From positions 64,001-93,487 of the IMG/VR virus record IMGVR_UViG_3300037475_000079: 29,487 nucleotides of DNA; one strand, written 5' to 3'. A program made the translations under genes and the position numbers. How positions within the stretch are numbered: position 1 is the stretch's first letter; every line of letters starts with the position of its first letter. Below, one piece after another: positions 1 through 29,487 of the stretch. The notes below the pieces were generated by a model that did no database searches, was not told the origin of the DNA, and saw nothing but the letters and a program-made list of their open reading frames with translations. This stretch comes from a virus.

Positions 1-68
1 GCATACACGCCGGTCAATTCAATCGAACCGGAGCCACCGCAATGAGTGCATTCGACGAAGGCTTTCAT
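1..68 (-). CDS. N-terminal fragment of a small zinc-knuckle protein, cut by the window edge
   Basis: Only the first 22 complete codons are visible, reading MKAFVECTHCGGSGSIEL and then running off the left edge. The CxxCGGSG stretch (Cys7, Cys10) is a DnaJ-type zinc-knuckle motif like those in the small protein at 4318-4506. Its ATG overlaps the TGA stop of the upstream gene as TGATG, so it is translationally coupled to it and belongs to the long leftward operon. Length and function cannot be judged from this piece. Confidence 0.55.
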   Translation of the reverse strand, partial: MKAFVECTHCGGSGSIELTGVY

Positions 69-448
69 CAGTCGTCTCCGTATCCGTCGTCAACCAGATC
101 ATCGTCATAGGACAGCGCATGCTGTCTTGGCTGAATCTCCAGTTCGATCGTCGGCAGCGGGTCGAGGTTCTTGGCCAGCCTCGCCACCGTTGCCGCATCG
201 ACCAGAGTTATTCGGTAGATCGAAGCCGGGTTGATCATCTGGGTCACAAACCCGCCCTCGACGGGAATGTCGAGTTGCAGCAGCCCGGCAATGCCTTGCG
301 ACAGCTTGCCGACCAGCTTCTTATAGCCCATCATTTCGACAATCGCGTACTGGGCCGTCTTTAACTCGCCCCGCGACTCGCTTGGCTGGGCACCCGCAAA
401 GGCAGCAGCACCCGAGATCGCGCCGCCAAGAAATCCACGTCGATCCAT
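68..448 (-). CDS. Small protein with a twin-arginine-like N-terminal signal
   Basis: The product is 126 residues and is not recognised. Residues 1-20 read like a Tat signal: MDRRGFLGG matches the RRxFL pattern and is followed by an Ala/Gly-rich stretch ending near AFAGA. The remainder is a small mixed domain ending in an acidic tail rich in Asp and Tyr. I chose the ATG at 448 because GGAAG lies a few bases upstream; an in-frame start at 508 would overlap the neighbouring gene. The gene is the second last visible in the leftward operon. Export of a folded protein is inferred from the signal only; the role is unknown. The alternative is a cytoplasmic protein whose RR motif is fortuitous. Confidence 0.7.
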   Translation of the reverse strand: MDRRGFLGGAISGAAAFAGAQPSESRGELKTAQYAIVEMMGYKKLVGKLSQGIAGLLQLDIPVEGGFVTQMINPASIYRITLVDAATVARLAKNLDPLPTIELEIQPRQHALSYDDDLVDDGYGDD

Positions 449-495
449 GATCTTCCTTTCAAAATGACGTACTGACCAAAACTTAGTTGTGATTC

Positions 496-1047
496 TCAAC
501 ACGAGCAAGAAAAGATACTTCCGCGATCACCTTCCTCGACCTTGCGACCCGTGACTATTTCATAGGCCGTCCAGAATCGCTCCTCTTTCTCGCCATAGAG
601 TCCCATGCCTTCCCATCGACCGCCTTCGATCATGTAATCGCCAGTGGTGTGAAACCGATGCGCGGCTTCGAGAATCTCCTCGTAGGACAGGCCGTATTCG
701 TCTGCAAATCCACGAATAACATCAATCGACGCGGATATGTCGATCGTGTTCTCTACGGGAAATGCAGAATGCTGCCAGTGGTGGCGCATGCCAGTGACGC
801 TGCCGGGATACAAACAGATAAAGAACTTGTCGTTCGGCGCTACGTCGCGTCTAAGAAATGGGTCAACGATTCCGACTGAAGTCTCACCTTCACCGACCGC
901 GGCGACGAGATCAGTTTTGCCAGGGACGAACCTAACCTTTTGCCCAGGCTTCAGGGTTTCGGACGCTTCGACTGGCGCAATTGCGACGTGAACAGCGTCA
1001 CGGTTCTGCGGCGACAATATCAGTTTTCCAAGCGGAACATCACTCAT
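496..1047 (-). CDS. Conserved hypothetical phage protein
   Basis: The product is 183 residues, soluble, with no membrane segment. Residues 1-70 look like a small beta-rich domain (LKPGQKVRFVPG, then VGIVDPFLRRDVAPNDKFF). The second half is helical and contains FFICLYPGSVTGMRHHWQH and the segment SYEEILEAAHRFHTTGDYM, and the protein ends in a Cys-rich tail (SCSC). I have an impression of similar proteins in other phages but know no function. The start is supported by AAGGAAG seven bases upstream of the ATG. It lies 47 bases upstream of the Tat-like gene and in the same operon. Confidence 0.75.
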   Translation of the reverse strand: MSDVPLGKLILSPQNRDAVHVAIAPVEASETLKPGQKVRFVPGKTDLVAAVGEGETSVGIVDPFLRRDVAPNDKFFICLYPGSVTGMRHHWQHSAFPVENTIDISASIDVIRGFADEYGLSYEEILEAAHRFHTTGDYMIEGGRWEGMGLYGEKEERFWTAYEIVTGRKVEEGDRGSIFSCSC

Positions 1048-1103
1048 GATTTGCTTCCTTTCAAAAACTGGTTAACTCCGGTCCCAGGTAAAAGAACTAA
1101 ACG

Positions 1104-1580
1104 TTAGGCCGTGACCTCTTCGTTGATCTCTTCGTGCCGTGGGCCACCGAAGGCCCCGGCTTTCCACATTGCGATTCTCTCGCCCACAACCTTAGCCACG
1201 GCCTCGGCTGTGCTGGCCCTGACTTCGAGCCTGCCGCCCTTGCCGTGGTGACATGGAGCCCGTACGTATCTGACCAGCGGGCGCACCGGCGGAGGACTGC
1301 CATAGCCGCCGACCGGGAAATCGCAATGCAATCGAATATCTCCCGACTTGATCGTGCCATCGTCGAGAAGCTCGACGTGCTGCGAATACTGGCGTTCCTT
1401 TTCGGGTTTCGCTCCTGGCACAATGACAGGCAGGCTTTCGAGCCTGGCCGTCCTGTACCAGCCGTCTTCGTCGTTATGCAGGGCCGCAATCCACGCCTCT
1501 GCCGTCGCCTTGTCTTCGCACACAGCCAAGACTTGGTAATCCGAGTATTCCCCGCTTGAAATGCAGAAAACTTCCTTCAT
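1104..1580 (-). CDS. Hypothetical protein
   Basis: The product is 158 residues and is not recognised. The N-terminus (MKEVFCISSGEYSDYQVLAV followed by a segment with CEDKATAEAWIAAL) resembles the small phage domains that begin with a short beta hairpin and then a helix. No catalytic motif is visible. The C-terminal third is helical and charged and ends EEINEEVTA. GAGGGAGAG directly upstream of the ATG supports the start. A second frame over the same bases (1097-1489) lacks a comparable ribosome site and was treated as a shadow. Confidence 0.7.
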   Translation of the reverse strand: MKEVFCISSGEYSDYQVLAVCEDKATAEAWIAALHNDEDGWYRTARLESLPVIVPGAKPEKERQYSQHVELLDDGTIKSGDIRLHCDFPVGGYGSPPPVRPLVRYVRAPCHHGKGGRLEVRASTAEAVAKVVGERIAMWKAGAFGGPRHEEINEEVTA

Positions 1581-1641
1581 GGTCTCTCCCTCGGTAAACT
1601 GATAAACGGTTCTTCGGTGTCCGCTGGTTTTGACGTGTGAG

Positions 1642-1749
1642 TTAGTGCGTTCTCACTACCAAAATCACAATGGTTATTGCTGCTGCGAACAGAACCCCCA
1701 TTGAAAACAGTCCGCAGAGCAGGCACATCAGCTTCGTGTTGTCGTTCAT
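1642..1749 (-). CDS. 35-residue single-pass membrane microprotein
   Basis: Translation gives MNDNTKLMCLLCGLFSMGVL, then a continuing hydrophobic run ending IVILVVRTH. Residues 9-32 form one clear membrane-spanning helix, with a short polar N-terminus and a basic C-terminus. The ATG lies 10 bases after the stop of the cytosine methyltransferase, so it fits operon spacing, but its ribosome site (GAAAGCG) is weak. Its size suggests a phage membrane microprotein such as a holin-like or inhibitory peptide; no specific function can be assigned. Confidence 0.5.
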   Translation of the reverse strand: MNDNTKLMCLLCGLFSMGVLFAAAITIVILVVRTH

Positions 1750-1759
1750 GCCACGCTTT

Positions 1760-2860
1760 CTATGATTCGACCGCTGCTTCAACGTCCAAAAACGCCCCTA
1801 TGAACTCGGCCGCGACCTGCGGGACGATAGCGTTACCGTAGCCGCGCAGTCGTCCCACTCGATTGGGAACCCCATGAGCCAGCGGGGATGTGCCGGATTC
1901 AACACGCCGCGCTTTTCCATCTCGGCAGGGGATGAGGTCGAAGTCGGACCAGGGACTTGATGTGCAACCTGGTTCGGTAGCTGCTCCCCCTTCTTGCCGC
2001 CCCCGCGTTCCGCATAGCTCTTGAGATTCGGCCCGCGGTAGTCCCTGGCTGCCGGGGTCGCCCACCCGCCGCAGAGAACGGCAACATCGTCCAGATTCGC
2101 ACTCCGTTTCGGCAGTCCGTCCCGATGTTGATAGATTCTCTTCAAGGCTGCTTCCGGCGTCAGTGTTCCATGATGACTGCTGTCTGGCGTCGGCCATCCG
2201 GCAAGTACAGCGGCAGTCTGAAGCGTGAAATGTTCCCCCACATTCCCCAGCGGATTCGGGCCGCCACTCGCGTTCTGAACCGCCGGAGTGGGCCACCCAG
2301 TAGAGCCGCTGCCTGACATGCGGTGCGCCGACGCTGTGTGCGCCCAATACGACCGACCCGCAGGTGTAGCCTTCTCCTTCCAGATCCGCGAATACTCCGT
2401 CGAGCCAACCGTGGCCAATCGCACTTTCAACCTGTTCGCCAAAGACAATCCCAGGATGGCGCTCGCGGACGAGCCGGAACATTTCCGGCCAGAGATGCCG
2501 CTTGTCGTTCGTTCCTTCTCCCCTGCCGGCTTCTGAGAACGGCTGGCACGGACAACTTCCGGTCCAGACTTCTCGATCGAGCGGCCAGCCGGCGAGAGTG
2601 AGGGCATATTCCCAACCCCCGATGCCTCCGAAGAAGTGGCATCGTCGGTATCGAATAAGGTCGTCTGCCGTGACATCGACAATGCTCCTGTCGTCAACCT
2701 TGGCCGCCGGGTACAACTTGCCCAGCCAAGCCGCTGCGAACCGATCGTTTTCGTTGAAATAGGTCGTTTGATTCATGATGTCGCGATAACCGCAGTCATT
2801 GCGTTTCCGATCGTTTTTCCGCAGTTTTGAAACACCGACTAATTGATAGTCCACGCACAT
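1760..2860 (-). CDS. dcm: C5-cytosine DNA methyltransferase (Dcm/phage type)
   Basis: This enzyme transfers a methyl group from SAM to C5 of cytosine in DNA. The motifs occur in order: motif I FGGIGG (about residues 77-82), motif IV PCQPFS (about 104-109, catalytic Cys), motif VI EQVE in place of the usual ENV (about 142-145), motif VIII VRQRLYW (about 182-188), and a C-terminal RGYGNAIVPQVA matching motif X. The start at 2860 (366 residues) has GGCGGGA upstream and lies 10 bases after the previous stop. The internal ATG at 2776 gives the N-terminus usual for the family, MNQTTYFNEND, but lacks a ribosome site. No restriction enzyme is adjacent, so it is probably a self-protecting orphan enzyme. 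Most of the gene is overprinted by a second open frame, 1798-2676. Confidence 0.92.
   Translation of the reverse strand: MCVDYQLVGVSKLRKNDRKRNDCGYRDIMNQTTYFNENDRFAAAWLGKLYPAAKVDDRSIVDVTADDLIRYRRCHFFGGIGGWEYALTLAGWPLDREVWTGSCPCQPFSEAGRGEGTNDKRHLWPEMFRLVRERHPGIVFGEQVESAIGHGWLDGVFADLEGEGYTCGSVVLGAHSVGAPHVRQRLYWVAHSGGSEREWRPESAGECGGTFHASDCRCTCRMADARQQSSWNTDAGSSLEENLSTSGRTAETECESGRCCRSLRRVGDPGSQGLPRAESQELCGTRGRQEGGAATEPGCTSSPWSDFDLIPCRDGKARRVESGTSPLAHGVPNRVGRLRGYGNAIVPQVAAEFIGAFLDVEAAVES
1798..2676 (-). CDS. Overprinted gene nested inside dcm, same strand, shifted frame
   Basis: A 292-residue frame runs on the same strand as the cytosine methyltransferase but shifted by one base, covering its catalytic motifs. 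Its ATG is preceded by a textbook AGGAG with eight bases between them (AGGAG at 2685-2689), which is not expected inside a gene by chance. The product, beginning MSRQTTLFDTDDATSS, contains WKEKATPAGRSYWAHTASA, three repeats of the type GW(P/A)TP at roughly 20-60 residue spacing, and a C-terminus with NPAHPRWLMGFPIEWDDCA. From memory, phage proteins with this layout recur in databases beside dcm genes, which supports real dual coding; I could not search. The function is unknown. Confidence 0.6.
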   Translation of the reverse strand: MSRQTTLFDTDDATSSEASGVGNMPSLSPAGRSIEKSGPEVVRASRSQKPAGEKERTTSGISGRKCSGSSASAILGLSLANRLKVRLATVGSTEYSRIWKEKATPAGRSYWAHTASAHRMSGSGSTGWPTPAVQNASGGPNPLGNVGEHFTLQTAAVLAGWPTPDSSHHGTLTPEAALKRIYQHRDGLPKRSANLDDVAVLCGGWATPAARDYRGPNLKSYAERGGGKKGEQLPNQVAHQVPGPTSTSSPAEMEKRGVLNPAHPRWLMGFPIEWDDCAATVTLSSRRSRPSS

Positions 2861-2870
2861 CGTCCCGCCG

Positions 2871-3119
2871 CTACGAGCCGGTAGAGCCTTTCGCCTTCGC
2901 CAGTTCCCGTTCTGCAAGTTCAATTCCCTTATTCATTGCCAGCCTGTATTGATGGGTGAGCCACTCGGCGAACTCGCGTGATCGAATGTCTGTTGGAATC
3001 GGTGACAGGCTCCTGCGCTCAATATGCACGCTCGTATCCCTTGCAATTGAGTCCTCGATTTCAGTAACTCGATACCATTCGCAACAGAAATCCCACTGTG
3101 ATTTGCCTGCGATATTCAT
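2871..3119 (-). CDS. Small hypothetical protein
   Basis: The product is 82 residues. The middle has an arginine-rich segment (HIERRSLSPIP) and a helix with EFAEWLTHQYRLAMNKG, and the C-terminus is Lys/Ala-rich. Such short phage proteins with a helix of the type WLxxQYRLAMxKG are common, but I know no function. The ATG overlaps the upstream TGA as ATGA, so it is translationally coupled to the 319-residue gene before it. Confidence 0.65.
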   Translation of the reverse strand: MNIAGKSQWDFCCEWYRVTEIEDSIARDTSVHIERRSLSPIPTDIRSREFAEWLTHQYRLAMNKGIELAERELAKAKGSTGS

Positions 3120-4075
3120 GGAGTGTCTTTCGCCTTCGCCGGTTCGTCACGGCACTCGATCAGCAAGTCTCGAACGGCAGTGTGATTCGCCATTTCTGGA
3201 TTGAACATTCCGCCGCTCAACAGGTATTCGTTGATTCGCTTCACCATCTTTTCAGACTTCGACTCTTCCCGCTCCACCGGCTGCGTCTCCTTGTCACAAG
3301 AGCCGCCAGCGGGATTCGCACCCGCACCATCCCCATGCGAGGGATGGCCCACCGATCGGTTGGGGGACGCCTGTGCGTCTTTGACGGCGTGATTTGCCGA
3401 CGCTTCGAGCTTGTCGGCGAGGGCGAACATTTCACGAATCATCCAATCTGGCGCATTCGTCGCACCGCCGCCGGCCTTCAACGCCAGTTCCCGAATGGCA
3501 GTTTTGAGACTGTCGCGTTCAACGATGGCCCGTGCTGCGGCCTTCCAGTCATTGTGATCGTGGTCGCCTTCCGCTTCGCATGGCCACGTTCGCCAGTTTC
3601 CGCAAGCGCGAGCCATGATGGACCATTGATCTCTGCACTTCGCAAGGTCATCACTCAATTTGGCCACTTCCCCGATCACCGGATTGACCGGATGCGGGGA
3701 GGGAGTGGGGGCGACGACGTATCGCCAGCGAACAATACGATCGGCGGTAGATTCTAAGGGCCATCGAGTAACGTAGACTTTCACTACTCCAGGCTGGTGA
3801 CGCCATTCGTATTCAACAATCTGTCCGACTACCGGCAGCTTCTTCGGCGAATCAAAAGGCGGCAAAACCCAGTCAGAGGATCGCGGAGCCGACAGCCGCT
3901 CAATGATCTCGTTCAACCGTGTGACCTCCGGCTGACACGCCTGCTTCCCGGCTTCGTAGGCGGTGTCGCGGGCGAGTCGGAGTTCGCGGATTTCGGAAGC
4001 CATCGCTGAAATCATTACCGGCAGAGACACAAGATCGTTTTTGAATCGCTCAATCGCAGCGAGGTCATTGGTCAT
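3116..4075 (-). CDS. Hypothetical multi-domain phage protein with a coiled-coil start
   Basis: The product is 319 residues and looks modular. Residues 1-65 are helical and probably coiled coil (IRELRLARDTAYEAGKQA). Residues 70-125 form a beta-rich segment with VGQIVEYEWRHQPGVVKVYV. The middle is helical, with Cys and His residues around WPCEAEGDHDHNDW. The last 60 residues carry a VKRINEYLLSGGMFNPEM segment that I have seen as the core of small stand-alone phage proteins, so this may be a fusion. AAGGAAC lies upstream of the ATG. No enzymatic motif is seen. Confidence 0.7.
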   Translation of the reverse strand: MTNDLAAIERFKNDLVSLPVMISAMASEIRELRLARDTAYEAGKQACQPEVTRLNEIIERLSAPRSSDWVLPPFDSPKKLPVVGQIVEYEWRHQPGVVKVYVTRWPLESTADRIVRWRYVVAPTPSPHPVNPVIGEVAKLSDDLAKCRDQWSIMARACGNWRTWPCEAEGDHDHNDWKAAARAIVERDSLKTAIRELALKAGGGATNAPDWMIREMFALADKLEASANHAVKDAQASPNRSVGHPSHGDGAGANPAGGSCDKETQPVEREESKSEKMVKRINEYLLSGGMFNPEMANHTAVRDLLIECRDEPAKAKDTP

Positions 4076-4086
4076 CGGGTGGTTCC

Positions 4087-4143
4087 TTATTCCGGGTACT
4101 TATTTCCGCAGAACGGGCAGTCACGTTTCGTCGTAATAGTCAT
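4087..4143 (-). CDS. Possible 18-residue zinc-ribbon micropeptide or remnant
   Basis: The frame reads MTITTKRDCPFCGNKYPE and stops. It overlaps the end of the gene at 4121-4318 in another frame and ends just before the next ribosome site. The CPFCGNK core is a typical zinc-ribbon half, as in Lar-like and other phage zinc proteins. It could be a genuine micropeptide, a decayed fragment of a longer zinc protein, or chance; there is no strong ribosome site. Confidence 0.3.
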   Translation of the reverse strand: MTITTKRDCPFCGNKYPE

Positions 4144-4318
4144 TCAGAACGCGGCGAATTCCCATCAGTATCGCCGCTGCCGTCTGCGGTATTGGGCTAA
4201 CGCCGTCCATCTCGACATCGAGTTCGCGGCAGAGATAAACAAGCCGCTGCTCCGGTGTCATTACTCGCTTGCTTCGTTTCGTTGGTGGTTTCTTCGGCTT
4301 CGATTTGGTTGTCGCCAT
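4121..4318 (-). CDS. Small basic hypothetical protein
   Basis: The product is 65 residues. The N-terminal 20 residues are strongly basic (MATTKSKPKKPPTKRSKR), then a helical segment follows with TPEQRLVYLCRELDVEMDG. The basic tail suggests contact with nucleic acid or with an acidic partner, but no known domain is recognised. The ATG at 4318 overlaps the upstream stop as TGATG; a GTG one codon earlier is possible. AAAGGA lies about 10 bases upstream, within the end of the preceding gene. Confidence 0.6.
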   Translation of the reverse strand: MATTKSKPKKPPTKRSKRVMTPEQRLVYLCRELDVEMDGVSPIPQTAAAILMGIRRVLNDYYDET

Positions 4319-4506
4319 CACTCACCGTCCTTTCCACCGAAGAATCGTTTCCAAGTTTCGTATGGGATTTTCCCGGAGCCTTTACACTGGGCACAGGCGG
4401 AATAAGTCGGGCCGTCACATGCTCCCTTTGGTGCTTCAGAAACCTGCCCGCTGCCGTTGCAAATGGGACACTTCACGTCGTCATGTGTCTTGTCGTGGTT
4501 CTCCAT
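4318..4506 (-). CDS. Small double zinc-knuckle protein (DnaJ-like CxxCxGxG)
   Basis: The product is 62 residues with two knuckles, CPICNGSGQV (about residues 13-22) and CAQCKGSGKI (about 38-47). These match the paired CxxCxGxG motifs of the DnaJ central domain, so one zinc ion is probably bound. No J domain is present. Stand-alone versions are common in phages and may act as small protein- or nucleic-acid-binding modules; the function is not established. AAGGGG lies upstream of the ATG. It sits between two microproteins and is coupled to the next gene. Confidence 0.7.
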   Translation of the reverse strand: MENHDKTHDDVKCPICNGSGQVSEAPKGACDGPTYSACAQCKGSGKIPYETWKRFFGGKDGE

Positions 4507-4517
4507 CGGAATCCCCT

Positions 4518-4601
4518 TTATGGCCTACGGGCCAGTACGTACACGCCAATCGAAAATACAACGCCAGCAATAAACGAAATTGCAATCCACACCAGAAGCA
4601 T
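4518..4601 (-). CDS. 27-residue membrane microprotein
   Basis: Translation gives MLLVWIAISFIAGVVFSIGV and then YVLARRP. The whole peptide is one hydrophobic helix with a basic C-terminal end, which predicts an inner-membrane single-span peptide with a cytoplasmic C-terminus. Its ATG overlaps the upstream TGA as TGATG and is preceded by AAAGGA at about 10 bases. This is the same coupling arrangement, and the same 19 bases, as at 4316-4334. The function is unknown. Confidence 0.5.
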   Translation of the reverse strand: MLLVWIAISFIAGVVFSIGVYVLARRP

Positions 4602-4996
4602 CACTCACCGTCCTTTCGTGTCGCGTCGGGGATCGGGCCGTCCATCATTCCAGCTACTATCAAAGCTCGCCGGGCTGCGAGTCCGTCGCGGTAGCCGATT
4701 TGTCTCATGCGTGAATCGCATCCGTAAAACTGAACAATTCCATTCGGCTTGTCATCGAAGCCCTGCCAGAGTCCGTCAACGTAAGACAGGTTCCAGCCGC
4801 GTCCGATAAGGTTCTCAACGGCATCACTCGTAAGGTCATGCTGACACCCAACTCCCTCATATCGCGCGAGGCACCCGAGCAGGCATCCGCAGTTCTCGTC
4901 CGGTGCGCCGACTCGATTGGTTATCGGTATCATCCCAAGCCGCCGGTACATCTCGGGAATCTTCGCCGGCTCAATTCGTCGTGGTTCAGCGGGCAT
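4601..4996 (-). CDS. Hypothetical phage protein with a Cys cluster
   Basis: The product is 131 residues, beginning MPAEPRRIEPAKIPEMYRRL. A cysteine-rich stretch, ENCGCLLGCLARYEGVGC, around residues 36-53 may bind metal. A later segment, YVDGLWQGFDDKPN, resembles a motif in small conserved phage proteins. The start at 4996 was chosen because it forms a TAATG overlap with the upstream gene and has AAGGA upstream; the frame stays open to 5254, but that part is a shadow of the neighbouring gene. The function is unknown. Confidence 0.7.
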   Translation of the reverse strand: MPAEPRRIEPAKIPEMYRRLGMIPITNRVGAPDENCGCLLGCLARYEGVGCQHDLTSDAVENLIGRGWNLSYVDGLWQGFDDKPNGIVQFYGCDSRMRQIGYRDGLAARRALIVAGMMDGPIPDATRKDGE

Positions 4997-5403
4997 TATT
5001 CGGAGTCCTTCTTGATGCGTTTTTCGGCCCACGACCGCATGTATTCCCACCGTCGCTCCGGGGTCATGTCGTGGTATTCGTCGTCGTTCTCGTACATGAT
5101 TTCTCGCGCCAACGGTTCGGCGATGTCGAACGTCACTGCGATCTGCTCGGCGTCCTCTGGGTCGATGCCGCTCATGTCGATGCCGCGTGCCAGGCCGACG
5201 GCTCCCAATGCACAGACCTGCCCTTCCGATTCCAGTTCTCTGGCGATCAGACACTTTTCCGGCATCGCGTCGAGGGCAGCAACCAGATCACGCAGCAGCT
5301 TCTGGCCGCGACGACCGCGAATGGCTGACGCCACCCTGCCGCGCCAGCGTCCCAGGTCGAGGGGATCGAGGTCACAATCATCGTGGTATCCGTGTCTACT
5401 CAT
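4996..5403 (-). CDS. Conserved hypothetical phage protein
   Basis: The product is 135 residues. It begins MSRHGYHDDCDLDPLDLGRW and contains RVASAIRGRRGQKLLRDLVAAL, followed by a segment with MPEKCLIARELESEG. From memory, this arrangement recurs in many tailed-phage proteins without known function. The C-terminal part (DMTPERRWEYMRSW) is helical. AGGAGAGGGAGC directly before the ATG is a strong ribosome site, and the start overlaps the previous gene by eight bases. Confidence 0.8.
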   Translation of the reverse strand: MSRHGYHDDCDLDPLDLGRWRGRVASAIRGRRGQKLLRDLVAALDAMPEKCLIARELESEGQVCALGAVGLARGIDMSGIDPEDAEQIAVTFDIAEPLAREIMYENDDEYHDMTPERRWEYMRSWAEKRIKKDSE

Positions 5404-5602
5404 GCTCCCTCTCCTGCTTAACAGTCACAAACTCAAACCCCGTCGCCCCGGTGCGAGGATCGACGGTCCAGCGGCCGACGCCGGCTTCGATTGCCCGTTC
5501 CCTGATGTATCTCTCCCCTCCAGAGAACCCGACACAGAACGACATAACTGAAAGAATTAATACGATCACCACAAGCAGAGTAATATCGCCTTTGTCGCTC
5601 AC
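5396..5602 (-). CDS. Small membrane-anchored phage protein
   Basis: The product is 68 residues with a GTG start. Residues 8-27 form one membrane helix (ITLLVVIVLILSVMSFCVGF). It is followed by RERAIEAGVGRWTVDPRTGATGFEF, where the AIEAGVGxWxVDPxTG pattern is typical of a widespread family of short phage membrane proteins of unknown role. The GTG overlaps the upstream stop as GTGA and has GGGGGGAG in front. The C-terminus overlaps the next gene. Confidence 0.72.
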   Translation of the reverse strand: MSDKGDITLLVVIVLILSVMSFCVGFSGGERYIRERAIEAGVGRWTVDPRTGATGFEFVTVKQEREHE

Positions 5603-5943
5603 GCCTCTCCCCCCTTCTCGATCTCCGCAGCGGCATCATTCAGGACATTGATTGGATTCCGCGAGTCAACGCTTCGTTGGCACGTCATTGCTCGACACAC
5701 CGACGCCGCTCTCGCCCGCTCCCCGGCAACCGCTTCAGCGAGGGCGGCTGTCAATCTCTCCACCTCGCCGACGAGCCAGGGGATGTCGGATGCTAGCTTA
5801 CGAAGATCGTTCTGCACTTCATTGTCGCCAGCGTTCCATCGGTTTCGCTGCTCTTGATCGAACCATCTTGCAAGCAGTTCCAGATGTTTCGGAAAATCCA
5901 TCCCCCGAATCTCACTCAGCCGTGTTGTGTTGTCGGTTGGCAT
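5599..5943 (-). CDS. Small helical hypothetical protein
   Basis: The product is 114 residues and mostly helical. It contains LELLARWFDQEQRNRWNAGD and a likely coiled-coil run with LVGEVERLTAALAEAVAGE, and ends with INVLNDAAAEIEKGGEA. Short proteins of this kind are frequent in phage early operons. The ATG forms a TAATG overlap with the upstream gene, with AGAGGAAA in front. No known domain is visible. Confidence 0.65.
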   Translation of the reverse strand: MPTDNTTRLSEIRGMDFPKHLELLARWFDQEQRNRWNAGDNEVQNDLRKLASDIPWLVGEVERLTAALAEAVAGERARAASVCRAMTCQRSVDSRNPINVLNDAAAEIEKGGEA

Positions 5944-6401
5944 TACTGGATTTCCTCTGTGGTAAATTCATTCTTGCTGGCCGACCATGTGCCGACGCCT
6001 GATGGTCCGCTAATGGGAACCTGTTCGCTAGTCGTCTTGCTGTGAGTGATGACAGGATTCCTGAACACCCGTTCGACTAAACTGAAGATCGCGCCGCATT
6101 TGTCGTTCGCCGCCTGCACCTTGAATTCGTTCAGTTCGGCCTTCTGCTCGCGGGCGAGTACGGCCTGTTCGCGCTTGACGACTTCAGCCTCCCGAGTCGT
6201 GATCGAAGCGTGCTTCGCCATTTCCGCGTTTCTCGATTCAAGATCGGCTCGCGTGATCTTGTGCTCGGCCAGTTCTCTCTCAAGAGCCTTCTCTGCCGCG
6301 CTGCCCTCTTGCAGCCGCTTCGTCAGCACGTCTCCGACTTGCTTCGGCAGGTTCTGCTCAATGGCCGTGGTGATGTCTTTTGAAAGCTGATAGTCGAGCA
6401 T
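5943..6401 (-). CDS. Coiled-coil hypothetical protein
   Basis: The product is 152 residues. Residues 20-105 form one long heptad-type coiled coil rich in Glu, Lys and Ala (ALERELAEHKITRADLESRN and onward to EQAVLAREQKAELNEF). A short C-terminal domain follows, with FSLVERVFRNPV and a Ser/Thr-rich end. Two ATGs lie next to each other at 6404 and 6401; GGAGG is too close to the first, so I chose the second. A structural or scaffolding role is possible but unproven. Confidence 0.68.
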   Translation of the reverse strand: MLDYQLSKDITTAIEQNLPKQVGDVLTKRLQEGSAAEKALERELAEHKITRADLESRNAEMAKHASITTREAEVVKREQAVLAREQKAELNEFKVQAANDKCGAIFSLVERVFRNPVITHSKTTSEQVPISGPSGVGTWSASKNEFTTEEIQ

Positions 6402-6441
6402 CATTCCTCCCCAATCTCTCGGTTACGTTGTGGTGGGTGGG

Positions 6442-7539
6442 TTAGTCGGTGAATAGTGGAGCCTGTGCAATCGCAATCCGTCGCCTCGATAAATCCACTT
6501 GCGATTGCCTTAAGTCGATTCCCATTGCCTTCCGTCCGCATTCAATCGCTGATTTCAAAGTCGTGCCACTTCCGCAAAATGGATCTAGCACAATCCCGCC
6601 TGGAGGACAGAACGATCGAATCAGGAACTCACACAAGTCTTCTGGATAGGGGGCTTCGTTCTCGTGGCAGATTTTGTCGCCCATGACTCCACCGCCTACG
6701 ATGCAGTCGATAACGTCGGACGGCTCTCCAAGGATTTCAGAAACCTGCTCGGCTGTGTATTTTTGTTGGATGACGTTTCCAGGATTGGCAATTGCAGGCG
6801 GCTCGCTCGACAGCATGGTTATGGGCCTGCCTTCTTTGTCGTGGCCCATGGACGTTAGTTTTCTGCCGCGATCTTTATGTTTCCCATTTTTCTTTCTGCC
6901 CGCACCGCTTGAATCATGCGGCGTACCGCCCCATTGATCTCGACCGTTGACAACAACATGCGAGGGCCGCTTACCACCGCAAGTCACATTGTCCTTATCG
7001 CCACCAGTCGCGCCCGAATCAATCGGATGACCCCATTGATTGACGCGAGTTCCATTCGTCAGCCGGTTCGCCATTTCGCCACCCGGTGCCCATTTCGGCG
7101 GATGGCCCATCGCGGTATTGTCTGCCCATTCGAGTTTTCCGGGAGTCGCCGCAATCACGAATTCGTAGTCGTTCCTCAACCATTCGTTTCCGCCGCTTCC
7201 GGGAATCCCGATGCGTCGGAATATCGGCGGCTTCCTGAAGTTCACTCCCGCCCGATGAAGATCAGCCATCAGCAAAACAGGCGTCATGTCGTACCGGAAA
7301 TTCTTCGTCTTGCCTTCGATGACCCAGAATACCGGCCCCGCAGAAACTCGGACACACTCCATGAACCGCTCGAATGCCCACTTGACGTACTCTTCTCCTT
7401 TGAGCTTGAACCCGATTCCATACGTCCTAGCGTCAACGTAGGGCGGCGACGACATCACCATCGCAACCGATTTAGGCGGCATGGCCTTCATCAGTTCCAG
7501 GCAGTCACCGCATAGGATTTCCGTTTTCGCTCGTCTCAC
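6442..7539 (-). CDS. Beta-class DNA methyltransferase (N4-cytosine or N6-adenine)
   Basis: The product is 365 residues and methylates an exocyclic amino group of a DNA base. The catalytic motif SPPY (residues 31-34) comes first and the SAM-binding motif DPFCGSGTT comes near residue 310, which is the permuted beta-class order. SPPY rather than DPPY favours N4-cytosine as target but does not prove it. The middle (about 145-260) is an extended, Gly- and Asn-rich insertion that probably serves target recognition. The start is a GTG with AAGGA nine bases upstream. No restriction endonuclease is adjacent, so it is probably a phage protective enzyme acting with the cytosine-C5 enzyme of the same operon. 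Confidence 0.92.
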   Translation of the reverse strand: MRRAKTEILCGDCLELMKAMPPKSVAMVMSSPPYVDARTYGIGFKLKGEEYVKWAFERFMECVRVSAGPVFWVIEGKTKNFRYDMTPVLLMADLHRAGVNFRKPPIFRRIGIPGSGGNEWLRNDYEFVIAATPGKLEWADNTAMGHPPKWAPGGEMANRLTNGTRVNQWGHPIDSGATGGDKDNVTCGGKRPSHVVVNGRDQWGGTPHDSSGAGRKKNGKHKDRGRKLTSMGHDKEGRPITMLSSEPPAIANPGNVIQQKYTAEQVSEILGEPSDVIDCIVGGGVMGDKICHENEAPYPEDLCEFLIRSFCPPGGIVLDPFCGSGTTLKSAIECGRKAMGIDLRQSQVDLSRRRIAIAQAPLFTD

Positions 7540-7585
7540 TCCATCAATCCTTCGTCAGTTGTGGTCGTGGTCGTGGGGGGATGGG

Positions 7586-8059
7586 TTAAACCGGAACGGC
7601 AGCCTTCGTGTCCAGATACGTCAGCCCGACAGCCAGGGCCGACCATACGTCAGCCGAGATTCCGAACAGCGGACCTGGAGTCGCCTTCCTGCCGATTGCA
7701 GTATCCTTGCCGCCAAACCTGTCGATGATCGCCTGTCGAATGTTTGCGTCCTTCGCTCGCATTGAATGGCACAGGTGCATCTTGACTTCCTTGCGTGTTA
7801 CTGGAGTCCAACCGAATCCCTTGATGTCCCACGCTTCGATAAAACGCCCCGTCCAGACACACGTTTGGAACACTTCGCGCCCGACTGCCATGCCGAACGA
7901 TTCAACCATCTCGATCGCCAATTGATCCGCGCTAATCGAATGCCTGATTTCTGTAAGCAGCGTGTCGTTGTCGTGCTTTCCAAATCGAAGCGGTGCGTTA
8001 TCTTCAAGGATCATCCACGCCGAAAGCGTATTACCGGGGTCGATCGAAAGCAGTCTCAT
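7586..8059 (-). CDS. RuvC-like Holliday junction resolvase (phage type)
   Basis: The product is 157 residues. It begins MRLLSIDPGNTLSAWMILED, the RuvC first strand with catalytic Asp7 in SIDPG. Further acidic residues fit the RNase H fold: Glu50 (QLAIEMVESFG), and Asp137 (SADVWSALAVGL) in the last helix. VTRKEVKMHLCHSMRAKDAN is the segment seen in phage RuvC-like proteins. It would cut four-way junctions formed in replication or recombination and fits beside the annealing protein and nuclease of the same operon. The start was chosen at 8059, where ATGA overlaps the upstream gene and a purine-rich GGGGGGAGG precedes it. Confidence 0.78.
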   Translation of the reverse strand: MRLLSIDPGNTLSAWMILEDNAPLRFGKHDNDTLLTEIRHSISADQLAIEMVESFGMAVGREVFQTCVWTGRFIEAWDIKGFGWTPVTRKEVKMHLCHSMRAKDANIRQAIIDRFGGKDTAIGRKATPGPLFGISADVWSALAVGLTYLDTKAAVPV

Positions 8060-8256
8060 CGCCTCCCCCCTCTCCACAAATCGAGCACACGTATCGCCTC
8101 GGGCGAACCAATCGCCGTCTTGAGATACGCATCGACGATAGCCAGCGTGTCGATACGCTTGACGATTGACTCTGGCTTCGGCCGCACTGGCTGCCGATTC
8201 ACGGCGACTGTTTTTCGCTTGGCGAGGGCTGTGGTGTAGGCGGTGTCGGAGGTCAT
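8056..8256 (-). CDS. Small hypothetical protein
   Basis: The product is 66 residues, basic, beginning MTSDTAYTTALAKRKTVAVN and ending in GSPEAIRVLDLWRGGRR. The sequence VKRIDTLAIVDAYLKTAIG predicts two helices. The N-terminal half is probably disordered. AAAGGA lies nine bases before the ATG, and the start overlaps the upstream stop as ATGA. The gene is coupled on both sides; no function is known. Confidence 0.6.
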   Translation of the reverse strand: MTSDTAYTTALAKRKTVAVNRQPVRPKPESIVKRIDTLAIVDAYLKTAIGSPEAIRVLDLWRGGRR

Positions 8257-8897
8257 TGTGAAATCCTTTTGAACGACACGACCCAGACCCACGGATTCGA
8301 CTCCCACGCATAGCCTCGCGGGCCGTTCAGCTTGTTCCAGAGCCAGATAAACGAATCCAGGTAACACGGCCTGGCGAATCCACATCCTCCAGTCTCTATG
8401 CAATTTTCGCCGCATGTGAGACATCCCGGCTCAGCGCCCTCAGCCCGCGCATCTGCTTCCGTGATCTCGCTCAGTCTCTCGACTCGAATGTCCGTGACTT
8501 CCAACTCAATGCGGCACGCCCATCTCGGCATGAAGATTGACGGACGCCACCTCGACGGCTGAATTGCCATTTCCTCGTCTGCCCGATAGAGCGCCGTCCG
8601 CTTGCCGATGAGTACTTGCCCGTCATAGTCGTTTGTGTGTGCCCAGGTCTCGCGGACCCAGATTCGATCTCCCATCCATCCGTAAGGATTGCGAATTGAT
8701 TCAGAGCAGTGACAGGCTCCGTCCGCGCTATTTATCGCCCATCCTGTTTTTGAATATCCGCAACAATCAACCGACTCGCCGTCTTGCGGCTGCGGTTTCA
8801 CTATCCGCCGCGTCTGCGTTTTACGACCCGCCAGTATCGCCCGCACCATCGGCCGCGAGAACAGAATCGGCCGCTCTCGAATTGCTGTAGCGCTCAC
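8253..8897 (-). CDS. ASCH-like domain protein, copy 1
   Basis: The product is 214 residues. GRKTQTRRIV (about 24-33) matches the GxKxxT core of ASCH-type domains, which are beta-barrel RNA- or nucleotide-binding folds. It is followed by GDRIWVRETWAHT, a YRAD box, and WRPSIFMPRWACR. The Cys-rich insertion CLTCGENCIETGGC near residue 160 may bind metal. This layout recurs in phage proteins often labelled morphogenetic without evidence. The start is a GTG forming GTGA with the upstream gene and preceded by AAGGGG. A paralogue lies at 12796-13482 in the same operon. Its target is unknown. Confidence 0.7.
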   Translation of the reverse strand: MSATAIRERPILFSRPMVRAILAGRKTQTRRIVKPQPQDGESVDCCGYSKTGWAINSADGACHCSESIRNPYGWMGDRIWVRETWAHTNDYDGQVLIGKRTALYRADEEMAIQPSRWRPSIFMPRWACRIELEVTDIRVERLSEITEADARAEGAEPGCLTCGENCIETGGCGFARPCYLDSFIWLWNKLNGPRGYAWESNPWVWVVSFKRISQ

Positions 8898-9394
8898 GCT
8901 CTCACCCCTTCCGCTATCTCGCCGAGCCGTCGCAGGCACTCATCCTGAAACTTTCGCATCCATTCCTCCTCGAAGCAGTAGTTAGAAATCACGCCAGCCA
9001 TGTTCTTTCCGGCACACCAATTGATCTCGTCCAGGTCGAACTCGGCAGGCTCGCCAATCGCCTCGCGTTTCTTCAACTTGCACAAAACTCCGATTGTTCT
9101 GCCGTGCGGCTGATGCGTATGTGTCCATTCGTGGAATGAATTCTTGCAGACCAAAAGGTTCGACAGCTTGTCGGGACGCTGGCCGCTCACGCTGTAGATG
9201 TGGTGCCGTTCCAGGGGATCAATCGTTGTACCTCGAAGCTCATATCCTTCGCAGAGGAATCGCACCTTGCCGTTCTGAATCGTCAATCCAGTCCTGAAGC
9301 ACACCTCGCAGAACTCGCCCCAGCGCTGCCGGTACTCTTCGTACATGTCCGCATCCTTGAACTTGTGGCTGTTGGTTTTCGACACTCGCCTCAC
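8894..9394 (-). CDS. HNH endonuclease-like protein
   Basis: The product is 166 residues. CEVC (residues 29-32) opens a zinc-binding part, and RHHIYSVSG (63-71) supplies the first histidines of an HNH active site. SNLLVC (about 78-83) supplies the Asn and NSFHEWTH (85-92) the last His. The region from 20 to 100 therefore fits the His-Me finger fold, which makes single- or double-strand cuts in DNA. I chose the GTG at 9394 because GGAGAG lies six bases upstream. It may be a homing-type, repair or replication endonuclease, or a structure-specific nuclease; the substrate cannot be told from sequence. Confidence 0.75.
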   Translation of the reverse strand: MRRVSKTNSHKFKDADMYEEYRQRWGEFCEVCFRTGLTIQNGKVRFLCEGYELRGTTIDPLERHHIYSVSGQRPDKLSNLLVCKNSFHEWTHTHQPHGRTIGVLCKLKKREAIGEPAEFDLDEINWCAGKNMAGVISNYCFEEEWMRKFQDECLRRLGEIAEGVRA

Positions 9395-9438
9395 AACAAT
9401 CTCTCCATCTGCTGTAGTAGCGCGGTGATGCGGGGGGA

Positions 9439-9696
9439 TTAGAACATTGCCATTTGCGCCGGCTTCTTCGCCTTCGGTTTCAATTCCTCGCGTCCGGCAT
9501 CGGTGATCGCATAACCCTTGAATGGACCCAGCGGTTCGCACACTCTGGCTCCGTCGTCAATAAGTCGCAGCAGCATTGTTTCCAGCATGGCGCACCGTGG
9601 CTCGAACAGCTTGATTCCGAAGTGGCCGATGATGTATTCGATGTCTACAGGGGCAGCTTGATCGGACAGGAAGGCTAGGATTTCTCGCGGTGTCAT
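9439..9696 (-). CDS. Small hypothetical protein, possible winged helix
   Basis: The product is 85 residues. TPREILAFLSDQAAPVDIEY and LETMLLRLIDDGARVCEPL, followed by FKGYAITDAG, look like the helices and wing of a winged-helix DNA-binding domain. The C-terminus is basic with PKAKKPAQ. The ATG at 9696 lies one base after the DnaB stop and has GAGAG nearby; upstream ATGs at 9720 and 9768 would extend the protein into dnaB. It directly follows the helicase gene, so a role in replication is possible. Confidence 0.6.
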   Translation of the reverse strand: MTPREILAFLSDQAAPVDIEYIIGHFGIKLFEPRCAMLETMLLRLIDDGARVCEPLGPFKGYAITDAGREELKPKAKKPAQMAMF

Positions 9697-9697
9697 T

Positions 9698-11071
9698 TCA
9701 TCTCTCGAATCCGCTGGCATATTGGCTGTACTGGCTAACGGCAGTTTGGTCCCGCTTTCCTGCATCACGAAAGGTCATGAGAGATTTATCGAACATAAAC
9801 TTGACTTCGCCGATTGGTCCGTTGCGATGCTTGGCGACGTTCAGATACATCACCCCCGGCTCGTCATTGGCGTCATAAACGTCTGGCCTGTGCATCAGCC
9901 AAACAGCGTCGGCGTCGGCTTCGATGCTTCCGCTCTCACGCAAGTCTGACAATCGCGGTGGTCGAACGGTGCCCTTCTCGCTCTCGCGGTTCACCTGGGC
10001 CAGACAGAGAATCGGTATTCCAAGAGACTTCGCCAGTCCCTTCATGCGGCGACTGCACTCGGCGACTTCCTGCTCCCGGCTGTTGCGGTACGCTGCGCCA
10101 GTTGCCAATTGGAGATAATCGACTACCAACAATTCAATCTTGTCGCGGCGGCGCATAAGGCGTGCCGACGACTCCAAGGCACTGATTGACCGATTCAGGC
10201 TCTCGTCGATCATGAATGGCAGTTCCCCAAGCCGCGCGGACGCCTCGACTAGGCTGTCAATCTGTGCTTCAGACATCCCGCCGCCGCGCATAATGTGCGA
10301 TGAAAGTCGCGCCTCTGCGGACAACAGACGTTCAGCGATCTCCATCCGGCTCTGCTCCATAGAAAGCATTCCGACTGGTATATTACGCTGCGCAATTTTG
10401 AGCCCGATGTTCACGGCGAACGCGGTCTTTCCAATCGACGGACGAGCAGCCAATATGGCGACGTTTCCAGGTTGCAGACCAGTCATAATTCCATCGAGAG
10501 TCTGAAAGCCAGTCATCAGGCCCATGCCCCTGCCTGATGTCAGCCGGTTCATGGCGTCGATTAGCACATCACCGAGTGATTGCGTCTTGCTCGCAACGCT
10601 GCGCTCCAGGATAGCGCCAATGCTCGTACTGACTCGCCCAAGCGATTCGTCGATGTCGGCGGTCATTTCATAGGCATCCCGCACAGCGGACGTTCCAGCG
10701 GCCGATAGCAGCCTGCGGCGCGACCGCTCGTCAACAGTACCGGCATAGACCTGGGAATGCGCGCCGTGGGGAACGGACTGCATGCATTCTTCAATGAGCG
10801 CATACGTCTCGTCGTCGAACCTGTCTGTAGCCTTCAGTCGATCCGCGATGGCGATTGGATCGAGCGGCTTGTTCTGCGATGACAACCACAGCAATGCTCC
10901 CCAGATGTCGCCGTGCTCTTGCAGGTAAAAATCCTGCTGTGAAATACGGACTCCGATTTCGTCGATGGCTGAAGGAAACAGCAGCACACTTCCGATCAGG
11001 CACTTTTCGGCGTGCAAATCCTTCGGTGGCTCACGCGATGAAATCGGCCTATCTCGCTCCGTCGTAATCAT
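9698..11071 (-). CDS. dnaB: Replicative DNA helicase DnaB
   Basis: The product is 457 residues, normal for DnaB. The N-terminal domain spans about residues 15-105 (AEKCLIGSVLLFPSAIDEIG and a distal helical hairpin). The RecA-like motor follows, with Walker A ARPSIGKT (209-216) and Walker B LLVVDYLQL (314-322). A conserved LAQVNRE box and SGSIEADAD lie near the C-terminal third. It would unwind the phage fork as a hexamer on the lagging strand. The ATG at 11071 overlaps the initiator stop as ATGA and has AAGGA upstream. The initiator gene immediately before it is the expected loader or recruiter. Confidence 0.97.
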   Translation of the reverse strand: MITTERDRPISSREPPKDLHAEKCLIGSVLLFPSAIDEIGVRISQQDFYLQEHGDIWGALLWLSSQNKPLDPIAIADRLKATDRFDDETYALIEECMQSVPHGAHSQVYAGTVDERSRRRLLSAAGTSAVRDAYEMTADIDESLGRVSTSIGAILERSVASKTQSLGDVLIDAMNRLTSGRGMGLMTGFQTLDGIMTGLQPGNVAILAARPSIGKTAFAVNIGLKIAQRNIPVGMLSMEQSRMEIAERLLSAEARLSSHIMRGGGMSEAQIDSLVEASARLGELPFMIDESLNRSISALESSARLMRRRDKIELLVVDYLQLATGAAYRNSREQEVAECSRRMKGLAKSLGIPILCLAQVNRESEKGTVRPPRLSDLRESGSIEADADAVWLMHRPDVYDANDEPGVMYLNVAKHRNGPIGEVKFMFDKSLMTFRDAGKRDQTAVSQYSQYASGFER

Positions 11072-11865
11072 TCTGAATCCTTTCGTTCGTCGCACAGCGG
11101 GAATATCTCTGCCGGAGGATTTTCAATCGTTTTAAGACGCTCTCGATATGCAGCTAAACGCTTCGCTGCTAACTGCCGCTGGTCTCCAGTCAGGTTTCTC
11201 CAGCTTTGTTTGGCGACGAGTCCCTTGAACCATTCAGAGCCTTTATTGGCTTCCACGTCGCGGATTGCGGCCCCGATGAATCGAAGCAGCGTTTTCTCGT
11301 CCGGTGGAATCAGGTTGGGGTGCTCGCGGTGACAAGCCCTGTGGATTGCGCACGTAGCTTCAATCGACTTTAGGTTTTCAGTGGTCACCGATTCCAGACT
11401 TTTGAACCAAACAACTCCGTTTTTTCGTCCGTTGGATTTCTTTCCCTCATCATCAATCAAACAAGCAATACTCTTCTCTTCTCTAGGTAACGCTCTGCTA
11501 ACGCTGGCAGCGTTAGCAGATTTATTCTTGTGTTCGGCTACTCTAATCGCCGTTAAGCACCGCTTTTTAGCACTCTTTCCGTTATGTCTGTCGAAACGAG
11601 GAAACATGATTCCATCGGTTTTTATGTCCAGCCAACCGGCTTTTTGCATGGCTTGCGCGAAGTTTGGCACACCCAGGTAACGATCAACCCAATTTTCGGT
11701 AACGCCAACTGCGTTACCGTCCTCGGTGTGCTTGTCAGCCCATGTCCAGAGCCTATATAGCTTGCCGACAACCAAGTCCTCGCCAATGTTTACGGCAACT
11801 CCAATTGATATGACGGCAGGGTCGTCAATCAGGTCGGTTCTCATCTTGATCCAATCCCCCGCCAT
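11068..11865 (-). CDS. Phage replication initiator (lambda O-like in layout)
   Basis: The product is 265 residues. Residues 1-110 form a winged-helix-type N-terminal domain, beginning MAGDWIKMRTDLIDDPAV and with VVGKLYRLWTWADKH, GVTENWVDRYLGV and MFPRFDRHNGKSAKKR. This block is seen in phage proteins placed before dnaB. A Lys/Ser-rich linker follows (about 105-155), then a helical C-terminal domain probably used for helicase contact. The ATG lies 11 bases after the previous stop, with AGGAG eight bases upstream. Iteron-like repeats lie inside the coding sequence, within the N-terminal domain and the linker, which suggests that the replication origin is within this gene, as in lambda. Confidence 0.8.
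   Translation of the reverse strand: MAGDWIKMRTDLIDDPAVISIGVAVNIGEDLVVGKLYRLWTWADKHTEDGNAVGVTENWVDRYLGVPNFAQAMQKAGWLDIKTDGIMFPRFDRHNGKSAKKRCLTAIRVAEHKNKSANAASVSRALPREEKSIACLIDDEGKKSNGRKNGVVWFKSLESVTTENLKSIEATCAIHRACHREHPNLIPPDEKTLLRFIGAAIRDVEANKGSEWFKGLVAKQSWRNLTGDQRQLAAKRLAAYRERLKTIENPPAEIFPLCDERKDSE
11486..11719 (-). repeat. Iteron-like repeats and palindromes inside the initiator gene, candidate origin
   Basis: Six copies of G(G/C)TAACG(C/A) occur here in both orientations, at 11486-11493, 11497-11504, 11510-11517 (reversed), 11676-11683, 11698-11705 and 11711-11718 (reversed). Pairs of copies build a perfect 12-bp inverted repeat with one central base (11495-11519) and a perfect 9-bp inverted repeat with a five-base spacer (11697-11719). 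T/A-rich tracts lie between the two clusters. This is what an initiator-binding origin would look like. The assignment is inference from layout and not a proof of origin activity. Confidence 0.5.
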
Positions 11866-11876
11866 CCTGGCTGCTC

Positions 11877-12155
11877 CTAACCGCCTGATAGCCTGTACTC
11901 ATACAACCCGCTGCGAGGCTCGCCACGATGCCTACGCTCAACCAAATGCGAACCGTTCCGTTCTTTTCGCAAGTCTCTAAGTCTGGCTGAAACCGAAGCC
12001 TGCGGATCGCCAGTGGCAAACGAAATCTCTCCCAGCGTTCTCCATTCTCCGTCACGCATCAGGCAGTAGACTCGTCTCTGCTGGCCCGTCAGCCTCTCGC
12101 AGTCAAATTCTGCGGAATAAGTCGCGCCGTCGAAGGTTAATTCCATTTGAGTCAT
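11877..12155 (-). CDS. Winged-helix-type DNA-binding protein
   Basis: The product is 92 residues. The core RVYCLMRDGEWRTLGEI followed by SFATGDPQASVSARLRDLRK is a helix-turn-helix with a following wing. Small proteins of this type (with RLTGQQRRV before the helix-turn-helix) are common upstream of phage initiator genes and are presumed regulators or initiator partners. GGAAG lies five bases before the ATG. It precedes the initiator gene by 11 bases in the same operon. Confidence 0.72.
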   Translation of the reverse strand: MTQMELTFDGATYSAEFDCERLTGQQRRVYCLMRDGEWRTLGEISFATGDPQASVSARLRDLRKERNGSHLVERRHRGEPRSGLYEYRLSGG

Positions 12156-12193
12156 CGTGACTTCCGTGACGAATCGGAAAGGTAGCTAAAGCG

Positions 12194-12499
12194 TCAGATT
12201 AGTCGCACGTCTCTTGAGATGTTCGGGAAATCCAAGTTAACGAGTAAGCCGAACCTCATATCCCACATTCCAACGCACCCTTTACGATTTCTGCACTCCT
12301 CTGTGATCACAGCCATCGTTTCGGCTTGCTGGCGGTGTTCTTCGCACGCGGCGAATGTCACCGAGATTTCTTCCCCTTCGTTGTCCATCAAAAGATGCCC
12401 GCACAGCACCTTAGATGCATTCTCAAGTCGCTTGCGACATACAGGGCATTTTCCGGTTTCAAAACTTATGAAAGGCTCGTGGTTCACAATTTGCCTCAT
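12194..12499 (-). CDS. Small zinc-binding hypothetical protein
   Basis: The product is 101 residues. CPVCRKRLE near residue 18 and a later LCGH, then ACEEH, give a Cys-Cys...Cys-His...Cys-His set likely to bind zinc. No known family is recognised. The ATG lies three bases after the upstream stop, without a strong ribosome site, so it is probably translated by coupling. It ends 38 bases before the winged-helix gene. Confidence 0.62.
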   Translation of the reverse strand: MRQIVNHEPFISFETGKCPVCRKRLENASKVLCGHLLMDNEGEEISVTFAACEEHRQQAETMAVITEECRNRKGCVGMWDMRFGLLVNLDFPNISRDVRLI

Positions 12500-12502
12500 T
12501 CG

Positions 12503-12670
12503 TTAGCCGTTCGCCTTCTCGATGTCATCCGCAAGGTTCACCACAACCCACTTGCGCAGTTCGGGCGTGGCGAGGTCGTTCAACTTCTTGAGCGTCGTCT
12601 TTCGCAGGCGCATCGCGGCCTCTTGATCTGCGACGGCGGCTACTGGCGGCATGGTGGATGCGGCGGTCAT
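12503..12670 (-). CDS. Small helical hypothetical protein
   Basis: The product is 55 residues: an Ala-rich N-terminus (MTAASTMPPVAAVADQEAAM), then a basic helix with RLRKTTLKKLNDLATPELRK and an acidic end. AAGGAG six bases before the ATG is one of the strongest ribosome sites in the operon. The frame is open further upstream to 12832, but that part runs through an intergenic stretch. The function is unknown. Confidence 0.58.
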   Translation of the reverse strand: MTAASTMPPVAAVADQEAAMRLRKTTLKKLNDLATPELRKWVVVNLADDIEKANG

Positions 12671-12795
12671 TCTGTGCTCCTTAGGGTTCGGGTTATAAAT
12701 TGGCCGTCTCTCCGGCCTGTCACGCTGTTCCGTTCGTCGCGTTACTCCCGGCCGCGAACCAAAACCACTTGGCTTGTGCCGGTGCTCACAAAGGT
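12671..12795 (-). promoter_or_regulatory. Intercistronic gap with hairpin and possible secondary promoter
   Basis: This is one of the few gaps over 100 bases within the leftward operon. It holds a 5-bp inverted repeat GGCCG/CGGCC with a six-base loop at 12702-12717, followed on the minus strand by AATTTATAACC. TATAAC could be a -10 element, with GTGACA as a distant -35 element at a long spacing. The hairpin could instead be a weak terminator or a processing site. Evidence for either is modest. Confidence 0.25.
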
Positions 12796-13482
12796 TTACG
12801 GGATTATTCGCTTGAAAGAGACTGCCCAGCAAAACGGATTAGAGTCGTATGGATAGCCACGCTTCGCGTTCAATTTGTCCCAAAGTTTCTTGAACCATTC
12901 GAGTCTAGACGCATCGCCGTCAAGACCATTGCTCGGTTCCCACGGAGTTCCTTCCGCGTCCAGTTCAAGCATCGTCATTTCGTGCAGTCGCTCAAGCCGC
13001 ATTTCTGTTATTTCGAGGATTGTTCGACACGCCCACCGCGGCATGAAAATCGACGGACGCCATACGAATTCTCCGCAACCGTCGCCGCCGCGCCATTGCC
13101 AAGCGTCAGCCGGATCGGCTCGATAGAATATCTTGTCGCCTCGCGTTGGCTTTCTGCCTCCGGGACACAGCGGATGATCGGCGGATGGACAGCCCCAGGT
13201 CTCTCGAACCCACAGTCGATCGCCGATATCGCCATACGGGCACTTGATCTCGTCGCGGCTGTTGTCGTCAACGTCAGTCTGGACTTCCAGATACCATTTA
13301 TCATCTTCCTGGTAGACTCCCGATAGCGGCCAATCCATGATCGGTCTGCCAAGATGCAAATAGGTTGGAATCTTTTTGCACACGCGACGAGTCATTGTCT
13401 TTTTTCCGTCGAATGCAGCCGACGCCATCGACTCACTCATCAGAATCGGACGCTCTTTCACGGCAGGCATGTCGATAATCAT
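12796..13482 (-). CDS. ASCH-like domain protein, copy 2
   Basis: The product is 228 residues and a paralogue of the protein at 8253-8897. It has the same blocks in order: RPILMSE, GKKTMTRRVCKKI, GDRLWVRETW, FYRAD, FVWRPSIFMPRWACR, EITEMRLERLHEMT, and a C-terminal NPFCWAVSFKRI. The GKKTMTRR segment is the ASCH-type nucleic-acid-binding core. The region between the first two blocks differs from copy 1, and the copy 1 Cys insertion is missing. The ATG overlaps the Cas4-like stop as ATGA. Two diverged copies in one operon suggest different targets. Confidence 0.68.
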   Translation of the reverse strand: MIIDMPAVKERPILMSESMASAAFDGKKTMTRRVCKKIPTYLHLGRPIMDWPLSGVYQEDDKWYLEVQTDVDDNSRDEIKCPYGDIGDRLWVRETWGCPSADHPLCPGGRKPTRGDKIFYRADPADAWQWRGGDGCGEFVWRPSIFMPRWACRTILEITEMRLERLHEMTMLELDAEGTPWEPSNGLDGDASRLEWFKKLWDKLNAKRGYPYDSNPFCWAVSFKRIIP

Positions 13483-14525
13483 TCCGCTGCCTCGGCGACT
13501 GTTTCTTCGGGACTGGCGGTTGACTTCAACTGATACGTCTCCATCCTCGGAGCCTGCTTCTTCTTGGGCCGGTCTTTGCCGAACATATTGCCGCCCGGTG
13601 TCAAAATATCCTTGCCAGTCTCGCGGACGTACTTCGCGGCCAGCTTCGACAACGCGGACGCCTGCGACTCCAGACCCACGATCTTGTCAACCCATTCCTC
13701 GGGCGTGCCTTCTGGGAGTTTGCTTTGGTCGCAAAGGTGGGCGGCAGGGCACGCGGCGCACTTCTCAACCAGGGGCCACGCTTCGCAGTCCATCGGCGAT
13801 TTGTCGCGGGTCTTGAAGTAGGCCATCGCGGCGGCGCGAACTCTCGCCCGCACTGGATAAAGGCTCTCGCTGTCGAGTTTGAACAGCACGGGATACGTCA
13901 TGTTGGCGAATCGCGTGTTGAATATCCGCACTTCCAGGGCCTTGACAGTCGGATACTTCGCGGCAATCAGCAGCCGATGCAGGTTGAATTGGAACGACTC
14001 GCCCACCTCGCCGTGACGCCAAATCTGATGCCCGCTTTTGCAGTCGAGTTCACAGATAACCTCAGGAGACTCGCTGTCGTAAACCATGTCGAGTTCTGAA
14101 GTGACCCGCAGTCCGAATTCCTCGATGTCGTAAGCCAGTTGGCTTGAATGCTCGCCGCGCCCGCCGTCCCAGCATCGGATATTCTGCCAGTTCAAACTGT
14201 GCAGAAACTTTGCGAACATATACGCCGAACGCTCGCCGCCCCTGATTACGTCGGGCTGCACATCGGGCCTCGCCCTGGCAAGCTCTTGCAGGAAAAGCTC
14301 CTTTGTGTCGTCGAAAGATGCCTGCCCACGCGATTCAACGTAGTCTGTGATTGTTGCACTCATCGCGTCGTGTACGCCGTTGCCGCTTTCCATGCAGAAT
14401 CGCGTGCTCAACACCGCCCCGGTTTCCAGGAACCGCGCCTGCCTCGGGCATTCCGCAGCAGTCTCTAGGATAGAGCGGTCTGCGGGGGCAAGCGTATCGG
14501 GTTCAACGAAAAGCTCGGTGCTCAT
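13479..14525 (-). CDS. Cas4-like PD-(D/E)XK nuclease with an iron-sulfur cysteine set
   Basis: The product is 348 residues. GNGVHDA (His52) is the RecB-type helical motif, SELDMVYD gives Asp146, and ICELDCKSG gives the Asp161-x-Lys163 core. One N-terminal Cys (Cys26, in AAECPRQARF) and three C-terminal Cys (256, 259 and 265 in CAACPAAHLC) match the 1+3 pattern of the 4Fe-4S cluster in Cas4, AddB and related exonucleases. It would digest DNA ends to single strands. No cas genes or arrays are nearby, and its partner is the annealing protein directly upstream, so it belongs to a phage recombination pair and not to CRISPR adaptation. The start overlaps the upstream gene as ATGA. Confidence 0.85.
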   Translation of the reverse strand: MSTELFVEPDTLAPADRSILETAAECPRQARFLETGAVLSTRFCMESGNGVHDAMSATITDYVESRGQASFDDTKELFLQELARARPDVQPDVIRGGERSAYMFAKFLHSLNWQNIRCWDGGRGEHSSQLAYDIEEFGLRVTSELDMVYDSESPEVICELDCKSGHQIWRHGEVGESFQFNLHRLLIAAKYPTVKALEVRIFNTRFANMTYPVLFKLDSESLYPVRARVRAAAMAYFKTRDKSPMDCEAWPLVEKCAACPAAHLCDQSKLPEGTPEEWVDKIVGLESQASALSKLAAKYVRETGKDILTPGGNMFGKDRPKKKQAPRMETYQLKSTASPEETVAEAAE

Positions 14526-15376
14526 GCTCCCCTCCCTTGCAGCGCCAGATCAACCGCGTCGTAATCCGCCTTCGACCACTGGCCCGCTTTCTTGATGTCG
14601 AACGTGCGGTCTGATGTCGTGTGAACGTACAACTGCCAGTCAGCGAACGACTGCTGCGAGGGGTTCTCGCATTTCTTCCAGCGCTCCAGGAGATTGGCGA
14701 TTTGCTCGACGGTGACGCGCTCCCCGCGCGGCTGGGCGGTAGCCGCGTTCGGGTCGGCAACCGGGCTGGGCCGAACCTCGGGCTGTCCGTTGTCGCCATC
14801 GGCCTCCTCTGCCGGCGTCCCGCTGTAGCCCGCCAGAATCGGAATCCAGCGAAGAATCTGGGCAATGGCCTTCGACGTGCCGCGTGTTTGTGCCATCGAC
14901 TTCGCCGCGTGCTTTTCAGTCCATCGCAGACGACCGGCCAACTTCTCATCCATCCAGCATTCTGTCTCGGCAGCGCCAACGACCTGATCTGTTGAAAGTC
15001 GCACGACCTCAACACGGGCCTCGTATCCCAGAACGAGGCCATTCTCCGGGTTCATGATCCGCTTGCACCAGGCGGTTCTCGGCGACAGACCGCACATCCC
15101 GGCACAGGTACACCAGGCTTCAACCCACAGGTGTTTCTTTTTGCTGATGACCGTGAATAGTCCCTGCTTCTCTACAATGTCGTTAAGTCGGAAGGCGATT
15201 TCTTTCGCTGTTTCGATACCGACTCCGACATGGGCGAACGCCGTCATTGCGTCCTCGTTGTCCTCACGCACGGCAATCGCTGTCGTCGCTGGTTCGGAAA
15301 CCACGTCGATCGTCTCGTCGGGAACGGGTATCGAATACGCCGCCGGCTTTTGGTCTAAGAGCGATGGCTGATTCAT
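14522..15376 (-). CDS. Putative phage recombination protein (single-strand annealing type)
   Basis: The product is 284 residues. Residues 55-190 contain HLWVEAWCTCAGMCGLSP, YEARVEVVRLS, ECWMDEK and then AAKSMAQTRGTSKAIAQILR with LAGYSGTPAEE. The block SMAQTRxTSKA...LAGYxxTPAEE is what I associate with Rad52/Erf-like annealing proteins in phages. The last 100 residues are a linker (Pro-rich) and a separate small domain. Its stop overlaps the start of the Cas4-like nuclease, the usual nuclease-annealase pairing. RecT was considered, but its motifs are not clear. Confidence in the pathway is higher than in the exact family. Confidence 0.6.
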   Translation of the reverse strand: MNQPSLLDQKPAAYSIPVPDETIDVVSEPATTAIAVREDNEDAMTAFAHVGVGIETAKEIAFRLNDIVEKQGLFTVISKKKHLWVEAWCTCAGMCGLSPRTAWCKRIMNPENGLVLGYEARVEVVRLSTDQVVGAAETECWMDEKLAGRLRWTEKHAAKSMAQTRGTSKAIAQILRWIPILAGYSGTPAEEADGDNGQPEVRPSPVADPNAATAQPRGERVTVEQIANLLERWKKCENPSQQSFADWQLYVHTTSDRTFDIKKAGQWSKADYDAVDLALQGRGA

Positions 15377-15714
15377 GCTGGCACTTCGCTTTCCGTCGCC
15401 GTGAGCGGGTCAAGCAGCGAGTCGTCGCAAACGAACTCATCGACCTCTTTCATGACCTTGACTTTGCGGCAAATCTTGCCGCGGCTGATCGACGCCTTCA
15501 TAGACACGGTGTCTCCGAAATCGCGCTCGATCTCGTAGTTATTAACGTCGTCGCCCTTGTGGAACGTGCCCATTGCCTTTGCAATTGCACGCAACTGGTC
15601 GGCCTCGTGAGGCCATGTCAGTGCTGTTACCCACCAGTTGCAACCCCCCTCCGGCATCGTCTCAAGAACGTCGGCCATTTCTCGCATCTGCCGGGCCACT
15701 TCTTTAGGTGTCAT
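15373..15714 (-). CDS. Hypothetical protein
   Basis: The product is 113 residues. The N-terminal half is helical (TPKEVARQMREMADVLETM), with NWWVTALTWPHEADQLRAIA following. The second half is a beta-rich domain around ERDFGDTVSMKASISRGKIC. The protein is not recognised. GGAGAG lies just upstream of the ATG, which overlaps the upstream stop as ATGA. It immediately precedes the annealing protein and is coupled to it, so a link to recombination is possible. Confidence 0.65.
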   Translation of the reverse strand: MTPKEVARQMREMADVLETMPEGGCNWWVTALTWPHEADQLRAIAKAMGTFHKGDDVNNYEIERDFGDTVSMKASISRGKICRKVKVMKEVDEFVCDDSLLDPLTATESEVPA

Positions 15715-16121
15715 GCTCTCCGTTTCCTTTCTTCAATCTCGCGTTCGATTCTGCGGTCACGTTCCGCGTCCCAGTCTCGTTCTTCAAGCTGCGCGGCATC
15801 ATTCGCCGCACGCTCGACTCTCTGCTGAATCTCATCGGCGTACTTTTCCAGACACCACTCGCCGGCTTTCTCCTCAGAGCCTGCTGCGTCGTCGAGTCCC
15901 GGCTTTGCTGAATACCCATAGTCGCCACACCACGTCACGATCTCCGTGCAGAGAACAACGCCGTCTATTTCCACGCCGGCGGGTTCGGGTTCTGACCAGC
16001 CGTAAGCCGAGTAACGCGACGGGACCGCAGTATGCGCCGTGTATGGCGCGGTCAGCACGTATTCAACCTGCCGATCCTCATCGACGATCCGCACTTCGCA
16101 GGTGCCGCGTGACGTGCTCAT
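15711..16121 (-). CDS. Hypothetical protein with a charged helical tail
   Basis: The product is 136 residues. Residues 1-70 form a beta-rich domain (VEYVLTAPYTAHTAVPSRYS and VEIDGVVLCTEIVTWCGDYG). Residues 95-136 are one long, highly charged helix (QQRVERAANDAAQLEERDWD and then Arg/Glu-rich). The protein is not recognised. The ATG overlaps the upstream stop as ATGA, and GGAGGAGAG lies in front. It is part of the early operon. Confidence 0.65.
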   Translation of the reverse strand: MSTSRGTCEVRIVDEDRQVEYVLTAPYTAHTAVPSRYSAYGWSEPEPAGVEIDGVVLCTEIVTWCGDYGYSAKPGLDDAAGSEEKAGEWCLEKYADEIQQRVERAANDAAQLEERDWDAERDRRIEREIEERKRRA

Positions 16122-16423
16122 GCTCTCTCCTCCTGGTTGGTCCGCTGCAAAAATTTCCGCCTCACATCCCCATGCGCCAGCACCGCCTCGAAGATCATCA
16201 GCAGGTCGTCAGATTCGTAACTGGACATTCCCATCGCGTCGTTCTCGTCCCTGCCGATGCGGATTCGCCACTTGGCAAACCAGCCGTCGTTGTGATCGAC
16301 CTTCAGATAATGGGTCGCCTCTTCGCCGTAGAATCTCGCGGCATCTTCGCCCAGATACTGCCGCAACAGTTCCCGGATTTCGTCAGCGAGTTCGGCGGTT
16401 TCGAGTGTGGTGTGCGATGTCAT
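16118..16423 (-). CDS. Hypothetical protein
   Basis: The product is 101 residues beginning MTSHTTLETAELADEIREL. Residues 20-60 include a helix with EIRELLRQYLGEDAARFYG; a short beta segment with YLKVDHNDGWFAKWRIRIG follows. The C-terminus reads FEAVLAHGDVRRKFLQ. No domain is recognised. The start at 16423 was chosen over 16462 because it gives an ATGA overlap with the upstream gene; AAGGAG lies 12 bases in front. Confidence 0.62.
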   Translation of the reverse strand: MTSHTTLETAELADEIRELLRQYLGEDAARFYGEEATHYLKVDHNDGWFAKWRIRIGRDENDAMGMSSYESDDLLMIFEAVLAHGDVRRKFLQRTNQEERA

Positions 16424-16764
16424 GATGTCGCTGGCTCCTTCCTGATTGCCGAATTGATCCATCCGACGATCTCTTCCAACTCGTCAGTGGTCAGCTTGTC
16501 CCACGAGCGGCACGACTGGACTGCCTCAAGTGCATCCTGACGCCTTTTGATTTCTCTGCGCTTTTCGGTTGGCTCGTAAATCTGAAGATGCGACCAAGGA
16601 TCATTTCCTGCTAGCCGTCCGTCTCTGCGGAATTTAGACTTGCCGACGATGATGTGCAGTTTTCCGATCTTGGTGACTGTGGCCTTGCGATACCGGATCG
16701 TGCCGATGCCATGCCCGACCATCACTTCATCGCCAGCCTTCAGGTTGTCGATCCAATCCGTCAC
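16420..16764 (-). CDS. Small beta-barrel-like hypothetical phage protein
   Basis: The product is 114 residues. Residues 1-60 look like an SH3-like or KOW-like barrel: WIDNLKAGDEVMVGHGIG, then YRKATVTKIGKLHIIVG, then KFRRDGRLAG. Residues 68-114 are helical (EKRREIKRRQDALEAVQSC). Similar barrels followed by a charged helix occur in phage proteins of unknown role. The ATG overlaps the stop of the upstream CsrA-like gene as GTGACGG/ATGA-type coupling. Confidence 0.65.
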   Translation of the reverse strand: MTDWIDNLKAGDEVMVGHGIGTIRYRKATVTKIGKLHIIVGKSKFRRDGRLAGNDPWSHLQIYEPTEKRREIKRRQDALEAVQSCRSWDKLTTDELEEIVGWINSAIRKEPATS

Positions 16765-16973
16765 AGCATCACCCCCTGAATCTCCCCGGAGTCGATTGCC
16801 TTCTGCACTTCCGACCTGCGAATCAGGATGTCCGATTCGGCGTCAATCCCTACGACAAACCTGCCACCAGACCTCCGCTCGACGATCTTGAACTCCACTC
16901 GACGCTCTACGCTTGACGGCGGGATGATGGCCATGATTGACTCCCCTGCTCGACGACTTAGAACGAGTCCCAT
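16761..16973 (-). CDS. csrA-like: CsrA-like post-transcriptional regulator
   Basis: The product is 70 residues, normal for CsrA. MGLVLSRRAGESIMAI matches the CsrA start (LxLSRRxGExI), VEFKIVERRSGGRFVVGIDA matches strands 3 and 4 with the G(I/V)DAP-type turn, and ILIRRSEVQKAI matches the last strand plus helix with the conserved RNA-contacting Arg before SEV. CsrA binds GGA in leader RNAs and can block or free ribosome sites. In this operon many ribosome sites contain GGA, so self-regulation is possible, but host mRNA may be the target. The start at 16973 has AGGA eight bases upstream; the frame is open further but lacks sense. Confidence 0.78.
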   Translation of the reverse strand: MGLVLSRRAGESIMAIIPPSSVERRVEFKIVERRSGGRFVVGIDAESDILIRRSEVQKAIDSGEIQGVML

Positions 16974-16998
16974 GCTGCGAATCCTTTCGCGTTGAGAA

Positions 16999-17409
16999 TT
17001 ATTGAACCGCTGCACATTCTTCCAATTTCGGTGCCGGGCGCTTTCCTCGAATCTCGACATCGAGACGACGCTGCCATTCGGCGAATGGCCTGAGAGACTC
17101 AGCCCTAGCCCCTGCACTGAGCGATTGCCACCTTCTTGCAAGGTCGTAAACGCTTTTGACGATCCTGGTGTCGTTTTTAATCGCAACAGTCAGTGCAGTA
17201 GTCGCCGCGACGACATGCGACGACCTGATCTGCGTCAAGCAACCGCAGCCGTCATATTGGGCACCCTGAAATCCGGTCGAATTGCAAAACTGGAATAGAG
17301 GGCTTATTGGTACTGAATTGCCATCAACAGTCGCTGACGACCACGACCGGACAAGCTCCGCTCCGTTTGAATCCGCAAGCCTCGCAATTTCCTGATCGTA
17401 AATGTCCAT
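16999..17409 (-). CDS. Hypothetical protein
   Basis: The product is 136 residues. A Cys-containing stretch, LFQFCNSTGFQGAQYDGCGC, near residues 38-57 is followed by a helical segment with SSHVVAATTALTVAIKNDTR, and then RRWQSLSAGARAESLRPFAE. The protein is not recognised. AGGAG lies seven bases before the ATG, a strong site. It precedes the CsrA-like gene by 25 bases. Confidence 0.65.
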   Translation of the reverse strand: MDIYDQEIARLADSNGAELVRSWSSATVDGNSVPISPLFQFCNSTGFQGAQYDGCGCLTQIRSSHVVAATTALTVAIKNDTRIVKSVYDLARRWQSLSAGARAESLRPFAEWQRRLDVEIRGKRPAPKLEECAAVQ

Positions 17410-17550
17410 CGCATTTCTCCTGTCCTAAAAAACACCACCGGCGGATAATTTTCCGATCTCGCGTCATTACCGACTCACCGCCGATGGCTCGGGACCGAAC
17501 GTCTCAAGGACGATCCCATTCCGACGTTACGAACGCCGGACGCATTCAAT
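17410..17550 (-). other. Gap of 141 bases without a supported gene
   Basis: No good frame or known motif is seen. Both flanking genes point leftward. The stretch contains a C-rich run and an A/T-rich patch (GATAATTTTCC on the plus strand) that might hold a weak promoter. It is one of the few long gaps of the operon, so an internal promoter is possible. Confidence 0.3.
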
Positions 17551-17967
17551 TCAATCCTGGACTCTCCGCAAATCGTCCGCATATGCTCGCTGATAAACGC
17601 AACCATAGATGCCGGGCGGCAGCGTGATCGCTCCGTGCTCGGGATGATTGACAGTGACTCCCTGCGGAGCTTCGATGATCGGACCATCCAGAGGCGTCGG
17701 ATCGGCAAGTCGATGCAGGCGAACGGCAGACAAATCAGTGATGCAGTGCCGCGAGCCTTGCGTTGTGCCGGGAGCGAGTTGGGCCGATGGTTTCTTTTCG
17801 ACTGTGCATCCATCCGGCAGCGAGGCCAGGCAGATCAAGCCGACATCGCCCTGTGCCCACATATCTCCGGGTGTCATGTCGGCAAGGGTGTGAGCGTCAT
17901 CATTGCGAATTTTCTCCGCGTGCTTTTGGATTCGCGTCAGTTCTTTTTCCGCAGTCAAAGTTTTCAT
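17551..17967 (-). CDS. Conserved hypothetical protein
   Basis: The product is 138 residues. TPGDMWAQGDVGLICLASLP opens the core. It continues with GSRHCITDLSAVRLHRLADP and then LDGPIIEAPQGVTVNHPEHG and TLPPGIYGCVYQRAYADDLR. This HPEHG...LPPGxYxxxYQRxYA layout is a small beta-rich domain that I associate with uncharacterised bacterial and phage proteins, often near DUF6745-like genes. It directly follows such a gene here, which supports the association. The start has AAAGGA five bases upstream. Confidence 0.7.
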   Translation of the reverse strand: MKTLTAEKELTRIQKHAEKIRNDDAHTLADMTPGDMWAQGDVGLICLASLPDGCTVEKKPSAQLAPGTTQGSRHCITDLSAVRLHRLADPTPLDGPIIEAPQGVTVNHPEHGAITLPPGIYGCVYQRAYADDLRRVQD

Positions 17968-17976
17968 AGCATCCTT

Positions 17977-18432
17977 TCAAGAACGGCCGATGAGATTGAG
18001 CTTCTTCATCTTCTGGGCGAGTCGGCTGCCGCTCCAGAGAAAGTTTTGTGCGCCTTCGCACGTCGTAACGGATGGATCAACCTCCATTGAGTAGACGCGG
18101 GCCGTTGACGGGCAATGGCAGACTAGCACCGTCATCGGCCCAGCCTTCATCAATGCCTCTCGCGTGCATTCAGCATCATTGCGGCGCGAATCGGCGACGA
18201 CGGCATTGATCGTCTTGAGATAACGCGGCCATCCGAATCGCTCGATGCGAACGCGCTTAATCTCCTCATTATTTTCGCCGTTGATTTGTTCAATCGTCTG
18301 CGACTCCGGCTTGAGGATGATTTGCGAATCCAGTCGAACTCCGTGCCATGAGAAGATTTGCCATCCATCGGGATAGGCGAGTGCAGGTCCATCCTCACAA
18401 TGCAGTCTGCCGCGGTCGTCACGATTCAGCAC
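17977..18432 (-). CDS. C-terminal part of a DUF6745-like protein (downstream of an in-frame TAG)
   Basis: The frame continues the preceding gene after a TAG. It contains DRGRLHCEDGPALAYPDGWQ, FSWHGVRLDSQIILKPES, TIEQINGENNEEIKRVRIER and FGWPRYLKTINA. This block (RLHCEDGPALAYPDG...WHGVRV...I..E.N.E.RRV..ERYG) is the C-terminal half of DUF6745-type proteins. The first plausible start is GTG at 18432 with a poor ribosome site (GAGCG). The gene is therefore either the second half of one interrupted protein or a separately started fragment. The function of the family is unknown. Confidence 0.7.
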   Translation of the reverse strand: MLNRDDRGRLHCEDGPALAYPDGWQIFSWHGVRLDSQIILKPESQTIEQINGENNEEIKRVRIERFGWPRYLKTINAVVADSRRNDAECTREALMKAGPMTVLVCHCPSTARVYSMEVDPSVTTCEGAQNFLWSGSRLAQKMKKLNLIGRS

Positions 18433-18450
18433 GTTATGGCGCTCGCTGAT

Positions 18451-18930
18451 CTAGCACGTTTTCTCGTGAGGCAGCCACCAGTTAGCACTCTGTGCAACTT
18501 TCCAAATTCCGCAGAGTTTCTGTGTTTGCTCTGGCAGTCCGCAGACATCACAAAAATATTCATGAAACGCGAGCCAACCGGCCTCGTGCTGGCCGTATAC
18601 TGAAGCCCTGACTGCCCCGACTGAAGCCCAGACTGAAGCCCTGACTGAAGCCCTGACTGAAGCCCAGACTGAATCCCCGACATTCGCTTCCGCATTTCCT
18701 GTGAGTCCGAAAACAATTGCTCGCGTGAGTCCCTGCGACAGAGGCGAACCACACCAGACAATCCGTTCCGGCTCTTTCAGACCGGCCATTTTGTAAGCGA
18801 GGCGAACTCCGTCCTCAGCTGCTGGCCTGTCTGCGGGGTCGGTGCAAAGCCCGATCTTCAGCCATCGCTCGACAAATTCCGGCATACGGTCGATTTGCGA
18901 TTGCGTGAGTTTTTCGATTATACTGGCCAT
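18451..18930 (-). CDS. N-terminal part of a DUF6745-like protein with tetrapeptide repeats
   Basis: The product is 159 residues and ends at TAG. The start MASIIEKLTQSQIDRMPEFV is supported by GGAGAG upstream. It carries DPADRPAAEDGVRLAYKMAG, then SVWA/SVRA tetrapeptide repeats encoded by 12-nt units, then VYGQHEAGWLAFHEYF, and WWLPHEKTC at the end. This order is the N-terminal half of DUF6745-type proteins; the other half follows in the same frame after the stop. It is the first gene of the leftward operon, downstream of the inverted-repeat leader. A nonsense mutation, programmed readthrough or a sequence error could explain the split. Confidence 0.72.
   Translation of the reverse strand: MASIIEKLTQSQIDRMPEFVERWLKIGLCTDPADRPAAEDGVRLAYKMAGLKEPERIVWCGSPLSQGLTRAIVFGLTGNAEANVGDSVWASVRASVRASVWASVGAVRASVYGQHEAGWLAFHEYFCDVCGLPEQTQKLCGIWKVAQSANWWLPHEKTC
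18592..18672 (-). repeat. 12-nt tandem repeats coding SVxA tetrapeptides
   Basis: Read on the minus strand, four clean units of TCAGTC(T/A)GGGCT lie end to end (18625-18672). A fifth (TCAGTCGGGGCA), a unit shortened by one codon, and a diverged last unit follow. They encode SVWA, SVRA, SVRA, SVWA, SVGA, VRA, SVYG. The high identity of the units points to recent expansion or slippage in the gene. Family members carry similar repeats of the type VRDQV, so the peptide repeat itself is a normal part of the fold. Confidence 0.8.
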
Positions 18931-19136
18931 GCTTTTCTCTCCATGTTTCAAGAACCCACCGGCGCACGACGTTGAGTGGGCCGACTCGCAGTCGATACGC
19001 CGGGGGTTGTGTCCATGTGTACGCACCGATAGCGCAGAATCCGCGCATTGCTTGAGTTAGAAATGGCCTTCCGATGGCCTGCCAGTCCGTGACGCAGCGT
19101 CCCTCTACCCTGCTCCTGACTCTCAATGGGGGTGCC

Positions 19137-19150
19137 TGACACTCGTGTCA
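19137..19150. promoter_or_regulatory. 14-bp palindrome, possible repressor operator
   Basis: TGACAC-TC-GTGTCA is a perfect 6-2-6 dyad. It lies in the presumed promoter region of the leftward operon, 270 bases downstream of the repressor gene, where an operator for the repressor would be expected. No second copy was found near the repressor, so this is a suggestion only. Confidence 0.35.
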
Positions 19151-19215
19151 TTGATATGCTTCCGTTCGACGGTCGCGGTCATGCGGCCGGCTCTGCCAAA
19201 TCCTGTCAGCCCGAT

Positions 19216-19287
19216 CAATTCGGCCCGGTAATCGCAGCAGTCAAACGGCGGGGCCGCGCCGTCGAATCGTGATACCGGGCCGAATTG
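19216..19287. repeat. Perfect 15-bp inverted repeat around a smaller hairpin
   Basis: CAATTCGGCCCGGTA (19216-19230) and its exact reverse complement (19273-19287) flank 42 bases. These contain a further 6-bp stem, ACGGCG/CGCCGT. The RNA from the minus strand would fold into a long rod. It lies upstream of the leftward operon. Possible roles are a leader structure (antitermination or attenuation), a protein-binding site, or part of an attachment or recombination site. Confidence 0.6.
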
Positions 19288-19346
19288 AAGGGGCTTCAAA
19301 CGCAGCGTTGCGTCTTGCGGCCAGAGGGCCAGAAGTCGCACGTCTC

Positions 19347-19392
19347 AAATAAAAAAGCCGCTGATTGAGGAGTGAAGTTCAATCAACGGCGG
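19347..19392 (-). terminator. Rho-independent terminator of the repressor gene
   Basis: Read on the minus strand, CCGTTGATTGA pairs with TCAATCAGCGG around a loop of about ten bases (with one G-U pair), followed by CTTTTTTATTT. It lies about 30 bases after the repressor stop. It would separate repressor transcription from the leftward operon. Confidence 0.85.
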
Positions 19393-19419
19393 GACTTTAC
19401 CAACTTCGGTAACAGGCTG

Positions 19420-19680
19420 TCAAGCCGCAGTTTCAGCTTTTTTCGATTTTTCTGGAAATGACAGAAGCCGGTCAACCGAAACATCAAGGGCCTCGGCGAT
19501 TCTCGACAACAGAACAGCACCCGGCTCATTCTCCCCGCGCACCACGCGATATACGCTATTTTGCGGTTCTTCCGTGAGTTTTGCGAGGTCGAGAACCGAC
19601 ATTCCGCGAGCCGTGATGATGCGGCGAATGTTCGCGCTGATGTTTGCTTTCGCTTCTTTTGTGGTGAGCATCGGGGTCAT
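19420..19680 (-). CDS. Cro/CI-type (XRE) repressor
   Basis: The product is 86 residues (83 if the ATG at 19671 is used). Residues 10-75 form an XRE helix-turn-helix: ISANIRRIITARGMSVLDLA, KLTEEPQNSVYRVVRGENEP and LLSRIAEALDVSVDRLLSF. The recognition helix lies around QNSVYRVVRG. There is no C-terminal peptidase domain, so it is not a LexA-like repressor and would be inactivated by other means. It lies beside the integrase in divergent orientation, the usual lysogeny switch layout. The promoter upstream would begin transcription at or next to the ATG, which suggests a leaderless message as for lambda CI. A terminator follows. Confidence 0.88.
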   Translation of the reverse strand: MTPMLTTKEAKANISANIRRIITARGMSVLDLAKLTEEPQNSVYRVVRGENEPGAVLLSRIAEALDVSVDRLLSFPEKSKKAETAA

Positions 19681-19686
19681 GCCTTG

Positions 19687-19716
19687 ACTATAACTAGGAG
19701 CGTGGATTACCGTCAA
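19687..19716 (-). promoter_or_regulatory. Promoter of the repressor gene
   Basis: On the minus strand, TTGACG (19711-19716) and TATAGT (19687-19692) stand 18 bases apart, close to the sigma-70 consensus. The expected start of transcription, about 19680, coincides with the repressor ATG. No classical ribosome site intervenes, except AAGGC immediately before the ATG. Confidence 0.7.
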
Positions 19717-19728
19717 TGGTTAATTAAG

Positions 19729-19791
19729 GCTCGCGTCCGAAGTTCACTCCACCGGAGACGTGCAAGCACGACGGTAGCAACGGACGCGAGC
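19729..19791. repeat. 11-bp perfect inverted repeat with nested hairpins between repressor and integrase
   Basis: GCTCGCGTCCG (19729-19739) and CGGACGCGAGC (19781-19791) flank 41 bases. These hold two small stems, CTCC-ACC-GGAG and GTGC-AA-GCAC. A third hairpin, GCCTCG-ATTACG-CGAGGC, follows at 19803-19820. The nested stems look like a folded RNA or a complex protein-binding site. A 36-codon frame on the minus strand (19713-19823, one hydrophobic segment) overlaps it and cannot be excluded. Confidence 0.5.
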
Positions 19792-19823
19792 AATACGAAA
19801 ATGCCTCGATTACGCGAGGCCAT

Positions 19824-20037
19824 GACCCCAGCCTGAATTACATAGACATTACAGGAATTTCGATGTAAAGTTTTGACGGATGTATCGGATAATAATTTGC
19901 ATAGAGGGCGTTTCCTCCTGTGCAAAATTTCATAATCCGCCATGATGGCCGATGTCACCGGATGGACCGATAGGGAACGTGAGGAGTACGGCAACCCGCA
20001 CGGATGCTCACCAGATTACTAACTGGAGAGCGCCACG
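19824..20037. promoter_or_regulatory. Divergent intergenic region before the integrase
   Basis: This A/T-rich stretch separates repressor and integrase. It contains TTGACG at 19873-19878 (plus strand), without a well-spaced -10 element, and TTTACA on the minus strand near 19866. An imperfect hairpin (TTTGCA...TGCAAA with AGG/CCT inside) lies at 19896-19927. Operators and the integrase promoter are expected here, but none is clear. Confidence 0.35.
19942..20022 (+). CDS. Possible 26-residue leader peptide before the integrase
   Basis: The frame reads MMADVTGWTDREREEYGNPH, then GCSPDY, and stops 15 bases before the integrase ATG. The composition is protein-like and polar, and the position fits a coupled leader peptide. 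There is no clear ribosome site in front, so it may be chance. Confidence 0.3.
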   Translation: MMADVTGWTDREREEYGNPHGCSPDY

Positions 20038-20949
20038 ATGGACGCGACCGTTCGCAGTCAATTTGAGAGCCTGTTTCGTCCCCACAAACTGCGGTTCAAA
20101 AAGCCTGGCACAATCTACAAGTACGGCCTCGAACTGGACCGGCTCGATAAGTTTCTCGGGCGTCCGGCGATGCTCACAGACCTGAATGACGCGACCGTGG
20201 GCGATGCAGCCGAATGGGTTCTCTCGAAAGACGGACTAGGCTTGTCGGTCGAATCGACGCGAGGATTCATCGGCCGTATCTGCAAGGTCTGGGAATTCCT
20301 TGCCAGAAAATTGGTTGTCCGCGAGTTCCCGACAATCGAAAACCTTCGGAAGCAGAAGCGGACCCCGCGAGCCTGGACGAGAGCGCAGCTTGCAACGCTC
20401 TGGCAGGCTCTACAGCGTCAGCCGGGGATGATTGGCGATGTTCCAGCGGCTGATTGGTTTTGCAGTCTGCACGCGGTCCTGTGGTGCTCTGGCGAGCGAA
20501 TCGGCGCGTTGCTCAAGGCACGATGGCCAGATGTTGACCTGTCGTCGGGATGGCTTACGATTCAGCCTGACGACAGGAAGGGCGGATGTGTCGGGCGCGT
20601 CTACCGCCTGACGCCTGACGCTCGGGAATGGCTCGCCAGAATCAAGCATCCGACGCGAGAACTGGTATGGCCCTGGCCGCTATCGCACGGCAGACTCTGG
20701 GGCAGATACCGCGAATTGCTCAATGATGCCGGCTTAGAAAGCGGGCGCGACAGGATGTTCCATTGTGTTCGCAAGAGCCACGCGAGCCACCTGGAGGCGG
20801 CTGGCGGAAACGCAACAGAAAGCCTCGGTCACAAATCACGCCAGACGACGATTGATTCGTACCTGGACGTTACGATTACCGGAGCCGGCGACCAGACGAG
20901 CAAGCTATTCCCGCTTGGCGATTCCGGCGACGGCCCGCGAGCCGCGTGA
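20038..20949 (+). CDS. int: Tyrosine-type site-specific integrase
   Basis: The product is 303 residues and catalyses integration and excision of the phage genome. The N-terminal SAM-like core-binding domain spans about 10-100. The catalytic domain has Arg154 (SGERIGALL), Lys181 (DDRKGG), His242 and Arg245 (FHCVRKSHAS), His265 (SLGHKS) and nucleophile Tyr275 (TIDSYLD), the full set. GGAGAG lies about seven bases before the ATG. It is divergent from the repressor. The attachment site is expected nearby, but no core could be identified without the host sequence. Confidence 0.93.
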   Translation: MDATVRSQFESLFRPHKLRFKKPGTIYKYGLELDRLDKFLGRPAMLTDLNDATVGDAAEWVLSKDGLGLSVESTRGFIGRICKVWEFLARKLVVREFPTIENLRKQKRTPRAWTRAQLATLWQALQRQPGMIGDVPAADWFCSLHAVLWCSGERIGALLKARWPDVDLSSGWLTIQPDDRKGGCVGRVYRLTPDAREWLARIKHPTRELVWPWPLSHGRLWGRYRELLNDAGLESGRDRMFHCVRKSHASHLEAAGGNATESLGHKSRQTTIDSYLDVTITGAGDQTSKLFPLGDSGDGPRAA

Positions 20950-21076
20950 AATCACTCTGGACAATCGCCCATCCCGTGGCAATAATCACGACTGCACGCT
21001 CGGGAGCCGAGAGGCTGCCCCGGCAAAAGATGAATGATTGTCATTGACCAATCAACAGAACAAAGGAACCCGAATC

Positions 21077-21142
21077 ATGGCAACTGACGGACGCAAGCGA
21101 TTGATCAACACGGGACAGGCCGCGAGACGCGAGATTCTTTAA
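21077..21142 (+). CDS. Possible 21-residue basic peptide
   Basis: The frame reads MATDGRKRLINTGQAARREI and a final Leu. AAAGGA lies nine bases upstream, a good ribosome site. It is followed 35 bases later by a strong hairpin, which makes a short transcript with its own terminator plausible. The peptide is basic and could be a small regulator; no family is recognised. Confidence 0.4.
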   Translation: MATDGRKRLINTGQAARREIL

Positions 21143-21177
21143 GAACCACGTCGGCGCCAGCGCCAATCAAGATGAGT

Positions 21178-21205
21178 AAACGCCGGTCAGAAATGGCCGG
21201 CGTTT
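21178..21205. terminator. Strong hairpin, probable terminator after the integrase region
   Basis: AAACGCCGG (21178-21186) pairs exactly with CCGGCGTTT (21197-21205) around a ten-base loop. The A-tract and T-tract at its ends allow termination in either direction, though the T run is only three bases. It separates the lysogeny region from the cargo region. Confidence 0.6.
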
Positions 21206-21444
21206 CGCTTTGATTGAGCTGGACAACCCGGCTCGAATGCTGGATGATTGCGGGTGTCAGATGCAGCCCGTGGAAATGGGCCGGGCAGGCAATGCAGGTC
21301 TCAAGCTACAGTCGCCTGTTCCCGCTCTTCCAAGATTCAAGATCAGTTTTCGTCAGGAATCCCCCTATCGCCGCCCTCCCCATCGCCGGCTAGAATGAGA
21401 TTTGCATGACGCTCTCGTTCTACGCTGAAAGGATTGGCGACAAA
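21206..21444 (+). promoter_or_regulatory. Upstream region of the beta-helix gene
   Basis: No supported gene is seen. TAGAAT at 21391-21396 could be a -10 element, but no -35 element stands at the right distance. A similar GTAGAAT occurs before the next gene near 23075, so TAGAAT may be a shared element of the cargo genes. The in-frame ATG at 21406 would add 13 residues to the beta-helix protein. Confidence 0.3.
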
Positions 21445-23043
21445 ATGCTGGGTTCTGATCTCGCTCTAGCACCGAACGACTACAAGTCGATTTGTGCTCT
21501 CCCAAACCTGCCTGTGTTCGATGTTACGAAGTACGGCGCGAAGGGAGACGATGCGACCGATGACACGAAGGCGATTCGCTCTGCATTGGGCGCCGCAGTC
21601 GCATCTGGCGGCGGAATCGTGTATCTGCCAACCGGCATTTATCGAGTGTGCCCGCAGCCGTACGACACGTTCCCCGACGTGTGGCGTCCCATCTTCAGGG
21701 TCAACACATCCCGGATTGTATTCGCTGGCGACGGTCCCGGAAAATCCGTGCTCTCTGGCTACTTCGACGGGATGAACGATCCAAAGTTGCACTGGCTCGT
21801 GACTACCGATTCGTATGTCAAAATCACGCGGTTTATGATGTTCGGGGTGGCTTACGATTATCAGGCTCATGCCCCGATCGACACGGTTCAAATTCGCTCC
21901 CTGACAATCCGGGGAAACGCGAATTGGACCGGGAACACGGCGGTCGGCGGGAATCCGACTACAGGCGACGGGTGGGACATGGGGCACAAGGCGATCGCGT
22001 TCTCTTCACCGACCGGCGGGAACTCGATCACGAATGTTCTGATTTATAATTGCGATGTTCGCGGCTGGCGTGGCGAGGGGATTTATTCGGGATCTACGCC
22101 GATCAAGCCATTCACCGTTTTGGGATGTACCCTGGACAATATCAACGCCGACGCAATCAGCGTTGACGAGGGCTGCGATGTATGGGGTTGTTCAATCGGC
22201 CTGCTCGCCAATGTCTCAAACGGCATCGAGAATTACACCCGGACGAAAGGCACGGCGAACAGGATCAGGCAATCAAAAATCAAGGCGGTGCATAACGGAA
22301 TGGCCCACCTGGGATTGCCGGGTACGTATCTGGTAGCGACGGCCAACGAATTTATCGGGTGCGATTCCGCCATCTTAATGGCCGAGGCTGCTAACAACGT
22401 ATATGTGTCCGGGAATGCGTTCGTGAACTGCCGACATTCGATCATTGGCGCCATTTTTGAACTTTACAAAAACGATCCGCACGGGTTCGCCAAGTGGTAT
22501 CTACGCAATAATTCTGTGGTCGGCGGGGGTTCGCTTCTCGTGAACCAGGGGGATACGATCCCCGACCTGCAAATCATTGACAATACAATTGGGGCCGGCG
22601 CAACAATGTTGACCGGATCATTCGACGCAATGCCGGGATTCGTCGTCTCCGGCAACCATATCGCCAGCGGTGCCAGCGACGTTCACAGCTACACCGGCGG
22701 CGTCGGGTTATGGTCTGGGAATGTCCGCGACACCGGAAGTATCGCTGGATGCAAATTCGACTACTACGGGACGGACTCGGTAGCCATCATTGATCCGCAG
22801 ATGTCCAGCGACATATTGTGGCTGAATGCCAAACCGGGTGCGGTTCAATTGATTGCCATCGACCCGAAACAACTACCACTATACCCTGTCGGGTTTGTCT
22901 GCCGCGCGTTTAGCACAAGCGGACCCGGTTGGGCATGGGCGCCGGGAGATTGGAATACGTTTTCCGCCCCAGTACAAATACCGGGTGTGCCAGGCGTTGC
23001 AATCCGCAAAAATGCGGCTGGGCTGTTTGAGCTGGCACCGTAA
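21445..23043 (+). CDS. Right-handed beta-helix protein (pectate lyase 3 / tailspike type)
   Basis: The product is 532 residues (545 if the ATG at 21406 is used). After a short N-terminus, FDVTKYGAKGDDATDDTKAI is the typical opening of pectate-lyase-3-type beta helices, with GGGIVYLPTGIYRV next. The rest contains repeated coils with Asn ladders and V/I strands (NSITNVLIYNCDVRG, VLGCTLDNINADAISV, VSGNAFVNCRHS, LQIIDNTIGAG). Such proteins bind or cut polysaccharide; phage tailspikes use this fold. No signal peptide is seen, which fits a virion protein or a cytoplasmic product released by lysis. AAAGGA lies 11 bases before the chosen start. It opens the glycan-related cluster. Confidence 0.82.
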   Translation: MLGSDLALAPNDYKSICALPNLPVFDVTKYGAKGDDATDDTKAIRSALGAAVASGGGIVYLPTGIYRVCPQPYDTFPDVWRPIFRVNTSRIVFAGDGPGKSVLSGYFDGMNDPKLHWLVTTDSYVKITRFMMFGVAYDYQAHAPIDTVQIRSLTIRGNANWTGNTAVGGNPTTGDGWDMGHKAIAFSSPTGGNSITNVLIYNCDVRGWRGEGIYSGSTPIKPFTVLGCTLDNINADAISVDEGCDVWGCSIGLLANVSNGIENYTRTKGTANRIRQSKIKAVHNGMAHLGLPGTYLVATANEFIGCDSAILMAEAANNVYVSGNAFVNCRHSIIGAIFELYKNDPHGFAKWYLRNNSVVGGGSLLVNQGDTIPDLQIIDNTIGAGATMLTGSFDAMPGFVVSGNHIASGASDVHSYTGGVGLWSGNVRDTGSIAGCKFDYYGTDSVAIIDPQMSSDILWLNAKPGAVQLIAIDPKQLPLYPVGFVCRAFSTSGPGWAWAPGDWNTFSAPVQIPGVPGVAIRKNAAGLFELAP

Positions 23044-23125
23044 ATCTAGGCTGGCAAACCGGAATCCCGATCTGTAGAATTTCCGGCATGGGGATACGTC
23101 TACGGAGTTGGGGAGTTTTCGTCGT

Positions 23126-23959
23126 ATGGATGCGGACGGTCAGTCAGAACTCGCAATCGTTACCGGCACTCGCCATCGCTATCATAGCTTGCAGCGCCTG
23201 ATTGCCAGTATCAATAAGACGGCCAGCGTATCGACGGAAATCGTCATTGCCGACGCCAGCGATGAGCTGCTCGAAGTCGAGCTGCCAATCGACAATCCGC
23301 ACATCAAGGGCGTCGAACGATTCCACGAGAGCCCGAGGCTTGGCCCAAATCGCGGTTACAACGTCGCCTTCCGCAAGTCCGCTGAATCGAAGCCGCGGTA
23401 CGTCGTCTACGTGAACGACGACTGCGAAATGGTCGCTGGCTGGGATCGAATTGCCATCGACTTCATGGACGCCAATCCCGAAGTCGGACTGGGCGCGATT
23501 TACTTTCGGGATCCGGGTGGATACTGGAACTGCCAGACGTTTCAGCGCATGTTCTTTGCAAACATTGGCATCTACCGCCGTGAAGCAGGCGAGCAAGTCG
23601 ATTGGTTCGATGAGCGGGAAGTGTTTGTGCCGGAACTCGGCCGCATGGAATCGCTGAGATTCTACGGGAACGACGTCGGCGGATCATTCAAGATACTTGA
23701 CGCCGGTTATGGCGTGGTCCCGATTCCCGGATGCAAGGTCGAACATCACCGCGAGCAGGATGAAACTCGCCGAGAGAATAACGCGGAATTCGTACACGGC
23801 GTTAATGGAAATCTGGCCGGCATGGTGCTCTGGCAACTCTGGAATGGAATCCCGGAAATGGTCGCATTGCACGGTCATGAATACGGCTATCGGCAACTGC
23901 GCGAGAAATACGAGAGGTTTCGGAACCTGATTCCCGCGAGCGAGTATTTAACGGAGTAG
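23126..23959 (+). CDS. GT2-type glycosyltransferase
   Basis: The product is 277 residues. The Rossmann-like N-terminal half has LAIVTGTRHRYHSLQRLIAS, TEIVIADAS, RLGPNRGYNVAF and then VVYVNDDCEM. NDD (about 97-99) is the DxD-type nucleotide-sugar and metal site of GT-A enzymes. The C-terminal part (EHHREQDETRRENNAEF and a helical end) would bind the acceptor. No membrane segment is visible, so it probably acts at the cytoplasmic side. The ATG at 23126 has GGGGAG about ten bases upstream. It is followed four bases later by the methyltransferase gene, with which it probably forms an operon. Confidence 0.82.
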   Translation: MDADGQSELAIVTGTRHRYHSLQRLIASINKTASVSTEIVIADASDELLEVELPIDNPHIKGVERFHESPRLGPNRGYNVAFRKSAESKPRYVVYVNDDCEMVAGWDRIAIDFMDANPEVGLGAIYFRDPGGYWNCQTFQRMFFANIGIYRREAGEQVDWFDEREVFVPELGRMESLRFYGNDVGGSFKILDAGYGVVPIPGCKVEHHREQDETRRENNAEFVHGVNGNLAGMVLWQLWNGIPEMVALHGHEYGYRQLREKYERFRNLIPASEYLTE

Positions 23960-23963
23960 CGGC

Positions 23964-25286
23964 ATGGATGCAATTCGCGGACACATCGGGTCTGGCACTT
24001 GCTACGTCAAGGGATTTTGCAACGTCGAGACGCCCGACAGCGGCGCCTTACTCGCCAAAGACCATCCCGATCGCGTTGAATTCTGGGCTACCGATGAAGC
24101 CGACTATTACGCCCGCGTCGATGAAATCCGCAAGCATCAGGAACCCGACGACAGGATCCGGCATCATCGTCTGAATCCCTTCCGAGATCGAATCGTCTGC
24201 GATCGGTATGGCTCGTGGGAAAGGCTGCCGTTCGAAGATGGCGAGTGCGATACTCTACTGTCGAGGCAAGTGTTCGAACACCTTTCCGAACGCGAGGCAC
24301 GCCAGGCACTGGAAGAAGCTCGCCGAGTCCTGAAAGTCGATGGCACATTGCGGCTGGACGTGCCTGACCACGATGCGGCATTGAAGGAATACGCTGAATT
24401 GTGCGCCGAAGGCGATGCAAAGGGCGCAGAATTCATGCTCAGTCATCTGCTCGGCTCACGGCATAGTCACTGGGCTCGGCACATGGGATCGTGGACCCGC
24501 GACCAACTCAGGGCCATCGTCGAATGCTACGGCTTCGCTTTCGAGTGCGAGGAAGAAAACATCCACTTTTACCCGGCATTTACATTCCGCTGGCGCAAGG
24601 TTCCGCATGACCCGGAGCGGCATCATCCGGTTTGTAATGCCCACGAACAGCGCCGTCGCTGGCGGGCCGCATTTGATTATGCAGGCGATCCACTCGGAAC
24701 GGCACTGACCGTTCCTCCCGAATGGACTTGTTTGGAAGTCGGACCTGGAACGCAGCCGTGGCCGAGAGCAGACTTCTATTGTGATATCGTTGATCGAACA
24801 GCAATAGTAAAGCCAATGTCGTTCGCGCTGGGTGACGTGCAGAATCTGCCGTATGCCGGCAAGTCGATGGACTTTGCTCTCGTGTCACATGTCCTGGAGC
24901 ATGTCGAAGATCCGATTGCCGCAGCGAAGGAATTGTCGCGTGTCGCCAAGAGCGGGGTCGTGATTTGCCCGTCCCCGATGAAAGAGGGGCTATTTGCCTT
25001 CCACGAATCGGATCATCGCTGGTTCGTGATGCCGCCGGGAAAGAACGGCTGCCTGCGGTTCATCCCGATTGACTCGGCATGGCGTGACAAGGTGCTCGAT
25101 CCGACAGGCGACGGACGGAATCTCGGCATCGAAATGAGCAAGGTTTCGCACCAACTCCTGCGGCTCCCCTGCGTAGCGCTACGCGAGTATGGCGATGCGG
25201 CTAAAGCATGGTGGGAGAGAGCGGAGCCACTGATGGATGTGGTTCATAGGTGGGAAGGCGAACTGCGGATAGAGATTCTCGACTAG
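23964..25286 (+). CDS. Protein with two SAM-methyltransferase domains in tandem
   Basis: The product is 440 residues and has two COG4627-like domains. Domain 1: GHIGSGTCYVKGFCNVE (about 6-22, SAM loop IGSG), LPFEDGECD (88-96), VFEHLS (103-108), and RVLKVDGTLRLDVPD (121-135). Domain 2: LEVGPGTQPW (257-266), LPYAGKSMD (295-303), HVLEHVEDP (309-317). Both keep the SAM-binding glycines, which suggests that both may be active or bind SAM. Such enzymes sit in glycan or glycosyl-transfer clusters and methylate sugars. GGAG lies seven bases before the ATG. The stop overlaps the stop of the convergent small gene. Confidence 0.82.
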   Translation: MDAIRGHIGSGTCYVKGFCNVETPDSGALLAKDHPDRVEFWATDEADYYARVDEIRKHQEPDDRIRHHRLNPFRDRIVCDRYGSWERLPFEDGECDTLLSRQVFEHLSEREARQALEEARRVLKVDGTLRLDVPDHDAALKEYAELCAEGDAKGAEFMLSHLLGSRHSHWARHMGSWTRDQLRAIVECYGFAFECEEENIHFYPAFTFRWRKVPHDPERHHPVCNAHEQRRRWRAAFDYAGDPLGTALTVPPEWTCLEVGPGTQPWPRADFYCDIVDRTAIVKPMSFALGDVQNLPYAGKSMDFALVSHVLEHVEDPIAAAKELSRVAKSGVVICPSPMKEGLFAFHESDHRWFVMPPGKNGCLRFIPIDSAWRDKVLDPTGDGRNLGIEMSKVSHQLLRLPCVALREYGDAAKAWWERAEPLMDVVHRWEGELRIEILD

Positions 25287-25468
25287 CGGTCGTCGTGATT
25301 CCGACGCCTCGCCTTGGTTTGCAGTCTGATCTGCAACGTCAGCCAGAACGATACGTTGTCGCCAGCCTGATCTTCGGCGGCGAGACGCTCATATTCTGCG
25401 AATTCGTCCTCCGTGAAATAGAGCCGGACAGATTTCCGCTTCTTGTCCGATTTCGGTTTGCGCGACAT
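25283..25468 (-). CDS. Small ribbon-helix-helix-like protein
   Basis: The product is 61 residues, basic. KSVRLYFTEDEFAEYERLAA (about 12-31), followed by NVSFWLTLQIRLQ, matches the strand-helix-helix layout of RHH regulators (one beta strand with alternating residues, then two helices). It is the only minus-strand gene in the cargo region and points away from the glycosyltransferase gene. A 16-bp inverted repeat lies upstream between them, a plausible operator for its product. The start at 25468 was chosen as the ATG before SRKPKSDKKRK; 25510 is an alternative. Its role as repressor is inferred. Confidence 0.55.
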   Translation of the reverse strand: MSRKPKSDKKRKSVRLYFTEDEFAEYERLAAEDQAGDNVSFWLTLQIRLQTKARRRNHDDR

Positions 25469-25524
25469 GGATCGCCCATTCTTGCCGCAGTCGTCGTGAT
25501 TCGCAACCATCGAAGTTCGTGCCT

Positions 25525-25577
25525 GGATATTTAATCCATCTTGTCGTTGACTTTAGATGCTGATGGATTTAATATCC
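25525..25577. repeat. 16-bp inverted repeat flanking and overlapping a promoter
   Basis: GGATATTTAATCCATC (25525-25540) and GATGGATTTAATATCC (25562-25577) are reverse complements at 15 of 16 positions and stand 21 bases apart. The right copy covers the -10 element of the glycosyltransferase promoter and the left copy sits just upstream of the -35 element. Each arm also contains its own A/T-rich dyad. This is a typical operator layout. Confidence 0.65.
25547..25575 (+). promoter_or_regulatory. Promoter of the exostosin-type glycosyltransferase gene
   Basis: TTGACT (25547-25552) and TAATAT (25570-25575) are 17 bases apart, close to the sigma-70 consensus. Transcription would begin about 12 bases before the ATG at 25594. 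The -10 element lies inside the right arm of the inverted repeat, so a bound regulator would block it. Confidence 0.6.
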
Positions 25578-25593
25578 CTTGACTTACAGCGGC

Positions 25594-26568
25594 ATGAACG
25601 ACGCAAACGAACGAGCGACACGGATGGCACTCAAGTATTGGGTATTTAAGAGATCGGCAGTCGAACGCCTGATGGCGAATCGCCCGATTCCTTCAGACTT
25701 CTTGAGGACATGGGAAGCGGCCAGACCCGGAGTTCTCGACGACGAGACTCAAGACATCTTCGCCCCCAACTCCCGCAGTTATCGACAGGCGAAGGTTCGT
25801 TACGATCTTTTCGAGCGCACTGAAACCATAGCCGATGCTGATTTCGTCGTTTGCCAGAACTGGTTTGAGTTGTTCGAGGCGGGACAGGTTCGAGAGAACA
25901 TCGCACCGCTAATCGAGGTACTGGACTATATCGCAGACGGCAAGCCGGTCGTCACATCGTTCAATCATGACCGCGACGAAGCAACCGTTCCCGAACTGCA
26001 ATCGTTGCCGTCGAATTTCGTCGTGCTCTCGTACAACACCTCGAAGCCAACTCCGAATGATTTGCTCGTGCCGTTCTGGAACGTCACCACGACGATGCCA
26101 CGCAACGACAACACGAACCGCAAGTACAAAGCTAGCTTCATCGGACAGTGCGGCGGCGAACTCCGCAAGCGAGTGCGATACGCCCTCCAGCAGCGACCCG
26201 GCTATTTGTTTTCCGAAGAGCGCCGCCACGAGTCTGACTATCTGGAAGTAATGAGGGACTCTTGGTTCTCACTGTGTCCGCGAGGCGGCGGTCTCTCTTC
26301 GTACAGGCAATGTGAGGCTGTCCAGAGCGAGTCGATTCCAATCATCTTCGCCGACGATTACTCGTTCCCTTTTGGGGAGCAGATTTGGCGCGAGTTCGCA
26401 GTCATAATTCCCGAGCGATTGGCCGGTGACATTGGCGCTATCGAAGCAGTGATGGACGCCACAAATCGAGAAGAAAAGATCGCTGCGTGTCGCGTGGCTC
26501 GTCGGCATCTGTCGCTTGAGGGCGTCCAATTGGCAATCGAGAAACGAATCAGGGAGATGCTGGCATGA
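25594..26568 (+). CDS. Exostosin-like (GT47) glycosyltransferase
   Basis: The product is 324 residues. A segment FIGQCGGELRKRVR (about 183-196) and the block SLCPRGGGLSSYRQCEAVQS with PIIFADDYSFPF (about 226-260) match the exostosin/GT47 nucleotide-sugar site (cPrGxxxxSxRxxEAxxxGxIPVIxxDxxxxPF). The C-terminal helix resembles the family end. The promoter lies directly upstream, with no good ribosome site before the ATG at 25594; a start at 25624 is possible. It begins a second part of the cluster and is coupled to the lipoprotein gene. Confidence 0.8.
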   Translation: MNDANERATRMALKYWVFKRSAVERLMANRPIPSDFLRTWEAARPGVLDDETQDIFAPNSRSYRQAKVRYDLFERTETIADADFVVCQNWFELFEAGQVRENIAPLIEVLDYIADGKPVVTSFNHDRDEATVPELQSLPSNFVVLSYNTSKPTPNDLLVPFWNVTTTMPRNDNTNRKYKASFIGQCGGELRKRVRYALQQRPGYLFSEERRHESDYLEVMRDSWFSLCPRGGGLSSYRQCEAVQSESIPIIFADDYSFPFGEQIWREFAVIIPERLAGDIGAIEAVMDATNREEKIAACRVARRHLSLEGVQLAIEKRIREMLA

Positions 26569-26807
26569 AAACGCGATTCTTCGACGAAACAGGACGCTGG
26601 TATCTGAAGATCATCGCGTTGCTGGCGCTGTTCATAATATCTGGCTGTTTTAGAGCCGGTTCCGATAGCACTGATTATGGAATTGCACATCCCAAGATAA
26701 CCATCGAAGGGCATGATTACATTGTGTTCAGAATGCGTGGCTATGAAGGTTGCTCAGCGATTCATTCCGAATCCTGCCCGTGTCATCGAAAGGCCGAACG
26801 CGAATGA
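26565..26807 (+). CDS. Small predicted lipoprotein
   Basis: The product is 80 residues. The N-terminus has basic residues, then a hydrophobic stretch and a lipobox (IIALLALFIISGC, Cys about residue 28). The mature part is short (about 53 residues), with ITIEGHDYIVFRMRGYEGCS and a CPCH motif near the end. It would be anchored in the cell envelope. The ATG overlaps the stop of the glycosyltransferase as ATGA. A short surface lipoprotein encoded in a lysogenic cassette could be a superinfection-exclusion factor, but this is inference. Confidence 0.65.
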   Translation: MKTRFFDETGRWYLKIIALLALFIISGCFRAGSDSTDYGIAHPKITIEGHDYIVFRMRGYEGCSAIHSESCPCHRKAERE

Positions 26808-27055
26808 GCCGCCACTGCGACGTCTGCTGCGAACAAATTCACGGCAAGCGCGACCGCATTTGCACCGTGCTCCCGAGCGGTTGCGGTATCGAGATTCGCG
26901 CCGTACTGACAGACGGATGTGCAACTCCTGCCGATCTCTGCATGGACTGCATCCGGGACGTTGTGAAAAACCGCAAGTTCACGCGACTGAAAGAGTCGGA
27001 GTCCATAAAGGTGGTGCTTCCCGATTGCTCGCAAGTCGAGATACCCAATGCCTGA
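26804..27055 (+). CDS. Small Cys-rich, probably zinc-binding protein
   Basis: The product is 83 residues. CDVC (5-8) and a later CMDC, with two further Cys between (ICTVLPSGC), form a four-Cys or larger set likely to bind one zinc. The remainder has a helix with IRDVVKNRKFTRLKESES. The ATG overlaps the lipoprotein stop as ATGA. No family is recognised. Confidence 0.62.
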   Translation: MSRHCDVCCEQIHGKRDRICTVLPSGCGIEIRAVLTDGCATPADLCMDCIRDVVKNRKFTRLKESESIKVVLPDCSQVEIPNA

Positions 27056-27359
27056 CGAACCCGAAGATCCTCCGTCCGGCAGTGCAGTCGATGTTGCCAT
27101 GCACAACGATCCACGGTTGCTCCGCGCATTGATCCGCGTGCTGGAAGAAAAGCAGATCATCGCGTCCGGTGAAATCGAGGCGATGGCGCAAAGGACATTC
27201 GAAGAAATGGTTGCTGCGAATAAGGACGCCCACCGCGAGAAACTGAAGCTCGGCGCCAGGAAGTGCGTCGAAGAACTGGAAAAGCCGAATTTGTCAGAGC
27301 AGGACAGGACGTACAGGAAGAACCTGCTGGCGTACTACGAAGGGGAGTTGGCGAAGTGA
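27048..27359 (+). CDS. Small helical hypothetical protein
   Basis: The product is 103 residues. After an acidic start (MPDEPEDPPSGSAVDV), residues 20-103 are helical and charged (LLRALIRVLEEKQIIASGEI, TFEEMVAANKDAHREKLKLG). The start overlaps the upstream gene by eight bases and the stop overlaps the next GTG as GTGA, so it is coupled on both sides. The function is unknown. Confidence 0.6.
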   Translation: MPDEPEDPPSGSAVDVAMHNDPRLLRALIRVLEEKQIIASGEIEAMAQRTFEEMVAANKDAHREKLKLGARKCVEELEKPNLSEQDRTYRKNLLAYYEGELAK

Positions 27360-27997
27360 GCAATATCCTTCACGACGTCAAGATGCAGGCCGCGTTCAAG
27401 CGAATGGTCGAACAGGCGAACGTGTCATCTATCACAGAGACAGGTACGTACCACGGAGAATCTACTCTTGAATTTGCGAAGATGGTAGGGCACGTAATCA
27501 CGATTGAATCAGATGAGTTCAACTTCCAGGTTGCCGGACAGAATCTGGAAATGGCGATTGACTGCGGCCTCGTTACTTTATGCTGGGCAGACTCTGCCAA
27601 GGTATTCCGTGAGATGGTTATGCTACGAGGATATAGACACGGAACTGATCTATTCTTCCTCGATGCGCACTACAAGGAAGAGTGGCCATTGCTGGACGAG
27701 CTTCAAGGGATCAACCGAATTAGAGCTGAATCGGAAGTAAAAACTACCGTCGTAATCGACGATTTCTTCGTTCCCGACAGGCCGAACTTTGCTGGCTGCT
27801 ACGGTGGGCTGCGCGGAGACGATTCCAAGGGACGCGAGAGCGAGTTGATCCCGTGCGGCTACAACGATCCATTCGCCGCAGAACTGGATCGCTTTCCGTT
27901 CTTTCAGTATCCAGACTACCCAGAGCCATCACTGGGCTACTGCATCGCAAGTGACTTTGACTTTGATCTGGGGCCGAACTTCAAGCGTATTCGGTAG
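27356..27997 (+). CDS. Class I SAM-dependent methyltransferase-like protein
   Basis: The product is 213 residues with a GTG start. SSITETGTYHGESTLEFAKM (about 24-43) is the SAM-binding loop, VITIESDEFNFQVA gives the acidic end of strand 2, and LFFLDAHYKEEWPLLDELQG (99-118) carries the DAH motif of Methyltransf_24-like enzymes, which modify sugars or small substrates. The C-terminus (YCIASDFDFDLGP) completes the fold. GGGGAG lies eight bases before the GTG. It is the third SAM-binding domain in the cargo cluster. Confidence 0.72.
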   Translation: MSNILHDVKMQAAFKRMVEQANVSSITETGTYHGESTLEFAKMVGHVITIESDEFNFQVAGQNLEMAIDCGLVTLCWADSAKVFREMVMLRGYRHGTDLFFLDAHYKEEWPLLDELQGINRIRAESEVKTTVVIDDFFVPDRPNFAGCYGGLRGDDSKGRESELIPCGYNDPFAAELDRFPFFQYPDYPEPSLGYCIASDFDFDLGPNFKRIR

Positions 27998-28032
27998 CTT
28001 TATGCTGATTGGAAACAGGGAGGGATTCAGTA

Positions 28033-28060
28033 TTTGATCTGAAAGGATGGAAGGTACAAT
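28033..28060 (+). promoter_or_regulatory. Possible promoter before the 178-residue gene
   Basis: TTTGAT (28033-28038) and TACAAT (28055-28060) are 16 bases apart. The gap from 27998 to 28111 has no gene, which fits a new transcript start here. The match is moderate. Confidence 0.4.
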
Positions 28061-28111
28061 AGCCATGTACGTTTCGTCTTTTCGTCTCTGTTTCAAAGAA
28101 GGAAGAATGCC

Positions 28112-28648
28112 ATGCCAGTTATGAAAAATCCGCCGCCAGTCTCTGTTCCGCAGATGCTGACCCTCACTGCCAACGGAGCCATCCAAATGAAGGCTGCCTG
28201 GATCGGCCCCGTCGTCGATCTCGGCCCCGTCGTGCAGCGACTCCGCGACAGCGTGAATAACCCGCTCGGACCGTATGTGTTCGAAGATGTGCCACGCAGC
28301 CGCGCCATGACCGGAACTACTCCGTCTCACCCGGCACCCCACACGGCCGCTGAAGTGGCTGCCGCGAAAGGAAAGTACCCGCAGACTCGTTTCTACACCG
28401 ACGGCCGGCTGAACGAGCAGTACGTCCACGACGTTATCGCGGACTGCGTTGATTGCTCCGATCTGGTTGTCATTTCCCACGCTTCAACGGTCGGCACGAG
28501 CAGCCACATGAAGGCCGATGAAGTCACCAAGAACTTCGGGGATCACGATTCCAATCCGTTGGGCGGATCACCGGATAACGTCCTGACCGTCGATTTGACG
28601 CAGGAATTCAATGCCGCGAAAGTCGCATTGGGAGGGGCTAAAAAATAG
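28112..28648 (+). CDS. Hypothetical protein
   Basis: The product is 178 residues and not recognised. The N-terminal half has beta-like segments (MLTLTANGAIQMKAAWIGPV) and a Pro-rich stretch (TGTTPSHPAPHT). The C-terminal half (YVHDVIADCVDCSDLVVISH, ASTVGTSSHMKADE) looks like a small alpha/beta domain. GGAAG lies six bases before the ATG. The gene is preceded by a possible promoter and followed three bases later by the glycosyltransferase gene. A virion or cargo role cannot be told apart. Confidence 0.6.
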   Translation: MPVMKNPPPVSVPQMLTLTANGAIQMKAAWIGPVVDLGPVVQRLRDSVNNPLGPYVFEDVPRSRAMTGTTPSHPAPHTAAEVAAAKGKYPQTRFYTDGRLNEQYVHDVIADCVDCSDLVVISHASTVGTSSHMKADEVTKNFGDHDSNPLGGSPDNVLTVDLTQEFNAAKVALGGAKK

Positions 28649-28651
28649 CAG

Positions 28652-29487
28652 ATGCGTTGGTTGACACTTGACAATGCCTATCAGGAAGCGTTCGACAGTT
28701 TGCCACACTCCACGCATGAAGAGTGGTTTTTGCAATCGTTCGGCACTTCAGATTTCCTAGATATTGCGTTGCGATCTGCTGGCCACGAGGCCAAGACTCT
28801 GGTTCGCAACTTCTATTCAAGCATGTCGCACATGATGTACGACGTGCGCGAATATGACCCGGATGTCATTCTCTCGCGAGAGGCTGGCCGATTCAGCGGT
28901 CCCGAACTGCGAAGGATGTTCCCGGATAAGAAGCTGATCTGCACTTGCTCGCATCGCGTTGACGATGCCGTGCTGCCGGGCTTCGACGTGGTGTTTACTT
29001 CGTTCCCGTGGTTCGTCGAGTATTGCAAATCCATCGGCGTACGCTGCGAATATCTGCCGCTTGCATTCGGTCGCCCGGTACTGGACCGACTCGGCCCACT
29101 GCCAACTGAACGCGACATTCCAGTCTGCTTTATAGGTGGACTCGGCAGCCGCATTTGGGATCAAGGCACGCGGACGATGGCAGCGATTGCGGAAGCACTT
29201 TCATACTTCACATGGATGGGCTACGTCGCCGGTTCGATGTCTGATTTGCCTGTTGCGTTGCAGGCTGCATATCGCGGCAACTGCTGGGGAATCGAGATGT
29301 ATCGAACGCTGGCTTGCACAAAGATTTGCCTGAATCGGCATGGAGAGATTGCAAGAGGTTGGGCCAACAATTGCCGCACATTCGAGGGGCCGGGAGTCGG
29401 CTGCTACCTGCTTTCGGATTGCGACGGCGCATTTTCGTGCAATGTCTATTCATCGTCGGACGATGCCATCGAGAAGATAAATCGCTC
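28652..29487 (+). CDS. CgeB-like glycosyltransferase, cut by the window end
   Basis: The frame is open to the end of the window (278 residues visible). It has CSHRVDDAVLPGFDVVFTSF (about 99-118), YLPLAF (134-139), VCFIGGLGSR (158-167), WGIEMYRTLA (212-221), NRHGE (228-232) and RTFEGPGVGCYLLSDCDG (242-259). The last three blocks match the nucleotide-sugar site of CgeB-type GT-B enzymes, of which only the far C-terminus is missing. The ATG lies three bases after the previous stop; GGAGGGG is about 15 bases upstream. It extends the glycan cluster beyond the window. Confidence 0.78.
   Translation, partial: MRWLTLDNAYQEAFDSLPHSTHEEWFLQSFGTSDFLDIALRSAGHEAKTLVRNFYSSMSHMMYDVREYDPDVILSREAGRFSGPELRRMFPDKKLICTCSHRVDDAVLPGFDVVFTSFPWFVEYCKSIGVRCEYLPLAFGRPVLDRLGPLPTERDIPVCFIGGLGSRIWDQGTRTMAAIAEALSYFTWMGYVAGSMSDLPVALQAAYRGNCWGIEMYRTLACTKICLNRHGEIARGWANNCRTFEGPGVGCYLLSDCDGAFSCNVYSSSDDAIEKINR

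Follow-up and report, generated by a model that had tools for sequence, protein, structure and literature searches.

A reading frame nested in a phage cytosine methyltransferase gene very probably encodes the motif IX subunit of the same enzyme

C5 cytosine methyltransferases carry motif IX shortly before motif X, and in M.EcoHK31I (YGGCCR) the small chain reportedly comes from a different frame within the large-chain gene (Lee, Kam and Shaw, 1995). Long, deeply conserved overlaps on the same strand are rare and usually disputed. The alpha chain of M.EcoHK31I holds motifs I–VIII and X together with a predicted target-recognition domain (TRD), with motif IX in the small polypeptide, and M.AquI (CYCGRG) is a C5 enzyme split after motif VIII, with motif IX on its beta chain (PMC3404938). 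Among phages, Paenibacillus phage Redbud has a comparable pair, gp50 and gp51, in which gp51 is a nested homologue (phrog_1008) of the frame described below; it is annotated 'g50 internal gene' and hypothetical, with no role proposed.

The locus analysed here lies in a 29,487-nucleotide window, part of a 93,487-base virus record, and comprises a methyltransferase gene (F1, dcm) with a second frame (F2) nested inside it. Its features are as follows.

1760–2776, minus strand: F1 (dcm), proposed alpha subunit; ATG at 2776, stop ending at 1760; C5 cytosine methyltransferase of 338 residues
1798–2676, minus strand: F2, proposed beta subunit; ATG at 2676, stop ending at 1798; 292 residues in the +1 frame, wholly within F1
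2685–2689, minus strand: AGGAG, Shine-Dalgarno-like, 8 bases 5' of the F2 ATG
2534–2560, minus strand: F1 motif IV, GSCPCQPFS, which includes the catalytic PC; from sequence
2317–2481, minus strand: F2 residues 66–120, a conserved segment of helix and beta-hairpin that shares its DNA with F1 motifs VI–VIII
2284–2298, minus strand: first GWPTP of F2, residues 127–131; F1 wobble base frozen at F2 residue 131
2185–2199, minus strand: second GWPTP of F2, residues 160–164; F1 wobble bases frozen at F2 residues 160–164
2053–2067, minus strand: third repeat of F2, GWATP, residues 204–208; F1 wobble base frozen at F2 residue 208
1940–2278, minus strand: F1 residues 167–279, linker predicted to be disordered (AlphaFold2); its bases also code for the F2 repeat region
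1849–1905, minus strand: F2 motif IX, VLNPAHPRWLMGFPIEWDD, with invariant columns; located ahead of motif X in relatives with one chain or two genes
1787–1855, minus strand: F1 motif X, GRLRGYGNAIVPQVAAEFIGAFL, from sequence and predicted structure

A sequence-only reading of this DNA had described a 292-codon frame one base out of phase with dcm on the same strand, lying over the catalytic motifs, with an AGGAG at eight-base spacing before its ATG, three GW(P/A)TP repeats and a C-terminal block, and this layout was recovered in full: the frame occupies 1798–2676 of the minus strand in phase +1, the AGGAG is at 2689–2685, the three repeats are present, the block RWLMGFPIEWDDCA is F2 residues 265–278, and F1 motifs I, IV, VI, VIII and part of X fall inside the overlap.

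F1 contains motifs I, IV, VI, VIII and X and lacks both motif IX and a folded TRD. The division resembles that of M.EcoHK31I, whose large chain likewise has motifs I–VIII and X without IX and whose small chain likewise carries IX and is reportedly encoded within the large one in another frame, the motif likeness being drawn from the published division. The systems differ in that M.EcoHK31I belongs to a restriction-modification system, whereas the window gene belongs to a phage and no endonuclease was identified for it, and in that the predicted TRD of M.EcoHK31I lies on its large chain, whereas the corresponding stretch of F1 is predicted to be disordered. The M.AquI division differs further, as its beta chain also has motif X, which in the window remains on F1 with F2 fully nested; M.AquI-type division, with IX and X together on beta, was found instead in actinophage relatives. 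Mycobacterium phage ShiLan gp70 resembles the window pair in its PTP repeats, its motifs IX and X and its homologous alpha core, but is a single chain, and only the F2 N-terminal segment is left in its +1 frame.

Family searches placed F1 in PF00145 (Pfam, E = 2.7e-18, residues 69–168) and phrog_363 (PHROGs, E = 2.3e-69). Its AlphaFold2 model, mostly confident over residues 1–166 and confident again in the C-terminal helix, matched the HaeIII and HhaI methyltransferases in the PDB, and the intervening residues 167–279 (pLDDT about 30), a disordered stretch of about 110 residues, occupy the place where a single-chain enzyme has its TRD. F2 matched phrog_1008, a PHROGs family labelled DNA methyltransferase (E = 3e-28, residues 6–281), and gave no match to Pfam, NCBIfam or PDB sequences. 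Predicted alone, F2 reached a pLDDT of 60.9 and a pTM of 0.27, with residues 66–120 as the best part (block pLDDT up to 92), and this low-confidence single-chain model returned nothing below E = 3 from the PDB.

The identity of F2 is indicated by its C-terminus. Motif IX was looked for in F1 and found to be absent, though motif X is present, and F1 does not hold motifs I–X in one chain as canonical single-chain enzymes do. The F2 C-terminus reads LNPxxxxWLMGFPxxW, which is motif IX; the C-terminal end LNPAHPRWLMGFPIEW is the most conserved part of the F2 family, and L259, P261, W266, L267, G269, P271 and W274 are invariant across 108 sequences. In ShiLan, Catdawg and E. coli Dcm, 31–33 residues separate motif IX from motif X. 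Homology links F2 to the motif IX region, which lies after motif VIII in fused relatives and before motif X in relatives with two genes.

Relatives with two genes are exemplified by the mycobacteriophage proteins Catdawg gp5, Artemis2UCLA gp89 and Dorothy gp72, each encoded by a second gene that only partly overlaps its partner, which has motifs I–VIII only. These actinophage proteins carry an IX-like sequence followed by motif X. Together with Eesa gp40 they match the F2 profile (E 2e-8 to 4e-17), and the C-terminus of three of the four matches the motif X part of the F1 profile; in Catdawg gp5, which shares phrog_1008 with the window F2, motif X was seen by inspection. Eesa gp39/gp40 was considered as a non-overlapping pair and dropped, since the gp40 frame extends upstream into gp39. 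The annotated starts of gp40 in this Arthrobacter phage and of Dorothy gp72 appear to be placed too far downstream: in both, the likeness to F2 continues with the open frame into the partner gene upstream.

Fused forms occur as well. ShiLan gp70 and the IMG/VR relative L388 are single chains in the order motifs I–VIII, F2-like repeats, IX and X, and in L191, L025 and L026 the F2 frame itself continues into motif X. The absence of IX from F1, taken with the two-gene and fused relatives, points to F2 as the motif IX part of the methyltransferase written in a second frame. From sequence, structure prediction and comparison with related systems, F2 is very probably the beta subunit of a two-polypeptide C5 methyltransferase, nested in the +1 frame of the gene for its own alpha subunit.

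In ShiLan, L383–L386 and L407, motif IX is fused to alpha and the F2 N-terminal segment is nevertheless still present in the +1 frame, although L388 is without it. As the segment is kept despite the fusion, it probably does more than carry motif IX and may contribute to folding or target choice. An unlikely extension of this idea is that residues about 66–120, kept opposite motifs VI–VIII even in such relatives, form a functional module of their own and that dual coding may be what is maintained, for example to allow the exchange of two-frame specificity cassettes as one DNA block. Elsewhere in the overlap, ARDYRGPNLKSYAERGGGKKGEQLPNQV (window 1972–2061, F2 residues about 206–235) recurs almost unchanged in F2 proteins that are otherwise very distant (L004, L011, L016, L017 and L020). 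F1 has a corresponding conserved block, as though a two-frame coding cassette had been exchanged between genes.

The retained N-terminal segment, which stays in the +1 frame of relatives with motif IX already joined to alpha, would also suit a regulator or anti-defence protein that is overprinted on dcm and distinct from the enzyme. This is close to the role first suggested for F2, a modulator of the methyltransferase or a blocker of host defence, and here the sequence-only reading was not borne out: the C-terminal half of F2 shares homology with the part of single-chain relatives that holds motif IX, a motif that alpha lacks. A separate regulator is consequently improbable.

Whether subunit or regulator, F2 behaves as a coding frame. 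With the synonymous codons of the window dcm permuted, the F2 frame acquired a mean of 4.6 stops and stayed open with P = 0.0018 (this gene alone), and over 268 loci it contained 0 stops against 4.56 expected per locus under the same permutation; the +2 frame of these loci held 14.3 stops per locus, and the frame corresponding to F2 in E. coli dcm, a single-chain enzyme, holds 14. Identity among F2 sequences was 0.55, compared with 0.30 when synonymous codons were permuted. An open F2 frame lay within a dcm, in phase +1, at all 283 loci fetched by F2, and because these had been fetched by F2 the census was repeated from dcm alone, with the N-terminal catalytic part as query; an F2 match in phase +1 was present at 80 of 80 loci, a handful of them broken. 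Among the broken frames, F2 is split by a stop in L330, F1 has a stop with F2 open in L357 and L362, and F1 is broken or frame-shifted in L290 and L339; these may be sequencing errors or decaying genes.

Selection on the F2 protein was visible at F1 wobble positions, which in phase +1 coincide with the second bases of F2 codons. Four-fold sites of F1, compared in 102 independent pairs, differed by 0.567 (5') and 0.631 (3') outside the overlap and by 0.362 and 0.293 inside it. Syntenic neighbour genes, tried as a further four-fold control, gave no support to the argument, with a divergence of 0.252, lower than that of the overlap; only 25 genes entered this control, and as they were judged to come from the closest pairs they are not time-matched. 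The argument uses instead the dcm flanks and a site-by-site wobble test. This test, which needs no rate baseline, considers the third positions of conserved four-fold F1 codons among dcm genes less than 75% identical to each other (143 genes at first alignment). Thirty-three wobble positions were frozen, each at a conserved F2 residue and all from F2 residue 66 on, including 11 of 30 over residues 66–120; none was frozen among 13 sites upstream of F2 or 36 over residues 1–65 (0/49 together). At F1 V116, for instance, nearly every one of the 143 genes has GTT because F2 requires Leu83, and the wobble base of F1 G302, which corresponds to F2 Gly269, shows zero variation in 133 genes. The Shine-Dalgarno sequence at the F2 start of relatives is modestly stronger than the synonymous-codon null (mean −3.56 versus −2.70 kcal/mol, P = 0.002), but as the N-terminal stretch is without constraint, conservation does not pin down which codon is the start.

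Judged from these sequence comparisons, F2 is a protein-coding, conserved gene under joint selection with dcm. The early proposals that F2 was no chance frame, that similar proteins occur beside phage dcm genes and that two proteins are jointly selected have thus held up: the homologues lie beside or within these genes, codon-position selection freezes F1 wobble bases at conserved F2 residues across dcm homologues, and synonymous variation does not freely break the frame. Nor are the homologues confined to shadows of dcm, as shown by the partly overlapping Catdawg gp5, Artemis2UCLA gp89 and Dorothy gp72 and by ShiLan gp70 and L388, where F2-like sequence lies within one chain.

Natural fusions (ShiLan gp70, L388, L191) raise the question of whether F2 is made only by ribosomal frameshifting from F1, yielding an alpha–beta fusion. 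Such an origin is very unlikely. Constraint on F2 starts at residue 66, opposite F1 motifs VI–VIII, so that a shift early enough to include that segment would cost the fusion its catalytic residues; a fusion of the window type would moreover lack motif X, and F2 has its own AGGAG and ATG. Least credible of all, indeed next to untenable, is a non-coding shadow kept open and similar by the dcm protein sequence and codon bias, for although nearly all F2 homologues overlap dcm, whose conservation alone would give some similarity, and residues 1–65 show no extra constraint, the absence of stops, the excess identity, the 33 frozen wobble sites, the 14 stops in single-chain E. coli dcm and the fused and partly overlapping homologues all speak against it.

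If F2 is the beta subunit, F1 would supply the SAM-binding and catalytic motifs I–VIII and motif X, and F2 would supply motif IX. Most likely F2 would also provide a large part of the target-recognition module, through its helix–hairpin segment and GWPTP repeat region. Target recognition by F2 is the weakest step of the proposal, because F2 alone folds poorly and the TRD of M.EcoHK31I has been placed on the large chain (PMC3404938). F2 would be initiated separately at its own AGGAG and ATG, and the two chains would assemble in trans as a heterodimer forming one active enzyme, as published for M.EcoHK31I. The assembled enzyme would methylate the phage DNA, presumably as protection against host restriction.

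Other genes in the window include a second, different DNA methyltransferase-like gene (6445–7539, minus strand; phrog_67, E = 9e-35) and a 62-residue CxxC protein (4321–4506, minus strand) whose likeness to the DnaJ-type zinc region falls below the Pfam cut-off (E = 2.5e-5). A replication block comprises a DnaB-like helicase (9701–11095) and a replication initiator (11071–11865), and an integrase-like gene (20038–20946, plus strand; phrog_1, E = 1e-25) lies on the opposite strand, which suggests a temperate phage.

Homologues of F2 were found in at least 267 phage records, in 237 matching stretches in genomes of bacterial species and in at least 569 IMG/VR matches, and the F1/F2 overlap is kept across phages and prophages of Proteobacteria, Bacillota, Actinomycetota, Cyanobacteria and others. 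PHROGs already has the frame as a family (phrog_1008). The homologue is present and unannotated in Salmonella phage epsilon15, EBPR podovirus 2, Acinetobacter phage ABMM1 and S9-5, and other public records call it hypothetical. The literature searched yielded no description of the F2 frame in phages, nor of its breadth across them or of the nested, partly overlapping and fused series.

A nested split design known from one bacterial enzyme, M.EcoHK31I, proves to be the norm among the phages of a very large family, and here there is a clear reason for joint selection, as both frames would yield parts of one enzyme. Since the second gene is often missed or called hypothetical, a phage methyltransferase cloned as recoded DNA of just the annotated gene would be expected to seem inactive. 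As nested, partly overlapping and fused versions coexist, the way in which a split enzyme evolves through frame changes can be tested directly.
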